Below, in pieces: positions 1 through 64,000 of a stretch of 64,000 nucleotides of DNA. Made by a program: the position numbers and the translations under genes. Below the pieces are notes generated by a model. The model did no database searches and was not told the DNA's origin. It saw nothing but the letters and a program-made list of their open reading frames with translations. The stretch's first letter is position 1. Each line of letters begins with the position of its first letter. Origin of the DNA: Cronobacter universalis NCTC 9529 (lineage in GTDB: Bacteria; Pseudomonadota; Gammaproteobacteria; Enterobacterales; Enterobacteriaceae). The stretch covers positions 1,426,001-1,490,000 of the forward strand of contig NZ_CP012257.1 in the NCBI RefSeq assembly GCF_001277175.1, read 5' to 3'.

Positions 1-1091
1 TGCACGACCGGTTTTTCCAGCTTTTACTGATTACCGGCGTAATACTCTCCTTTTTTGTGCCTTTCGCGCCGCGCGAGTGGCCGCAGGCGGTGGACTGGCG
101 CACCATCATTACGCTTGCCGGGCTGATGATGCTCACCAAAGGCGTTGAACTCAGCGGTTATTTCGACGTGCTGGGCCGCCGCCTGGTGCGGCGCTTTGCG
201 ACAGAGCGCAGCCTGGCGCTGTTTCTGGTCTGCGCGGCCGCACTGCTCTCCACTTTCTTAACTAACGACGTGGCGCTGTTTATCGTGGTGCCGCTGACGC
301 TGACGCTGAAAAAACTGTGCGCCATTCCGGTTAACCGCCTCATTATTTTTGAAGCGCTGGCAGTCAACGCCGGTTCGCTGCTGACGCCCATCGGCAACCC
401 GCAGAATATTCTTTTGTGGGGCCGCTCCGGCCTCGCGTTTGGTGAATTTATTCTGCACATGGCGCCGCTCGCGCTGGCGCTGATGCTAAGCCTGCTGCTG
501 CTCTGCTGGTTTTGCTTTCCGGGCAAGGCGCTGCATTATCAGTCGCACGATAAACAGCACGACTGGCAGCCGCGTCTGGTCTGGAGCTGCCTTGCGTTCT
601 ATGTCGTGTTCTTAACCGCGCTGGAGCTGAATGTCGCGCTGTGGGGGCTGGCGCTGGTGGCGGCCGGGTTCCTGCTGGTGGCGCGCCGGGTGCTTATCAG
701 CATTGACTGGAGCCTGCTGCTGGTCTTCGTGGCGATGTTTATCGATGTGCATCTGCTGACCAGACTGCCTGCGCTGACCACCAGCCTGCATCATGTCTCG
801 CAGCTGCCGCCCGTGGGGCTGTACGCGCTGGGCATCGGCCTGTCGCAGTTTATCAGCAACGTACCGTCCACCATTTTGCTGCTCAATTATGTGCCGCCGA
901 CGACGCTGCTCGCCTGGGCGGTCAACATCGGCGGATTCGGGCTGCTGCCTGGCTCGCTGGCGAACCTGATTGCGCTGCGTATGGCGGCCGATCGCCGCAT
1001 CTGGTGGCGCTTTCACCTCTACTCGCTGCCGCTGCTGATCTGGTCGGCGCTGGTGGGTTATGCGCTGCTCTGGGCGCTCTTTCTCAGATAA
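1..1091 (+). CDS. ybiR: YbiR-like inner-membrane anion transporter, 5' end cut by the window
   Basis: The reading frame is open from base 3, so the gene starts before the window and only about a dozen N-terminal residues are missing. The product is a many-helix membrane protein of the SLC13/ArsB-type ion transporter superfamily. Motifs seen include STFLTNDVALFIVVPLT, the NAGSLLTPIGNPQN loop and, near the C-terminus, SNVPSTILLLNYV, which are the paired re-entrant loop signatures of this superfamily. The match to E. coli YbiR is close along the whole length, and the following ldtB-ybiT order agrees with E. coli once the inserted efflux operon is ignored. The substrate is not known. No terminator was seen before the next gene. 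Confidence 0.9.
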   Translation, partial: HDRFFQLLLITGVILSFFVPFAPREWPQAVDWRTIITLAGLMMLTKGVELSGYFDVLGRRLVRRFATERSLALFLVCAAALLSTFLTNDVALFIVVPLTLTLKKLCAIPVNRLIIFEALAVNAGSLLTPIGNPQNILLWGRSGLAFGEFILHMAPLALALMLSLLLLCWFCFPGKALHYQSHDKQHDWQPRLVWSCLAFYVVFLTALELNVALWGLALVAAGFLLVARRVLISIDWSLLLVFVAMFIDVHLLTRLPALTTSLHHVSQLPPVGLYALGIGLSQFISNVPSTILLLNYVPPTTLLAWAVNIGGFGLLPGSLANLIALRMAADRRIWWRFHLYSLPLLIWSALVGYALLWALFLR

Positions 1092-1191
1092 TGCTAATTT
1101 GTCAGTTTTTCCTGGAAAATGTATAGACTGCTCCTAAGTTTAGTAAACGGTATTTTGTGATGTTGTTAACTTACAGGACTGTTGCTGAACT

Positions 1192-2349
1192 ATGGCGGAA
1201 AACCACAATAACAACGCTGACGAAGAGAAACGTCAGGACCCACAAGACGATCACAGCAAAAACGAGGATAACGGCAAGAGCAACGGGAAAGGCGAGGGGG
1301 AAACCCGCAAGCGCCCCGGTAAAAAGCCGCTGATTATCCTCGGCATCGTTGTCATCATTATGGTTATCGGGGCCATCATCTGGTGGTTTATGACCCGTAA
1401 CCTGGAAACCACCGACGACGCCTTTATCGAAGGCGATGCCGTGACCGTCGCGCCGAAAGTGGCGGGGTATGTCACGGAACTTCGCGTCAAAGATAACCAG
1501 CGGGTGAAAAAAGGCGATTTGCTGGTCGTTATCGACCCGCGCGACGCCGCCGCACAGCGCGATCAGGCCCAGGCGCAGCTGTCGCTTGCCGAGTCGCAGC
1601 TCCACCAGGCGCAGGCGCAACTGGCGCTCGCCAAAGTGCAGTACCCGGCGCAGCGTGACCAGGCGAAAGCACAGGTGCTGCGCGCGCAGGCGGAGCTTGC
1701 CAACGCCCGCGCCGAATATCAGCGCCAGCGCGGCGTTGACCCGCGCGCCACCTCGAAACAAAACATCGACGCCGCCAGCGCCCAGCTGCGCAGCGCCGAA
1801 GCCGGGCTTGCCAACGCGCAGGCGCAGCTGGAAGTCGCCGAACAGGTGCAACTGCAAATCCGTCAGCAGGAAACCAACGTCGAAGCGCGCCAGAGCCAGG
1901 TGGCGCAGGCCCGCGCGCAGCTGCAAACGGCCGAACTGAACCTCTCTTACACCGAAGTGCGCGCGCCGTTCGACGGCTATGTCACTAAGCGTAACGTTCA
2001 GAACGGCACGCTGGTGCAGGCGGGCAGCGCGCTCTTTTCGCTGGTGTCGCCGGACATCTGGGTGGTGGCGAACTTTAAAGAGTCGCAGCTTGAGCGGATG
2101 CGGCCCGGCGATAAAGTTGAGATCTCCGTGGACGCGTTTCCCGATCTCGAACTCCAGGGCCATGTCGAGAGCATTCAGCAGGGCAGCGGCTCGCGCTTCT
2201 CGGCGTTTCCGGCGGAAAACGCCACCGGCAACTTTGTGAAAATCGTCCAGCGCGTGCCGGTGAAAATCGTTATCGACAAAGGGCTTGAAAACTGGAACCA
2301 GCCGCTGCCGCTGGGGCTGTCCGTCGAGCCTGAGGTGACGGTGGAATGA
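1192..2349 (+). CDS. EmrA/HlyD-family periplasmic adaptor of a tripartite efflux pump
   Basis: The 385-residue protein has one membrane anchor (about residues 46-68, IILGIVVIIMVIGAIIWWF), a biotinyl-lipoyl half domain after it (TDDAFIEGDAVTVAPKVAGYV), a long Ala/Gln-rich coiled-coil hairpin (about 120-250) and a beta-barrel part with the family motif YTEVRAPFDGYV. It should link the MFS pump encoded next to the outer-membrane channel. The unusual part is the cytosolic N-terminus: about 45 residues very rich in Asn, Asp, Glu and Lys, longer than in EmrA. The stop overlaps the start of the next gene (ATGA). An 11-bp palindrome, GTTTAGTAAAC at 1138-1148, lies between ybiR and this start. The drug or substrate is unknown. 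Confidence 0.88.
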   Translation: MAENHNNNADEEKRQDPQDDHSKNEDNGKSNGKGEGETRKRPGKKPLIILGIVVIIMVIGAIIWWFMTRNLETTDDAFIEGDAVTVAPKVAGYVTELRVKDNQRVKKGDLLVVIDPRDAAAQRDQAQAQLSLAESQLHQAQAQLALAKVQYPAQRDQAKAQVLRAQAELANARAEYQRQRGVDPRATSKQNIDAASAQLRSAEAGLANAQAQLEVAEQVQLQIRQQETNVEARQSQVAQARAQLQTAELNLSYTEVRAPFDGYVTKRNVQNGTLVQAGSALFSLVSPDIWVVANFKESQLERMRPGDKVEISVDAFPDLELQGHVESIQQGSGSRFSAFPAENATGNFVKIVQRVPVKIVIDKGLENWNQPLPLGLSVEPEVTVE

Positions 2350-3917
2350 GCGAGCAGCCCCACAGCGGCTGGCGCCCGGCCAGCAACCCCTGGTCCGTCG
2401 CGATCGTCGTGACGATCGCGGTGTTCATGGAGATCCTCGACACCACCATCGTCAACGTGGCGCTGCCGCACATCGCCGGGTCGCTGTCGTCGAGCTATTC
2501 CGAATCGACGTGGGTCCTGACCTCGTATCTGGTGGCGAACGGCATCGTGCTGCCGCTGTCGGCGTTTTTCAGCCGGCTGTTCGGGCGCAAACAGTTTTTC
2601 CTGATTTGCATCGTGATGTTTACCGTCTGCTCGTTTCTGTGCGGCATCGCCACTGAGCTCTGGCAAATTATTCTGTTTCGTATTTTGCAGGGTTTTTTCG
2701 GCGGCGGCCTCCAGCCGACGCAGCAGTCGGTGCTGCTCGATTACTTTAAGCCGGAAGATCGCGGCAAGGCGTTCGGGCTTTCTTCCATCGCGATTATCGT
2801 CGCGCCTGTTCTCGGCCCGACGCTCGGCGGCTGGATAACCGATAACTACTCCTGGCGCTGGGTCTTTTTCATCAACATTCCGGTCGGCATCGTCTGCGTG
2901 CTGGCGGTCTATCAGTTGCTGGAAGATCCGCCGTGGGAGAAAAAGTCCGAGGAGAAAATCCCGGTGGACTGGACGGGCATCGGCCTTATCGCGCTGGGTC
3001 TCGGCTGCCTTCAGGTGATGCTCGATCGCGGCGAAGACGAAGACTGGTTCGCGTCCGATTTTATCCGCACCTTCGCGGTGCTGACGCTTATCGGCATTGT
3101 GGGCGCGATTTACTGGCTCATCTATACCCGCCGTCCGGTGGTGGATCTGCACTGCGTGCGGGATAAAAACTTCGCCGTCTCCAGCGTGCTGATGGCGGGC
3201 ATGGCGCTGATCCTCTACGGCAGCTCGGTGGTTATTCCGCAGCTTGCGCAGCAGGATCTCGGCTACACCGCCACCTGGTCGGGGCTGATACTCTCGCCCG
3301 GCGCGGTGCTTATCGTCTTTACCATTCCGATTGTGCTGAAGCTGATGCCGCTGGTGCAGACCCGCTGGATTATCGCCTTCGGCTTCCTCTGCCTTGGCGT
3401 GTCGTTTTTCTGGTCGCGCAATCTGGTGCCGAACGTCGATTTCGAAACGCTGATGCTGATGCGCAGCGCGCAGTCGATCGGGCTTGGCTTTTTGTTTGTG
3501 CCGCTTACTACGATTGCGTTTATCACTATTCCGCAGCGGCTCAACGCCGACGCGGCGGCGCTGTTTACGATGTTCCGCAACGTCGCGGGCTCGATAGGGA
3601 TTTCGCTTTCCACCGCCGCGATTACCGAGCGCGCGCAGGTGCAGAGCGCCCATCTGAGCGCGCACATGACGCCTTTTGACGAACAGTTCCAGCAGGCGAT
3701 ACGCAGCGGCGCCGCGGCGGTGCGCAATTTCACAGCACAACTGGGCGACCCAACCGGCATCGCCACCGGGCAGCTTTATAAAACCATGATTGCCCAGTCG
3801 CGCATCCTCGCGTATGTCGACGTGTTCACGATGCTGAGCGTGGTGGCGATCCTGTTGATTCCGTTTTGTTTATTGCTTTCGCCCATCAAGAGCGAAGGCT
3901 CCGCAGGAGCACATTAA
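2346..3917 (+). CDS. DHA2-family MFS multidrug exporter (EmrB-like, 14 TM)
   Basis: This 523-residue protein is a drug:proton antiporter of the DHA2 family. Seen in it are LDTTIVNVALPHIAGSL in TM1 (motif D1 of the 14-TM family), FFSRLFGRKQFF (motif A), a TM4 arginine stretch ILFRILQGFFGGG (motif B) and the antiporter motif C region IAIIVAPVLGPTLGGWI. It starts within the stop of the adaptor gene and ends one base before the outer-membrane gene, so the three genes form one operon and one envelope-spanning pump. It is EmrB-like in type but is not at the emrAB locus; substrates cannot be read from sequence. No local regulator gene accompanies the operon. Confidence 0.88.
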   Translation: MSEQPHSGWRPASNPWSVAIVVTIAVFMEILDTTIVNVALPHIAGSLSSSYSESTWVLTSYLVANGIVLPLSAFFSRLFGRKQFFLICIVMFTVCSFLCGIATELWQIILFRILQGFFGGGLQPTQQSVLLDYFKPEDRGKAFGLSSIAIIVAPVLGPTLGGWITDNYSWRWVFFINIPVGIVCVLAVYQLLEDPPWEKKSEEKIPVDWTGIGLIALGLGCLQVMLDRGEDEDWFASDFIRTFAVLTLIGIVGAIYWLIYTRRPVVDLHCVRDKNFAVSSVLMAGMALILYGSSVVIPQLAQQDLGYTATWSGLILSPGAVLIVFTIPIVLKLMPLVQTRWIIAFGFLCLGVSFFWSRNLVPNVDFETLMLMRSAQSIGLGFLFVPLTTIAFITIPQRLNADAAALFTMFRNVAGSIGISLSTAAITERAQVQSAHLSAHMTPFDEQFQQAIRSGAAAVRNFTAQLGDPTGIATGQLYKTMIAQSRILAYVDVFTMLSVVAILLIPFCLLLSPIKSEGSAGAH

Positions 3918-3918
3918 T

Positions 3919-5460
3919 ATGTCCGGGAGAGTGACCTTCCCCTTATCACTTACGGCGCTGGCGCTGCTGCTGGCAGGCTGCGCGGTCGGCCCCGATTACC
4001 AGCCGCCGGAACCCGTCACGCCGGGCGCCTTTGGCGAAACGGCCCGGCAGAACGCGCCGGATGTGGCCTCGAAGGCGCATAGCGCCGCGCCGGACCCGCG
4101 CTGGTGGCGCACCTTTAAATCGCCGCAGCTCGACAGCCTGATCGAGCGCGCCATCGCCGGCAACTTATCGCTACAGCAAACCGTGCTGCGTATCGCGGGC
4201 GCCCGTGAACAGATAAACCAGGCGGGCGGCGCGTTTTTCCCGGCGGTCAACGGCAACGTGCGCGCCACGCGCCAGCAGCTCGGCCTGGAAGGCGAGCTGA
4301 AATCGCATGATGTCTATGGTCAGCTTAGTGACGTCGATCCGCAAATCAGTTCCGCGCTCGGGCCGCTGACGCAGCCCATTAATCTCTACCAGGGCAGCTT
4401 TGACGCGCAGTGGGAAATCGACCTGTGGGGCAAAGTGCGCCGTCAGGTGGAGGCCGCAGACGCGCAGCAGAAGGCGGCGATTGAGCAGCGCAACGACGCG
4501 CTGGTCTCGCTCGAAGCCGAAGTGGCGCGCGCCTGGCTGCAACTGCGCGGCGCGCAGAGCATTCTCGCCACCATGAATCAACAAATCGCCTCGGCGCAGC
4601 AGACGCTGGAGCTGACCGAAAGCCGCCAGCGAAGCGGGCTGTCGCCGCAGCTGGATGTGGAAAACGCCCGCGCCCAGCTCGGCACGCTCCAGGCGCAGCT
4701 GCCGCAGTACCAGGCGCAGGAGCGCCAGGCGATGAACGGGCTGGCGGTACTGCTTGGCAAGCCGCCGGGCGCGCTCGACGCCGAATTGCAGGCCGCGCAG
4801 CCGCTGCCGGATCTGCCGGAAATCGTGCCGGTGGGCATTCCGTCGACGCTGGCGCGCCGTCGCCCTGACGTGCGCGAAGCCGAGGCGCGGCTCCACGCCG
4901 CGACCGCGCAAATCGGGGTATCCGTGGCGCAGCTCTTCCCGAGCCTGTCGCTCTCCGGCCAGTTTGGGCTGCGTAACAGCGAAACCGATTATCTGACCGA
5001 CTGGAGCAGCCACTTCTACAGCTTCGGCCCGCAGGTTTCCATTCCCATCTTCCAGGGCGGGCGGCTGGTCTCCAGCGTGAAACTGACCCGCGCGGAGCAG
5101 GGCGCGGCGGCGTTGCAGTATCGCCAGACGGTGCTGACGGCGTTAAGCGATGTGGAAAATGCGCTGGTCAGCTACCGCACCGACCAGCAGCGCGAGGCGG
5201 GGCTTGAGAAAACCCTGGACGCGCTGCAAACCTCGTTCGATCTGGCGAGCGACAGCTACCGCAAAGGCATCGCAACGTTTATTGAAGTGCTCGACGCCCA
5301 GCGCCAGCTGGCGCAGGCCGAGCAGCAGCGCGCGCAGGCGCGGGTGCAGAGCAGCCTGGATCTCGTCGCGCTCTACAAAGCGCTCGGCGGCGGCTGGGAG
5401 CCGTATCAGAACGTGCGCCTGCCAGACTACGACGTTTTTGGCCCCGCGCCGCGCGGCTGA
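3919..5460 (+). CDS. NodT/TolC-family outer-membrane efflux lipoprotein
   Basis: The 513-residue product has a lipoprotein signal ending in the lipobox LLLAGC (Cys about residue 21), then the family opening AVGPDYQPPEP, and two OEP repeats of long coiled-coil helices with motifs such as ALVSLEAEVARAWLQLRGAQ and ARRRPDVREAEARLHAATAQIG. It should form the trimeric outer-membrane duct for the adaptor and MFS pump upstream, from which its ATG is separated by one base. The C-terminus (PYQNVRLPDYDVFGPAPRG) looks complete. An imperfect GC-rich hairpin follows at about 5488-5512 without a T-run, so termination there is uncertain. Confidence 0.88.
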   Translation: MSGRVTFPLSLTALALLLAGCAVGPDYQPPEPVTPGAFGETARQNAPDVASKAHSAAPDPRWWRTFKSPQLDSLIERAIAGNLSLQQTVLRIAGAREQINQAGGAFFPAVNGNVRATRQQLGLEGELKSHDVYGQLSDVDPQISSALGPLTQPINLYQGSFDAQWEIDLWGKVRRQVEAADAQQKAAIEQRNDALVSLEAEVARAWLQLRGAQSILATMNQQIASAQQTLELTESRQRSGLSPQLDVENARAQLGTLQAQLPQYQAQERQAMNGLAVLLGKPPGALDAELQAAQPLPDLPEIVPVGIPSTLARRRPDVREAEARLHAATAQIGVSVAQLFPSLSLSGQFGLRNSETDYLTDWSSHFYSFGPQVSIPIFQGGRLVSSVKLTRAEQGAAALQYRQTVLTALSDVENALVSYRTDQQREAGLEKTLDALQTSFDLASDSYRKGIATFIEVLDAQRQLAQAEQQRAQARVQSSLDLVALYKALGGGWEPYQNVRLPDYDVFGPAPRG

Positions 5461-5587
5461 ATCTGCAATGAGCTCGCAACGCCTTCCGCCTCTGGAGAGA
5501 GGGGCGGTGGAAGAGAGAGTTCATTGCGCTCAGGCACGTTTTTCGCCTGAGTAACAACGGATAACGACAATTCATCAGGAGAAAGGT

Positions 5588-6088
5588 ATGTTTGAGTTAT
5601 TACTGGAGCCAGCAAAATTATTTATTAACGCAGGCATGGACAGCTTCAAAAAGTCAAAAGAGCTGGCTAACCTGAAAATTGCGGTCAGGCAGCGGATTAT
5701 CCGGGAAATTAAGCTCAACGCCGCAGTGCTTGATGAAATAATCAAAAACTATTACGAAAAAGAAGGCTCCGTAGCGGAGAAAAATGCGCTCATTATGGCA
5801 TTGCGGACCCGTGCCTTCGACGAGCTTAATGACGGCGCTATTCCGGTATCGCTTTTGATAAGCGGCAATGCGGATCACTGGCCTTCCGCCACGACTAAAG
5901 ATGAAAAAGAGCGTTATCTGAAGTATCTCAGCAGTATCAAAACCACCATTGACCTCCTAGACCGCGCCTATTATCGCATTCATATCGCCCGTATTCTCGC
6001 CAGCAGCGGTAAATGCGATTCTGACCTTAAATATATCCGCTATATGCTTACCGCTTTGATCGTCAACCTGCGTGATGAAGAGAGCTGA
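5588..6088 (+). CDS. Hypothetical protein, 166 aa
   Basis: I do not recognise this gene. It starts with a strong Shine-Dalgarno (AGGAGAAAGG directly upstream of ATG), which supports it as real, and it is AT-richer than its neighbours. The protein looks soluble, alpha-helical and charged, with no signal peptide, transmembrane segment or recognisable catalytic motif; the middle (DLLDRAYYRIHIARILASSGK) is predicted helical. It sits alone between the inserted efflux operon and the terminators of ldtB, with 127 bp of spacing from the outer-membrane gene, so it is either a last member of that operon or an independent insert. The composition suggests acquisition by transfer. Confidence 0.6.
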   Translation: MFELLLEPAKLFINAGMDSFKKSKELANLKIAVRQRIIREIKLNAAVLDEIIKNYYEKEGSVAEKNALIMALRTRAFDELNDGAIPVSLLISGNADHWPSATTKDEKERYLKYLSSIKTTIDLLDRAYYRIHIARILASSGKCDSDLKYIRYMLTALIVNLRDEES

Positions 6089-6112
6089 AATAGCCTGCGC
6101 GTAAGGAACGAA

Positions 6113-6150
6113 AACAAAAAAAGCCAGCATCACAAGGTGATTGCCGGCTT
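6113..6150 (-). terminator. Rho-independent terminator of ldtB (second of two)
   Basis: Read on the minus strand, an imperfect stem AAGCCGGCAATCAC / GTGATGCTGGCTT is followed by a run of seven T. It lies downstream of ldtB and just after the stop of the convergent 166-aa gene. Confidence 0.7.
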
Positions 6151-6159
6151 CTCAGAGTG

Positions 6160-6194
6160 AAAAAACCGTCTGTCTTTATCTTACTTTCAGACGG
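6160..6194 (-). terminator. Rho-independent terminator of ldtB (first of two)
   Basis: On the minus strand, CCGTCTG and CAGACGG pair around a 15-base loop and are followed by TTTTTT. It is the first hairpin met after the ldtB stop. Confidence 0.6.
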
Positions 6195-6224
6195 CTATTG
6201 CGCTCGTTTTCTCTCAGTATGTGC

Positions 6225-7145
6225 TTAATTCAGACGGACCGGCATACCGGAACGGTTCTGCACCGCCTGCTCAACGACGTTCTGATCGACATCGCTCTGG
6301 CTGGTGACGGTGGTCACCGCTTTGGTCAGCGTAATCGGCACCAGTTCGTTGTTGTTGATCTGATCTTCGCTGGTGGAGAGCGGGTTATGCACCTCGATGT
6401 AACGGCTGCCATCCGGCTCGGTGGTCGCTTTCACCGGCTCGTTGACGAACTGTACGCGGGTGCCGACCGGCACGTTCTCGAACAGGAATTTAATGTCTTC
6501 GTTACGCAGACGCACGCAGCCGTGGCTCACGCGCAGGCCGATACCGAAGTTGGCGTTGGTGCCGTGAATAGCGTACAGGCGGCCGATATAGAGCGCGTAG
6601 AGGCCCATCGGGTTATCCGGGCCAGCCGGTACCACCGGCGGCAGCGGTTCGCCCGCGGCAGCGTACTCCGCGTGCATCTTGGCGGTCGGCGTCCAGGTCG
6701 GGTTCGCGCGCTTGCGCTCGACTTTCGTCACCCAGTTGATCGGGGTGTCTTTACCGAGCTGGCCGATGCCGATCGGCAGCACGATAACCGTGTTGGTGCC
6801 TTGCGGGTAGTAATACAGACGCATTTCGGCGCTGTTAATCACAATGCCTTCATGCGGCGTATCCGGCAGGATCAGCTGCTGAGGAATGTTCAGAATGGTG
6901 CCGCCTTTCGGCAGATACGGGTCGACGCCCGGGTTGGCCTCCAGCATGTTGGAAAGCCCCATCTGATACTGTGCGGCGAAATCTTCCAGCGGCAGGTTAT
7001 TGCCTTCCGGGATTGTCACCACCTGGTTTTCACCCACCAGACGGCTACCGTCGGTCGGCAGAGGATAAGTCACCGCAGAGGCGGAGTTACAAAACCCGAC
7101 GACTGCGAAGGCTGCCACTAAAAGCGTGCGTAATTTCATCTTCAT
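6225..7145 (-). CDS. ldtB: L,D-transpeptidase LdtB (YbiS)
   Basis: LdtB attaches Braun lipoprotein to peptidoglycan meso-diaminopimelate in the periplasm. The 306-residue product has a signal peptide (cleavage near ASA-VTYP, about residue 24), a LysM-like segment (about 40-90) and a YkuD catalytic domain ending with the active-site motif [20 protein letters not shown], in which the Cys is the nucleophile. Near-identity to E. coli YbiS extends through the C-terminal tail [10 protein letters not shown]. The start at 7145 (MKMKLRTLL) was preferred to an ATG three codons upstream because it gives the usual signal peptide; neither start has a strong ribosome site. Two terminators follow. Confidence 0.95.
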
Positions 7146-7364
7146 GTTATGCAAATATCGTTGCCGGACCGGCCGTTAGAGTGAACGAAAGAATACAGGG
7201 AGCGCATTATATGTGCATTCTCCGTGGCAGGGAATTGAGATGTGTGCTTATTCACATTTTTTTCCCATTCCTGAGTCAGTGTAGTCAGCCCATTGACGGG
7301 GGAAATAAATTCGGAGTTATGGCATAATGCGTTGTTTATCACACATCTTACCCAGGAATTACGC

Positions 7365-8957
7365 GTGTTAGTTACCAGCAACGTCACCATGCAGTTCGGC
7401 AGTAAGCCGCTGTTTGAAAACATTTCCGTCAAGTTCGGCGGCGGCAACCGTTACGGTCTGATTGGCGCCAACGGGAGCGGCAAGTCCACTTTCATGAAGA
7501 TCCTCGGCGGCGATTTACAGCCGAGCGCGGGCAACGTCTCGCTCGATCCTAACGAACGCATCGGTAAGCTGCGCCAGGATCAGTTCGCGTTTGAACAATA
7601 CACCGTGCTGGATACCGTGATCATGGGCCACGGCGAACTGTGGGAAGTGAAGCAGGAGCGCGATCGCATCTACGCGCTGCCGGAGATGAGCGAAGAAGAC
7701 GGCTATAAAGTGGCCGATCTCGAAGTGAAATATGGCGAGATGGACGGCTACAGCGCGGAGTCCCGCGCGGGCGAGCTGCTGCTGGGCGTCGGCATTCCGC
7801 TGGAGCAGCATTACGGCCCGATGAGCGAAGTCGCCCCTGGCTGGAAGCTGCGTGTCCTGCTGGCGCAGGCGCTGTTCTCTAACCCGGACATCCTGCTGCT
7901 CGATGAACCGACGAACAACCTGGACATCGACACCATTCGCTGGCTGGAACAGACGCTCAACGATCGCGACAGCACCATGATTATTATTTCGCACGACCGT
8001 CACTTCCTGAACATGGTCTGCACGCACATGGCGGATCTCGACTACGGCGAACTGCGCGTCTATCCGGGCAACTATGACGAATACATGACCGCCGCCACCC
8101 AGGCGCGCGAGCGTCTGCTGGCGGACAACGCCAAGAAAAAAGCCCAGATTGCCGACCTGCAATCGTTCGTGAGCCGCTTTAGCGCCAACGCCTCGAAATC
8201 CCGTCAGGCGACCTCCCGCGCCCGCCAGATTGATAAAATCAAACTGGAAGAGGTGAAAGCCTCCAGCCGCCAGAACCCGTTTATCCGCTTCGAGCAGGAT
8301 AAAAAGCTGTTCCGCAACGCGCTGGAAGTGGAAGCGATGACCAAAGGCTTCGATAACGGCCCGCTGTTTAAAAACGTCGGCCTGCTGCTGGAAGTGGGCG
8401 AGAAGCTGGCTATCCTCGGCGCCAACGGCGTGGGTAAATCCACCATGCTGAAAACGCTGGTGGGCGAACTGCAACCGGATAACGGCACCGTGAAATGGTC
8501 TGAGAATGCGCAGATTGGCTACTACGCGCAGGATCACGAATATGAGTTCGACAACGATCTGACCGTGTTTGAATGGATGAGCCAGTGGAAGCAGGAAGGC
8601 GACGACGAGCAGGCGGTTCGCAGCATTCTTGGACGTCTGCTGTTCAGCCAGGACGACATCAAAAAGCCCGCCAAAGTGCTCTCCGGTGGTGAAAAGGGGC
8701 GTATGCTGTTCGGCAAGCTGATGATGGAAAAACCGAACATTCTGGTGATGGACGAACCGACCAACCACCTGGATATGGAATCGATCGAATCGCTGAACGC
8801 CGCGCTGGAAATGTACCAGGGCACGCTGATTTTCGTCTCCCACGACCGTGAGTTCGTCAGCTCTCTCGCGACCCGCGTAATTGAAATCACCCCGGAACGC
8901 GTGGTGGATTTCTCCGGCGGCTACGAAGATTATCTGCGCAGCAAAGGCATCGAATAA
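7365..8957 (+). CDS. ybiT: ABC-F family ATPase YbiT
   Basis: YbiT is a cytosolic ABC-F protein, a family that acts on the ribosome; it has no membrane segments. Two ABC cassettes are visible: Walker [10 protein letters not shown] (about residue 38) with [11 protein letters not shown], and a second Walker [10 protein letters not shown] (about 355) with [10 protein letters not shown] and signature LSGGEKGR, joined by a basic linker rich in Arg/Lys ([17 protein letters not shown]). The GTG at 7365 with an upstream AGGA gives 530 residues, as in E. coli; the longer frame from 7293 has no support. It is followed by a REP pair and a bidirectional terminator. Confidence 0.95.
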
Positions 8958-8985
8958 TTTTCGCGTCGCCGCGTTGTTGGCGGAT

Positions 8986-9064
8986 GGCGGGTGCGCTAAC
9001 GCTTACCCGCCCTACGGGAAGTGTTTTTATCGTCAGTAGGGTGGGTAAGCGAAGCGCACCCACC
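8986..9064. repeat. REP-like palindrome pair downstream of ybiT
   Basis: Two inversely oriented copies occur: GGCGGGTGCGCTAACGCTTACCCGCCCTAC at 8986-9015 is split here as a palindromic unit starting GGCGGGTGCGC, and its mate GTAGGGTGGGTAAGCGAAGC... lies at 9036-9064. The same unit recurs at four other intergenic sites of the window. Confidence 0.85.
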
Positions 9065-9090
9065 GTTTGCGCGAAGATGAAACCGAAAAC

Positions 9091-9120
9091 AAAAAGGCGG
9101 GTCTGTGACCCGCCTTTTTA
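9091..9120. terminator. Bidirectional terminator between ybiT and the GH31 gene
   Basis: AAAAAGGCGGGTC and GACCCGCCTTTTT form a 13-bp stem with a 3-base loop and have T-runs on both strands. It serves the convergent ybiT and GH31 transcripts. Confidence 0.85.
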
Positions 9121-9133
9121 CGTTATTGCCCGC

Positions 9134-11497
9134 TTACCCTGCCCAGGTATTCGCTTCAGTGCCATTGATAATAAGACGCCGGGTTTCATCTGGTGGCAGC
9201 GTAACCGCCAGCTCACGCCATGCCGGACGGTAATCGCCGGTCGTGGAGAACGCCAGATGAATGGCGTCGGCGGTGCATTGCATCTGCCAGTTCACCCACA
9301 GCGCGTTGCCTTCCTGATAACCCCAGCTTTCGCCGTCATCCTCAAACAAAAGACCCGCACTTTGGCCGTTGCCCGGCACTGGGAAGAGCTTCAGCTCGCG
9401 CGTGTCGTCGCGCTGCGCATCTACATGACGCAGGCGTGCGCTGAGCGGCAGGCCGCTGCCTGCGCGCACCAGCAGCGGCAGACGTTCCAGCGGCGCGTCC
9501 AGCGTTACCTGCTGACCGCCGGCGTACCAGCTTCCCGTGTGGAAATCGTACCAGCCGTGGTCATTCGCGGGCAGCCAGAGCGTGCGGGTACGCGCGCCCG
9601 GCTCCACCACGCTCGCCACCAGCAGATCGCGGCCCAGCATAAACTCGTCGCACTCGCGGAAGGTCCGCGCGTCGTGTTCGTGATCGAGGAACGTCGGGCG
9701 CAACATCGGCTCGTCATCGGCGTGCGCCTGCCACAGCAGCGTATAAAGGTAGGGCAGCAGACGGTAGCGCAGTTCGATGGCGCTGCGGATGGCGGGCGTC
9801 ACCCCCGGGTACATCCACGGTTCGTTAACGGTGCGATCGTCGTTCCACGAGTGAATGGTAAAGCGCGGATGCATCACGCCGTTCTGTACCCAGCGCACAA
9901 ACAGCTCGGCGTCCGGTTTATCGCCGGAGAAGCCGCCGACGTCGTGGCCGACGTTGTACAGCCCCGACAGGCTCATGCCGAGCCCCATGCGAATGTTGTA
10001 GCGCAGCGTCTGCCAGCTGGTGCGGTTATCGCCGCTCCAGGTCTGGACGTAGCGCTGCATCCCGGCGCAGCCGGAGCGCGAGATCAGGTACGGGCGTTTC
10101 TCTGGCGCGAAGGTCTGCTGCGCTTCCATCGAGGCGCGCATCATTAACAGCGGCATCACCGGGCGGATATGTTTAATCGCCACCGGCTCGCCGAAGCCGT
10201 AGCAGCGCGCTTCGCCGTCCCAGACTTCATATTCGTTATTGTCATTCCAGGTGGAATCGATGCCCATCTCCAGCAGCTGCGTGGTGACGCCGTTCTGCCA
10301 CCAGGCGATGGTCGCCGGGTTAGTGAAATCGAGGTGCGATCCTTCGTCATCCCAGAAGCTGGAGCGCTCCGGCGCGTCGGTTTCGGAATCGCGGATAAAC
10401 AGCCCCTGCTGCGCGACCTCCTGATAGCGCGGGTGATCCTGCAACAGGCAGGGCTTGATGTTGGCGGCAAGCTTCAGCCCGGCGTCATGGAACGCGGCGC
10501 TCATCGCTTTCGGCTGCGGCACTTTGTCGTAGTTCCAGTTAAAGACGTAGCGCTTGTTATTGATGGAGGTGTACCCCGACGAGAGCTGGAAGGAGTCGCA
10601 CGGGATCGCGTGTTCTTCACACAGGCGAATAAAGTTCATCAACTGGTTCTGCGCATCCGGCGCGTCGGTGTAATGCATCGTCGAGCCGCTGTAGCCGAGG
10701 CTCCATTTCGGGCCGAACAGCGTTTTACCGGTCAGGCGCACAAAGGCTTTGGTGACATCCAGCACGCGCGGGCCGACGAACAGGTAGTAATCGATATCGC
10801 CGGCTTCGGCCTGCCAGCGGCGGTAGGGGAGGTGATAGTTGTCGATCTCATTGCCGAGATCGAGCCAGCAGCTGCTCAGGTTGTCGTAAAACAGCCCGAA
10901 ACTGACCTGCTCGCGGCGGGTAATGGTAAACGGAATATGTTTATACAGCGGATCGGTGCTGGCGGCGTTATAGCCCATCGCGTCAAGGTTACGCATCTCG
11001 AAGCGGCGGCCGGTGCGCTCCAGGTCGCCCGCTTTTTCGCCCAGCCCGTAATAGCGGTCATCTTTCTGGCGGCGCTGATAGTGCGCAACGCCGTCGCCAT
11101 GCGCGTTGATAAGATAAGCGCTGGTGGGACGATCGCTGGTAAGAAACTGCCACTGGCCGCTGTCGTCGCGGTAGTGCCACTCCAGCCACAGCGGCTGATG
11201 CACCGTCACGCGCAGTTTATCGCTGCTGATAACAAGGCGCTCCGGCGTTTCGTCGAGCGTAAAGCCCGGCAGGCTGAAGCCGTCGAGACTGTCGCGCGGG
11301 CGGCCTTCCCACGGCGGGTCGTCGCCTGGCGCGATACTCCAGGTACGGTTGAGCGCATACGCGCCGCGGCGTTTCACCGCCACGCGGAACAGGCCCGGCT
11401 CCAGCACCCACAGGCAGAGCGTGTGGACGTCATCGACGGTCAGCTTGACGTGGTGGTCGTCAGAATGGGTGAATCTCCAGCGTTTGAGGGTTTTCAT
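9134..11497 (-). CDS. Glycoside hydrolase family 31 alpha-glycosidase
   Basis: The product (787 aa) is a cytosolic retaining alpha-glycosidase of GH31. The catalytic barrel shows LGYSGSTMHYTD, the nucleophile region GIDSTWNDNNE (about residue 419) and the acid/base region SWNDDRTVNEPW (about 554), plus RSGCAGMQRYVQTWSGDN and GHDVGGFSGD. No signal peptide was seen. The start at 11497 (MKTLKRW) has GGGAG seven bases upstream; the longer frame is not supported. It lies 10 bp downstream of an MFS transporter gene and divergent from a LacI regulator, so it probably cleaves an alpha-linked glucoside or xyloside brought in by that transporter. The true substrate is not shown; GH31 also includes alpha-xylosidases and sulfoquinovosidases. 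Confidence 0.88.
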   Translation of the reverse strand: MKTLKRWRFTHSDDHHVKLTVDDVHTLCLWVLEPGLFRVAVKRRGAYALNRTWSIAPGDDPPWEGRPRDSLDGFSLPGFTLDETPERLVISSDKLRVTVHQPLWLEWHYRDDSGQWQFLTSDRPTSAYLINAHGDGVAHYQRRQKDDRYYGLGEKAGDLERTGRRFEMRNLDAMGYNAASTDPLYKHIPFTITRREQVSFGLFYDNLSSCWLDLGNEIDNYHLPYRRWQAEAGDIDYYLFVGPRVLDVTKAFVRLTGKTLFGPKWSLGYSGSTMHYTDAPDAQNQLMNFIRLCEEHAIPCDSFQLSSGYTSINNKRYVFNWNYDKVPQPKAMSAAFHDAGLKLAANIKPCLLQDHPRYQEVAQQGLFIRDSETDAPERSSFWDDEGSHLDFTNPATIAWWQNGVTTQLLEMGIDSTWNDNNEYEVWDGEARCYGFGEPVAIKHIRPVMPLLMMRASMEAQQTFAPEKRPYLISRSGCAGMQRYVQTWSGDNRTSWQTLRYNIRMGLGMSLSGLYNVGHDVGGFSGDKPDAELFVRWVQNGVMHPRFTIHSWNDDRTVNEPWMYPGVTPAIRSAIELRYRLLPYLYTLLWQAHADDEPMLRPTFLDHEHDARTFRECDEFMLGRDLLVASVVEPGARTRTLWLPANDHGWYDFHTGSWYAGGQQVTLDAPLERLPLLVRAGSGLPLSARLRHVDAQRDDTRELKLFPVPGNGQSAGLLFEDDGESWGYQEGNALWVNWQMQCTADAIHLAFSTTGDYRPAWRELAVTLPPDETRRLIINGTEANTWAG

Positions 11498-11507
11498 AAG
11501 CATCTCC

Positions 11508-12818
11508 CTATGAAGCGCGCTTGTTGCGGCGCTCGGCAATAAAGGCAACCAGGAACACAGCGCCAATCAGGTCAAAGAACCCCATGGCGACAAACAGCGG
11601 GTTGAAGCCGATTTTGTCGGCGGTCACCCCGATAATCAGTGAGAACAGGAAGCTCGCAATCCAGGCGCAGGAGCCGCGCATCCCGTTCACGGTGGCCATC
11701 TGGCCGCGATCGAACGATTCCACCACCAGCGCGCTCAGCATGCAGGAGATAATCTGATGCCCGAAGCCGCCGATGGAGATAAGAATGATGGTGATGTACG
11801 GGTCTTTGGTGAGCGTGACAATCGCCAGCGACACCATGAGGAACGCGCCGGTCACCGAGCTTGCCACCACAGAGTTGATCTGCGTGCAGCCGAAGACGCG
11901 CACATACAGCTTCGTGAGATAGCCGCTCGCGACAGAGCCTAAATCGGCGGCGAGAAACGGCAGCCAGGCGAACATGGCAATCTGCTTGAGATCCATGCCG
12001 TGCTCTTTGGCCAGATACAGCGGCACCCAGAAGCTCATCACCGCCCAGGCGGGCTCGGCCATAAACGCCGGGATCGCGATGCCGTAAAAGCGTTTGTTTT
12101 TGGCGACGGTTTTCAGCGCGGTCAAGAAGGGCAGGCGCACCGGCGGCGGCTCGTTATCCTGGCGAATGAACGCCAGCTCTTCCTGGCTCAGGCGCGGGTG
12201 CTTTTCCGGATTGTGGTAAAAGAGCCACCACAGCGCGACCCAGACCAGGGCCAGCACGCCGGTAAAGAGAAACGCGCCCTGCCAGCCGAAGGAGATATGC
12301 GCGAAGTAAATAATCGGCGGCGCCAGCATGGCGCCGATGGAGAACCCGACGCCCGCCCAGCCTGCGGCGACCGGGCGCTCTTTTTTCGGGAACCATTCGC
12401 CGAGCGTTTTGGCGTTGGCGGGCGTTGCCGCCGCTTCCGCCGCGCCCATAAAGAAGCGCAGGATAGCCAGATGCAGCCAGCTGCCGGCCCCGGCGTGGAA
12501 AATACACATCAGCGCCCAGATGGAGGCGCAAATCAGAAAGCCGAGCTTTAAGCCAATCACGTCAATCAGCCAGCCGCACAGCGGTTGAAACAGGGTGTAG
12601 GCGAGCTGGAACGCGCCCACGATATAAGAGTATTGCTCGGTGGTGATGCCCAAGCTCTCTTTCAGCTCCGGCGCAAGAATGCCAAGGGAGTTACGGGTGA
12701 TGTAGTTGACGGTCACGCCCATCAAAAACAGCACCAGCACCCACCAGCGCAGATGGCGGATGGCGCGGCGGGTGCGGGTTTTCACCGCGCCGACATCCTG
12801 ATTAATGCTCTGACTCAT
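11508..12818 (-). CDS. MFS transporter, anion:cation symporter type (ExuT-like)
   Basis: This 436-residue, 12-TM protein resembles the hexuronate/phthalate branch of the major facilitator superfamily: GVTVNYITRNSLGILAPELKESLGI in the first helix, GAAEAAATPANAKTLGEWFP in TM4 and the large central loop after NPEKHPRLSQEE. It starts at 12818 behind GGAGAAG; the longer frame upstream runs into the promoter region. The gene is first in an operon with the GH31 hydrolase and should import its substrate. ExuT-like transporters commonly carry acidic sugars, so a uronate-containing or otherwise anionic glycoside is possible, but this is inference. Confidence 0.85.
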   Translation of the reverse strand: MSQSINQDVGAVKTRTRRAIRHLRWWVLVLFLMGVTVNYITRNSLGILAPELKESLGITTEQYSYIVGAFQLAYTLFQPLCGWLIDVIGLKLGFLICASIWALMCIFHAGAGSWLHLAILRFFMGAAEAAATPANAKTLGEWFPKKERPVAAGWAGVGFSIGAMLAPPIIYFAHISFGWQGAFLFTGVLALVWVALWWLFYHNPEKHPRLSQEELAFIRQDNEPPPVRLPFLTALKTVAKNKRFYGIAIPAFMAEPAWAVMSFWVPLYLAKEHGMDLKQIAMFAWLPFLAADLGSVASGYLTKLYVRVFGCTQINSVVASSVTGAFLMVSLAIVTLTKDPYITIILISIGGFGHQIISCMLSALVVESFDRGQMATVNGMRGSCAWIASFLFSLIIGVTADKIGFNPLFVAMGFFDLIGAVFLVAFIAERRNKRAS

Positions 12819-13124
12819 TTGTTCTTCTCCACGGTTAGCCTGACGGGTATAACAACTCGCATTCCGGGCGCGCCGGAAACCACAGCAGAGACCGCTATTT
12901 ATTTGAATTAACATGTTTTTTGTAGGGTTTGTCGCACGCGTTTTTGATGAAAGTTGTACGACAACCTGAGAGTAGAGCAGCGACTGGAATGGTAGTAGCC
13001 TCTTTTATGCAAAGATTTTCACCAACTACCGGGAGTGTGTTAAAAGAAGCCCTGCTGAAAGGGATATATCGTAAAAAATACGCGTGAAAAATTTTTCATT
13101 TCACAACCGGAGATGGATCACAAA
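12819..13124. promoter_or_regulatory. Divergent promoter region of MFS/GH31 operon and lacI-type gene, with candidate operator
   Basis: This 306-bp region holds no gene. GTTGTACGACAAC at 12953-12965 is an inverted repeat (GTTGT/ACAAC around a 3-base centre) of the kind bound by LacI-family regulators. Its assignment to the adjacent LacI protein is inference from position. Confidence 0.45.
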
Positions 13125-14195
13125 ATGAGTAAAAAGCTCCAGGTCGCCCGGATCGCCGAACAAACGGGACTGTCGCTTAGCACCGTTTCCCGCGTGCTGG
13201 CGGGCAAAGCCAATACCAGTGAAAAGGCGCGCCGCAAAGTGCGGGAGTGCGCGAAAGCGCTGGGCGTGCTGGAGGATATGGCGGCAGGCAGGCTGCTGCT
13301 GAACAGTCTGGTGGTATTCGCGCCGCGTCGCGCGTTTGACGAGCGGTCCGACATCTTTTACTACCGCGTGATCCAGAGCATCAACAAAGCGCTGGAGCCG
13401 CATGAAGTGCGGCTGCGCTACTGCGCGCTGGAAGAGAACGACGCTGACGCCAACCTGTTTCTCGCGCGGATGAACGATCCGCAGACCGAGGCGGCGCTCC
13501 TGCTCGGCATCGACGATCCGCACATTCACGATCTGGCGTGCGACGTCGGTAAGCCGTGCGTGCTGATCAACTGTCGCGATCGCAAAATGCGCCTGCCGGC
13601 GGTCGCGCCGGATCACCGGGCGATTGGCGAGAACGCGGCGCGCTATCTCTTTGAGATGGGCCACCGCGAGGTGCTAAACGTGCTGTGTCTGCGGCGCTAT
13701 ACGATGGAGCTGCGCCTGGCGGGCATCCGCGACGCCTGGGAGGCGCAGAATCTGGCGTTTGACGAGACGCGACACTTGCTGACCGCGCCCGATTTCAGCG
13801 CGCGGGGTAGCGAGGCGCTGGTCGCGCGCTTTCTGGAGGAAACGCCCGCGGCGGCGCTTCCCGGCGCGCTGCTGGTGGGCGGCGATTTTATGGCGGCGGG
13901 CGCTGTGAAAGCGTTACAAAACGCCGGGCTGCGGGTGCCGCAGGACATTTCCGTGATGAGCATCGACGCCTTTAACCTGGCGGCGATTGAAGATGTGCCG
14001 CTGACGGCGGTGCATGTGCCGCGCGACGCGCTGGGCGAAGAGGCCGTGTTGATGCTGCAACAGCGGCTTATCCGCCCGCAGGCGGCGGTCGGCACGCTGC
14101 TTTTGAACGGCACGCTGGACGTGCGTGAATCGGTGCGCCGCGTCAGGCCGGGGCGGGGGAGCGCCAGCGTGCAGCGCGACGGCCTGTACGATTAA
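13125..14195 (+). CDS. LacI-family transcriptional regulator
   Basis: The 356-residue protein begins with a LacI helix-turn-helix (VARIAEQTGLSLSTVSRVLAGKANTSEKARRKV, residues about 7-40) followed by a periplasmic-binding-protein-like sensor domain with motifs DHRAIGENAARYLFEMGHREV and DISVMSIDAFNLAAIEDVPLTAVHVPR. ATG 13125 is preferred (GGAG 12 bases upstream) over the ATG at 13113, which overlaps the ribosome site. It is divergent from the MFS/GH31 operon and should control it in response to the substrate or a product. Its stop codon overlaps the stop of convergent moeB, which leaves no room for a terminator between them. Confidence 0.87.
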   Translation: MSKKLQVARIAEQTGLSLSTVSRVLAGKANTSEKARRKVRECAKALGVLEDMAAGRLLLNSLVVFAPRRAFDERSDIFYYRVIQSINKALEPHEVRLRYCALEENDADANLFLARMNDPQTEAALLLGIDDPHIHDLACDVGKPCVLINCRDRKMRLPAVAPDHRAIGENAARYLFEMGHREVLNVLCLRRYTMELRLAGIRDAWEAQNLAFDETRHLLTAPDFSARGSEALVARFLEETPAAALPGALLVGGDFMAAGAVKALQNAGLRVPQDISVMSIDAFNLAAIEDVPLTAVHVPRDALGEEAVLMLQQRLIRPQAAVGTLLLNGTLDVRESVRRVRPGRGSASVQRDGLYD

Positions 14196-14950
14196 CGCCC
14201 GTCGCCGCAGACCTCGCAGTGCGGGTTGCGCGCCAGTTTCATTTCGCGAAACTGCGTGCGCAGCGCGTCATAGATGACCAGCTTTCCGGCGCACGGCTCG
14301 CCATAGCGCGCCAGCACTTTGATGGCTTCCATCGCCTGCAACGAGCCAATCACGCCGACCAGCGGGGCCATCACGCCCGCTTCCACGCAGGTCAGCGCAT
14401 TGTCGCCAAACAGGCGGCTCAGGCAGCGGTAGCACGGCTCGCCGGGCTGCCACGTAAAAACGCTGATCTGACCCTCCATGCGGATAGCCGCGCCGGAGAC
14501 CAGCGGCACCTTATGATGGAAACAGGCGGCGTTAAGCTGATTGCGAGTCGCCACGTTATCGGTGCAGTCGAGCACCAGGTCGTGGCGGGCGATAAGCGCC
14601 GCGAGCGCCGCGTCATCGAGCTGTGCGTTGACCGTGTCGATGACGCAGTGCGGGTTAATGGCGGCAAGCGCCTCACGCGCCGATTCCACCTTCGGCTGGC
14701 CGATGGTGGCGTCGCGGTGCAGCACCTGGCGCTGGAGATTTGAGAGCGCCACCGTGTCGAAATCGAGCAGCGTCAGCGTGCCAGCGCCCGCCGCGGCCAG
14801 ATAAGGCGCGGCCGCGCAGCCAAGACCGCCGAGGCCCACCACCAGCACGCGCGCGGCTTTCAGCCGCTCCTGGCCGTCGAAATCGAAATCCCGCAGGATG
14901 ATCTGCCGGTTATAGCGCAGCATCTCGGCATCGCTTAACGCCTCGGTCAT
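14192..14950 (-). CDS. moeB: Molybdopterin-synthase adenylyltransferase MoeB
   Basis: MoeB adenylates the C-terminal glycine of MoaD so that it can be thiocarboxylated for molybdopterin synthesis. The 252-residue protein shows the nucleotide-binding GLGGLGCAAAPYLAAAG, the conserved RQ/K region (SNLQRQVLHRDATIGQPK), DCTDN and two zinc-binding CxxC pairs (CYRCL near residue 175 and CEVCG at the C-terminus). The start MTEALSDAEM at 14950 lies one base past the moeA stop, with GGAGG inside the end of moeA, so the two are translationally linked. The E. coli moeA-moeB order is kept. Confidence 0.95.
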   Translation of the reverse strand: MTEALSDAEMLRYNRQIILRDFDFDGQERLKAARVLVVGLGGLGCAAAPYLAAAGAGTLTLLDFDTVALSNLQRQVLHRDATIGQPKVESAREALAAINPHCVIDTVNAQLDDAALAALIARHDLVLDCTDNVATRNQLNAACFHHKVPLVSGAAIRMEGQISVFTWQPGEPCYRCLSRLFGDNALTCVEAGVMAPLVGVIGSLQAMEAIKVLARYGEPCAGKLVIYDALRTQFREMKLARNPHCEVCGDGR

Positions 14951-14951
14951 C

Positions 14952-16181
14952 TCAGCCTCCGAACAGGTGATTAAACAGCTCCACCTCAACCCACTCGCCC
15001 GGCTCGACGTTGCCGCGCTCGCGCTCCAGCACGATAAAGCAGTTGCCCTGGGTGAAGGAGCTGAAAATATGCGAGCCCTGATGGCCAGTGCTCGCCACTT
15101 CCGGCAGGCCGTCCGCGCCGGTGCGCAGCACGCCGCGCTGGAAATCGAGCCGTCCGGGGGATTTTTTCAGCCGCGTCGCCGCCCGCACGCGCAGGCGCGG
15201 CGTGAACATATCCTTCTGGCCGCTTAGTTTCGCAATCAGCGGGCGCACCAGTTGATAGAACGTGACGGCCGCGGAAACCGGGTTGCCCGGCAGCCCGCAG
15301 AACCAGCTGTTGGCGAGGCGGCCAAAGGCGAACGGTTTGCCAGGCTTAATGGCGAGCTTCCAGAAGCCGATTTCGCCAAGCTCCTCCAGCTGCGTTTTGG
15401 TGTAGTCCGCTTCGCCGACGGAAACGCCGCCGGAGCTCAGCACCAGATCGGCCTCGCGATCGGCCTCCAGAAACGCGGCGCGCAGGGCGTCCGGATCGTC
15501 GCGAATAATGCCGAGGTTAACCACATCGCAGCCGAGCGCTTCAAGCATCAGGTGCACCGCGAGGCGGTTGGTGTCATAAATCTGGCCTTCCGCCAGCGGC
15601 TGGCCGGGGAGCTGGAGCTCATCGCCGGTGGAGAAAATCGCGACGCGCGGCTTGCGCACCACGTCCACTTCGGCAATGCCGAGCGAGGCGAGCAGCGGCA
15701 GTTCGGCGGCGCTCAGTTTCTGGCCTGCTTCCATCACCACCGCGCCCTGGCGGATATCTTCGCCGCGACGGCGGATGTGCTGGCCCGCGCGCGCATCCGC
15801 GCTAAAGCGCACGCCCGCGTCGCTGGTCTGCGCCTCTTCCTGCATGATGACGGCCTCACAGCCCGGCGGCACCGGCGCGCCGGTCATGATGCGAATAACC
15901 GTGCCCGCAGGCCATTCGCCGCTAAACGGCTGGCCCGCGAAGGCTTTGCCCGCCACCGGCAGCCACCCGCCGGACGCGAGATCGGCGAGACGCACGGCGT
16001 AGCCATCCATCGCGGCGTTATCAAAGCCCGGCACATCCAGCGGCGAGGTCACGGCGCGCGCCGTGACGCGGCCCATGCTTTTCAGCAGCGGCAGCGTTTG
16101 CGTCTCACTCAGGGGAACGATGCGGGAGAGCATCTCCTCAAGGGCGGTTTCCAGGGACATCAGTCCGGCGGTCGGTTCCAT
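14952..16181 (-). CDS. moeA: Molybdopterin molybdenumtransferase MoeA
   Basis: MoeA inserts molybdate into adenylated molybdopterin. The 409-residue product carries the N-terminal motif [19 protein letters not shown], the MoCF-like domain with [10 protein letters not shown] and [12 protein letters not shown], and KPGKPFAFG; near-full identity with E. coli MoeA runs to the C-terminal FNHLFGG. It is first in the moeA-moeB operon. In E. coli, iaaA separates moeA from gsiA; here only a 235-bp divergent promoter region remains, so iaaA is missing from this position. Confidence 0.96.
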
Positions 16182-16416
16182 GTTTCACTCCAGCGCGACA
16201 GTCACAAAGCGCCTATTATGACAGAAAGGGCGGTGGGGATGTATGTTTCGCCCGCAGCCGCGCCCGCCGGGCTTTACATCACATTTACCTCTTTCTATAT
16301 TCAAAATTCGTCTGAAAGCGCGGCAACAATAATGATATTTATAGAAAAAACGCAGCCGCCCCTGAATAATTTTGCGAAATGCTTACGCGCCGAACCATCA
16401 CCAGCGAGGACCCGCA

Positions 16417-18291
16417 GTGCCTAAAGTTGAAGTGTTGCCTGAAGAACAGGTGTTGTCGGTTTCCGGCCTGAGCGTGCGTTTTAAAGACGAGGGCGATGCT
16501 ACCGACGCGGTGCGTCAGCTCTCATTTAGCCTGAAGCGCGGCGAAACGCTGGCGATTGTCGGGGAATCTGGCTCGGGGAAATCGGTCACGGCGCTCTCGC
16601 TGATGCGTCTGATTGAACAGGCGGGCGGCGAAATGGAGAGCGGCCCGCTGCTGCTGCGCCGCCGCAACGAGCAGGTGATTGATCTGCGTACGTTCATCCA
16701 GAAACAGATGCGCGACGTGCGCGGCGCCGACATGGCGATGATTTTTCAGGAGCCGATGACTTCGCTGAATCCGGTCTTCCCGGTGGGCGAGCAGATAGCC
16801 GAGTCGATTCGTCTGCATCAGGGCTTCGGGCGCGAAAAAGCGATGCGCGAGGCCAAACGGATGCTCGATTTAGTCCGCATCCCGGAGTCCGAAGCGATGC
16901 TGGCGCGCTTTCCTCATCAGCTCTCCGGCGGGATGCGCCAGCGCGTGATGATCGCGATGGCGCTCTCGTGCCGCCCGGCGGTGCTGATCGCAGACGAACC
17001 CACCACGGCGCTGGACGTCACCATTCAGGCGCAGATCCTGCAACTTATCCGCGTTTTGCAGCAGGAGATGTCGATGGGCGTGATTTTTATCACCCACGAC
17101 ATGGGCGTGGTCGCCAATATGGCCGACCGGGTGCTGGTGATGTATCAGGGCGAGGCGGTGGAAACCGGCAGCGTCGAGGAGGTTTTCCGCCGCCCGGCGC
17201 ACCCGTATACCCGTTCCCTGCTGGCCGCCGTGCCGCGCCTGGGCGCGATGAACGGCACCGATCTGCCGCGTAAATTCCCGCTTAACCATGCGCCGCGGTG
17301 TGACATGGACTCGCCTGACGCCGAGCAGGATACGGTGGTGCCGGACAGCGAGCCGATTCTCCAGGTGCGCGATCTCGTGACGCGCTTTCCGGTGCGCAGC
17401 GGCATCTTCAACCGCGTGAAGCGCGAAGTCCACGCGGTAGAGAAAGTGAGTTTTGATCTCTGGCCCGGCGAAACGCTGTCGCTGGTGGGCGAATCGGGCT
17501 GCGGTAAATCGACCACCGGGCGATCGCTGCTGCGGCTCGTGGAGACGCAGGGCGGCTCCATTACCTTTGGCGGCAGGCGCATCGATACGCTCTCCGACAG
17601 CGCGATGCAGGCGGTGCGCCGCGATATGCAGTTTATCTTTCAGGACCCTTACGCCTCGCTCGATCCGCGCCTGACGGTGGGCTATTCCATTATGGAGCCG
17701 CTGCTGGTGCACCGGCTGCTTGACGGCGAGGCGGCGCGCAAGCGCGTGGCGTGGCTGCTGGAGCGCGTCGGGCTGAAGCCCGAGCACGCCTGGCGTTATC
17801 CGCATGAGTTTTCCGGCGGCCAGCGCCAGCGTATCTGCATCGCGCGCGCGCTGGCGCTCAACCCGAAAGTGGTGATCGCCGATGAGTCGGTCTCCGCGCT
17901 TGATGTCTCCATCCGCGCGCAAATCATTAACCTGCTGCTTGATTTGCAGCGCGATTTTGGCATTTCGTTTCTGTTTATTTCACACGATATGGCGGTGGTG
18001 GAGCGCATCAGCCACCGCGTGGCGGTGATGTATCTCGGACAGATTGTCGAGATAGGCCCGCGTCGCGCGGTGTTTGAAAACCCACAACACCCCTACACCC
18101 GCAAGCTGATGGCGGCGGTGCCGGTGGCCGATCCTGGCCATCCGCGCCGCCAGCCCGTGCTGCTTTCCGATGAGATCCCGAGCGCCACGCGCCCGAAAGG
18201 CGACGCGCCGTTTGTCGCGCCGCTGGTGCAGGTGGGGCAGGGGCATTATGTGGCGCGCCACCCCGTAGGGGCGACGGACCACCATTTTTAA
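16417..18291 (+). CDS. gsiA: Glutathione ABC importer, ATPase subunit GsiA
   Basis: GsiA is a double ABC ATPase that powers glutathione import. The two cassettes show Walker A GESGSGKS (about residue 47) with LSGGMRQR and [10 protein letters not shown], then GESGCGKST (about 360) with FSGGQRQR and [10 protein letters not shown]; oligopeptide-transporter C-terminal motifs ([27 protein letters not shown]) follow each. GTG 16417 with GAGGAC upstream gives 624 residues, matching the E. coli length; the ATG at 16372 would add 15 unsupported residues. It is the first gene of gsiABCD and is divergent from moeA. Confidence 0.93.
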
Positions 18292-18321
18292 TTTTTCAGG
18301 TACGGCTTTCAGGAGAAGACT

Positions 18322-19860
18322 ATGACACAACACATCGCACGCCGCTGGCTGGTGGCGGCAGGGCTGGCTTCTGCGCTGGCCGCCGCGCCTGCGCTGGCGC
18401 AGAAAGAGATTGTCGTGGCCGTGGGCTCAAGTTTCACCACGCTCGATCCTTACGACGCCAACGACACGCTCTCCCAGCAGGTCGCCAAATCATTCTATCA
18501 GGGGCTGTTTGGCCTTGATAAATCGATGAAAGTGCAGAACGTGCTGGCGGAAAGCTACAGCGTGTCGGACGACGGGCTGGTCTACACGATTAAGCTGCGC
18601 AGCGGCGTGAAGTTCCAGGACGGCACCGATTTTAACGCCGCGGCGGTAAAGGTGAACCTCGATCGCGCCAGCAACCCGGATAACCACCTGAAGCGTTATA
18701 ACCTGTATAAGAACATCGCCAGCACCGAGGCGGTGGATCCGACGACGGTCAAAATTACCCTCAAACAGCCGTTCTCGGCGTTTATCAATATTCTGGCGCA
18801 CCCGGCGACCGCGATGATCTCCCCGGCGGCGCTGGAGAAATATGGCAATGAGATAGGCTTTCATCCGGTCGGCACCGGGCCTTATGAACTGGTGACGTGG
18901 AACCCGACCGATTTTGTGAAGGTGAAGAAAAACGCCCACTACTGGCAGCCGGGGCTGCCGAAGCTTGACGCCATCACCTGGCGTCCGGTGGTGGACAACA
19001 ATACGCGCGCCTCGATGCTGCAAACCGGCGAAGCGCAGTTCGCTTTCCCCATCCCCTACGAGCAGGCCGCGCTGCTTGAGAAAAACAGCAAACTGGATCT
19101 GGTGGCGACGCCGTCAATCATGCAGCGCTATATCAGCATGAACGTGACCCAGAAGCCGTTCGATAACCCGAAAGTGCGCGAGGCGATTAACTACGCCATT
19201 AACCGTCAGGCGCTGGTGAAGGTGGCGTTCGCGGGCTACGCGACGCCCGCCACCGGCGTGGTGCCGCCGACGATTGAGTTCGCGCAGCAGTATCAGCCGT
19301 GGCCATACAACCCGGCCAAAGCGCGTGAGTTGCTGAAAGAAGCGGGCTACCCGAACGGCTTTAGCACCACGCTCTGGTCGTCGCATAACCACAGCACCGC
19401 CCAGAAGGTGTTGCAGTTTACGCAGCAGCAGCTGGCGCAGGTGGGCATTAAGGCGAAGGTGACGGCGATGGACGCGGGCCAGCGCGCCTCGGAAGTGGAA
19501 GGCAAAGGACAGAAAGAGAGCGGCGTGCGGATGTTCTACACCGGCTGGTCGGCGTCGACCGGCGAAGCCGACTGGGCGCTGTCACCGCTTTTCGCCTCGC
19601 AGAACTGGCCGCCGACGCTGTTTAATACGGCGTTTTACAGCAACCCGGCGGTGGATAAAGATCTCGCCGACGCCCTGAAAACCACCGACAAAACCCGCAA
19701 GGCCGCGCTTTATAAAGCCGCGCAGGATACGCTGTGGAAAGAGTCTCCCTGGGTGCCGCTGGTGGTGGAAAAACTGGTGTCGGCGCACAGCAAATCGTTG
19801 ACCGGGTTTTACATGATGCCGGATACGGGCTTTAGTTTTGAGGACGCGGATATCAAGTAA
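18322..19860 (+). CDS. gsiB: Glutathione-binding periplasmic protein GsiB
   Basis: GsiB is the periplasmic solute receptor of the GsiABCD importer. The 512-residue protein has a signal peptide cut near ALAQ-KEIVV (about residue 26) and the SBP_bac_5 fold, with [35 protein letters not shown] opening split around residues 70-100 and the C-terminal [18 protein letters not shown] good ribosome site (CAGGAGAAG) precedes the ATG. Between it and gsiC lie 231 bp with three REP-like palindromes, which may stabilise the upstream gsiAB message or lower gsiCD expression. Confidence 0.94.
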
Positions 19861-19899
19861 GCGCCGCCGGAAGGTGGGGACGAGCGTAAATGGCCGGAA

Positions 19900-20030
19900 G
19901 GTGGGTGCGCTTACGCTTACCCACCCTACATTTATGCACCCAACCGCGGTAGGGCGGGTAAGCGAAGCGCACCCGCCAGTCAAGGGTTAGCGATGTAAAC
20001 TGTAGGGCGGGTAAGCGTAGCGCACCCGCC
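19900..20030. repeat. Three REP-like palindromes inside the gsi operon
   Basis: Units lie at 19900-19929 (GGTGGGTGCGCTTACGC... orientation), 19949-19977 and 20002-20030 (both GTAGGGCGGGTAAGCG... orientation). Each folds into a stem of GGTGGGTGCGC/GCGCACCCACC type. They fill the gsiB-gsiC spacer, which otherwise holds nothing recognisable. Confidence 0.88.
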
Positions 20031-20091
20031 GGCGGCACAACGACCAATCCCCTAACAGAAGACGCGATCATGAAGGAATACAGGGTTTCGC

Positions 20092-21012
20092 ATGTTTAGC
20101 TACATCATAAAACGCCTGCTGGGGCTTATCCCGACGCTGCTCATTGTCGCGGTGCTGGTGTTTTTGTTTGTTCATCTGCTGCCGGGCGATCCGGCGCGCC
20201 TGGTCGCCGGGCCGGAGGCGGATTCGCAGGTCATTGAACTCGTGCGCCATCAGCTCGGGCTCGATCAGCCGCTCTGGCAGCAGTTCTGGCACTACATCAG
20301 CAACGTGGTGCGCGGCGATTTCGGCACCTCGCTGGTGTCGCGTCGTCCGGTATCGGAAGAGATAGCCAGCCGCTTTATGCCGACCTTCTGGCTGACGCTC
20401 GCCAGCATGAGCTGGGCGATGATCTTCGGGCTCGCCGCCGGGATTGTCGCGGCGGTGTGGCGCAACCGCTGGCCGGATCGCCTGAGCATGACGCTCGCGG
20501 TCTCCGGCATTTCGTTCCCCGCGTTCGCCCTCGGTATGCTGCTGATGCATATTTTCTCGGTGCAGCTCGGCTGGTTGCCCACCGTTGGCGCCGATACCTG
20601 GCGGCACTATATCCTGCCGTCGCTGACGCTCGGCGCGGCCGTGGCGGCCGTCATGGCGCGTTTCACCCGCGCCTCCTTCGTGGATGTGCTGAGCGAAGAC
20701 TATATGCGCACCGCCCGCGCCAAAGGCGTGAGCGAAAAGTGGGTTATCCTGAAACATAGCCTGCGCAACGCCATGATCCCGGTCGTCACCATGATGGGTC
20801 TACAGTTCGGCTTTCTGCTGGGCGGCTCTATCGTAGTGGAGAAGGTTTTTAACTGGCCAGGGCTGGGGCGTCTGCTGGTGGATTCCGTGGAGATGCGCGA
20901 CTACCCGGTCATTCAGGCCGAGGTGTTGCTGTTCTCGCTCGAATTTATTCTTATCAACTTAGTGGTGGATGTGCTCTACGCCGCCATTAACCCGGCTATC
21001 AGGTACAAGTAA
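20092..21012 (+). CDS. gsiC: Glutathione ABC importer permease GsiC
   Basis: GsiC is one of two inner-membrane permeases of the glutathione importer. The 306-residue protein begins [37 protein letters not shown], a typical DppB-type first helix, and has the EAA loop [25 protein letters not shown] that contacts the ATPase. The C-terminus ([14 protein letters not shown]) is as in E. coli. It is followed after two bases by gsiD. Confidence 0.94.
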
Positions 21013-21014
21013 GG

Positions 21015-21926
21015 ATGCGACTTTTCAACTGGCGCCGACAGGCGATTTTAAACGGCCTGCCCACCGTTCGCCCGCAGCAGACGCGCACGCCGTGGCATGA
21101 ATTCTGGCATCGCCTCAAACGCCAGCCGGTGGCGCTGGTGGCGGGCGGCTTCGTCCTGCTATTGATAGCGCTGGCGCTGTTCGCGCCGTGGATTGCGCCG
21201 TTCGACGCGGAAAACTATTTCGATTACGACCGCCTGAATGAAGGGCCGTCGATGGTGCACTGGTTCGGCGTCGATTCGCTGGGACGCGATATTTTCAGCC
21301 GCGTGATTGTCGGCGCGCGGATTTCGCTCGCCGCCGGGGTGTTTGCGGTGCTCACTGGGGCGCTTATCGGCACCGTGCTGGGGCTGCTGGCGGGCTTTTA
21401 CGAAGGATGGTGGGACCGGGTGATTATGCGCATCTGCGACGTGCTGTTCGCCTTTCCGGGCATTCTGCTCGCCATCGCCGTGGTGGCGGTGATGGGCAGC
21501 GGGATGGCGAATGTCATTATCGCCGTGGCGATCTTCAGTATCCCGGCCTTTGCCCGTCTGGTGCGCGGCAATACGCTGGTGCTGAAGCACCAGACGTTTA
21601 TTGAATCGGCGCGCAGCATCGGCGCGTCGGATGCGACTATTCTGTTTCGCCATATCCTGCCGGGGACGGTGTCGTCGATTGTGGTCTATTTCACCATGCG
21701 CATTGGCACGTCGATTATCTCCGCCGCCAGCCTGTCGTTTCTGGGGCTTGGCGCGCAGCCGCCGACGCCGGAGTGGGGCGCGATGTTAAACGAGGCCCGC
21801 GCGGATATGGTGATGGCCCCGCATGTGGCGATTTTCCCGAGCCTTGCGATTTTCCTGACGGTGCTGGCGTTTAATCTGTTGGGCGACGGGTTGCGCGACG
21901 CGCTGGATCCGAAGATTAAGGGGTAG
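21015..21926 (+). CDS. gsiD: Glutathione ABC importer permease GsiD
   Basis: GsiD is the second membrane permease, of DppC type, 303 residues. Seen are the N-terminal [24 protein letters not shown] helix, [21 protein letters not shown], and the EAA loop [24 protein letters not shown]. The C-terminal [17 protein letters not shown] is the family ending. In E. coli pdeI and dgcI lie between gsiD and rimO; here a degenerate REP and a bidirectional terminator are followed directly by convergent rimO. Confidence 0.94.
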
Positions 21927-21954
21927 GGCGGGAAGTGGTGGGTGCGCACCCGCC
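21923..21954. repeat. Degenerate REP-like element after gsiD
   Basis: GTAGGGCGGG followed by GGTGGGTGCGCACCCGCC is a shortened version of the palindrome that recurs in this window; it begins inside the gsiD stop region. Confidence 0.55.
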
Positions 21955-21973
21955 GATGCAACGCATCCGCCAT

Positions 21974-22000
21974 AAAAAAGGCTGCCACCGGCAGCCTTTT
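21974..22000. terminator. Bidirectional terminator between gsiD and rimO
   Basis: AAAAAAGGCTGCC-ACC-GGCAGCCTTTT forms a GC-rich 7-bp stem (extended by A-T pairs) with T-runs on both strands, between convergent genes. Confidence 0.85.
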
Positions 22001-22023
22001 CACTTTCACGTCGCGCAGAAACC

Positions 22024-23349
22024 TTATACCAGGCTCCCCCACAGATCATACTCGTCGGCATTTTCCACCTTCACGCGCACCACATCGCCCGGCTTCAGTG
22101 TGGTTTCCCCGTTTAGGTACACCGCGCCGTCAATCTCCGGGGCGTCCGCCATGCTGCGGCCAATCGCGCCTTCCTCGTCCACCTCATCAACGATGACCAG
22201 GATCTCGCGGCCCACTTTCTCCTGCAGGCGTTCGGCGGAAATCTGCTGCTGCAACGCCATAAAGCGGTTCCAGCGCTCTTCTTTCACCTCTTCCGGCACC
22301 TGATCCGCCAGATCGTTGGCGGTCGCGCCTTCAACCGGGCTGTACTTAAAGCAGCCCACGCGATCCAGACGCGCCTCTTTCAGGAAATCCAGCAGCATCT
22401 GGAAATCTTCTTCGGTTTCGCCAGGGAAGCCGACGATAAATGTCGAACGCAGGGTCAGATCCGGGCAGATCTCGCGCCACTGCTTGATTCGCGCCAGCTG
22501 GCGGTCTACCGAACCCGGACGCTTCATCAGCTTCAGGATACGCGGACTGGCGTGCTGTAACGGGATATCCAGATACGGCAGGATTTTGCCTTCCGCCATC
22601 AGCGGGATCACATCGTCTACATGCGGGTAGGGGTAGACGTAATGCAGACGCACCCAGACGCCCAGCTTCGCGAGCTGTTCGCACAGGCTCACCATGCTGG
22701 TTTTGACCGGGGAACCGTTCCAGAAACCGGTGCGGTGTTTCACATCCACGCCGTAAGCGGAAGTGTCCTGCGAAATCACCAGCAGCTCTTTGACGCCCGC
22801 CTCCACCAGACGTTTCGCCTCGGCCAGCACATCGCCAATCGGACGGCTGTCGAGATCGCCGCGCATCGACGGGATAATGCAGAAGGTGCAGCGATGGTTG
22901 CAGCCTTCGGAAATTTTGAGATAGGCGTAGTGGCGCGGCGTCAGCTTCACGCCCTGCTCCGGCACCAGGCTCAAGAACGGGTTGTGCTTAGGCTTCGGCA
23001 CATAGTGATGAACATGTTGCAGCACCTGCTCGTAGCTGTGCGGCCCGGTGATCTCCAGCACTTTCGGGTGCACTTCGCGGATCTGGTCTTCTTTCGCGCC
23101 GAGACAGCCGGTGACAATCACCTTGCCGTTTTCATTCAGCGCCTCGCCGATGGCCTCCAGCGACTCCTGCACCGCGCTGTCGATAAACCCGCAGGTGTTG
23201 ACGATAACCATATCGGCGTCGTCATAGCGTGGCACCACGTCATAACCCTCGGTGCGAAGCTCTGTCAGGATGCGTTCAGAGTCCACCAGGTTTTTTGGGC
23301 AGCCCAGCGAAACGAAGCCGATCTTTGGCTGCTGCATTACATTGCTCAT
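22024..23349 (-). CDS. rimO: Ribosomal protein S12 methylthiotransferase RimO
   Basis: RimO is a radical-SAM methylthiotransferase that modifies Asp89 of ribosomal protein S12. The 441 residues contain the N-terminal UPF0004 domain with cluster cysteines ([27 protein letters not shown]), the radical-SAM motif [18 protein letters not shown] (CxxxCxxC) and a C-terminal TRAM domain ([25 protein letters not shown]). Length and ends match E. coli. bssR, which follows it in E. coli between rimO and yliI, is absent here. Confidence 0.97.
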
Positions 23350-23520
23350 AGGTCAAAAATTCATCATTTATGGAGTTATCAGGGCGGGGATTTTACAGAG
23401 GTTGGTGGGAAAATTGTACTGGTATCTTATGGTCCCCGCGATGTTAAAGATTTTGTAAAAGTCAGCCGGGCCGTTCTGCGGCTGGCTACCCTTAATCGGG
23501 ACTGCCATAAGGAGAACGCC

Positions 23521-24633
23521 ATGCCGCTACGCTCGCCCCATTTACTCGCTCTGCTGCTCGTTGTGAGCGCCTCCGCCGCCGCGCTGCCTGCAAAGGTGGA
23601 TGTGCTTGCCGATAATCTCGAAAACCCGTGGTCGCTGGCGTTTTTGCCCGATAACCAGGGCATGCTGATAACGCTTCGCGGCGGCGAGCTGAAACGCTGG
23701 CAGCCAGGCAAAGGGCTTTCCGCGGCCATCTCTGGCGTGCCCACGGTCTGGCATCAGGGGCAGGGCGGTCTGCTGGACGTGGTGCTGGCGCCCGATTTTA
23801 ACGACAGCCGCCGCGTCTGGCTGAGTTACGCCGAAGGCGGCAGCGACGGTAAAGCGGGCACCGCGGTGGGCTATGGTCGGCTTAGCGACGATATGCAGCG
23901 GCTGGAGAATTTTAAGGTCGTGTTCCGCCAGCAGCCGAAGCTCTCGGTCGGCAACCATTTCGGCGGGCGTATGGCGTTTGACGGTAAAGGCCATCTGTTT
24001 ATCGCGCTTGGCGAAAACAACCAGCGCCCGACGGCGCAGGATCTCGATAAGCTCCAGGGCAAGGTGGTGCGCCTGACGGAGAACGGCGACGTGCCGAAGG
24101 ATAACCCGTTTGTCGGCAAACAGGGCGTGCGCCCGGAGATCTGGTCTTATGGCATTCGCAATCCGCAGGGGCTGGCGCTCAACCCGTGGAGCCAGACGAT
24201 ATGGCTTAACGAGCACGGCCCGAAAGGCGGCGATGAAATTAATATTCCCGAAGCGGGCAAAAACTACGGCTGGCCGCTTGCCACCTGGGGCATCAATTAC
24301 AGCGGCGAGCCTATTCCGGAGGCCAAAGGCGGCGAAGCGCCGGGCACCGAACAGCCGCTGTTCTACTGGAAAGTCTCGCCCGCGGTGAGCGGCATGGCGT
24401 TTTATAACGCCGACAAATTTCCACAGTGGAAAAACAAGCTGTTTATCGGCGCGCTCAAGGAGCAGAACCTGATCCAGCTGTCGGTCAACGGCAATCAAGT
24501 GACGGAAGATGGCCGACTGCTGGAGAAAGAGAATAAACGCATTCGCGACGTGCGCGTCGGGCCGGACGGCTTTCTGTATGTGCTGACCGACGAAACCGAC
24601 GGTCAGCTGCTGAAAGTCAGCCCCGCGTCGTGA
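23521..24633 (+). CDS. yliI: PQQ-dependent soluble aldose sugar dehydrogenase YliI
   Basis: This periplasmic six-bladed beta-propeller oxidises aldoses with PQQ and calcium. The 370-residue protein has a signal peptide (LLALLLVVSASAAALP) and GDH-family motifs: NPWSLAFLPD, GGLLDVVLAPDF, FGGRMAFDGKGHLFIALGE, YGIRNPQGLALNP and NEHGPKGGDEIN. ATG 23521 has AAGGAGAAC upstream; the much longer frame upstream is antisense to rimO. Its stop is immediately followed by the stop of convergent gstB, with no intergenic base. Confidence 0.93.
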   Translation: MPLRSPHLLALLLVVSASAAALPAKVDVLADNLENPWSLAFLPDNQGMLITLRGGELKRWQPGKGLSAAISGVPTVWHQGQGGLLDVVLAPDFNDSRRVWLSYAEGGSDGKAGTAVGYGRLSDDMQRLENFKVVFRQQPKLSVGNHFGGRMAFDGKGHLFIALGENNQRPTAQDLDKLQGKVVRLTENGDVPKDNPFVGKQGVRPEIWSYGIRNPQGLALNPWSQTIWLNEHGPKGGDEINIPEAGKNYGWPLATWGINYSGEPIPEAKGGEAPGTEQPLFYWKVSPAVSGMAFYNADKFPQWKNKLFIGALKEQNLIQLSVNGNQVTEDGRLLEKENKRIRDVRVGPDGFLYVLTDETDGQLLKVSPAS

Positions 24634-25260
24634 TCAGCTCACCGGGATCATGACGATATTGCGAAACGCCGGGCGCTCGGTGAGCTGCTGATACCAGCGC
24701 TCCAGGTGCGGGCGCGGCGTCCATTCGATGCCCACGTTAAAGAGGTTATAGATGTGCGGGGCAGGCGCCATATCGGCGATGCCGAACGCGTCGCCGGAGA
24801 GCCACGGCGTTTTCGCCAGTTCGGCGTCAAGAATGGCGAACAGCGCGTCGCACTGCTTTTTGCTCTCTTCAATCAGCGCCGGATCGCGCTGCTCGGGCGG
24901 CGTGCGCACGAGGCTGAAGACGACGCCGCGGTGCGGGGCGGGCAGCGTGCTGATGGCCCAGTCCATCCACTTTTCGCCGCGGGCGCGCTCAACGGGGCTT
25001 TCCAGCCACAGACGGCCCTGGCCATACTGCGCCGCCAGATAACGCACGATGGCGTTCGATTCCCACAGCACCAGACCAGTTTCATCGTCGCGCAGGCACG
25101 GCACCAGCCCGTTCGGGTTCATTTCCAGATAATCCGCGTCGTGGTTAACGCCATATTTGCCGCCCGCCGGAATGCGGTTATACGGCAGCTCCAGCTCTTC
25201 CAGACACCACAGCACCTTCTTCACGTTAGTGGAATTTTCTCGACCCCATACGGTAATCAT
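24634..25260 (-). CDS. gstB: Glutathione S-transferase GstB (YliJ)
   Basis: GstB is a cytosolic glutathione transferase; the E. coli enzyme acts on bromoacetate-type electrophiles. The 208-residue product opens with [27 protein letters not shown] (thioredoxin-fold domain with the binding segment [25 protein letters not shown]) and ends in an all-helical domain ([16 protein letters not shown]). The start at 25260 has AAGGAG upstream. It is back-to-back with yliI. Confidence 0.93.
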
Positions 25261-25506
25261 ATCTTGCTCCTTTGCAGATGAACGATGCCGCGGCGACGGC
25301 GCGCCACGAAGATATTCCATGGTGGAATAATCCCCACGCTTTCGCAACTCCCTGAAAATGCCGTGTCACTTTGTGACCGGAAAGTGAAACTTTAAAAACT
25401 TTACCCCCGCGCTGTTTCATTGATGGCGTTTGTGCGTTATTACTCATCTTTTCACCGATACGGTTGATTTGTAGTAGTTTCTGGAATGGATATTCAGGTG
25501 GCTCTT

Positions 25507-26718
25507 ATGACCTCATTCTCACGCTCCGGCGCTCGTCGCGTGCTGGCTCTCTCAGGCGCGTTTCTTTTAATTTCTCTCTCCACCGCCCACGCGGCCGACC
25601 CGATGGCGCCCGCCGCGCCGGACGTCGACGCCCGCGCCTGGATCCTGATGGACTACCACAGCGGCAAAGTGCTGGCGGAAGGCAACGCGGATGAAAAACT
25701 CGATCCGGCGAGCCTCACCAAACTGATGACCAGCTATGTGGTCGGCCAGGCGCTGAAGGCAGGTAAAATTCATCTCGATGATAAAGTGACCGTCGGCAAA
25801 GACGCCTGGGCGACCGGTAACCCGGCGCTGCGCGGCTCGTCGCTGATGTTTTTAAAACCCGGCGATCAGGTGTCGGTGGCCGATCTCAACAAAGGCGTGA
25901 TTATTCAGTCCGGCAACGACGCCAGTATTGCCATCGCCGATTATGTGGCGGGCAGCCAGGACGCGTTTGTCAGCCTGATGAACGGTTACGCGCAGCGCCT
26001 CGGCCTGACTAACACGACCTTTAAAACGGTTCACGGCCTCGATGCGCCGGGGCAGTTCAGCACCGCGCGCGATATGGCGCTGCTCGGCAAGGCGCTGATC
26101 CACGACGTGCCGGATGAGTACGCCATCCATAAAGAGAAAGAGTTTACGTTCAATAAGATCCGCCAGCCGAACCGCAACCGACTGTTGTGGAGCAGCAGCA
26201 TGAACGTCGATGGAATGAAAACCGGCACCACGGCGGGCGCGGGCTATAACCTGGTCGCCTCGGCGACGCAGGGCGATATGCGCCTGATCTCCGTCGTGCT
26301 GGGCGCGAAAACCGACGGCATTCGCTTTCGTGAATCGGAAAAGCTGCTGACCTGGGGCTTCCGCTTCTTTGAAACCGTCACGCCGATTAAACCGGATGCC
26401 GCGTTCGTCAACCAGCGCGTCTGGTTTGGCGACAGCAGCGAAGTGAAACTTGGCGCGGGCGAGGCGGGCTCGGTGACGATCCCGAAAGGCCAGCTGAAAA
26501 ACCTGAAAGCTACGTATACGCTGAATTCGCCGCAGCTTACCGCGCCGCTGAAGCAGGGCCAGGTGGTCGGCACCATCGATTTTCAGCTGAACGGCAAGAG
26601 CATCGAGCAGCGCCCGCTGGTGGTCATGGAAGCGGTAAATGAAGGCGGCTTCTTCAGCCGGATGTGGGATTTCGTGCTGATGAAATTCCACCAGTGGTTC
26701 GGGAGCTGGTTCTCGTAA
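25507..26718 (+). CDS. dacC: D-alanyl-D-alanine carboxypeptidase DacC (PBP6)
   Basis: DacC trims the terminal D-Ala from peptidoglycan pentapeptides. The 403-residue protein has a signal peptide ending in AHA-ADP, the serine nucleophile motif SLTK (DPASLTKLM), the SGN motif (IQSGNDAS) and the KTG motif ([10 protein letters not shown]), then a C-terminal PBP5_C domain and the amphipathic membrane anchor [20 protein letters not shown] 25507 (AGGTGG upstream) is preferred to 25486. A hairpin terminator follows and overlaps the end of convergent deoR. Confidence 0.95.
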
Positions 26719-26722
26719 CCGT

Positions 26723-26748
26723 GCGCTCCCGTTTCGCGGGAGCGTTTA
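26723..26748 (+). terminator. Terminator between dacC and deoR
   Basis: GCGCTCCCG-TTT-CGCGGGAGCG forms a strong stem followed by TTTA on the plus strand; its edge touches the deoR stop codon. The T-run is short. Confidence 0.55.
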
Positions 26749-27510
26749 CCACATCACGCTGATGTTCGCCGCCTGCGCCCAGGCGATAAACGCGTCGTCG
26801 GGCATGCGGTCAGTCGCGATAGTATCGAACGCCTCAAGCGGCCCCATGCAGGCGGGCCGCACCTGCCCAAACTTACTGTGATCGGCCACGATGACATGAC
26901 GCTGGGCCATCTCCAGCGCCCAGTGTTTCACCGGCAATTCGTCGAGATTAAAACAGGTCGCGCCATACTGCGGATGCACGCCCGCCGCTGAAAAAAAGGC
27001 GATATCGGGGCAGAGATTGCGCAGCGTCTCCTGGAAGTTCAGCGGCTTGAAAATGGCGTTGCTGGCGTGGAATTCGCCGCCGCAGAGAATAACGCGGCAG
27101 TGCGGTTTCTCCTGGAGCGCCAGAAAGGTGTTAAGCGAATAGCAGATGCCGGTAAAGGGCAGGGCGTCGTCCAGCGCGTCGATGACCCACGGCGTGGTGG
27201 TGCCGCAGTCGAAAAAGAGCGTCTGGTGCGGGCGGGCGAGCGACGCCGCGAGCGCGGCCGCGTGGCGTTTCTCCTCCACCAGCCGGGTCTGCTCATCGCT
27301 TAACAGGTAGCGGCTTACCGCCACGCCGCGCGGCTCCAGCACTATGTAGCCGCCAAGCAGCGTGACCGGCGCGTCATTGCCCTGCAGGTCGCGGCGAATC
27401 GTCATCTCCGAGACGCCCAGCAGCGCCGCCGCCTCTTTGAGATGCATTTTATCCTGTCGCTTCAGTGCCTGTAGCAGTTGCGCCAGTCGCTCGTCACGCC
27501 GCGTTTCCAT
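26746..27510 (-). CDS. deoR: Deoxyribose operon repressor DeoR
   Basis: DeoR represses nucleoside catabolism genes (deoCABD and others) and is released by deoxyribose-5-phosphate. The 254 residues contain an N-terminal helix-turn-helix (LHLKEAAALLGVSEMTIRRDLQ pattern about residues 22-43) and the sugar-phosphate sensor domain with FFDCGTTTPWVIDALDD and SLNTFLALQEKPHCR. Strong similarity to E. coli DeoR and the same position next to dacC support the name. It converges with dacC. Confidence 0.94.
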   Translation of the reverse strand: METRRDERLAQLLQALKRQDKMHLKEAAALLGVSEMTIRRDLQGNDAPVTLLGGYIVLEPRGVAVSRYLLSDEQTRLVEEKRHAAALAASLARPHQTLFFDCGTTTPWVIDALDDALPFTGICYSLNTFLALQEKPHCRVILCGGEFHASNAIFKPLNFQETLRNLCPDIAFFSAAGVHPQYGATCFNLDELPVKHWALEMAQRHVIVADHSKFGQVRPACMGPLEAFDTIATDRMPDDAFIAWAQAANISVMW

Positions 27511-27589
27511 AATCCCTCTTGCTCAACCCGGCGCCGCGCCCGTCGCGCGGCGCCTGAAAAGTCGTGCAATCTTACCTGTCGACCTGCGG

Positions 27590-28183
27590 TTAGTCACGCA
27601 CCCAGCCTTTACGGATGGGCAGGGCAAAACAGAAACGATAAAGCTGGCGCAGCGCGCGATAGAGCGGTTCGCCGAGCGGCGACCAGAGGATCTGCGCGCT
27701 CAGGCAGGCGAGCATCGCCACCAGCAGACCGCCCGCCATATCGAGCGGCCAGTGGACGCCCAGATAAACGCGCGACCAGGCGATCGCGCAGGCGACCGCC
27801 ATTAACAGCGCGCCAGACCAGACGCGGTGCCAGAAGAGAAACGCCAGCGCGAAGGTGAAAATCACGGTGCCGTGATCGCTTGGGTAGGAGTCGTCCGGCG
27901 CGTGCGGCAGGAACTGATGACCGAGGCCGACCACAAACGGGCGCGGATGCGGAAACAGATGACCGGCAACCCAGGAAACGGCAAGGCTGATGAGCAGCGC
28001 CAGCGCGAACTTCACCACCAGCCGGCGCTCGCCAGGCCGCCAGAGCCAGAGCACCGCCGGCAGCAGCGGCACAATCGAGATAAGATCGCGGGCGATAAAC
28101 GTCGCCAGCGCGATAAGCCAGCCCGGCGACGCGGGCGTCGCGTTAATGTGCAAAAACAGAAATTGATTCAACGCTTCCATCAT
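27590..28183 (-). CDS. ybjG: Undecaprenyl-diphosphatase YbjG
   Basis: YbjG dephosphorylates undecaprenyl pyrophosphate at the outer face of the inner membrane to recycle the lipid carrier. The 197-residue, six-helix PAP2 protein has SYPSDHGTVIF and SRVYLGVHWPLDMAGG, the second and third phosphatase motifs, and the E. coli-like C-terminus CFALPIRKGWVRD. Its start overlaps the stop of an upstream second PAP2 gene (ATGA type), so the two form an operon. A PmrA-like box lies upstream of that operon. Confidence 0.93.
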   Translation of the reverse strand: MMEALNQFLFLHINATPASPGWLIALATFIARDLISIVPLLPAVLWLWRPGERRLVVKFALALLISLAVSWVAGHLFPHPRPFVVGLGHQFLPHAPDDSYPSDHGTVIFTFALAFLFWHRVWSGALLMAVACAIAWSRVYLGVHWPLDMAGGLLVAMLACLSAQILWSPLGEPLYRALRQLYRFCFALPIRKGWVRD

Positions 28184-28920
28184 AGGGTTGCGGGTTCCTT
28201 ATTCATCAATGTGGTGGTCACGCCCCACGTCACCACCTGCGTGAGCCACACCCACCAGCCTGCCCACAGGTTATGGGTGAAGAAATGCGCGCCGCGCATC
28301 ACCTGGCCGAAGCCCATCGCGAGCCCCAGCGCAATGCCTGCCGCCAGCGCCAGCCGGGCGTATCCCGGATGTTCGCGCTTAAGGCCGAACCAGAGGCCCA
28401 TCACCATAAAACCGCTGGAGGCGTGGCCGCCGGGAAAACAGCGGCCAGGGCCGCTGCCGTCGGGCGCCGCGCCGAAGAGCGGATAAGAGAGCGCCTTTCC
28501 GCCATACTCAACGAGATCCCACGGACAGCTGTGATGGCTGGTGGCTTTCAGGATACCGACCACGGCGGCCCCGAGGCCCATCAGCACCGCGACCATTACC
28601 CAGCGCGGATGGCGACGAATCACGCCATACAGCAGGCTCCCGACGGCGACCGCGATGGCGCAATATTTGGCGAGCCGGTGGTTGAGCAGATCAAGCCAGG
28701 GGTTGTCCTGCCACGGAAAATTTCCTGCCGCGGCGTCAAACCACATCTGCGTCAGCCAGCGGTCCAGCGTTTCCGTGCGTGACAGCCAGGTGAACAGCAC
28801 GCCCAGCGCCGTTAACAGCGCGAGCTGACCAACATAAAAGCGCGCGGGCAGGGAATAAAGGGAGATTGTCTTATTTATCCGGGGCCTGGCGGGCCAGAAA
28901 AGCGGAGAAAAAGTACGCAT
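28180..28920 (-). CDS. PAP2-family membrane phosphatase upstream of ybjG
   Basis: This 246-residue inner-membrane protein has the three lipid-phosphatase motifs: KATSHHSCPWDL (motif 1 in variant form), CFPGGHASSGF (motif 2) and RGAHFFTHNLWAG (motif 3, His). It resembles the PAP2 proteins that act on lipid-linked phosphates or lipid A and sit in PmrA-controlled loci of other enterobacteria. It is not at this position in E. coli K-12. Overlap with ybjG implies co-expression, probably in response to cationic peptides or iron through PmrA if the upstream box is used. The precise substrate is unknown. Confidence 0.82.
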   Translation of the reverse strand: MRTFSPLFWPARPRINKTISLYSLPARFYVGQLALLTALGVLFTWLSRTETLDRWLTQMWFDAAAGNFPWQDNPWLDLLNHRLAKYCAIAVAVGSLLYGVIRRHPRWVMVAVLMGLGAAVVGILKATSHHSCPWDLVEYGGKALSYPLFGAAPDGSGPGRCFPGGHASSGFMVMGLWFGLKREHPGYARLALAAGIALGLAMGFGQVMRGAHFFTHNLWAGWWVWLTQVVTWGVTTTLMNKEPATL

Positions 28921-28966
28921 AGCGACGCCATCGGGAAGAGGAAAACCACCAGAATAAAGGGGCTAA

Positions 28967-28983
28967 CTTAAGAAAACCTTAAA
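28967..28983. promoter_or_regulatory. PmrA (BasR)-type box upstream of the PAP2-ybjG operon
   Basis: CTTAAG-AAAAC-CTTAAA is a direct repeat of the hexamer with 5-base spacing, matching the published PmrA/BasR box form YTTAAK-N5-YTTAAK. It lies 47 bp upstream of the PAP2 gene start and reads on the plus strand, away from that gene. mdfA starts 105 bp to the right. Confidence 0.6.
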
Positions 28984-29087
28984 CAACCGGGCGAAAGGCG
29001 CGCCACGCCCCGGTAGTCGCACACAATTCACTATCGCGCGGCGCGGCAATTCATTACACTTTGCGCGATTTTATGGATGGATGACTC

Positions 29088-30320
29088 ATGCAAACTCACG
29101 CAAACCGAACCGGACGTCTCGGACGCCAGGCGCTGCTGTTCCCGCTCTGCCTGGTGCTCTACGAATTCTCGACTTATATCGGCAACGACATGATCCAGCC
29201 GGGCATGCTCGCGGTCGTCGAACAGTATCAGGCGGGCGTTGAATGGGTGCCGACCTCCATGACCGCTTATCTCGCGGGCGGCATGTTTTTACAGTGGCTG
29301 CTCGGCCCGCTCTCTGATCGCATCGGCAGACGCCCCGTAATGCTGGCGGGCGTGGTGTGGTTTATCGTCACCTGCCTCGCCACGCTGCTGGCCCAGACCA
29401 TTGAGCAGTTCACCGTGCTGCGCTTTTTGCAGGGGATCAGCCTGTGTTTTATCGGCGCGGTAGGGTATGCGGCGATTCAGGAGTCGTTTGAAGAGGCGGT
29501 GTGCATCAAAATCACCGCGCTGATGGCGAACGTGGCGCTGATCGCGCCGCTGCTCGGGCCGCTGGTGGGCGCCGCCTGGGTGCACGCCGCGCCCTGGGAG
29601 ATGATGTTCGTGCTGTTCGCGGCGCTGGCGGCCATCTCTTTCTTTGGCCTGTGGCGCGCCATGCCGGAGACGGCCACGCGGCTTGGCGAGAAGCTGTCGC
29701 TGCGCGAGCTGGGCCGCGACTATAAAGCGGTGCTGAAAAACCTGCGGTTTGTGTCCGGGGCGCTGGCGATAGGCTTCGTCAGCCTGCCGCTGCTGGCGTG
29801 GATCGCGCAGTCGCCGGTCATTATCATCAGCGGCGAGCAGATGAGCACCTATGAGTATGGCCTGTTGCAGGTGCCGATTTTCGGCGCGCTGATTATCGGC
29901 AACCTGGTGCTGGCCAAGCTCACCGCGCGGCGCTCCGTGCGCTCGCTGATTGTGATGGGCGGCTGGCCGATGATGGCTGGGCTGGCGCTGGCGGCGCTCG
30001 CCACGGTGATTTCATCCCATGCCTACCTCTGGATGACGGCGGGGCTGAGCATCTACGCCTTCGGCATCGGCATAGCCAACGCGGGCCTGGTGCGCCTGAC
30101 GCTCTTTGCCAGCGACATCAGCAAAGGCACCGTCTCCGCGGCGATGGGCATGTTGCAGATGACCATTTTCACGGTGGGTATCGAAGTCAGCAAACACGCC
30201 TGGCTCGGCGGCGGCAACGCGCTGTTTAACCTGTTTAACTTCGCAAGCGGCCTGCTGTGGCTGGGCCTGATGGCGATTTTCCTGAAGGACAAAACCGTCG
30301 GCACCCGCCCGGAAGGCTAA
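29088..30320 (+). CDS. mdfA: Multidrug:H+ antiporter MdfA (Cmr)
   Basis: MdfA is a 12-TM DHA1-family exporter of cationic and neutral drugs, including chloramphenicol. The 410-residue protein keeps the TM1 acidic pair in [19 protein letters not shown] (Glu26 and Asp34 of the E. coli numbering), motif [14 protein letters not shown] and the TM4 arginine in [18 protein letters not shown]. Motif C is seen as [19 protein letters not shown]. Position beside ybjG and ybjI agrees with E. coli. Confidence 0.95.
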
Positions 30321-30353
30321 CGCATAACGCGGCGGCCCGTCCGGGCCGTCGCC

Positions 30354-31166
30354 TCAGGCGAACGGCGCGTCGCCGTTCAGCACCTTGTCGATAATCTCCA
30401 GTACGCCGTCCTGATTGTTGGCGGGCGCACGGTAACGCGCGACTTTGTGGATCGCCTCCGGCGCGTTGTCCATCGCAAACCCAAACCCGGCATGACGCAG
30501 CATCTCAACGTCATTGCCGCCGTCGCCAAACGCCACGACCTCGCTGTCCGCAATGCCCCAGCGCTGTTGCAGCATCTGAATGCCGTTGGCTTTATGAAGC
30601 CCCGGAATGATGAGATCGATAGAGCCGTGGCCGCTGGAGACCGGCACCACGATCCCTTCAAACGCCTCGGTCAGTTCGTCCATTCGTTTCAGTAACTCGA
30701 TATCCGGCAGGTTAAGCGCGAATTTAAAGAAAATGTCGTTGATACCGTGCAGGTCGTCGACAAACGCCAGGCGGTGATAGTAGTGCGCCGCCATCTCTTT
30801 GAAGCGCTCGTCGTAGCGCTTGAGCGTGTAGCCGCTGTGTTTCCCGCAGGCGATGATTTCCAGATGGTCCAGCGTCATCAGGTGGTCGACGACGTGACGA
30901 TAGTCGTCATCGCTGAGCTCGCCGTTAAACACATCTTCCCCTTCGCACACCACCCACGCGCCGTTTTCCGCCACGAAGGCGATGTCGTCGGCGATGTCCG
31001 GGAAGAACGACGCCAGCTGGTAGTACTGGTTGCCGCTCGCCACCACAAAACGGATGCCGCGCGCTTTCAGTTCGGCGTATTGCTTAAGAAAACGCTCGCG
31101 GTGATACGTCTTGTCATCGCGTAAAAACGTGCCGTCCATATCCACGGCGATTAACTTAACTGTCAT
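30354..31166 (-). CDS. ybjI: HAD-family (Cof-type) phosphatase YbjI
   Basis: YbjI is a cytosolic HAD phosphatase; the E. coli protein is linked to FMN and riboflavin-precursor dephosphorylation. The 270-residue product has motif I AVDMDGTFL (both Asp), motif II VVASGNQYY, a Cof-type C2 cap and motif IV FGDGGNDVEMLRHAG. It is clearly homologous to YbjI of E. coli though more diverged than its neighbours. It is convergent with mdfA across a 33-bp GC-rich hairpin without a clear T-run. Confidence 0.87.
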   Translation of the reverse strand: MTVKLIAVDMDGTFLRDDKTYHRERFLKQYAELKARGIRFVVASGNQYYQLASFFPDIADDIAFVAENGAWVVCEGEDVFNGELSDDDYRHVVDHLMTLDHLEIIACGKHSGYTLKRYDERFKEMAAHYYHRLAFVDDLHGINDIFFKFALNLPDIELLKRMDELTEAFEGIVVPVSSGHGSIDLIIPGLHKANGIQMLQQRWGIADSEVVAFGDGGNDVEMLRHAGFGFAMDNAPEAIHKVARYRAPANNQDGVLEIIDKVLNGDAPFA

Positions 31167-31276
31167 AAACGCTCCTTAAGGATTTACCCGGCCTGACACA
31201 TAAAAAGTGCGGATAATGGCCTGTTAACATAAGCTGTGGTTATTAAAAGGATTTTTACTTAATTCAAATTTAGACC

Positions 31277-31304
31277 TAAAGCTAAATTGCCCCGGGGCCG
31301 ATAG
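31277..31304 (+). promoter_or_regulatory. Sigma-28 (FliA)-type promoter of the orphan flagellin
   Basis: CTAAA begins at 31276 and TAAA at 31277, followed after 16 bases by GCCGATAG at 31297-31304. The FliA consensus is TAAA-N15-GCCGATAA, so seven of eight -10 bases match, with one extra spacer base. It lies 43 bp upstream of the flagellin ATG. Confidence 0.65.
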
Positions 31305-31346
31305 TAGCCTTGTTAACGACTCTCCGACGTGCGAAACGGCAACCCT

Positions 31347-32798
31347 ATGGCGACTATCTTCAACAATCTGATGTCCGGCAATGTCCTGACGCAGCAGAAA
31401 AAAACGGCCGCTAGCTTAAGCCAGTCCATCGAGCGGCTCTCATCCGGCATGCGCATTAACAGCGCGAAGGATGACGCTGCCGGGCAGGCTATCGCCAACC
31501 GTATGTCCGCCACGCTCAGGGCGAATGACGTGGCCTCGCGCAGCATGAACGACGGGATCAGCCTCTCGCAGACGGCCGAAGGGGCGCTTTCTGAAGTGAC
31601 CGATCTGCTGACGCGCGCAAAAGAGCTTGCCGTGCAGTCCGCGACCGGCACGCTGGGCGCAAGCGATCGCGCGGCGATCTCTGCGGAGTTCAGCGAGATC
31701 AAAGCGCAGATAGACGCGATTTCCACAGGGACGACGATTTTCGGCAAATATCCGCTGGCGCCCGCGGCATCGCCGCCGCCGCCCGCGTCGCAGCTCGGCA
31801 ATATTCCGTCTATCAACCAGCGCTTCCCGGTGCCAGGCCAGCAATACACCTTTTCGTCCGGACTGGTGCCGCTGGCCTATATTCCGGCAGGCGCGACCGA
31901 CATCACGCTTACGATTAACTCGGGTTGGATGGATGACGATATCCAGCTGTTCAGCCGCGATGGCAGCCATCTCGTCGGTACGCCGGTGAACGGCCCCACG
32001 CGCGATTTCACCTGGACCAATAACGGGGTGAACAGCACGGCGACCGCCAACACAAAAGTTATCTCGACCGATAACGGTTTTTTGCCGGGCGCCAGTTACA
32101 GCGACGCGAACCTGACGCAGGGGCCCGCCACCTACAACGTGAACGGCGGCGCGGTGAAGCAGTACAACGGCATGACCATCACCTACAGCGGCGATGGCGA
32201 CCGCTACGAAACGCCGGCGACGGGCTGGGCCAACAACGGGACGGTATCGCCCGGCGACTATGTCGAGCGGCTTTCTATCGATAAGGTGACGGAAGATGTG
32301 ATTATCATGGTGGTCGGCAACGGCTCGTTTTACGGACAGATGACCTGGACGAAACTGCCGAAGCCCACCGATCCGCCGGATAACGGGCCGGTCAGCACCG
32401 ATACGGATATCGTAATGAGCGCGGACTATGGCGAGGCGGTGCAGTATAAAACCATCCCCGGCACGCCCTCGGACACGAAAACGCTCGGCCTTGATACCGC
32501 GCGGCTTGATAATCAGCAGAGCGCGTCGCAGGCGATAGACGCCATCGATCACGCGCTCGATACTGTGAGCGCGTATCGGGGCACCTACGGGAGCCTCGTG
32601 AATACGTTCGATTCGGCGAAGGCCGGGCTGGCGCAGGATACCGCCGCCACGACCGCCGCGCGCAGCCGCATTGAGGATGCGGATTTCGCGCAGGAGGCGA
32701 GCAATCTCAGCCGGACGCAGATCCTGCAACAGGCCGGGGACGCCGTGCTGGCGCAGGCGAACCAGCAGGCGCAGAGCGTGCTCTCGTTGCTTAAATAA
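31347..32798 (+). CDS. Orphan flagellin with an unusual central domain
   Basis: The 483-residue protein has the flagellin N-terminal D0/D1 region (about 1-135; [43 protein letters not shown]) and C-terminal D1/D0 region (about 385-483; [40 protein letters not shown]). Between them is a 230-residue proline-started segment predicted to be beta-rich ([42 protein letters not shown]), unlike the usual D2/D3 domains of FliC. The start MATIFNN is chosen by family; the ribosome site is weak. No flagellar gene lies nearby, but a sigma-28-like promoter is present, so it is probably produced with the flagellar regulon. Its stop overlaps that of convergent ybjJ by 8 bp. It is absent from this site in E. 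coli K-12. Confidence 0.85.
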
Positions 32799-34017
32799 CG
32801 TCACGCGCCTGCCCGGACGCTGACGCCACAGGCGTAGCGGGTTTCGCCACCGCGCGAGCCACCACGGCCGCCAGCACGACCAGTGACAACACCACCAGCA
32901 TCGCGCTGCGTAATCCGTAATGTTCCCCCAGGAAGCCGAGTAACGGCGGGCCCACCAGGAAGGCGATATAGCCTGCCGTCGCCACCACACTCACGCGCAC
33001 CGGCGCATCCGGCCCGGTATCGCTCGCCGCCGAAATCGTCAGCGGGAAGCCGAGCGACGCGCCCAGACCCCACAGCAGCACCGACACGCTCGCGATAATC
33101 GGGTTATCGACAAAGATAATCAGCCCGATGCCGAGCGCGCCCATAATGGCGCTGGCGCGCACCACGTTAACGCGGCTGTAGCGGTCGATAAACCAGCCGC
33201 CAAAGAAACGGCCGAGCGTCATGCCGAGCGTAAAACCGGCGTAAATGAGCGAGCCGGAGGTGGGGCTGAAACCGTGGCCGTCCACCATCAGGAGCGGCAG
33301 CCAGTCGTTGGCGGAGCCTTCGGCAAACGCCATCGCCAGCACAATCAGACCAATCAACAGCAGCTGGGTGTCTCTCCAGAACGGGATATGGCCGGCAGGA
33401 CGCTGCTGGCGCGCTTCTTTCGTCTCGATGCCGACGCCCCTCGGGATAGCCCGCAGCCCGATGATAATCGGGATAACGGTAATCAGCGTGGCAATCGCGA
33501 GATGCAGATCGGCGCGAAAATGCAACGCCGTCAGGCTCAGGCCGATGCCCGCGCCAATCAGCGTGCCGAGGCTGTAAAAGCCGTGCATCATCGGCAGAAC
33601 GGTCTTGTTCTGTAACTGCTCGACGGTCGCGCCTTCGACATTGAGCGCCACTTCGGCGGAACCCATGCCCGCGCCCAGCACCGCCAGCCCGCAGGCAAAC
33701 AGCAGCGGCGAGGCGAACCACAGCGCGAGCGCCATCAGCAACATGCCGATAACCCCAAGCGCCATGCCGTTGCGGATAACCGTATGCGTGCCGAGGCGCT
33801 TCACCAGCCAGCCGGAGCAGAGAATACCGCTCATGGAGCCAACGGAAAGCCCGAACAACACAATGCCCATGCCAGCGGTGGAGACCGCCAGCACATCACG
33901 AATGGACGGCGTGCGGGTCGCCCAGGAGGCCATCAACAGGCCCGGCAGAAAGAAAAACAGAAACAGCGCCCACGTCCGGTGACGCAGCGCGGAAGAGTGA
34001 TTCACGTCGGATGACAT
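32791..34017 (-). CDS. ybjJ: MFS transporter YbjJ
   Basis: This 408-residue, 12-TM member of the major facilitator superfamily matches E. coli YbjJ in position and motifs: [17 protein letters not shown] in TM1-2, [16 protein letters not shown] in TM4-5 and [14 protein letters not shown] in TM10. Its substrate is unknown. The start MSSDVNHSS at 34017 is preferred to the longer frame, which would run through the divergent palindrome. It is divergent from rcdA, and both are likely controlled through that palindrome. Confidence 0.9.
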
Positions 34018-34066
34018 AGCCCATTCGCCTGGAGAGTGAAAAAGAACCTTTAAAACGTAGCAAGGT

Positions 34067-34084
34067 TGTGTACATTTGTACACA
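34067..34084. promoter_or_regulatory. Perfect 18-bp palindrome between ybjJ and rcdA
   Basis: TGTGTACA-TT-TGTACACA is an 8-bp perfect inverted repeat with a 2-base centre. It is placed between divergent starts (34017 and 34122), as expected for the operator of the TetR-type regulator RcdA. Confidence 0.65.
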
Positions 34085-34121
34085 TACAGAAAATGCTTTC
34101 CGGCTGAGAATTCGACACCCT

Positions 34122-34667
34122 ATGGCGACACGACAAAACGACCCGCAACGCCGCGAGCGTATTCTGGAAGCGACGCTCGCCTGCATCGCCACGCACGGCT
34201 TTCATCATATTACGCACCGTAAAATCGCCCTTGAGGCTGGCGTGCCGCTGGGCTCGGTCACCTACTATTTTACGACGCTGGAGGCGCTGCTGGCCGAGGC
34301 GTTTACGCGTTTCGCCGAGAGCATGTCGCGCCAGTACCAGGCGCTGATGGCGCAGGCGCAGAGCCGTGAAGAGGCCTGCGAGGCGTTAACGGCGCTGATT
34401 TGCGGCGCGCAGGTGACGACGCCAGAAAATATGGAGCTGATGTACCAGCTTTACGCCTACGCCAGCCGCCAGCCGCAACTCAAGATCATCATGCAGGACT
34501 GGATGCGCCGCAGCCAGCAGACGCTCGAAACCTGGTTCGACCCGGCGACCGCCCGCGCGCTCGATGCGTTTGTCGAAGGGATGACGCTGCACTACGTCGT
34601 CGACCGCGAGCCGCTGAATCGCGAGACCATCCGCAGTATGGTGGGGAGAATTGTGGGGGAGGGGTGA
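34122..34667 (+). CDS. rcdA: TetR-family regulator RcdA (YbjK)
   Basis: RcdA is a TetR-type DNA-binding protein; in E. coli it activates csgD and acts in stress and biofilm control. The 181 residues have an N-terminal helix-turn-helix ([40 protein letters not shown], about residues 11-50) and a TetR ligand domain. The start [11 protein letters not shown] at 34122 matches E. coli; the longer frame enters the palindrome. In E. coli, rcdA is followed by rybB and ybjL; here 9.6 kb of accessory DNA intervenes. Confidence 0.9.
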
Positions 34668-34791
34668 GGGGAACTGAATACACGAAACCGAGAAAGATAC
34701 TTCTGGTCAATTAAGCCTAATTAAAATGATGCAAAATCCCCTCAACGGCATTTCGCTTTAATATATTTATGCGCAAAAAGGACGGGAGCGG

Positions 34792-35124
34792 ATGAAGACG
34801 GTATCTGATAAAGAGATTCAGGCAATAATCTTAAAAGAATTGCCGCTGGTGACGTCTTTTACACTTAAAACACAACAGCATGATATTAACAGCCCTTTGC
34901 AGGAAACGTTTGAAGCCGAGGATATCGCAGAGATGGCGCAGGCGCTTTTTAGCCACTTCGGAACAGAGCACAGCTGCTTCGATCTGGCCGCCTACTATCC
35001 GTGGAAAGCTCCACGATTGTTTTCACGCAAGCCAGTGATACAGGATAAACCGCCATTGACAATCAGGATGTTTGTGGCGTCAGTGAAGGCGGGGAGGTGG
35101 TTGTATGGAAATTGTCAGGAGTAG
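34792..35124 (+). CDS. DUF1493-family protein
   Basis: The 110-residue protein ends in the block FSRKPVIQDKPPLTIRMFVASVKAGRWLYG, which is typical of the DUF1493 family of small enterobacterial proteins often found in accessory loci and sometimes beside acyl-carrier-like genes. Function is not known. GGGAGCGG precedes the ATG. It is AT-richer than rcdA and marks the start of the island. No signal peptide or membrane segment is seen. Confidence 0.72.
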   Translation: MKTVSDKEIQAIILKELPLVTSFTLKTQQHDINSPLQETFEAEDIAEMAQALFSHFGTEHSCFDLAAYYPWKAPRLFSRKPVIQDKPPLTIRMFVASVKAGRWLYGNCQE

Positions 35125-35236
35125 TTATATTCTGATTCAGCGTTAGCTATTATTTAAAATGCAGGCCTGCGCACGAAAATCCATCCTTTTTTAAATCACA
35201 TTTTTTGCAAATGTGATTAAGTGAGGTTTATTAAGG

Positions 35237-35941
35237 ATGAGTAAGCGTGAAGATATTGTAGATGGGAAGTTGAGTGCTGGTCTTAAATATGGGCTTGTCT
35301 ATACTGAGGTTCTGGGCTGGATTGATTTAGGCCACGCACAGGGTAACGATATAAGGAAATTATTAAAGGATTTTGCGATCGGGGAATCATCAGGCAAAAA
35401 AGAATACAACGTGTCTTACTCGCAATCCATGGTTGATCCCACAAGGTCTATAAAAATGGGAAAGTTCCTTACCTGGACTATCAAACGCGGACGTACTTAT
35501 AACGAGCAATTGAGCATCGCCTTAGCCATGATGATGATTCTGGCCGGAAAATTTGAAGGATTACAACGTTCATTTTTTATCCGTTTATTTACAGATAGTG
35601 GATTTAGTGGCGAAGATTTGATTTCAGATTTGTTGGGTTTTTATCGTGTAGTCGCTATATATAATCCTTTCGACTTGCTGCGGCCAGTCAGTAGAGAGGA
35701 TGCTTTAACTCGCTGGGACTACTACGGTAAAATTGGTAACTGGAAGAGTGATGATTTCAGACCATGGCTTTTTCCTGACCCGGAACGGTTTCCTGACGCA
35801 AAACCGCGTAAGGGATATCTGCCTTATTTTATGCGAACTATCACTCCATGGCATGACTTCCGCTCTGGTATAGTTAAAATTAACACTATGAACGGGAATT
35901 ATATGGATAGCGCTAAAGGAGGTTCGCTACCTTATGCGTAA
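35237..35941 (+). CDS. Uncharacterised protein, 234 aa, paired with a membrane-anchored protein
   Basis: I do not assign a function. The protein is soluble, with conserved-looking blocks GKLSAGLKYGLVYTEVLGWIDLGHAQG, SYSQSMVDPTRSIKMGKFLTW and DFRSGIVKIN, which recall a family of hypothetical proteins in enterobacterial accessory regions. The tryptophan- and aromatic-rich core suggests a globular enzyme or binding domain. GAGG lies 12 bases before the ATG. The stop overlaps the start of the next gene by 8 bp, so the two are coupled. Codon use is AT-rich compared with the backbone, which indicates transfer. Confidence 0.7.
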   Translation: MSKREDIVDGKLSAGLKYGLVYTEVLGWIDLGHAQGNDIRKLLKDFAIGESSGKKEYNVSYSQSMVDPTRSIKMGKFLTWTIKRGRTYNEQLSIALAMMMILAGKFEGLQRSFFIRLFTDSGFSGEDLISDLLGFYRVVAIYNPFDLLRPVSREDALTRWDYYGKIGNWKSDDFRPWLFPDPERFPDAKPRKGYLPYFMRTITPWHDFRSGIVKINTMNGNYMDSAKGGSLPYA

Positions 35942-36359
35942 GAAGGCAAAAGTCCTTATTGTTCTGGCTGTGCTTTTGGCAGGCGCGTTCGGCTGTGCTA
36001 TTCCATACATCAAAATGGAATTTACAGAAAGTGCTTACTATACCGAGAAAGATGAACGAGAGTATCGCTTCTTCACGCCCCAAATCTTACAGGAAATGCC
36101 GCGGATTTCTGAAAAATACGAATTTAGCTTTATCAATGTTAGCGGGCCTGCTTCTCAGGTGCATGTGGTTAAATTCTATAGGACATCTGATACCAGACAG
36201 GTGGACCGTTACCTCACCTCTAAAGGCTATAAAAAACAGGCAACCTGCGATATCGAGGCAACTTGCTGGCGCGGCAGTGATCCGCAAGAAACGCTCTATG
36301 TCGGAACTTTCAAGGACGAAAATATGGTCATGGTTCAGGTCGTTATTGATTTCTCATAG
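35934..36359 (+). CDS. Small membrane-anchored or secreted protein, 141 aa
   Basis: The product has a positively charged start and one hydrophobic segment (VLIVLAVLLAGAFGCAIPYI, about residues 6-25) and then about 115 residues outside the membrane. The AFGC sequence is a poor lipobox, so either a signal anchor or a weak lipoprotein signal is possible. Two cysteines in the mature part (ATCDIEATCW) could form a disulfide. It is translated from GGAGG inside the end of the preceding gene. The pairing of a soluble and an exported small protein is seen in effector/immunity and envelope modules, but nothing specific is recognised. Confidence 0.68.
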   Translation: MRKKAKVLIVLAVLLAGAFGCAIPYIKMEFTESAYYTEKDEREYRFFTPQILQEMPRISEKYEFSFINVSGPASQVHVVKFYRTSDTRQVDRYLTSKGYKKQATCDIEATCWRGSDPQETLYVGTFKDENMVMVQVVIDFS

Positions 36360-36494
36360 ACAGTGAAACGGTTTTTTATCAGGAAAATAGTTTTTGAACT
36401 GGTGGTAAGAACCGAAAAAAACTTGAGTGGCATCTTAGGCCATTTTTGAACGCTGAAACATCAGTGCATAGCGGCAATACCAAACCCCGGACAA

Positions 36495-36521
36495 CAAAAA
36501 ACCCATTTATGTAAATGGGTT
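36495..36521 (-). terminator. Terminator of the int-HEPN operon
   Basis: On the minus strand, AACCCATTTA-CA-TAAATGGGTT is a perfect 10-bp stem followed by TTTT. It lies 60 bp past the end of the HEPN-like gene and overlaps the candidate attL core. Confidence 0.85.
36496..36505. other. Candidate attL core
   Basis: AAAAAACCCA is shared with 44252-44261, the last bases of the rybB terminator. The left flank ACAAC also matches the E. coli sequence just past rybB as I recall it, which would be expected if host sequence lies on this side. The repeat is short, so the site is tentative. Confidence 0.4.
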
Positions 36522-36580
36522 AGTGAAAACAACGACTTTTAATATTATCAATAAGTTAGTTTGGTGGTAAATAGTGGCGA

Positions 36581-37303
36581 TTACGGGGTAGTGCCAACCG
36601 CTGTCGCCACTTTGTCGCCACTTCGGATCTTCTTCTCGTACTCATCTAATGCTTGCTCAACTTCGGCTAGATACGATTTGAAGGAGTCTAAGACCATGGT
36701 CAATGAACCGTTCATAAAAAGAACTTGTTTTCCATCCTTTTTAAATAAATCAGGATGAGCATCCATGAGTTCGAAAATGGGTTTAATGTTCTGTCCATCA
36801 TTTTCTATGTATTTAGCATCGTTGTGTGCACAGCTATTTCTCAACTTTGTTATTTTTTTGATGGTTGAATAGTGAGTCGATGTTTTCATGCCTAGTAGTT
36901 TTTTTATGAATAAATGACTTCTCTCAAATCCGCTACCTTTAAGGTCTGAAATGTTGATTGGGGTTTGATGTTTACGAGCAAAGTTATTGCAGAATTTTTC
37001 AATCTCGTGCTCAAACATTCCGAAAATAGTTAAAAAAACAGACCTTCGAAATATACTTGGATAATATTCCAAGAACATTTCATCTAGATCAACAGATGAA
37101 CTGTCAAGGCCCATGTAGTAATCGATGGACTGATAGAGACCTTCTTCAGGGGAAATGTCAATTACATATTCTTCTGGACCCTTTTCTTTATATTCTGTAA
37201 TCCCTTTGTCAATGGAAGATTCACTTTGTAGTATTAATGTTTCGATGATTTCAAATGTTAGGGAGAAATCGAAAACTGGAAATGTTAATGAGAATTTAAC
37301 CAT
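36581..37303 (-). CDS. HEPN-domain-like protein coupled to the prophage integrase
   Basis: The 240-residue protein is not in the core set of 186/P2 genes. Its helical second half contains KLRNSCAHND, giving R155-N-S-C-A-H160, the Rx4H motif with a polar residue after Arg that is typical of HEPN RNases and HEPN toxins. The first 60 residues are beta-rich or mixed. No membrane segment is seen. Its ATG overlaps the stop of integrase (TAATG), so it should be translated by coupling from the SOS-controlled int message. The last codons (GDKVAT) fall on a repeat that also lies near the other end of the prophage. A function in RNA cleavage during induction or abortive infection is inference. Confidence 0.7.
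   Translation of the reverse strand: MVKFSLTFPVFDFSLTFEIIETLILQSESSIDKGITEYKEKGPEEYVIDISPEEGLYQSIDYYMGLDSSSVDLDEMFLEYYPSIFRRSVFLTIFGMFEHEIEKFCNNFARKHQTPINISDLKGSGFERSHLFIKKLLGMKTSTHYSTIKKITKLRNSCAHNDAKYIENDGQNIKPIFELMDAHPDLFKKDGKQVLFMNGSLTMVLDSFKSYLAEVEQALDEYEKKIRSGDKVATAVGTTP
36602..36619. repeat. Left copy of tandem GTCGCC repeat, candidate integrase arm sites
   Basis: TGTCGCCACTTTGTCGCC matches the right copy at 44175-44192 in 17 of 18 positions. Each copy is two GTCGCC boxes, one helical turn apart, about 60-100 bp inside the proposed att cores. Confidence 0.55.
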
Positions 37304-38346
37304 TATGGAACCCTTTTAAAATTTACTTCATTGACACTCAGTGTTGCCAGAGGATTAAAGCGAAGTGCTGTTTCTAAGTGATCAGGCGCTAGATGAGCAT
37401 AACGCATTGTCATTTTGATGTCGTGATGTCCAAGGATTTTTTGTAAAGCAAGAATGTTACCGCCGGACATCATAAAGTGGGCTGCAAATGTGTGTCGAAG
37501 AACATGAGTCAGTTGTCCGCGTGGAAGGACAATTGAGGTTTTATCCATCACCGACAAAAATTGGAAATAGCAGTCAGTAAAGAATTTGAAGCCGTCCAGG
37601 GCAATGATTTCCTCATACAGCTCTTTGCTAATCGGAATGCTGCGGTTCTTTTTGCCTTTGGTTCTAGTAAATGTGATTCGGTATTTTGTAACCTGTGAAC
37701 GCGTAAGGTTTACAGCTTCGCGCCAACGTGCACCTGTGCTTAGGCAGATTTTGACAACCAAAGCGAGAAGGGGGCTTTGACGACGGCAGTCGTCCAATAG
37801 TTCTGTTATTTGCTCATGCGTTAGCCAGGCCATCTCTTTTTCAGCAATGGTGAATTTGCGCATGTTCTCAAGTGGGTTCGGTGCGCTCCATTCTCCAAGC
37901 CGGGCCAGCTCACTAAAAACTCCGCTCAGATAGCTTTGTTCTAAATTGATAGTTACCGGACTCGCTCCATTTTTCCATTTCTCACTGAAATAGATTTCTC
38001 CGGTCAGACGTTTGTCGCGGTAGTGTGCAAACATTTTAGCTGTGAGGTCTGTCGCAGGAGGATTTCCGAGGGCACCAACCATCAGGAGCAGCTTGTCATA
38101 AACATGTTCGCCAGCAGTCAAAGATTTGCCGTGCAGCTTGAACCAGAGTTCAACTATGTCTTTTAATGAACGACGGTCTACCGATTCGCCCAGCCAGGGT
38201 TTTGCTTCAGTTTCCTCCATGGTGTAGCGTTCAAAGGCCAGAGCTTCACCTTTTGTTGCAAACTGCTTGCGGACACGCCTGCCAGAGCGTCCCATGGGAT
38301 AACACTCGCAGAGCCATTTTCCTGTTGTGAGTTTTCGTACTGCCAT
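37303..38346 (-). CDS. int: Tyrosine integrase of the 186/P2 type
   Basis: This 347-residue site-specific recombinase inserts and excises the prophage. The N-terminal arm-binding domain (VRKLTTGKWLCECYPMGRSGRRVRKQFATKGEALAFE pattern) is of the P2/186 type. The catalytic set is present: Arg207 (STGARWREA), Lys in TKGKKNRSIP (about 230-233), His281/Arg284 (HVLRH), His307-His308 (LGHHD) and the nucleophile Tyr316 (MRYAHL). ATG 38346 has GGAGG nine bases upstream; the ORF start five codons earlier has no ribosome site. The gene is intact, so excision or transposase-like mobility of the remnant could still be possible. The HEPN-like gene follows by overlap. Confidence 0.93.
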   Translation of the reverse strand: MAVRKLTTGKWLCECYPMGRSGRRVRKQFATKGEALAFERYTMEETEAKPWLGESVDRRSLKDIVELWFKLHGKSLTAGEHVYDKLLLMVGALGNPPATDLTAKMFAHYRDKRLTGEIYFSEKWKNGASPVTINLEQSYLSGVFSELARLGEWSAPNPLENMRKFTIAEKEMAWLTHEQITELLDDCRRQSPLLALVVKICLSTGARWREAVNLTRSQVTKYRITFTRTKGKKNRSIPISKELYEEIIALDGFKFFTDCYFQFLSVMDKTSIVLPRGQLTHVLRHTFAAHFMMSGGNILALQKILGHHDIKMTMRYAHLAPDHLETALRFNPLATLSVNEVNFKRVP

Positions 38347-38354
38347 AAAAATGT

Positions 38355-38398
38355 CCTCCAATGGAGAACATTTATACTGTTTTTTTGTACAGTGTCAA
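38355..38398 (-). promoter_or_regulatory. Sigma-70 promoter of int with a LexA (SOS) box in the spacer
   Basis: On the minus strand TTGACA (plus 38393-38398) and TATAAA (plus 38371-38376) are 16 bases apart. A LexA box fills the spacer: plus-strand TACTGTTTTTTTGTACAGTG at 38375-38394, i.e. CTG-N10-CAG, close to the consensus. The GGAGG ribosome site of int lies at 38355-38359. Confidence 0.85.
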
Positions 38399-38441
38399 TG
38401 TATGAGGAACGTGTAATCATACATGTGATATGTGCTTTGGA

Positions 38442-39122
38442 TTAGTGCACTTTTGTCACATCTATGTTTTTATCGATTTTGCCTCTATCACTGTAGGACC
38501 TTTGTTCTTTTCTTTTAATGTATAATTCCCAGCGAATATTATTCATTATAATGGCATAAATATTAAAAATAAAAGTCTTAACTACTAATACTAAGTAAAT
38601 AAGACTAGTCCCTATAAGGCAATATCCTAATTTGATAATTAACTCTTTTATCAATTTTGAACCTGGAATTAAATCAATGATATTGCCAATCATCCCATTT
38701 GACTGACAAAATAGAATTATAACTAGATAAATGAAAGTAAACGTAATAAAAGAAATAAAAACTTTCATAAACGCCATGAAGTTATATTTCAACGTGGGCA
38801 TCTGTGTTTTTTTATGCTGTACTGACATCATTTGAAGAAACATATCGGGCTTAGATAGTGTTGCAAATATAGTGAAACCTGCAATAAGAAAACCTAGGGT
38901 TGTTACTGCAAAGTTGAAACCAATCAAAGCCCAGTTTCTGATATCAGAGACTAAATGAGACGTATCCTTCTCAATGAAAAAAGAGTTTGTCAATAAAAAA
39001 ATAGACGCTGCGAGCAAAATGCAAACATGGAATGTACTAATAGTAATCCGTTTGCAGAGCAAGTAAACATCCCAAAGATTTTTTTCTTTGGTTATTTCTT
39101 TAGCGTCTATTTTATTTATCAT
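38442..39122 (-). CDS. Four-TM membrane protein of a prophage two-gene module
   Basis: The 226-residue protein has four hydrophobic segments: about residues 29-50, 68-92, 115-140 and 160-195, with a basic C-terminal tail (YIKRKEQRSYSDRGKIDKN). No transporter or enzyme signature is seen. Its ATG overlaps the stop of the upstream soluble gene (TGATG), so the proteins are made together. The arrangement of a soluble partner and a small multi-pass membrane protein recalls membrane-acting anti-phage modules such as Kiwa, but I see no known Kiwa domain and gene order differs. It ends 96 bp before the int start, upstream of the int promoter. AT-rich composition sets it apart from the backbone. Confidence 0.72.
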   Translation of the reverse strand: MINKIDAKEITKEKNLWDVYLLCKRITISTFHVCILLAASIFLLTNSFFIEKDTSHLVSDIRNWALIGFNFAVTTLGFLIAGFTIFATLSKPDMFLQMMSVQHKKTQMPTLKYNFMAFMKVFISFITFTFIYLVIILFCQSNGMIGNIIDLIPGSKLIKELIIKLGYCLIGTSLIYLVLVVKTFIFNIYAIIMNNIRWELYIKRKEQRSYSDRGKIDKNIDVTKVH

Positions 39123-40147
39123 CAGCTAAACCTTTGATATATATTGCTAATAATTCTAATCGTCTTTTGTGAAAGAGCTCTGGGTAGAGATATCTTACTT
39201 TCATTTACAAGCTCTTCATATCGCTCATAACATTCATTTGCAGCCTCGTTGGTATTTTTTGATAATTCATCTATCTCACTTAACAAAACAAAATCATCAT
39301 TACTACCTTTTATTATATCACCTTCGTCATCATATCCTTTAATATTTATTCCTGAATTTGCTAATCTGGTTGCTGATGTGAGTTGTTCTAATACGGCATC
39401 ATGATTCAAACCTGAATCGGTGTTTGAAAAACGAATGGACGTAGAAATACTGCCCATTTCTTCTCCAGCGCTTTCAAGTGACTCCCAAAATTCGTCGTTA
39501 TCAATTTCCTCTTGGTTCGTAGGGAGTAGTTTTACAGAAACATTTTGAATTTTTCTGAAATTTTCAATGAATTGCTCTAGGCTTTGTTCATCGGTTAAAG
39601 GTGTAATTCTTAATTTAGGTCGTACGATTTCACTTCGTAAGCTTTTTTTAGTAACTCGAGGTAAGTCAGGATCTACTTCTCGTGCCCTTTTTGCCGTTTC
39701 GTATAAGTGAGATATGTATTTTTCATACTCTATATTTAAGAAACATTGACTTGTTGACTGGAAGTTTTGAATTGTAGGAGCACCACTAACTTCCTTGCAA
39801 AGAATTAATCTGTGCGTATTTAATATTAAAAGAAAGAAAGAACTAGGTGCTGTTTCAAGCTCATCATGATCTTCGACTAAATCAGCACCATCAAATACCT
39901 GTTCTCTGGTTAGTAATGTATTTTTAATAATCCGCCCCTTAATTCCTAGTACAGGAGGGGTTGCTTCTTCATCAAGAATGACGCATTCAGTATCAATGAA
40001 AAAGAATTCTGATTTATCGGATATTCTGCGAATGTTCGCCATTTCTAAAAAAGATGGGAAAACGATTTCATCATAGTAATCCAATAAAACTTCATCACCA
40101 AAACGTAGAGTGTAATTTCCAAACTCGAGCTTTTTAACAAAATCCAT
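39122..40147 (-). CDS. Soluble partner of the prophage two-gene module, 341 aa
   Basis: I do not recognise this family. The first 150 residues look like a mixed alpha/beta domain (FGNYTLRFGDEVLLDYYDEIVFPSFLE, FFLLILNTHRLILCKEVSG) and the remainder is acidic and helical (TPLTDEQSLEQFIENFRKI, DELSKNTNEAANECYERYEELVNESK). No nuclease, protease or NTPase motif was seen. It starts 16 bp after the CI stop with GAGG upstream, so it should be expressed from the lysogenic promoter with the repressor. It overlaps the four-TM gene. Position between cI and int, where P2-like phages often carry cargo, supports a lysogenic-conversion or defence role; this is inference. Confidence 0.72.
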   Translation of the reverse strand: MDFVKKLEFGNYTLRFGDEVLLDYYDEIVFPSFLEMANIRRISDKSEFFFIDTECVILDEEATPPVLGIKGRIIKNTLLTREQVFDGADLVEDHDELETAPSSFFLLILNTHRLILCKEVSGAPTIQNFQSTSQCFLNIEYEKYISHLYETAKRAREVDPDLPRVTKKSLRSEIVRPKLRITPLTDEQSLEQFIENFRKIQNVSVKLLPTNQEEIDNDEFWESLESAGEEMGSISTSIRFSNTDSGLNHDAVLEQLTSATRLANSGINIKGYDDEGDIIKGSNDDFVLLSEIDELSKNTNEAANECYERYEELVNESKISLPRALSQKTIRIISNIYQRFS

Positions 40148-40162
40148 TGCTGTGCCTCAAGG

Positions 40163-40765
40163 TTAAATAGTACGGTATTGTGAGAAGATTTTTGCAACAA
40201 GCTTTATATCTTCTTTTTTACAATCAAATGTTAAATGATCATCTGTTACCCGAAGATTACCTCCAGGTAATAAAAAGATTTGTTTTAACTTAAAATTATT
40301 TTGGTATTGAACAAGCCACATGCCATCTTCAATATTAGATTTATTTATATGTGCAATATTTGTGCAATGATGGTCCTGTATTGCTAATAAATCCTTAAAA
40401 TGAGGAAGCAGGGTTTTATCTATAAATAAATGACCAGCATCGAAAATTTGATTGTCAATTAGTTTTACTTTCGAAATTTTTGAAACTTCACTTTCTTCAC
40501 TCTTTTCACTTTCAAATACTGGCCCGCGCCCAGTAGTTAACCAAGTGAGGGTTGCTCCGGTTTCGATGGCACATTGGATGATCCAGTCAGAAGGGAAGGT
40601 GTCTCTTAGATATCGATTAGCCAAAGTACTTTTGGAGACCTTCAGGTGATCAGCTAGCGCTTGGCGCGTTGTGAAGCCATATGCTGAAACTAGCCTTTCG
40701 ATAGCTTCTCGCCCACCGCTCTCAAAATTCAGCGGGATCTCATTTGGGTACTTTGATGTTGACAT
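40163..40765 (-). CDS. cI: Phage 186-type CI repressor
   Basis: This 200-residue repressor keeps the lytic genes silent in the lysogen. The N-terminal domain (AIERLVSAYGFTTRQALADHLKVSKSTLANRYLRD, then ALETGATLTWLTTGRGP-like text at about residues 65-82) is of the Bac_CI_repr type and strongly resembles phage 186 CI; the C-terminal part (DGMWLVQYQNNFKLKQIFLLPGGNLRV) matches the 186 oligomerisation domain rather than a LexA-type protease, so RecA-driven self-cleavage is not expected. It is divergent from the Apl/Cox-type gene and is followed by the two-gene cargo module. Confidence 0.88.
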   Translation of the reverse strand: MSTSKYPNEIPLNFESGGREAIERLVSAYGFTTRQALADHLKVSKSTLANRYLRDTFPSDWIIQCAIETGATLTWLTTGRGPVFESEKSEESEVSKISKVKLIDNQIFDAGHLFIDKTLLPHFKDLLAIQDHHCTNIAHINKSNIEDGMWLVQYQNNFKLKQIFLLPGGNLRVTDDHLTFDCKKEDIKLVAKIFSQYRTI

Positions 40766-40812
40766 ATCTCTTTTGCGATCCTAGTATGCACCTTGTTCCC
40801 AATTGGGTACTT
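40744..40812. promoter_or_regulatory. CI/Apl operator region between the repressor and the apl/cox-type gene
   Basis: TTGGGTACTT occurs twice in direct orientation (40744-40753, inside the start of cI, and 40803-40812), and the second copy overlaps the palindrome CCCAATTGGG (40798-40807, extendable to GT-CCCAATTGGG-AC with one mismatch pair). TTGACA-like text (GTTGACAT, 40759-40766) overlaps the cI start on the plus strand. Confidence 0.55.
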
Positions 40813-40857
40813 GTCACAGTTCAAGGCAATTAATCAAGAAACAAGGAATCATGCATC

Positions 40858-42009
40858 ATGACACCTAATATTTCAATCTCATTGGCCGTACCTTCTATTT
40901 CCATTGAAAAGTACAGTGAACTCACAGGCTTATCTATAGACACAATTAATGACATGTTGGCCGACGGTCGTCTAATTCGGCACCGCTTACGCAAAGATAA
41001 AAAGCGCGAAAAAGTTATGATCAACATTGCTGCTATGACTGTAGAGGCGCATTATCCAGAGCTGGCGTCCGGGCTGCATCTGCCGAAATTCGCGCGGGTG
41101 GTCGCGCACAGTGAGCCGGTGAGCAGCGGGAATTTTTCCGATCCGTTCCGCCCGCGCTACGCCGTTGACGTGCAGCTGCTTGACGCAGACGGTAAGCCGG
41201 ACGGTAACACGCCGGTGTATTCCGCTGTGCCGCTGCCGGTGCCGATGGCCGGTAATGATTCGGGGATGTTCCAGTTTCCGCCCGAAGGCACGCTGGTTGA
41301 AGTGGGCTTTACCGGCGGGCGTGCGGATAAGCCGTTTGTGCGCCAGACCGTACCGGATGGCACAAGCCTGCCGGACGTGAAGCCGGGCGAGCAGCTGCAA
41401 CAGCAGCGGGAAGAAGTGTCACAGCGCGTCACGCAGGCCGGTGACTGGGTGCGCAAGACTGACCAGACCATCAGCGAAACATCCATGAGCCGCGAAGTGA
41501 CCGCAGACCGGGAGCGCCGCGAGCTGGTCAGCCGTGAAACCACGGTAAACGCCACGGATAAAACCACGGTACTGGGAACCGTCAGCATGCTGGCCGGTGC
41601 CGTTCAGCACGTGGCCACGGGCGATTACGCCATCGCAGCCAGCGGCAAATTTCTGGCCCGCGTGGAAGGCGACGCCGAAGCCGAAATTGACGGTCAGCAG
41701 AAAACGCACGTTAAGGGCGGCATCAAGACGCAGACCGATGGCGCACTTACCGAGAAAATCGCGCAGCTGCGTAAAAGCATCGCAGCGGGCGGCCAGCAAA
41801 TCATGGGGCCAACGGTACACATCGGCAGCGAAGGTGTTAACACGCTGCAAATGATGCTGGAAACCATCGACCTGCTGGCACAGCTGGCCAGCCAGTGCGC
41901 AAACCATTCACACCCCGGCACCGGCGGGCCGACCACTGCCGCCGCGTTCAGCCAGACGGCAACGCAGGCGACTCAGACCCGCAGCCGTTATGAAAAGATA
42001 ATAGCGTAG
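40858..42009 (+). CDS. Chimeric gene: Apl/Cox-type regulator fused in frame to a phage baseplate protein
   Basis: Residues 1 to about 62 (IEKYSELTGLSIDTINDMLADGRLIRHRL, REKVMINIAAMTVEA) form the winged-helix start of a 186 Apl / P2 Cox-type excisionase-regulator. From about HYPELASGLHLPKFARVV the remaining 320 residues are a baseplate spike-type protein: an OB-fold-like stretch (DPFRPRYAVDVQLLDADG, GTLVEVGFTGGRADKPFVRQTVP), a charged helix and a beta-helix-like repeat region ending CANHSHPGTGGP. Base composition changes abruptly from AT-rich to GC-rich near 41050. A deletion of the replication, head and most tail genes joined the two genes in frame. AGGA 10 bases upstream should still drive translation; the hybrid is probably nonfunctional as a baseplate part. 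Confidence 0.82.
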   Translation: MTPNISISLAVPSISIEKYSELTGLSIDTINDMLADGRLIRHRLRKDKKREKVMINIAAMTVEAHYPELASGLHLPKFARVVAHSEPVSSGNFSDPFRPRYAVDVQLLDADGKPDGNTPVYSAVPLPVPMAGNDSGMFQFPPEGTLVEVGFTGGRADKPFVRQTVPDGTSLPDVKPGEQLQQQREEVSQRVTQAGDWVRKTDQTISETSMSREVTADRERRELVSRETTVNATDKTTVLGTVSMLAGAVQHVATGDYAIAASGKFLARVEGDAEAEIDGQQKTHVKGGIKTQTDGALTEKIAQLRKSIAAGGQQIMGPTVHIGSEGVNTLQMMLETIDLLAQLASQCANHSHPGTGGPTTAAAFSQTATQATQTRSRYEKIIA

Positions 42010-42116
42010 TGAATAAAGATAAGTATCGGTGGCTTACTAATAGACATTGTGTGGTGATAGAATGTACAGGCTTGAGTGTTTAATCACTATAACTACTTTA
42101 TGTTAAGGAGCGGCTT

Positions 42117-42656
42117 ATGAATCTTTCGGATTACGAGAAGTTGTCACTTGCGATTCTTTGCGAAATTCATACAGCATTAAAATTGAGTGATAATGGTCTT
42201 GATTCGAAGTTTATATCTAAAGCATTAGACACTGGCAATGAGTGGGCCATTTCTAGTCGTTTTGGGGATTACTTAGGTTTTAAAGATAGTGAGCACCCTG
42301 AAGAAGTCAGTTTTGTTTACAATGTCCTTGATATGTGGTCGTTTATTGAAGAGGGTGTGGAAGCTCTAACGGACGAGGAACGGGTAACTCTTGAGGAAAA
42401 GGCTGCTCCTTTAGGTAAAAACCCTCGATTTAATGGCTTTGATGGTAATAATGAAACCCGATATTTAAGCATAGCTAGCTTTATTGTTAGTGATCCTCAT
42501 GCCTTCGGGGGGCGTTTCGCTGACAGGTATTTGAATTCACATTCGCGTCGTGTTGAAAAATATAAGCGTATGTATGAAATATTTGAGCCCTGGCGTGATA
42601 ACTACCCCAGCCGTCCGCTAAATGTTGATGAATTAGTTAAATTACTTACTGCATGA
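42117..42656 (+). CDS. YfbU-domain protein (prophage cargo)
   Basis: The C-terminal half matches the YfbU family (E. coli YfbU, 164 aa): RFNGFDGNNETRYLSIASFIV corresponds to the [20 protein letters not shown] block, followed by EKYKRMYEIFEPWRDNYPSRPLNVDELVKLL like [28 protein letters not shown]. The N-terminal part also aligns in pattern (SLAILCEIHTAL, VYNVLDMWSFIE). The product is soluble, 179 residues. E. coli YfbU is reported as a factor in programmed cell death under stress, but the biochemistry is unknown. AAGGAGCGG lies upstream and a strong terminator follows, so it is a self-contained unit, as phage morons are. Confidence 0.75.
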   Translation: MNLSDYEKLSLAILCEIHTALKLSDNGLDSKFISKALDTGNEWAISSRFGDYLGFKDSEHPEEVSFVYNVLDMWSFIEEGVEALTDEERVTLEEKAAPLGKNPRFNGFDGNNETRYLSIASFIVSDPHAFGGRFADRYLNSHSRRVEKYKRMYEIFEPWRDNYPSRPLNVDELVKLLTA

Positions 42657-42675
42657 AAGCTATAGACATTTTCCT

Positions 42676-42699
42676 GCCCGCATTGCGCGGGCTTTTTTT
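42676..42699 (+). terminator. Terminator of the YfbU-domain gene
   Basis: GCCCGC-ATTGC-GCGGGC followed by TTTTTTT lies 20 bp after the stop codon. Confidence 0.88.
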
Positions 42700-43293
42700 A
42701 TGTCCGTCATTAACCCACCCAGAACGCACCACAGCGCCCGCAGCGCGCAAACCACACACCGCCACCCCTGAAACAGATCCCGCCCGCCTCGTTGCTCTGG
42801 CGCAGCCGCAGACCCACAAAATAAAACGTCCGCAGACAAAAACGGCACTACACCGCACCCGCCTGCAAGTTTTGGATCGCAAAATTTTTTCAGTTTTGTT
42901 TTTTTACAAACGACATGGTCAGACCGCGCCAGCGCTGGCGCATTGCCAGAAAAGCGAAACTGAAATGATTGAAAATAATTTCAGTGTTTTTCATTTTTTT
43001 GGATCGCTGATGGATCTGCCTGAAAATTCATGCGCATGTTTTAATTGGATTTTTTTGATTTTACGTCAGAGGAAGGGAGCTTCGGCCGCAATGGCAGACG
43101 GCACGTTATATAGAGAAAAGCCAGACGCGGCAGGGCATGTACAGTAACTTCCACCTCCGGCAGAACTGAAAAAATGTTCATTAAACATTGCACTGCTGAT
43201 TTCCATTTTCCAGGAATCATCCGAAAGGTTAAGCCGTTCAGATGGTAAGAATATGCTGTTTTGATAACCTTCCACTACCGCATATTTCGTGAG
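42700..43293. other. Non-coding mosaic stretch of the prophage
   Basis: This region of about 590 bp has a GC-rich half (42700-42870) and an AT-rich half with T-runs. GGATCGC occurs twice (near 42874 and 43003), each beside T-rich text. On the minus strand at 42646-42882 a 78-codon frame reads GSVSGVAVCGLRAAGAVVRSG, which recalls degenerate Ash/Icd-like phage sequences, but I cannot support a gene. No tRNA or clear promoter was seen. Confidence 0.4.
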
Positions 43294-43302
43294 ATGGGTT
43301 TT

Positions 43303-43938
43303 ATGGATGCAAAACTGATAGCGAAGGGAATTGTTGACGGGCTCGCAGCTTTTCCGGAAGGGCTTTATTTAACCGCCGTGAGGACAGTTGAAGGGTCAGG
43401 TGCCTTTGGGCGCGAGTTGAAAGTGCGCAATGAGTATGAAACCGAGCGATTTATGCGGGCATTCAAAGACCTCGCATCAAATGAAGAGCCGGTTAGAAGA
43501 CTGGTTACGATGGTGATAACTGATTTCTATCAGAAATTAGATGATGCAGGTAAGAAAGCGATCAACGATAAGCTGCATTACTCAGATGCAAAGCTGGGTA
43601 GCCGTATGGGGGCTCAGGCATTTGTCTCGCAATACATTGCTAAACGCATAATAAATAGGGTGAAAATGGGAAAGGTCATGACGCGTGTCATTCGCGTAGC
43701 GTCAGCCTTCACGCTCAACATTGTTATGATACAAGGCATGATTGAAGAGGCTGCCAGAGCATCCCGAAGGATGAAAACCAAATATCCGATTACCTATTAC
43801 AAAGTTGTCTACATGAATTTAGATATGGTTTATTTTCTGGTCGAAAGTGAACTTGAACCCTATCTGATATATATCGAAAGCCACCCAGTTCAGTGTAAAG
43901 GTATTGAAAATGAAATGTGCAAACTCCTCGCGAAATAA
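43303..43938 (+). CDS. Uncharacterised protein at the prophage right end, 211 aa
   Basis: I do not recognise this gene. The start is uncertain: ATG 43303 (MDAKLIAKGIVDG) or ATG 43294, both with weak ribosome sites. The protein is mostly helical and basic, with a hydrophobic segment in the middle (VIRVASAFTLNIVMIQGMIEEAA, about residues 130-152) that could associate with membrane. It lies between the missing tail genes and attR, the place where P2-like phages carry old-type cargo. It overlaps the next small membrane gene by 35 bp. The pair may be a conversion or defence module, but no motif shows this. Confidence 0.62.
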   Translation: MDAKLIAKGIVDGLAAFPEGLYLTAVRTVEGSGAFGRELKVRNEYETERFMRAFKDLASNEEPVRRLVTMVITDFYQKLDDAGKKAINDKLHYSDAKLGSRMGAQAFVSQYIAKRIINRVKMGKVMTRVIRVASAFTLNIVMIQGMIEEAARASRRMKTKYPITYYKVVYMNLDMVYFLVESELEPYLIYIESHPVQCKGIENEMCKLLAK

Positions 43939-44137
43939 TGTTTTTAAATCTGTGAGGAATCATGCGGCAAACATGGTCGAGGCGGTTACAACCTGCCTTT
44001 GCGCTTTCGCGGCTTTTGGTTGTCTGTTTATAGTAGATGGTTGGCTGATGAAGCTGGCCGGGTTCGTCGGCTTTTTTGCGTTGGCTTATCTAATCGCTTG
44101 GCTTGTCGATCTGGTGAAGACAGAGCGCCCGGAATAG
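43904..44137 (+). CDS. Small two-helix membrane protein, 77 aa
   Basis: The 77-residue product has two hydrophobic segments (about residues 28-45, TTCLCAFAAFGCLFIVDG, and 48-67, MKLAGFVGFFALAYLIAWLV) and a charged end (DLVKTERPE). AAAGG lies about 10 bases upstream of the ATG, inside the preceding gene, which suggests coupling. Size and topology are like holins, small toxins or immunity proteins; none can be chosen from sequence alone. Confidence 0.6.
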   Translation: MKMKCANSSRNNVFKSVRNHAANMVEAVTTCLCAFAAFGCLFIVDGWLMKLAGFVGFFALAYLIAWLVDLVKTERPE

Positions 44138-44174
44138 CACTGGAATATCGTTGGATGGAGGCAAACTAACTCTG

Positions 44175-44192
44175 TGTCGCCATTTTGTCGCC
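44175..44192. repeat. Right copy of tandem GTCGCC repeat, candidate integrase arm sites
   Basis: TGTCGCCATTTTGTCGCC differs in one base from the copy at 36602-36619 and lies 60 bp inside the proposed right att core. Confidence 0.55.
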
Positions 44193-44250
44193 TTTGATTG
44201 CAAAGCAATCTGACAAGCTGCTGTTTTGTAAAGATTAATTTTAGTGGCAA

Positions 44251-44330
44251 TAAAAAACCCATCAACCTTGAACCAAGATGGCGGGGTTGATGGGCTCCAC
44301 AAAATGGGGACATCAAAGAAAAGCAGTGGC
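44251..44330 (-). ncRNA. rybB: Small RNA RybB
   Basis: RybB is an Hfq-dependent, sigma-E-induced small RNA that represses outer-membrane protein mRNAs. The minus strand begins GCCACTGCTTTTCTTTGATG, the conserved 5' seed, continues through CCCCATTTTGTGGAGCCC and ends in the terminator stem CCCATCAACC/GGTTGATGGG plus TTTTTT. Compared with E. coli only the terminator loop and the last bases differ. It lies between ybjL and the prophage; the insertion touches only the T-run end, so a complete RNA can still be made. Confidence 0.95.
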
Positions 44331-44335
44331 ACTAA

Positions 44336-44365
44336 TTGAGACTGGCGCTTTTTCGAAAAGTTCGC
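44336..44365 (-). promoter_or_regulatory. Sigma-E promoter of rybB
   Basis: On the minus strand GCGAACTT (-35, plus 44358-44365) and GTCTCAA (-10, plus 44336-44342) are separated by 15 bases, in line with the sigma-E consensus GGAACTT ... TCTNA. The mature RybB 5' end at 44330 is 6 bases past the -10. Confidence 0.85.
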
Positions 44366-44390
44366 GCCATCTGCAAAATTTCTCGTTTTT

Positions 44391-46073
44391 TTATGTGCCG
44401 GGCCAGATGATGACGATAAGCGTACCGGCAAGCGTCAGCAGAACGTTGGCAATCGCATAGGTGCCCGCGTAGCCGAGCGCCGGGATGTTGCTGCGCGCGG
44501 TATCGCTGATGATCTCCATCGCCGGTGCGCAGGTGCGCGCGCCCATCATCGCGCCGAACAGCAGCGCGCGGTTCATGCGCAGCACATACGCGCCGAACAG
44601 GAAGCAAATCACCACCGGCAGCAGGCTCACTATCAGGCCCGCAAACAGCATCTGGCCGCCCACGACGCCGAGGCCGTGGCCGATGCCGCTGCCCGCGCTC
44701 AGGCCCACGCCCGCCATAAACACCATCAGGCCGAACTCTTTCACCATCATCAGCGCGCCCTGCGGAATATAGCCGAACGTCGGGTGGTTGGCGCGCAGGA
44801 AGCCGAGCATGATCCCGGCGAACAGCAGACCGGCGGCGTTACCGATGCCGAAGCTGAACGAGCTGAACTGGAAGGTGATCATCCCGATCATCAGGCCGAC
44901 AATAAAGAAGGCGCAGAAGGCAAGAAGATCCGTCACCTGGCTGTGAATGGAGATAAACCCGATGCGGTCGGCGATGGTTTTCACGCGCCGGGCGTCGCCG
45001 CTCACCTGTAAGACGTCGCCTTTGTTAAGGACGATGTTGTCGTCAATCGGCATCTCAATCTGGCTGCGGATGACGCGGTTTAAGAAGCAGCCGTGATCGG
45101 TGAGCTTAAGCTGGCCAAGACGGCGGCCCACCACGTTGTGGTTTTTCACCACGATCTCTTCGGTGACGATGCGCATGTCGAGCAGATCGCGGTCGAACAC
45201 CTCTTTCCCGTTGCGAAAGCTCGGGTCGAGGCGCGCGTGCGCGTCCGGGTAGCCTACCAGCGCGATTTCATCGCCCATTTGCAACACCGCGTCGCCGTCC
45301 GGGTTCGCGAGAATGCCGTTGCGGCGGATGCGCTCGATGTAACAGCCGGTCTGGCGGTAAATGCCAAGCTCGCGCAGGTTTTTGCCGTCGGCCCAGGCGA
45401 CCAGCTCCGGCCCCACGCGATAGGCGCGGATAACCGGCAGATAGACTTTGCGGTTGGCGTCGGTGTCGAGACCGCGCTCGCGCGCAATCTGCTGGGCGCT
45501 GGTTTGCAGATCCTGGTGCTGAAGTTTCGGCAGGTAGCGCGCGCCGAAAATCAGGCTCACCAGCCCGATAAGGTACGTCAGCGCATAGCCGAGGCTCAGG
45601 TGATCCAGCGCCTGGGCGAGCTGCGCGCCTTCCATCCCCGCGTGGCGTAATGTGTCGCCTGCGCCCACCAGCACGGGGGTTGAGGTCATCGAGCCCGCCA
45701 GCATCCCGGCGGTCAGACCGATATCCCAGCCGAACGCGCGGCCAAGCCCGAGCGCGATAAGCAGGGCGCTGCCGACCATGACCAGCGCCAGCATCAGGTA
45801 ATTTTTACCGTCGCGAAAGAAAATAGAAAAAAAGTTGGGACCGGCTTCCACACCAACGCAAAAAATAAACAGCATAAAGCCGAGGTTAAGCGCGTCGGTG
45901 TTAATCGAAAAATGTTGCTGGCCTAATAATAATGAAACGACTAAAACGCCAATGGAATTACCCAGTTGCACAGAACCCAGGCGTAATTTACCAAGACACA
46001 GGCCGAGCGCCAGCACCACAAATAATAACAGGATGTAATTCCCGTTTAACAAATCTGCGACGTTTATATTCAC
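44391..46073 (-). CDS. ybjL: AspT/YidE-family putative transporter YbjL
   Basis: The 560-residue inner-membrane protein has two groups of transmembrane helices around two RCK_C (TrkA-C) cytosolic domains (about 200-370, [27 protein letters not shown] and [25 protein letters not shown]). Membrane motifs include [19 protein letters not shown] and [20 protein letters not shown], repeated as GLSAGSGIG and [19 protein letters not shown] in the second half. It matches E. coli YbjL through its length; substrate is not known. The end is 60 bp from the 5' end of rybB, whose promoter occupies the gap. Confidence 0.93.
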
Positions 46074-46365
46074 GGAGGCTAACTTCTTGTTTACCAGTAA
46101 GTTGTTGAAAAGGAGAGGCTTCTGGGCTAGGATTTTGCTTATGTTTTGCCGGAAGTGCGCTTTTTCCGGCGCCGTTATTTCGTCTGCATAAGCTTTTAGC
46201 CGCCGCTAGTTTAATCGTTATGTATAGTATCGGCCAGCAAGAATATTCTATTACCCGCAGTTAATTATGAGGCACGGACTGCCGCCATGCTTTATCTGAC
46301 TAAACATCCGCACTGGCGGAGAGGAGATCAGGTTGATACAGGCACTATCAGGGGGATATCTGTTG

Positions 46366-46743
46366 ATGCGACGTCATAGCCGGGCCGCGACTGCCTGCTG
46401 TTTTATTCTGTTTCTGGCGGTATTCATGGCACAAAAAATGGTGCCCGGTACGTTTGCGCCAGGCGCCGGATCGATGGATTTGGGGATTTTATATTTCATG
46501 CTGCCGGGCGCGCTGGCGGGCGTGTGCGCCCGACGGGGCCGCGAGCTTAAGCCGCTGCTGGGGGCGCTGCTTGCCGCGCCGATCTGTCTGGTTCTTCTGC
46601 ATCTGTGGGATGGAGACGCGCGTTCCTTCTGGCAGGAGCTGGCGTGGATTTTCAGCGCGCTGTTCTGGTGCTCTATCGGGTCGCTCGGCTGGCTGTTTAT
46701 GTTAACGCTACGCCATCGTAGAGACGGCAGACGCCGGCTGTAA
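46366..46743 (+). CDS. ybjM: Inner-membrane protein YbjM
   Basis: This 125-residue protein has about four transmembrane segments (ATACCFILFLAVFMAQ, LGILYFMLPGALAGV, LLGALLAAPICLVLLHLW, AWIFSALFWCSIGSLGWLFML) and matches E. coli YbjM in length and in the block FWQELAWIFSALFWC. ATG 46366 lies 11 bases after GGGGG; the TTG start of the longer frame is unlikely. Function is unknown. In E. coli grxA and ybjC follow; here only 135 bp separate ybjM from nfsA, so both are missing at this place. Confidence 0.85.
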   Translation: MRRHSRAATACCFILFLAVFMAQKMVPGTFAPGAGSMDLGILYFMLPGALAGVCARRGRELKPLLGALLAAPICLVLLHLWDGDARSFWQELAWIFSALFWCSIGSLGWLFMLTLRHRRDGRRRL

Positions 46744-46878
46744 CGGCCGGTTTCATTTTCCTTTCTAAACGCAACGTTCCGTTAACCGCCATCTGGCGCA
46801 TTACGATTATACTGATGAGTTTTGGAGCGAGCCTTTAGCTTGCTTTTCAACACACCAGGAATGAATAAGGAAAACGTG

Positions 46879-47601
46879 ATGACGCCAACGATTGAGCTGC
46901 TTTGCTCGCACCGTTCCATTCGCCATTATACCGACGAGCCCATCAGCGACGCCCAGCGTGAAGCCATTATCCACGCGGCGCAGTCCGCCTCAAGCTCCAG
47001 TTTCCTGCAGTGCAGCTCCATTATTCGCGTGACCGACCGCGCCATGCGCGAGCAACTGGTGACGCTGACCGGCGGCCAGCCGCACGTCGCGAAAGCGGCC
47101 GAGTTCTGGGTCTTCTGCGCCGATTTCAACCGCCACCTGCAAATCTGCCCGGACGCGCAGCTGGGCCTGGCGGAACAGCTGCTGCTCGGCGTGGTGGATA
47201 CCGCGATGCTCGGGCAAAACGCGCTGGTCGCAGCGGAATCGCTCGGTCTCGGCGGCGTGTACATCGGCGGTATTCGTAACAGCATTGAGGCGGTGACGGA
47301 ACTGCTGGGCCTGCCGAAGCATGTCCTGCCGCTGTTTGGCCTGTGCCTCGGCTGGCCGGCGGACGATCCGCAGGTGAAGCCGCGAATGCCTGCGGGCCTG
47401 ATGGTGCATGAAAACCGCTACCAGCCGGTCGACCGTGAACTGCTGGCCGAATACGACGAAGAGATCGCTAACTATTATCTGCATCGCGACAGCAACGCGC
47501 GCCGCGATACCTGGAGCGACCAGATCCGCCGCACCATCATCAAAGAGAATCGTCCGTTTATTCTCGACTATCTGCATAAGCAGGGCTGGGCGACACGCTA
47601 A
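46879..47601 (+). CDS. nfsA: Oxygen-insensitive NADPH nitroreductase NfsA
   Basis: NfsA is a cytosolic FMN flavoprotein that reduces nitro compounds and quinones by two electrons with NADPH. The 240 residues show the flavin-binding start CSHRSIRHYTDEPI, the SASSSSFLQCSSIIRV segment, GLGGVYIGGIRN and the NADPH-linked KPRMPAG. ATG 46879 with AAGGAA upstream gives exactly the E. coli length. It is followed by rimK and ybjN as in E. coli, probably in one transcript. Confidence 0.95.
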   Translation: MTPTIELLCSHRSIRHYTDEPISDAQREAIIHAAQSASSSSFLQCSSIIRVTDRAMREQLVTLTGGQPHVAKAAEFWVFCADFNRHLQICPDAQLGLAEQLLLGVVDTAMLGQNALVAAESLGLGGVYIGGIRNSIEAVTELLGLPKHVLPLFGLCLGWPADDPQVKPRMPAGLMVHENRYQPVDRELLAEYDEEIANYYLHRDSNARRDTWSDQIRRTIIKENRPFILDYLHKQGWATR

Positions 47602-47680
47602 GCTTTTTTGCATTCCCCCGCCCGCGCGGGGGCGTGTATGATAGGCCGGTTTTCACAAGACGTGTTCAGAGAGGTGCAGG

Positions 47681-48583
47681 GTGAAAATCGCCATTTTGTC
47701 CCGGGACGGTACGCTCTATTCTTGTAAACGCCTGCGCGAAGCCGCCACGCGGCGCGGCCATCAGGTGGAAATTCTCGATCCGCTTTCCTGCTATATGACC
47801 ATCAACCCCGCGGCGTCCTGCGTGCATTACAAAGGCCGTCAGCTGCCGCATTTCGATGCGGTGATCCCGCGCATTGGCTCCGCCATCACTTTTTACGGCA
47901 CCGCCGCGCTGCGCCAGTTCGAAATGCTCGGCAGTTATCCGCTGAATGAATCGGTCGCCATTACCCGCGCGCGCGATAAGCTGCGCTCATTGCAGCTGCT
48001 GGCGCGTCAGGGCATCGATTTGCCCATCACCGGCATCGCCCATTCGCCGGACGACACCAGCGATCTTATCGATATGGTGGGCGGCGCGCCGCTGGTGGTG
48101 AAACTGGTGGAAGGCACCCAGGGCATCGGCGTGGTCCTGGCCGAAACTCGTCAGGCCGCCGAAAGCGTGATTGATGCCTTTCGCGGGCTCAACGCGCATA
48201 TCCTCGTGCAGGAGTATATAAAAGAAGCCCGAGGGCGAGATATCCGCTGCCTGGTGGTGGGTGACCGGGTGGTCGCGGCCATTGAGCGCCAGGCGAAAGA
48301 GGGCGATTTCCGCTCGAACCTGCACCGCGGCGGCGTGGCGCGTATCGCGGAGATAAGTGAGCGCGAGCGCGACATCGCGATTAAAGCCGCCGCCACGCTC
48401 GGGCTTGACGTCGCGGGCGTCGATATTCTGCGCGCCGACCGCGGCCCGCTGGTCATGGAAGTGAACGCGTCGCCGGGCCTGGAAGGCATTGAGAAAACCA
48501 CCGGTATGGATATCGCCGGGCAAATGATTAGCTGGATTGAGCGCCACGCGCGGCCCGACTACTGTCTCAAAACCGGCGGCTGA
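47681..48583 (+). CDS. rimK: Ribosomal protein S6 glutamate ligase RimK
   Basis: RimK is an ATP-grasp ligase that adds glutamates to the C-terminus of ribosomal protein S6. The 300-residue protein has the RimK start [22 protein letters not shown] (GTG start codon), the ATP-grasp motifs [19 protein letters not shown] and [18 protein letters not shown], and the metal site [25 protein letters not shown]. The GTG at 47681 has AGAGG 10 bases upstream. nfsA lies upstream and ybjN downstream. Confidence 0.96.
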
Positions 48584-48663
48584 TCCGGCGTCATGGTATA
48601 ACGTCCGTTTTTTGCGTAAGCTATCCGATTGACATGTTTGTTGACTAAGAGGCTACAGGTTTT

Positions 48664-49143
48664 ATGGATTCACTCGTCGTCCCGACGCTGGACACCCTGC
48701 GCCGCTGGCTCGATAACCTCGGCGTGAGCTTTTTCGAGTGTGATACCTGCCAGGCGCTCCATCTTCCCCATATGCAGAATTTCGACGGCGTGTTCGACGC
48801 CAAGATAGACCTGGTGGATAACGTGGTGATGTTTTCCGCGATGGCGGAAATCAAGCCTTCGGCGCTGCTGACGGTCGCGGCCGATCTCTCGGCCATCAAT
48901 GCCGGCTCGTTAACCTTAAAAGCCTTTCTCGATATTCAGGATGATAACCTGCCGAAGCTGGTGGTCTGTCAGACGCTGCTCGCAGAAGTGGGCGTGACGG
49001 TTGAACAGTTCGAGGCCTTTTATCGCCAGAGCGAACAGCAGACCTCGATGGTGATTATGGAAGCCCGCGCGCACCAGCTGATTTACGCCCCTGAAGAGGA
49101 TGAAAAAGGGGAACCTGAAGTGAATAACCATTTTCTTCACTGA
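48664..49143 (+). CDS. ybjN: YbjN sensory-transduction-like protein
   Basis: YbjN is a cytosolic protein with a type III secretion chaperone-like fold; in E. coli it affects motility and exopolysaccharide when overproduced. The 159-residue product (LVVPTLDTLRRWLDNLGVSFFECDTCQALHLPHMQN, then DGVFDAKIDLVDNVVMFSA) matches E. coli well. The biochemical role is not known. An inverted repeat (GCAGTCGCC/GGCGACTGC, 49161-49183) follows the stop. Confidence 0.93.
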   Translation: MDSLVVPTLDTLRRWLDNLGVSFFECDTCQALHLPHMQNFDGVFDAKIDLVDNVVMFSAMAEIKPSALLTVAADLSAINAGSLTLKAFLDIQDDNLPKLVVCQTLLAEVGVTVEQFEAFYRQSEQQTSMVIMEARAHQLIYAPEEDEKGEPEVNNHFLH

Positions 49144-49501
49144 TCCCGCCCGCTTTTAGCGCAGTCGCCACCAGGGCGACTGCGTATTTCCATTTATTAT
49201 TCTGTATATAAACTGTTGCGATAGCATAAATCACCGCTCACCTCGCCATTTTGGCTTATCACATAGACCAAATCTGACTAAAAAATTGTTAAAAGGCGTT
49301 TTTTATTCCGGGCTATAGCCTCGGGGTCAGGCTACAGTTATCCTTGCGAAGCTGCATACAGCGTGCAACGTCTGCCGGAGAGCCGCGCTCTTTTTTCTGC
49401 GCAGAATGACCATCTATGCATGAATCTTGCATATGTTTAATTGCGTAAATTTAGTTCGCGCCGACGCGGACTTTTACCCTTTATTCAGAAGGAAAACAGA
49501 T
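49144..49501 (+). promoter_or_regulatory. Intergenic region ybjN-potF, with a hairpin and an inverted repeat
   Basis: This stretch of 358 bp holds no gene. GCAGTCGCC/GGCGACTGC at 49161-49183 is a 9-bp stem followed by moderately T-rich text and may end the ybjN transcript. TATGCA-N7-TGCATA lies at 49415-49433, 69 bp upstream of the potF ATG. I could not choose a -35/-10 pair with confidence. Confidence 0.5.
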
Positions 49502-50614
49502 ATGTCCACCCAGAGTAAAAAATGGTTATCGGGTGTGGTTGCCGGTGCGTTGATGGCCGTCTCCGCGACGACCCTGGCGGCTGAACAGAAAACGCTGCAC
49601 GTGTATAACTGGTCCGACTATATCGCCCCGGACACGATTGCCAATTTCACCAAAGAGACCGGCATTAAAGTCGTCTATGACGTGTTCGATTCCAACGAAG
49701 TGCTGGAAGGCAAACTGATGGCGGGCAGCACCGGTTTTGACCTCGTCGTGCCGTCTGCAAGCTTCCTTGAGCGCCAGCTCACCGCCGGCGTGTTCCAGCC
49801 GCTCGATAAGAGCAAGCTGCCGAACTGGAAAAACCTCGACCCGGAAATCCTCAAGCTGGTGGCGAAGCACGATCCCGATAACAAATACGCGATGCCTTAC
49901 CTGTGGGCGACCACCGGCATCGGCTATAACGTGGACAAAGTGAAAGCCGCGCTCGGCACCGATGCGCCGCTGAATAGCTGGGATCTGGTGCTGAAACCGG
50001 AAAATCTCGAAAAACTGAAAAGCTGCGGCGTCTCCTTCCTGGATGCCCCGGAAGAAATTTTCGCGACCGTGCTGAATTACCTCGGCAAAGATCCGAACAG
50101 CAGCAAAGCGGACGACTACAGCGGCGCGGCGACCGATCTGCTGCTGAAGCTGCGTCCGAATATCCGTTATTTCCACTCCTCGCAGTACATCAACGATCTG
50201 GCGAACGGCGACATCTGCGTGGCGATCGGCTGGGCGGGCGACGTGTGGCAGGCGGCGAACCGCGCGAAAGAGGCGAAGAACGGCGTCAACATCTCTTACA
50301 CCATCCCGAAAGAGGGCGCGCTGGCGTTCTTTGATGTCTTCGCGATGCCGGCGGACGCCAAAAACAAAGACGAAGCGTACCAGTTCCTCAACTACCTGAT
50401 GCGCCCGGACGTCATGGCGCACATCAGCGATCACGTCTACTACGCGAGCGGCAACAAAGCTTCCACGCCGCTGGTGAGCAAAGAGGTGCGCGACAATCCG
50501 GGTATCTACCCGCCGCCGGACGTAATGGCCAAACTCTTCACGCTCAAAGTGCAGGAGCCGAAGCTGGATCGCGTCAGAACCCGCGCCTGGACCAAAGTGA
50601 AAAGCGGTAAATAA
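49502..50614 (+). CDS. potF: Putrescine-binding periplasmic protein PotF
   Basis: PotF captures putrescine for the PotFGHI importer. The 370-residue protein has a signal peptide cut near LAA-EQK (about residue 26) and the polyamine receptor sequence [24 protein letters not shown], with [36 protein letters not shown] forming the conserved ligand pocket. ATG 49502 has AGAAGGAAA upstream. A perfect stem-loop separates it from potG and could raise PotF relative to the membrane subunits. Confidence 0.96.
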
Positions 50615-50665
50615 GGCCGTTTTACCGTAAACGGTATGCATCGGGGCGGTGCAGCTGCCCCATAA

Positions 50666-50694
50666 CAGAACAGAGGACACGCGCCTCTGTTCTG
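50666..50694 (+). other. Perfect stem-loop between potF and potG
   Basis: CAGAACAGAGG and CCTCTGTTCTG form an 11-bp perfect stem with a 7-base loop, without a T-run. It may protect the potF 3' end or attenuate potGHI. Confidence 0.7.
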
Positions 50695-50753
50695 CCATTT
50701 GCGCGGCAACCGGGCCGCGCAGGTACTTTTGCTTTTTGCCGGAGAGCAATGTA

Positions 50754-51887
50754 GTGAACGACGCTATTCCCCGCCCACAGGCGAAACCCCGCAAGGCGCT
50801 GACCCCGCTGCTGGAAATCCGTAACCTGACCAAATCGTTCGACGGCCAGCACGCCGTCGATGACGTCAGCCTGACCATTTATAAAGGCGAAATTTTCGCG
50901 CTGCTCGGCGCCTCCGGGTGCGGAAAATCAACGCTTCTGCGCATGCTCGCGGGCTTTGAAATTCCCACCGCCGGGCAGATTGTGCTGGACGGCGTGGATC
51001 TCTCCCACGTACCGCCGTACCAGCGCCCTATCAATATGATGTTTCAGTCTTACGCGCTCTTTCCGCATATGACGGTTGAGCAAAACATCGCTTTCGGCCT
51101 GAAGCAGGACAAACTGCCGAAGGCGGAGATCGCCAGCCGCGTCGAAGAGATGCTGGGCCTGGTGCATATGCAGGAGTTCGCGAAGCGTAAGCCGCACCAG
51201 CTTTCCGGCGGCCAGCGTCAGCGCGTGGCGCTGGCCCGCAGCCTCGCCAAACGTCCGAAACTGCTGCTGCTCGACGAGCCGATGGGCGCGCTCGATAAAA
51301 AGCTGCGCGACCGTATGCAGCTCGAAGTAGTCGATATTCTTGAGCGCGTTGGCGTGACGTGCGTGATGGTGACGCACGATCAGGAAGAGGCCATGACGAT
51401 GGCAGGCCGCATCGCCATCATGAACCGCGGCAAGTTTGTGCAGATCGGCGAGCCGGAAGAGATTTACGAACATCCGACGACACGCTACAGCGCGGAGTTT
51501 ATCGGCTCGGTGAACGTCTTCGACGGGCTGCTGCGCGAGCGGCGTGAGGACGGGCTAATCATCGACGCGCCGGGGCTGGTACATCCGCTGAAAGTGGACC
51601 CGGACGCCTCGGTGGTGGACGGCGTGCCGGTTCACGTCGCGCTGCGCCCGGAGAAAGTCATGCTCTGCGACGAACCGCCTGCCGATGGCTTTAACTTCGG
51701 CGTGGGCGAAGTGGTGCATATCGCCTATCTCGGCGATCTCTCCATCTATCATGTGCGGCTGCACAGCGGGCAGATGATCAGCGCGCAGTTGCAGAACGCG
51801 CACCGCTACCGCAAAGGCGCGCCCACCTGGGGCGACGAAGTTCGCCTGTGCTGGGACGCGGACAGCTGCGTTGTGCTGACGGTGTAA
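50754..51887 (+). CDS. potG: Putrescine ABC importer ATPase PotG
   Basis: PotG energises putrescine import. The 377-residue ATPase has Walker A GASGCGKST, the Q-loop MMFQSYALFPHMTV, signature LSGGQRQR, Walker B LLLDEP with GALDKKLR, the H-loop VTHDQEEAMTMAGR and a C-terminal TOBE domain (VALRPEKVMLCDEPP). The GTG at 50754 (MNDAIPRPQ) has GGAGAG upstream and agrees with the E. coli start; the longer frame runs through the stem-loop. potH follows after 10 bp. Confidence 0.95.
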   Translation: MNDAIPRPQAKPRKALTPLLEIRNLTKSFDGQHAVDDVSLTIYKGEIFALLGASGCGKSTLLRMLAGFEIPTAGQIVLDGVDLSHVPPYQRPINMMFQSYALFPHMTVEQNIAFGLKQDKLPKAEIASRVEEMLGLVHMQEFAKRKPHQLSGGQRQRVALARSLAKRPKLLLLDEPMGALDKKLRDRMQLEVVDILERVGVTCVMVTHDQEEAMTMAGRIAIMNRGKFVQIGEPEEIYEHPTTRYSAEFIGSVNVFDGLLRERREDGLIIDAPGLVHPLKVDPDASVVDGVPVHVALRPEKVMLCDEPPADGFNFGVGEVVHIAYLGDLSIYHVRLHSGQMISAQLQNAHRYRKGAPTWGDEVRLCWDADSCVVLTV

Positions 51888-51897
51888 GGAGCGACAG

Positions 51898-52857
51898 ATG
51901 AGCACTATTGAACGTCAAAGCGAGCCGCCGTCCGCCGCGCCAGGCGGTTTCCGGCTCTGGCTCGCGCGCCTGCAAATGGCGCATGGCCGTAAGCTTGTGG
52001 TCGCGCTGCCATACCTGTGGCTGATTCTGCTGTTTATGCTGCCGTTTTTAATCGTCTTCAAGATAAGCCTTGCAGAGATGGCGCGGGCGATCCCGCCCTA
52101 TACCGATCTGGTGAGCTGGGCGGACGATCAGCTGTCGGTGACGCTGAATATCGGCAACTTCCTGCAACTGACCGACGATCCGCTCTATTTCGAGGCGTAT
52201 CTGCAGTCGTTACAGGTGGCGGCTGTCTCCACGCTGTTCTGTCTGCTGCTCGGCTATCCGCTCGCCTGGGCGGTGGCGCACAGCAAGCCGTCGACGCGCA
52301 ACATCCTGCTGCTGCTGGTGATCCTGCCGTCGTGGACGTCGTTTCTTATTCGCGTTTACGCCTGGATGGGCATCCTCAAAGAGAACGGCGTGCTGAATAA
52401 CGTGCTGCTGTGGCTCGGCGTGATCGACCAGCCGCTCGCCATTCTGCATACCAATCTCGCGGTCTACATCGGGATTGTGTACGCGTACCTGCCGTTTATG
52501 GTGCTGCCGATTTATACGGCGTTGACCCGCATCGACTACTCGCTGGTCGAAGCGTCGCTCGATCTGGGCGCGCGCCCGGTGAAAACGTTCTTCAGCATTA
52601 TTGTGCCGCTCACCAAAGGCGGGATTATCGCGGGCTCGATGCTGGTGTTTATCCCGGCGGTGGGTGAGTTCGTTATCCCGGAACTGCTCGGCGGGCCGGA
52701 CAGCATCATGATCGGCCGCGTGCTCTGGCAGGAGTTCTTCAATAACCGCGACTGGCCGGTGGCCTCGGCGGTGGCGATCACCATGCTGGTGGTGCTGATT
52801 GTGCCCATCATGTGGTTCCACAAATACCAGAACAAAACGATGGGAGACCATGCATGA
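51898..52857 (+). CDS. potH: Putrescine ABC importer permease PotH
   Basis: PotH is an inner-membrane subunit of the putrescine importer with six predicted helices, 319 residues. The binding-protein-dependent permease loop is seen as YSLVEASLDLGARPVKTFFSIIVPLTKGG, followed by FIPAVGEFVIPELLGGPDSIMIG, the polyamine-permease signature. Its stop overlaps the start of potI (ATGA). Confidence 0.96.
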   Translation: MSTIERQSEPPSAAPGGFRLWLARLQMAHGRKLVVALPYLWLILLFMLPFLIVFKISLAEMARAIPPYTDLVSWADDQLSVTLNIGNFLQLTDDPLYFEAYLQSLQVAAVSTLFCLLLGYPLAWAVAHSKPSTRNILLLLVILPSWTSFLIRVYAWMGILKENGVLNNVLLWLGVIDQPLAILHTNLAVYIGIVYAYLPFMVLPIYTALTRIDYSLVEASLDLGARPVKTFFSIIVPLTKGGIIAGSMLVFIPAVGEFVIPELLGGPDSIMIGRVLWQEFFNNRDWPVASAVAITMLVVLIVPIMWFHKYQNKTMGDHA

Positions 52858-53699
52858 ATAATCTGCCCGTGGTGCGCTCCCCGTGGCGCATTCTGATTTT
52901 GATTATCGGCTTTGCGTTTCTCTACGCGCCGATGCTGATGCTGGTTATCTACTCGTTTAACAGTTCAAAACTGGTGACGGTGTGGGCGGGCTGGTCGACC
53001 CGCTGGTACGGCGAGCTGTTCCGCGATTCGGCGATGATCAACGCCGTGGGGCTGAGCCTGACGATTGCCGCCTGCGCGGCGACGATGGCGGTGGTGCTGG
53101 GCACCATCGCGGCGGTGGTGATGGTGCGTTTCGGGCGTTTTCGCGGCTCGAACGGTTTCGCGTTTATGCTGACCGCGCCGCTGGTCATGCCGGATGTGAT
53201 AACCGGTCTGTCGCTGCTGCTGCTCTTTGTGGCGCTCGGCCATGCGATTGGCTGGCCGTCCGATCGCGGCATGCTCACCATCTGGCTGGCGCACGTTACG
53301 TTCTGTACCGCGTATGTGTCGGTGGTGATAAGCTCACGCCTGCGTGAGCTGGACCGCTCGATAGAAGAGGCGGCGATGGATCTCGGCGCCGCGCCGCTGA
53401 AAGTGTTTTTTGTGATAACGCTGCCGATGATCATGCCAGCCGTGATTTCCGGCTGGCTGCTCGCCTTTACGCTCTCGCTTGACGACCTTGTTATCGCAAG
53501 CTTTGTGTCGGGTCCCGGCGCCACGACGCTGCCGATGCTGGTCTTCTCCAGCGTCCGTATGGGGGTCAACCCGGAGATCAACGCGCTGGCGTCGATTATC
53601 CTCGGCGTGGTCGGCATTATCGGTCTGATCGCCTGGTTTTTTATGGCGCGGGCAGAAAAGCAGCGACTGCGCGATGTCCAGCGTGCAAGGCATAGCTGA
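52854..53699 (+). CDS. potI: Putrescine ABC importer permease PotI
   Basis: PotI is the second permease of the putrescine importer, 281 residues, with YSFNSSKLVTVWAGWSTRWYGELF after the first helix, the EAA loop RSIEEAAMDLGAAPLKVFFVITLPMIMPA and the signature LSLDDLVIASFVSGPGATTLP. The start MNNLPVVRSP at 52854 overlaps the potH stop; the longer frame upstream is inside potH. It ends the potFGHI operon. Confidence 0.95.
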   Translation: MNNLPVVRSPWRILILIIGFAFLYAPMLMLVIYSFNSSKLVTVWAGWSTRWYGELFRDSAMINAVGLSLTIAACAATMAVVLGTIAAVVMVRFGRFRGSNGFAFMLTAPLVMPDVITGLSLLLLFVALGHAIGWPSDRGMLTIWLAHVTFCTAYVSVVISSRLRELDRSIEEAAMDLGAAPLKVFFVITLPMIMPAVISGWLLAFTLSLDDLVIASFVSGPGATTLPMLVFSSVRMGVNPEINALASIILGVVGIIGLIAWFFMARAEKQRLRDVQRARHS

Positions 53700-53773
53700 A
53701 CCGCCTAAAATCTGCAATCATGTGCACCCGGCGCCGCGTATGACGCGGCGCTGTTTCACAGGGAAGGCGAGAT

Positions 53774-54247
53774 TTGGACATTTTCAGCAAAGCGCGACAG
53801 TCACACGCCCGAATGAACGCTCCTACGCTGGTACAGGTGGCGGCGATAGGCATTATTTCTACGCGCTGCCTGGATCTGCTGATGATTTTCAACCTGCTGG
53901 GCGTGCGCGGCGTGATGGATTTTATCCACCGCAGCGTACAGACCTGGAGCCTGACGCTGATTTTCTTCGCAAGCCTCGTCTTACTCTGCATCGAATTCCG
54001 TTGCGCGTTCGTTATCCTGCAAGGTCGCGGCTGGGGCCGCTGGGGCTTTTTGCTTACCCAGATTATCGCCACCGGCTATCTGTGGGCGGCCTCGCTCGGC
54101 TGGGGATACCCGGAGCTGTTCAGTATCGCGGGCGGCTCGCGGCGTGAAATTTTCCATTCGCTGGTGATGCAAAAGCTGCCGGATATGCTGGTGCTGGCGC
54201 TGCTGTTTATTCCCGCCCGCAGCCGACGCTTTTTCCGGCTACAGTAA
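53774..54247 (+). CDS. ybjO: Inner-membrane protein YbjO (DUF2593)
   Basis: This 157-residue protein has about three or four hydrophobic segments (VQVAAIGIISTRCLDLLMIFNLLG, LTLIFFASLVLLCIEF, GFLLTQIIATGYLWAASLG) and matches E. coli YbjO in place and sequence. Function is unknown. It lies between the pot operon and rlmC as in E. coli. Confidence 0.88.
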   Translation: MDIFSKARQSHARMNAPTLVQVAAIGIISTRCLDLLMIFNLLGVRGVMDFIHRSVQTWSLTLIFFASLVLLCIEFRCAFVILQGRGWGRWGFLLTQIIATGYLWAASLGWGYPELFSIAGGSRREIFHSLVMQKLPDMLVLALLFIPARSRRFFRLQ

Positions 54248-54299
54248 TCCTGCGGCGTGATAGAATCGCCGGTCCGCGTTTTTCTTAAGGTTTTTAGCT

Positions 54300-55427
54300 A
54301 TGCACTGCGCACTCTATGACGCCGGGCGCTGCCGCTCCTGTCAGTGGATTGAACAGCCCCCCGACACCCAACTTGCCGCCAAGATGACCGACCTGCGAAC
54401 GCTGCTGGCTGACCTGCCCGTGGGCGAGTGGGGCGCGCCGGTGAGCGGGCCGGAGCGGGCGTTTCGCAATAAAGCGAAAATGGTGGTAAGCGGGAGCGTG
54501 GAAAAACCGCTGCTCGGCATGCTGCATCGCGACGGCACGCCGGTGGATTTGACCGAATGCCCGCTCTATCCGGCGTCGTTTTATACCGTGTTCGCCGCCA
54601 TAAAACCGTTTATCGCTCGTGCTGGCCTGACGCCGTACAACGTCGCCCGTAAGCGCGGCGAGCTGAAATACCTGCTGCTGACGCAGAGCACGCTTGACGG
54701 CGGGTTGATGCTGCGTTTTGTGCTGCGCTCAAAGGAGAAACTCGAACAACTGCGCGCCGCGCTGCCTGCGCTGCTCGCGGAATTGCCGCAGCTTAAAGTA
54801 GTGACCGCCAATATTCAGCCGGTGCATATGGCGATTATGGAAGGCGACGAAGAGATCTGGCTGACGCAGCAGCAGGCGCTCGCGGAAAATTTCAACGGCG
54901 TGCCGCTGTGGATCCGTCCGCAGAGCTTTTTCCAGACCAACCCGACGGTCGCGAGCGCTCTGTACGCCACGGCGCGCGACTGGGTGCGCGCGCTGCCAGT
55001 GAATCATATGTGGGATCTCTTTTGCGGCGTCGGGGGCTTCGGGCTGCACTGCGCCACGCCGGAGATGACGCTGACCGGCATCGAAATCGCGCCGGAAGCG
55101 ATTGCCAGCGCACGCGCGTCGGCGCAGGCGCTGGGGCTTCGCAACGTGTATTTTCAGGCGCTGGATTCGACCGATTTCGCGAACGGCCAGCAGGCAGTGC
55201 CGGATCTGGTTCTCGTTAACCCGCCGCGGCGCGGCATCGGTCAGGCGTTGTGTGAGTATCTGAGCCGTATGGCGCCGCGTTATATTGTCTATTCAAGCTG
55301 TAACGCGCAGACGATGGCGAAAGATATCCGCGAGTTGCCCGGCTATCGCATCGCGCGTGTGCAGCTGTTCGATATGTTTCCGCATACGGCGCATTACGAG
55401 GTGTTGACGCTGCTGGTGCGGGAGTAA
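54300..55427 (+). CDS. rlmC: 23S rRNA m5U747 methyltransferase RlmC
   Basis: RlmC uses S-adenosylmethionine to make 5-methyluridine 747 in 23S rRNA. The 375-residue enzyme has the iron-sulfur cysteines in [16 protein letters not shown], the SAM-binding motif [14 protein letters not shown], the motif NPPRRGIG and the catalytic cysteine in [13 protein letters not shown]. The C-terminal [11 protein letters not shown] is the family end. A REP pair follows and separates it from the inserted uronide locus. Confidence 0.96.
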
Positions 55428-55444
55428 ACGCCCGTTTTTTTAGT

Positions 55445-55513
55445 GGTGGGTGCGCTGACGCTTACCCACCCTACACAAGGAGCCGTAGGGCGGGTAAGCA
55501 GAGCGCACCCGCC
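55445..55513. repeat. REP-like palindrome pair after rlmC
   Basis: GGTGGGTGCGCTGACGC... at 55445-55474 and GTAGGGCGGGTAAGCAG... at 55485-55513 are inversely oriented copies of the recurring palindrome, at the junction between rlmC and the inserted GH88 locus. Confidence 0.85.
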
Positions 55514-55519
55514 ACGCGC

Positions 55520-56707
55520 TTACCAGTAGAGCTTCCAGCTTTGCGACAGCCGCGTCAGCGCTTCCATATAAAAATAATCGCCCCAGCTGCAACACTCATC
55601 CACACCTTTGTCGCTCGCCAGATGGTAAACCGAATGCTTCAACAGACCGTTGCAGGCGTCTTCCGGTTTGGCCAGGTAATCCCGCGTCAACGAGGTGAAA
55701 ATATGCAGCGCCCACGCCTCGCAGACGGCGCGATCCGGGTCTGTCACGGGTAAATGTTTGATAAGCTCCAGCAGCCCGCACACGGTAATCGCCGCGGCGG
55801 ACGAATCGCGCAGCGCGTCGGTGCCCTGAAGCGCCAGATCCCAGTGGCAGACGCCATCTTCCGGCAGGCGGTTCACGAAATAGCTCGCAAGCTTCTTCGA
55901 TAACCCCACCATCCGCGTATGGCCCGTATAACGGTAGCTCAGCAGAAATCCGTAAATGCCCCACGCCTGCCCGCGAGACCAGCACGAATCATCGGCATAC
56001 CCCTGCTGCGTATTGCCAAAGCGCGGCTCGCCGGTCACCGGATTCATATAATAGGTGTGCCAGCTGGAGGCGTCCGGGCGCACCAGATAGCGCGCCGCCT
56101 GGCTCACATGCGCCTGCGCCGCCGCCGCGAAACGCCCGTCGCCGGTCTGCTCGCTCGCCCACCACAGCAGCGGCAGGTTCATATTGCAGTCGATAATCAT
56201 GCGCCCGGCCTGCGCCGGATCGTCCAGATCGCCCCACGCCTGAATTATCTGCGCCTTCGGGTGATAGCGCTCAAGCAGCGCCTCGGCGGCCAGCAGCGCG
56301 AAACCCCGCGCTTCCTGGCGGGCGTTCAGCCGCCAGTCGGCGACGCAGGAGAGCGTATACAGAAAACCGAGATCGTGCGTGTTGGTATCGTGGCGCCCGG
56401 CGATACGCTCGCCGAACGAGCGCACCTGGCGCTGCGCGGCGGCGCGGAAAGTCTCATCGCCGGAAAGCTCCCACGCGAGCCACAGCTGCCCAGTCCAGAA
56501 ACTGGTGGTCCACTCGACGTTGTCGGTCAGCGGGTAGTAGCCCTTCACGCAGGTTTCGGCAGGGAAACGATCGCCGAAAGCGGCCAGATTCTGGCGCAGG
56601 CGCGCCAGCACGGCTTCACGGGTCTGCCCCAGCGTCTCGCGAAGCGACGCCAGCGAGGGCGCGGCGGGCGGATGGTTAAACGGTTCACGGGCAACAGATT
56701 GCAGCAT
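55520..56707 (-). CDS. GH88 unsaturated glucuronyl hydrolase
   Basis: Enzymes of glycoside hydrolase family 88 cleave 4,5-unsaturated uronic acids from the end of oligosaccharides left by polysaccharide lyases. The 395-residue product has no signal peptide and shows both catalytic Asp blocks, HDTNTHDLGFLYTLS and GRMIIDCNMNLPLLWWAS, with SSWHTYYMNPVTGEP, WSRGQAWGIYGFLL and RDSSAAAITVCGLLEL. It is the last gene of a three-gene operon (17 bp after the symporter gene), so the substrate is probably cleaved in the cytosol after uptake. No lyase is encoded in the window, hence the parent polysaccharide is unknown. Confidence 0.9.
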   Translation of the reverse strand: MLQSVAREPFNHPPAAPSLASLRETLGQTREAVLARLRQNLAAFGDRFPAETCVKGYYPLTDNVEWTTSFWTGQLWLAWELSGDETFRAAAQRQVRSFGERIAGRHDTNTHDLGFLYTLSCVADWRLNARQEARGFALLAAEALLERYHPKAQIIQAWGDLDDPAQAGRMIIDCNMNLPLLWWASEQTGDGRFAAAAQAHVSQAARYLVRPDASSWHTYYMNPVTGEPRFGNTQQGYADDSCWSRGQAWGIYGFLLSYRYTGHTRMVGLSKKLASYFVNRLPEDGVCHWDLALQGTDALRDSSAAAITVCGLLELIKHLPVTDPDRAVCEAWALHIFTSLTRDYLAKPEDACNGLLKHSVYHLASDKGVDECCSWGDYFYMEALTRLSQSWKLYW

Positions 56708-56723
56708 AACGACTCCTGAAAAG

Positions 56724-57983
56724 TTAGTTTTTTACCGTCGCCGCGGCGTGAGCGGCGCCGTCACGTTTGCTCTGACAGGCGGAGAGGGTAAAGGCGGAAA
56801 TCAGCGTAAAGGTGAGGGCGGTAGCGCCCATCAGGATATAGGTCTGCTCAAAGCCGATACGGTCGTAGAGATAGCCGGCGGGTGACGAGACCACCACGTT
56901 GCCGACATACAGCATCGCCTGGTAGCCCAGCAGATACATGGTGGCGTTGACGCGTTTGTCGAAGTGCTCGGCGATATACTTGAACACCGACACCAGCAGC
57001 AGGCAGATCTCCAGCCCGTACAACGGCTTCAGCACGGAAATCAGCAGATGGGAATCGCACAGCCCGGAGATAATCAGCCGCGCGCCGACGACCAGGCCGA
57101 CAATCAGCAGCCCTTTTTTGGCACCCACATAGTTCACGAATACCGGAATGACCATGTACATCACAAATTCCATGCCGGACTGCACGGTGCCGAGATAACC
57201 AAAGACCGCGTTGCCCTGCTGCACGTCGTCAAAGAAGGTCACGAAGTAGCGTGAGAACTGCTGTTCGGCGATAAACATCATCCACGCCACGCCCGCCACA
57301 TACAGGCAGAACGCCCAGAATTTACGGCTGCGCAGCAGTTCATAAACATCGCTCATGGCGATTTTCTGCTTCGAGAGCACTTCACTGGCGTGTGTGGTCG
57401 CAGTGTTGACCTTCAGGCTCAGCAGCACGCCCAGCATGACCAGCGACGCCGCGCTGCCGAGGATAAAGTTATACGCCGGGGAGAGGTTAAACAGCAGGCC
57501 GGAGAATGACGAGGCGACCGCCCAGCCGAGCGAGCCCCACATGCGGATCTGCCCGAATTCCATGCCGTTCAGGCGGCTGTAGCGATCGGTGTAGGATTCA
57601 CAGGCCGCGACGCCTGCATACCACGCGAAGCTTAAATAAATCGCCCCGACGATAATCCCGGCCAGCGTGTTCGAGACCAGCAGCGGCTGGTAGACATAGA
57701 TAAAAAACGGCGCCATCAGCGCCGACATGCCCACCACGAAATAGAGCAGGTATTTGCTCATACCGATCTTATCGAGGATGTAGCCGTAAACGGGCTTGAG
57801 GATCACCGAGAAAATGCCGTTCACGGCAAACACGGTTCCGATCACCGAACCGCTCAGGTGCGTTTTCTGCCCGAGCCAGATAGCCAGCAGACCGATACTG
57901 GCAGACCAGGTAAAAAAGTAGAGAAAGATAAAACTACTGATTTTCACATATTCCGCTTTATTGGCAGCAGTGATGTTCTTCAT
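56724..57983 (-). CDS. Oligosaccharide:H+ symporter (LacY-type MFS)
   Basis: This 419-residue 12-TM protein resembles the oligosaccharide:proton symporter branch of the MFS (LacY, CscB, RafB): FIFLYFFTWSASIGLLAIWLGQKTHLSGSVIGTVFAVNG opening, LDKIGMSKYLLY, and RLNGMEFGQIRMWGSLGWA in the TM4-5 region with the conserved Glu and Arg. It lies between the DUF2264 and GH88 genes in one operon and should import the uronide-containing di- or oligosaccharide those enzymes process. Substrate is inferred from context only. Confidence 0.88.
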   Translation of the reverse strand: MKNITAANKAEYVKISSFIFLYFFTWSASIGLLAIWLGQKTHLSGSVIGTVFAVNGIFSVILKPVYGYILDKIGMSKYLLYFVVGMSALMAPFFIYVYQPLLVSNTLAGIIVGAIYLSFAWYAGVAACESYTDRYSRLNGMEFGQIRMWGSLGWAVASSFSGLLFNLSPAYNFILGSAASLVMLGVLLSLKVNTATTHASEVLSKQKIAMSDVYELLRSRKFWAFCLYVAGVAWMMFIAEQQFSRYFVTFFDDVQQGNAVFGYLGTVQSGMEFVMYMVIPVFVNYVGAKKGLLIVGLVVGARLIISGLCDSHLLISVLKPLYGLEICLLLVSVFKYIAEHFDKRVNATMYLLGYQAMLYVGNVVVSSPAGYLYDRIGFEQTYILMGATALTFTLISAFTLSACQSKRDGAAHAAATVKN

Positions 57984-58000
57984 GGCGTCCTCTCAGGGGC

Positions 58001-59845
58001 TTATTTATTGTTGTAGAGCGGGAAGCGGCGCGTCGTGCCGTCCGGCGCGCGCAGGCGCAGGGCATCGGCCTCAAGGGTGATTTCGGGGGCGTCCGTCAGG
58101 GCGTCCGGCGCGCCGGTAACCCCGGCCACCGCGCTGCACAGCCAGCTTTCGCCTGCGGCAACGACGCCCGTAAGGCAAGGGATGGCGGCGCACTCAGCGA
58201 ACATTACGCTGCTGTTGGGCGGCGTAATCACATGCTCTGCCTGGCGCGCGCCTGCTGGCGCGAGATCGACGATGACGCTGGCGCCGAAGGTCGCTTCAAT
58301 CGCGCAGCGGTGCGCAGAGGCGATAACGCGCGTCGTCTGCGCTTGCCAGAGGGTGGCGAATCCGCCTTCGACGCTGTGCAGGTCACGATCGCTGCGGATA
58401 TGGTGGACGCGCAGGTGCCACGGGCCGTAAGGGATAAGCCAGGTGGCGATTTGCACGTCGCGCCACGGCGACCAGCGCGAGAAAATATGGTCCGGCGCGG
58501 TGACGACCTCGTCGCACTCCCGGCGGCCGCGGTAGTAGCCGTCGTTTTCGCACAGCAGCAGCATGGAATCGCAGGCGGCATGTTTGATGCCGTAGCGGCC
58601 GCGCTCGATGGTGAAGCCGAAGTGGCTGGAGTAGGCGAATTTGGTGTATTTGGCCTCGGTATTCACATAGTTATTCAGCTCCACCTGGCCCGCGGTGAGC
58701 AGCCAGGCGTGGCGTGAATGCTCGCTGTGCGCGAGTAACTGTGAGGCTTCGGGAATGGCCCGAATTCCATCGTGTAGGGGCAGCGGCGCCTCCTGCGCCT
58801 GCCAGAAGGGGCTTTCTTCCGCCATCGCCAGCACCAGAAAAACCTTCAGCGCCCAGTAGGGCGAGCCGGGCGAGTTGTAGTCTTCGCACATCGCGAGATT
58901 CGGGCAGGCGTAACCGAGGGTCAGAATATCGTCGCGATCGAGGACTGGCTTATCCATCCACCAGCGCAGGTGGCGCAGCACAATGCCTTTCACCACGCCC
59001 GGCGTAAACACATCGAGCCCGGAGAACGCCACCGCGCTCCAGAACGCCACCATCGCAAAGCGGTAAGTAAGGCTGCGGCCAAACGGAATGGACGCGCCGT
59101 CGGCGGCGGAAAACCAGATGAAATTGGCGGCAAACCGGCGCGCGCGCTCACGAAGCGTCGCGGCGCGTTCGGCATCGTCCTCCGCCATCAGCGTGGCGTA
59201 GACCAGCCCGTAAAAGTGAAACGCCATTGAGATGTAGTAATCTTTCGGGCGGCCGGGGCCATCGGCGTACCAGCCGTTGCCGAGGTAATACGCCTCCATG
59301 CGGGTGAAACGCGTCTCCAGCACCTCACGCCGCCACGGCAGGCCCGCGCGTTTAAAACCCAGTTCCACGAGGATCGCGAAGTAGTTCCAGTTGCTGTCGG
59401 GCATGGAGGCGTCGCCTGCCTGGCGCAGCCACTGGTAAAGATTGTTCAGTTCACGCTCGCTAAAGCGCGCGGTGAGTTTCTCCTGCAGCAGCGCCAGCCC
59501 CAGCCCGTAGGCCGCCATCTCCACCAGCCGCTGATCGTAAGGGCCGGCCTCGCCCCAGTAGCCGGGGTGCTGCGGATCGGTGCCGTGGCGAATGGCCGTC
59601 AGGTATTTTTCCGCTTCCGGCGGCGTGTCGCCGCCCGCCATCAGCGGAAACAGCCCCCACAGCGCCCGCGACAACCCCTCCATCCGCGCGATGTCCGGGC
59701 CGTAATGCGCGCAGGTTGCGCCGAGGGTAATGCCGGTATCGCCTTCGATAAATTGTTGATCCAGCCCGCGCAGCAGCCGCAGCAACAGCGCGGCCACATC
59801 GCTTCGGGAAGAGAGCGGGTTTTTTGGGGTTTTCTCGGCTGACAT
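58001..59845 (-). CDS. DUF2264-family protein, probable carbohydrate-active enzyme
   Basis: The 614-residue protein opens with SSRSDVAALLLRLLRGLDQQFIEGDTGITLG and contains GLSRALWGLFPLMAGGDTPPEAEKY, WGEAGPYDQRLVEMAAYGLGLAL and WNYFAILVELGFKRAGLPW, all typical of DUF2264 (an alpha/alpha-barrel family now partly classed with uronate-acting glycosidases). A beta-rich C-terminal half follows. No signal peptide is seen. It is the first gene of the operon with the symporter and GH88 enzyme, divergent from an AraC regulator, so it probably removes another residue of the same uronide. The exact bond is not known. Confidence 0.82.
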   Translation of the reverse strand: MSAEKTPKNPLSSRSDVAALLLRLLRGLDQQFIEGDTGITLGATCAHYGPDIARMEGLSRALWGLFPLMAGGDTPPEAEKYLTAIRHGTDPQHPGYWGEAGPYDQRLVEMAAYGLGLALLQEKLTARFSERELNNLYQWLRQAGDASMPDSNWNYFAILVELGFKRAGLPWRREVLETRFTRMEAYYLGNGWYADGPGRPKDYYISMAFHFYGLVYATLMAEDDAERAATLRERARRFAANFIWFSAADGASIPFGRSLTYRFAMVAFWSAVAFSGLDVFTPGVVKGIVLRHLRWWMDKPVLDRDDILTLGYACPNLAMCEDYNSPGSPYWALKVFLVLAMAEESPFWQAQEAPLPLHDGIRAIPEASQLLAHSEHSRHAWLLTAGQVELNNYVNTEAKYTKFAYSSHFGFTIERGRYGIKHAACDSMLLLCENDGYYRGRRECDEVVTAPDHIFSRWSPWRDVQIATWLIPYGPWHLRVHHIRSDRDLHSVEGGFATLWQAQTTRVIASAHRCAIEATFGASVIVDLAPAGARQAEHVITPPNSSVMFAECAAIPCLTGVVAAGESWLCSAVAGVTGAPDALTDAPEITLEADALRLRAPDGTTRRFPLYNNK

Positions 59846-60024
59846 GATTCACCTCACCAATGCGTTTGCACAGCGCTGAGCGCCTGCGTAATGGCTGCAA
59901 GCATAGGGAAGCCGGGGGAGGGGTAAATGTTAGCTGTGTCACAGGGCGATGCATTAGTTAAGACGCTGTTTGAGAAAATTTAAAACTATGGTTTATAACT
60001 GCGTGCAACCGGTCAAAAATTGAA

Positions 60025-60909
60025 ATGGGTTGCCCTGTGGATACCGCCTGCGAAAAATCGCTGCTGGAGCTTATCTCGCTGAATGACGACATCGTGTCGT
60101 TCAGTCGCCTGTATGCGAATTCCATTCGTTACCATCACTGGCATCAGTGCCTGGAGCTACTCTATGTGGAGGAGGGGTATGGCGTGGTGATGGTGGACAA
60201 TCAGCAGTACACCATGCGCCCCGGCCGGCTTTTTATCTTTCCGCCGATGACGCTGCATAAAGTGCTGGTGGAAGAGCGCGAACGCGAACGTTACCGGCGG
60301 ACCGTGATTCACCTGGATAACCACGCCGCGCTGCGGCTGCTGACGCCTTTCGCGCAGCGTTATGGGCGGCTTGAGGCGTTAAGCCGGCGCGGGGCGCGCG
60401 CGACGGTCGTGGATTTCGCGGATATTCACGGGCATCTCGATCATCTCTTTACGCTCTATGCGCCGCGGCTCGCCAAAGGGCGCAGCGAACATGAAGAGGT
60501 GGCGAGCTTTCTGGTTCATTTGCTGAGCCTGCTGCCGGAAACGCCCGCGCCGCCGCCGCGCGCCAGCAATGCGCTCTCCACACAGGTGATGTTCTGGGTG
60601 GAAGAACATTATGCGCAGAAGTTTAGCCTGAGCGCGCTGGCGCAGACGCTTAACCGCTCGCGCAGTTATCTCTCGCGCCGCTTCCAGCAGGAGACCGGGG
60701 AGGCGATCCACGACTACCTGACGACATTCCGGCTGCGTAAGGCGTGTGAGCTGTTGCGCCATCACTCACATAGCGTGGCGGATATCGCCCGGATGACCGG
60801 TTTTTCCGATACCACATATTTCATCAGCAGCTTCCGTAAGCGGCTGGGAGAAACGCCGTTGCAGTATCGTAAATCCAGAAAAAATGAAGGCCCGCGTGGC
60901 GGGCCTTGA
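60025..60909 (+). CDS. AraC-family regulator of the uronide locus
   Basis: The 294-residue protein has an N-terminal cupin-like sensor (HHWHQCLELLYVEEGYGVVMVDNQQYTMRPGRLFIFPP, about residues 32-75) and a C-terminal AraC double helix-turn-helix (FSLSALAQTLNRSRSYLSRRFQQETGEAIHDYL and VADIARMTGFSDTTYFISSFRKRLGETPLQYR). It is divergent from the DUF2264-symporter-GH88 operon across 179 bp and should activate it in response to a sugar. The ribosome site is weak. The stop codon lies inside a terminator shared with convergent artJ. Confidence 0.88.
   Translation: MGCPVDTACEKSLLELISLNDDIVSFSRLYANSIRYHHWHQCLELLYVEEGYGVVMVDNQQYTMRPGRLFIFPPMTLHKVLVEERERERYRRTVIHLDNHAALRLLTPFAQRYGRLEALSRRGARATVVDFADIHGHLDHLFTLYAPRLAKGRSEHEEVASFLVHLLSLLPETPAPPPRASNALSTQVMFWVEEHYAQKFSLSALAQTLNRSRSYLSRRFQQETGEAIHDYLTTFRLRKACELLRHHSHSVADIARMTGFSDTTYFISSFRKRLGETPLQYRKSRKNEGPRGGP
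60887..60907. terminator. Terminator shared by the AraC gene and artJ
   Basis: AAGGCCCGC-GTG-GCGGGCCTT is a perfect 9-bp stem. On the minus strand it is followed by CATTTTTT. It overlaps the last codons of the AraC-type gene. Confidence 0.82.
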
Positions 60910-60926
60910 AAGGTAACTGACAGCGT

Positions 60927-61658
60927 TTACTGCGGGAACCACTGGTCGCTGATTTTCTGATAAGTGCCGTCGGCTTTTATAGCCGCCAGCGCGTCGTTAA
61001 GCTTTTTCAACAGCGCGACGTTATCCGGGCGCACCGCGATGCCAAGGCCGGTGCCGAAGTATTGCGGGTCGGTCACTTTTTCCGTCGCGGTGCCGAGCTG
61101 CGGATTGTTCTTCAGCCATTCGTTTACCACGGCGGTATCGCCGAAGACGCCGTCGATGCGGCCGTTTTTCAGGTCGATAATCGCATTCTGGTAGCTGTCA
61201 TACGCCACGGTTTTCACTTCCGGGTGTTTATCCTGGAGGTATTTCTGATGCGTGGTGCCGTTTTCCATGCCAATGCGTTTGCCTTTGAGATCGTCAAAGG
61301 ATTTGTACGCGCCTTTTTTGGCGATCACGATGGCGGAGTTGGCGTAGTACGGCGTGGTGAACGCGACCTGTTTCTGGCGCTCCGGCGTGATGTCCATGCC
61401 GGAGATAACGGCGTCATATTTTTTAAATTTCAGCGCCGGGATGAGGCTGTCGAACGCATGGTTGGTGAAGGTGCATTCCGCCTGCATTTGTTTGCATAAC
61501 GCTTTGGCGAGATCAATGTCGAAACCGACGATCTGGTTGCTGGCGTCGAGCGACTCAAAAGGCGGGTATGTCGCCGAAGAACCGAAGCTGATTTTATCCG
61601 CTGCCGCGGCGTGGAATGCGGCCCCGGCAAGCATGGCGGCCAGAATGATTTTTTTCAT
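60927..61658 (-). CDS. artJ: Arginine-binding periplasmic protein ArtJ
   Basis: ArtJ binds L-arginine for the Art ABC importer. The 243-residue protein has a signal peptide (MKKIILAAMLAGAAFHAAAA, cleaved about residue 20) and the class-3 receptor sequence SATYPPFESLDASNQIVGFDIDLAKALC, then VISGMDITPERQKQVAFTTPYY and GIAVRPDN. It forms its own transcription unit, upstream of artM in reading direction reversed, as in E. coli. ArgR-box-like sequences lie upstream. Confidence 0.94.
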   Translation of the reverse strand: MKKIILAAMLAGAAFHAAAADKISFGSSATYPPFESLDASNQIVGFDIDLAKALCKQMQAECTFTNHAFDSLIPALKFKKYDAVISGMDITPERQKQVAFTTPYYANSAIVIAKKGAYKSFDDLKGKRIGMENGTTHQKYLQDKHPEVKTVAYDSYQNAIIDLKNGRIDGVFGDTAVVNEWLKNNPQLGTATEKVTDPQYFGTGLGIAVRPDNVALLKKLNDALAAIKADGTYQKISDQWFPQ

Positions 61659-61728
61659 GCGTGAAGCTCCCGTCTGTCAATCTTGTTTTATGTCACCGTT
61701 TACCCGGCGTGTTAATACCATGCCATTA

Positions 61729-61767
61729 AGTGAATTTATATGCAATAAAAACGTATAAGTATTTTAT
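61729..61767 (-). promoter_or_regulatory. Candidate ArgR operator (two ARG boxes) upstream of artJ
   Basis: TGAATTTATATGCA (61731-61744) matches the ARG-box core TGAAT-N4-ATTCA except one base; a weaker second box (61750-61767) follows after 3 bases, the standard spacing for ArgR hexamer sites. It lies 71-109 bp upstream of the artJ ATG. Confidence 0.5.
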
Positions 61768-61795
61768 TTGGTTTATGGGTATGGATGGGGATGTC

Positions 61796-61873
61796 GGTGG
61801 GTGCGCTTTGCTTACCCACCCTACAAAATAAGATTCAGATTTGCGTAGGGCGGGTAAGTGGAGCGCACCCGCC
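61796..61873. repeat. REP-like palindrome pair between artJ and artM
   Basis: GGTGGGTGCGCTTTGC... (61796-61824) and GTAGGGCGGGTAAGTGG... (61845-61873) are inversely oriented copies of the recurring unit. Confidence 0.85.
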
Positions 61874-61880
61874 ATAAAAC

Positions 61881-61909
61881 AGAAAAACCCTCTCCCACAA
61901 CGGGAGAGG
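61881..61909 (-). terminator. Terminator of the art(P)IQM operon
   Basis: On the minus strand, CCTCTCCC and GGGAGAGG form an 8-bp stem with a short loop followed by GTTTTT, 11 bp past the artM stop. Confidence 0.82.
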
Positions 61910-61919
61910 ACAGCGAGAA

Positions 61920-62588
61920 CTAACTGCGGCGCTCAAACGCCAGCGCGCGGCGCTCGATGACGCGCATCAGGAGCGTCAGCAGGCCGTTGACGATAAGATA
62001 AATCACGCCCGCCGCGCCAAACACCATCACATCATAGGTGCGGCCATACAGCAGTTGTCCGTAGCCCATCACTTCCATCAGCGTAATGGTGTAGGCAAGC
62101 GACGTACTCTTGAACACCAGCACCACTTCGTTGGAATAGGACGACAGCGCGCGCTTGAACGCATATGGCAGCAGGATCGCCAGCGTATCTTTACGGCTCA
62201 TGCCCAGCGCCCCGCAGGACTGCCACTGGCCCTCCGGAATCGCCCGGATAGCCCCGTAAAACAGCTGCGTGGTATACGCCGCCGAGTTCAGCGACAGCGC
62301 CACCAGTGCGCACAGCCACGGCTCGGAGAGCACATGCCACAGCCACGGATAGTTCTGCAGCGACGGGAACTGTCCCGGCCCGTAGTAAATCAGGAAGATC
62401 TGCACCAGCAGCGGCGTACCGGTAAAGAGCGTAATGTAGCCGCGCACAATCCAGACCAGCACCGGCGTTTTCAGCGTCAGGACAATCGTGAAAATCACCG
62501 ACAGCACCAGCGCTACGGCGATTGACGCCGCGGTGAGCGTCAGGCTGGTGTGCAGCCCTTTTAACAGCTCCGGCAAGTAATCCAGCAT
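61920..62588 (-). CDS. artM: Arginine ABC importer permease ArtM
   Basis: ArtM is an inner-membrane permease of the arginine importer, 222 residues, with the HisM-type loop AIRAIPEGQWQSCGALGMSRKDTLAILLPYAFKRAL. It begins LPELLKGLHTSLTLTAASIAVALVLSVIFT and ends RVIERRALAFERRS, as in E. coli. Its ATG overlaps the artQ stop (TGATG), and it is the last gene of the operon. Confidence 0.95.
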   Translation of the reverse strand: MLDYLPELLKGLHTSLTLTAASIAVALVLSVIFTIVLTLKTPVLVWIVRGYITLFTGTPLLVQIFLIYYGPGQFPSLQNYPWLWHVLSEPWLCALVALSLNSAAYTTQLFYGAIRAIPEGQWQSCGALGMSRKDTLAILLPYAFKRALSSYSNEVVLVFKSTSLAYTITLMEVMGYGQLLYGRTYDVMVFGAAGVIYLIVNGLLTLLMRVIERRALAFERRS

Positions 62589-63304
62589 CAGCCCGGCCTC
62601 CGCTCAAAGCGCGTGGCGTGCAGGTCGATACGCTTAAGGATGTACTGGCTTATCAGGGTGATCACCAGATAAATCGCCGCCGCGATAATGTACCAGGTAA
62701 ACGGCTCCTGGGTGCGGGTGGCGATGCTTTTGGTTTGCAGCATCAAATCGTTCACGCTAATCAGCGACACCAGCGCGGTGTCTTTCAGCAGCACCAGCCA
62801 CTGGTTGCCGAGCCCCGGCAGCGCGTGGCGCCACATCTGCGGCATCACGAGACGGAAGAAAATCGCCGATTTCGACAGGCCCAGCGCCTGACCCGATTCC
62901 CACTGGCCGTGCGGCACCGCTTTCAGCGCGCCGCGCAGCGTCTGCGAGGCATAGGCCGAATAGAGCAGGGCGAGCGCAATCACGCCGCACAGGAACGGGC
63001 TGACGTCGAAATTATCGATCTGCACCTGCACAGGAATGGAGGCGAAACCGAGCGGGATCGTAAAGCCGTCCGAAAGGGTGAGCAACAGTTGCGAGGAGCC
63101 GAAATAGATAAACAGCACCACCAGGATTTCCGGCAGGCCGCGCAGCAGGGTGACCAGCGCCGTGGCAAGCCAGCCGACCGGCCGCCACTTCGCCGATTCC
63201 AGTACGGCGAACAGCATCGCCAGCACCAGCCCCAGGCCCAGCGCGCAAACGGCAAGGCCGACGGTCATCCCGGCGGCACTTGCTAAAGGTAACATATCGT
63301 TCAT
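62588..63304 (-). CDS. artQ: Arginine ABC importer permease ArtQ
   Basis: ArtQ is the second permease, 238 residues. The permease loop is [42 protein letters not shown], and the C-terminus [17 protein letters not shown] matches E. coli ArtQ. It lies 8 bp after artI and overlaps artM. Confidence 0.95.
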
Positions 63305-63312
63305 TCAGGCGA

Positions 63313-64000
63313 TTACTTCTGGAACCATTTGTCGTAGATGGCCTTGTAGGTGCCGTCTTTCTTCACTTTCTCCAGCGCAGAGTTGAATTTCTGCTGAAGC
63401 TCGGTGTTGCCCTGACGAACCGCGATGCCAAGGCCGGTGCCGAAGTAATCTTTATCCGTCACTTTATCGCCGACGGCGGCCAGTTTCGGGTTGGTTTTCA
63501 GCCACTCGGTCACGACGGCAGTGTCGCCGAACACGGCATCGATACGGCCGTTCTGCAGATCCAGGCGCGCGGTCTGGTAGCTGTCATACGGCACCGTGGT
63601 GATTTCCGGGTGTTTGTCGGTGATGTATTTCTGGTGAGTAGTGCCATTCTGCACGCCCACGCGCTTGCCTTTCAGCTGTTCGATGCTGCTGTTTTTACCC
63701 TGCAAACCCACGAACAGCGCGGAGTTGTCATAATAAGGGGTGGTAAACAGCACCTGCTTCTGGCGCTCCGGGGTGATGTCCATACCGGCCATGACCGCGT
63801 CCACACGCTTGAATTTCAGCGCCGGGATCAGGCTGTCGAACGCCTGGTTGGTGAAGGTGCAGGTCGCATCGATCTCTTTACACAGCGCATTAGCCAGATC
63901 GACGTCGAAACCGACGATTTTGTTGCCCGCGTCCATCGACTCAAACGGAGGGTAAGAGGCTTCGGTTGCGAAACGAATAGTTTGTGCTGCGGCGGCGGAA
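63313..64000 (-). CDS. artI: Arginine-binding periplasmic protein ArtI, 5' end beyond the window
   Basis: The minus-strand frame stays open to base 64000, so the signal peptide start is outside the window. The visible part begins in AAAAQTIRFATEASYPPFESMDAG and continues GNKIVGFDVDLANALCKEIDATCTFTNQAFDSLIPALKF, with VMAGMDITPERQKQVLFTTPYY and VFGDTAVVTEWLK. It is a paralogue of artJ in the same region. It precedes artQ and artM in the operon; artP should follow to the right, out of view. Confidence 0.94.
   Translation of the reverse strand, partial: SAAAAQTIRFATEASYPPFESMDAGNKIVGFDVDLANALCKEIDATCTFTNQAFDSLIPALKFKRVDAVMAGMDITPERQKQVLFTTPYYDNSALFVGLQGKNSSIEQLKGKRVGVQNGTTHQKYITDKHPEITTVPYDSYQTARLDLQNGRIDAVFGDTAVVTEWLKTNPKLAAVGDKVTDKDYFGTGLGIAVRQGNTELQQKFNSALEKVKKDGTYKAIYDKWFQK

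Follow-up and report, generated by a model that had tools for sequence, protein, structure and literature searches.

A probable, divergent RexAB-type abortive-infection module behind the cI repressor of a decayed Cronobacter prophage

What kind of system is encoded by the two A+T-rich genes that separate the repressor gene from the integrase gene in a prophage of Cronobacter universalis NCTC 9529? We analyzed a window of 64,000 nucleotides (contig NZ_CP012257.1, positions 1,426,001 to 1,490,000), to which coordinates refer unless the label of another locus precedes them. A preliminary description of this DNA had proposed that the pair, here called A and B, may be an undescribed immunity system. 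The best explanation is now a more familiar one: A-B is quite probably a divergent module for abortive infection (exclusion) of the RexAB type, with likely expression in the lysogen. The predicted RexA fold of A and the gene order of lambda place the pair within the RexAB kind, so that what is new is the branch and not the kind of system.

The genes cI, A, B and int follow one another in this order on the minus strand (Table 1). The open reading frames bear out the two coupled genes described earlier, with one base of the TGATG overlap common to the stop codon of A (TGA) and the start codon of B (ATG). The gap between the cI stop and the ATG of A is 15 nt, and not the 16 bp first given; 95 nt separate B from int. 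The G+C content is 34% in A and 30% in B, compared with 57% for the window. The repressor carries Phage_CI_repr and Phage_CI_C domains, an architecture that we take to be that of the P2/186-type. The interval between cI and A was scanned for terminator-like sites and holds none; given this and the 15-nt gap, co-expression of A-B with cI in the lysogen is likely, as had been expected. A terminator-like site on the minus (coding) strand within the start of B (39091-39072) would, if real, reduce B, and such sites occur here at chance frequency (3 vs 2.5 in shuffles).

Table 1. Features of the A-B locus and its surroundings (window coordinates).
Feature	Position	Strand	Evidence and assignment
A	39122-40147	-	ORF, 341 aa; predicted RexA-like soluble protein; proposed infection sensor and trigger
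B	38442-39122	-	ORF, 226 aa; four-TM membrane protein; proposed RexB-like effector
cI-type repressor	40163-40765	-	PF07022 99.2 bits, PF16452 59.9 bits; probable transcript source
int, tyrosine recombinase (phage integrase)	37303-38346, from ATG	-	PF00589, PF24624, phrog_1
HEPN/AbiD-like 240-aa protein	36581-37303	-	Weak; candidate second cargo gene, int-att slot; outside the A-B pair
cox N-terminus/baseplate C-terminal fusion	40858-42009	+	phrog_575 residues 1-64, phrog_2258 59-383; deletion scar

Structure prediction carries the assignment of A. The protein has no hydrophobic segment, in agreement with its description as soluble, and its C-terminal part (residues 291-341) is helical as stated; that part is only slightly acidic (7 K+R, 9 D+E), and the acidic stretch is instead the middle domain (177-290; 9 K+R, 22 D+E). 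The AlphaFold2 model (pLDDT 87.2, pTM 0.84) finds its best PDB match in lambda RexA (8twq), which is well separated from other scaffolds in both structure comparisons. By prediction, A thus has the two-domain fold of lambda RexA. Over the whole chain, A and RexA reach TM-scores of only 0.28-0.34 (rmsd 14 A), as would fit domains that are oriented differently. Five unannotated phage proteins of 277-322 aa in BFVD also match the model of A at E 6e-6 or better, and are perhaps further RexA-fold proteins. A is acidic (pI 4.6, against a median of 5.8 for its family and 6.6 for the RexA family), and DNA binding is therefore not favoured; CarolAnn gp44, described as binding DNA in PMC11077077, has a pI of 5.6.

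At the sequence level the similarity is faint. When a profile of 24 RexA sequences is aligned to one of 22 A sequences, the match falls on residues 244-314 of A, where the insert domain ends in strand-helix-strand. Its score of 25.1 lies above every one of the 150 obtained with column-shuffled RexA profiles (mean 15.7, sd 2.8, max 24.6); by hhalign's own statistics the A-RexA alignment is weak (probability 2.6, E 0.015-0.017). With hhalign, no similarity was detected between RexA and the CarolAnn group, both experimentally Rex-like, so that this test has little power, and none was detected between A and the CarolAnn/Sbash/Sejanus group. The Pfam and PADLOC models of RexA and RexB (PF15969/PF15968) match neither A nor B at E up to 1. 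These models score lambda RexA and RexB at 326.8 and 305.4 bits in the Pfam library and at 364.3 and 202.4 in PADLOC; the CarolAnn and Butters proteins, from experimentally tested systems, also miss them. A likewise gave no match to DUF4747 (PF15931; curated cut-off 27 bits) at E up to 1. Its relatives number 166 at E<=1e-3, and 19 of the best 120 of these carry a precomputed DUF4747 tag; when 5 tagged relatives were rescanned, 2 matched, both below the cut-off (P0098 at 21.5 and P0105 at 18.4 bits).

The partner B presents four hydrophobic segments (26-44, 71-89, 121-139 and 174-192), which confirms its earlier reading as a four-TM protein. From the charge pattern, its N-terminus, its C-terminus and the central loop between TM2 and TM3 (90-120) would all be cytoplasmic, and its structural model is helical. 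There are 278 relatives at E<=1e-3, many of about 203 aa compared with 226 aa for B. One of them, P0230 (285 aa), carries a C-terminal HTH_73 fusion (43.6 bits). Sequence similarity between B and RexB was not detected, and the structure search with B returned no clear fold match and no RexB structure among its matches; the label RexB-like thus rests on topology and position.

Comparison with the known systems of this kind shows where A-B stands. Five are described according to PMC12894663, namely those of lambda, Sbash, CarolAnn and Butters, and RexABpp. In lambda, the order cI-rexA-rexB in the immunity region is that of cI-A-B, the soluble partner has the same two-domain fold (predicted for A), and the four-TM partner lies directly downstream. 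The lambda proteins are shorter (RexA 279 aa vs 341 for A; RexB 144 aa vs 226 for B), and rexA and rexB are 15 nt apart whereas A and B overlap by one base. RexABpp of Pseudomonas putida prophage P1 (PP_5643/PP_5644), a tested defence system, is likewise a prophage-borne pair of a soluble RexA-fold and a four-TM protein (PMC12894663); both ends of the membrane protein lie on the same side, and the pair is downstream of a CI-like repressor, though two genes away from cI where A-B is directly behind it. That paper names 7 residues of RexBpp, and none of the best 120 of the 278 B relatives has more than 2 of them at the same positions, a weak test since the sequences are unaligned, and RexABpp may therefore be another subfamily.

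CarolAnn gp44/gp43 (Gordonia phage) and Sbash gp30/gp31 (Mycobacterium phage) are also soluble plus four-TM pairs in which both genes are reported to be required for defence. The CarolAnn pair is reported to be co-expressed with the repressor, its genes 44/43 adjoining cI as rexAB does in lambda, while the Sbash pair is described as driven by a promoter of its own. Weak DUF4747 links occur in this group as in that of A-B; sequence similarity between CarolAnn gp43 and B was undetected. A 2026 paper on CapK-CapS (PMC13373217) counts 17 'DUF4747/CarolAnn' operons downstream of CapK-CapS, which resemble A-B relatives in standing alone behind regulators (compare the WYL gene of locus L005, below). 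Some of these 17 may belong to the A-B branch.

B follows A on the same strand in all 26 loci that carry A, overlapping it or within about 110 nt. Of these loci, 21 came from scans for A alone on genome and viral contigs; the others are the window itself, two plasmid records, a phage record and one from E. coli. On viral contigs, the B-only and the A-only scan gave the identical 8 contigs. The widest gap is that of L026 (L026:9161-9658 (+)), where the B match is shorter. This locus is a 4LV2017-like prophage on a Klebsiella conjugative plasmid, with A at full length and a B match shorter than the phage's. Phage 4LV2017 itself (Peduoviridae per its record) has the order cI-A'-B'-int, at 42% identity for A and 43% for B, and among 5426 complete E. 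coli genomes 13 carry the pair. Comparison with the E. coli copy yields dN/dS ratios of 0.080 (A) and 0.095 (B) (dS was not computable for int against E. coli or for B against locus L017). These coding sequences show purifying selection on A-B since the split from that copy, a measure that spans the whole time since the split and is silent on selection after prophage decay. Taken with the 166 and 278 relatives, the ratios show that A and B are real genes. The nucleotide identity to the E. coli copy is 88% for A and 89% for B, compared with 77% each for int and cI, and the pair has therefore probably been swapped between prophages as one unit.

The co-occurring homologue pairs that the preliminary description had called for thus exist, and often they lie near defence genes. 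A Pfam scan covered 20 of the 100 listed neighbour ORFs of the genome loci. It found a Zot-family gene (filamentous phage type) just upstream of the pair on a Vibrio contig (L001:8044-9411 (+)), HsdM and HsdS immediately upstream at L006 and, near the pair elsewhere, genes for a GmrSD restriction protein (L003), a DUF2806 protein that matches Abi_alpha weakly and below threshold (L004), a WYL-domain regulator together with a sub-threshold Cas3_HD match (L005), an FRG-domain protein (L007), RtcB (L009), a restriction-endonuclease domain (L010) and a NOV_C protein (L011). The other nine scanned neighbours were IclR, an aldehyde dehydrogenase, GH109, HlyD, an HTH_38 protein, CARDB and three without a match; CapK-CapS genes were absent from the 20. 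A PADLOC comparison (E<=1e-10) was made at the 8 of 13 genome loci with full flanks on both sides, a small number, with mechanical ORFs of at least 100 aa and omission of those at 3-6 kb. Within 3 kb of the pair, 39 ORFs match 182 families, whereas 38 control ORFs of these 8 loci, at least 6 kb away, match 17, every one of them owed to a single type IIG restriction gene of L003; many PADLOC models match one gene, so that the family counts overstate the difference, and the control comes from the same contigs, which makes the comparison conservative. By family type, with 25 of the 182 families inspected, at least four near genes carry PADLOC matches. On two gammaproteobacterial contigs the pair is framed by attC-like repeats (L002:9864-9977 and L002:11630-11720; L007:11630-11712), recognized by eye and by folding. 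The folding z is -5.75 for the upstream and -0.81 for the downstream copy of L002, the latter being unconvincing by this measure, and -2.59 for the downstream copy of L007. These repeats suggest that the pair may travel as an integron cassette.

This distribution bears on whether A-B is mainly a regulatory module of the prophage, in which A would bind DNA and tip the lysogeny switch at the cI/cox promoters while B only tethers or titrates A at the membrane. Lambda RexA does have a regulatory role that needs no defence, biasing the bistable lysogeny switch independently of RexB (PMC11077077), and the pair adjoins cI in 4LV2017, in E. coli and here, as do lambda rexAB and CarolAnn 44/43. However, relatives are also framed by attC-like sites or have HsdM/HsdS, GmrSD, WYL or RtcB genes as neighbours, with no cI-type repressor among the 20 Pfam-scanned neighbours. 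Moreover, the prophage around A-B is a decayed remnant. Its match to Cronobacter phage ESSI-2 extends over 964 bases at 94.8% DNA identity, and of the 566-aa ESSI-2 baseplate protein the fusion ORF keeps the C-terminal part; the in-frame cox/baseplate fusion is explained by deletion of the intervening genes. After this loss few targets would remain for a switch, and we regard a mainly regulatory role as unlikely.

Equally improbable to us is a reversal of roles such as appears in the Mycobacterium phage Butters, with A alone as the antiviral effector and B as a membrane anchor that keeps A inactive. Butters gp30/gp31 is again a soluble plus four-TM pair but, in contrast to the systems that require both genes, its soluble partner alone protects: PurpleHaze is blocked and Alma inhibited by gp30 on its own, and gp31 has a dampening effect on gp30 (PMC7542560). 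The soluble partners have a short motif in common, LRITPLTDEQSL of A being matched by MRFTPLSDPERL of Butters gp30 as the best local match for the latter, yet this match is non-significant by itself (probability 4-5), and beyond it similarity between the Butters proteins and A-B was undetected. The conservation of B speaks against a mere anchor. Measured as the mean share of the commonest residue in 61 sequences, it is highest in TM2 (0.93), TM4 (0.80) and the cytoplasmic central loop (0.79), more than an anchor would need. The membrane protein is, in addition, taken as the effector in four of the five described systems, according to PMC12894663.

Distinctly less probable still is a further reading of A-B as a separate soluble plus membrane defence system, Kiwa-like or other, whose resemblance to the RexA fold would be coincidental, the DNA-binding scaffold being a common one. 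The scaffold was also found in RdgC, CENP-N and Iml3, so that the fold alone does not fix function, and the lack of detectable similarity between B and RexB fits this reading. Against it stand the clear separation of RexA from these other scaffolds and the gene order, partner topology and pairing, all of which also match RexAB. The parallel with Kiwa drawn earlier is not seen by sequence: the KwaA/KwaB family is absent among the PADLOC matches of A and B at E up to 1, in a library that presumably includes Kiwa models. No match of A or B to phage structural or regulatory families, named at the outset as counter-evidence to an immune role, was found. That A-B is an ordinary moron or lysis-related membrane pair without an immune role is hardly credible, for the match of B to the lysis family phrog_5404 is very weak (E 0.12), and the pair sits behind cI rather than with the late genes, is conserved beyond P2-like phages and frequently has defence genes nearby.

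On the RexAB-type reading, a mechanism can be proposed. The cI transcript would supply A and B together, and both would do no harm until infection. When a phage enters, A would sense a phage product or a replication intermediate, probably as a DNA-binding dimer by analogy with RexA; in CarolAnn, toxicity is described as triggered by a phage product. A would then act on B, most likely through the conserved cytoplasmic TM2-TM3 loop, as the corresponding loop is reported to be needed in Sbash gp31. B in turn would open or damage the inner membrane, growth would stop and the incoming phage would not be produced. This membrane-injury step is drawn from the RexAB systems of lambda, Sbash, CarolAnn and P. 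putida, in each of which both proteins are described as required. In P. putida, RexB is a membrane effector that stops growth once RexA overproduction switches it on, and it causes dye uptake without membrane depolarisation (PMC12894663). The same source holds the RexAB trigger and the exact membrane injury to be still unsettled, and a compact branch in a swappable cargo slot offers new material on both.

RexAB is among the oldest known exclusion systems. In the open literature on RexAB, DUF4747 and anti-phage integron cassettes, covered mostly by titles and abstract openings, no description of the A-B branch was found; many 'RexAB' papers concern the unrelated Gram-positive RexAB. Defence surveys that use lambda-type models would presumably miss systems such as this one. 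We also consider, with somewhat less than even confidence, a wider reading: that this branch moves as one A-B unit among 186/P2-like and filamentous prophages, integron cassettes and WYL-controlled chromosomal defence islands, and that RexAB is a broad mobile immune family in which a RexA-fold sensor everywhere triggers a larger four-TM effector. If so, the model systems would be isolated tips of a single large family, and what RexA senses, a question of 70 years' standing, could be studied in easily handled E. coli prophages.

The E. coli prophages also place A-B within a pattern of exchangeable cargo. Among the flank genes, those at 30354-34667 have E. coli ybjI, ybjJ and rcdA as counterparts (66, 74 and 62% identity to L022), and rcdA also adjoins the end of the E. 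coli prophages with the pair (2 carriers examined of 13). In related E. coli prophages, the cI-int and int-rcdA slots are filled by differing genes. ETEC4091 and FDAARGOS_1283 have A-B in the cI-int slot and an empty int-rcdA slot; PE15 has a 63-aa protein in the former and a Panacea-domain protein with a hypothetical protein in the latter (L044:3591-4819 (-)). In YZLc4-1 the cI-int slot holds an unrelated 314-aa protein (L043:6945-7889 (-)), by eye a coiled-coil with hydrophobic segments and a candidate for further cargo, and the int-rcdA slot a HEPN-like protein. For P2-related phages of Vibrionaceae, the cI-int slot has been published as a hotspot of defence genes (PMC9122126). In the window, A-B occupies the first slot and a HEPN-like protein the second, the latter 78% identical to the YZLc4-1 protein of the same slot. 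It matches PADLOC AbiD at E 4.2e-4 and Pfam HEPN/Abi_2 below cut-off, and is a candidate second defence cargo of this prophage.
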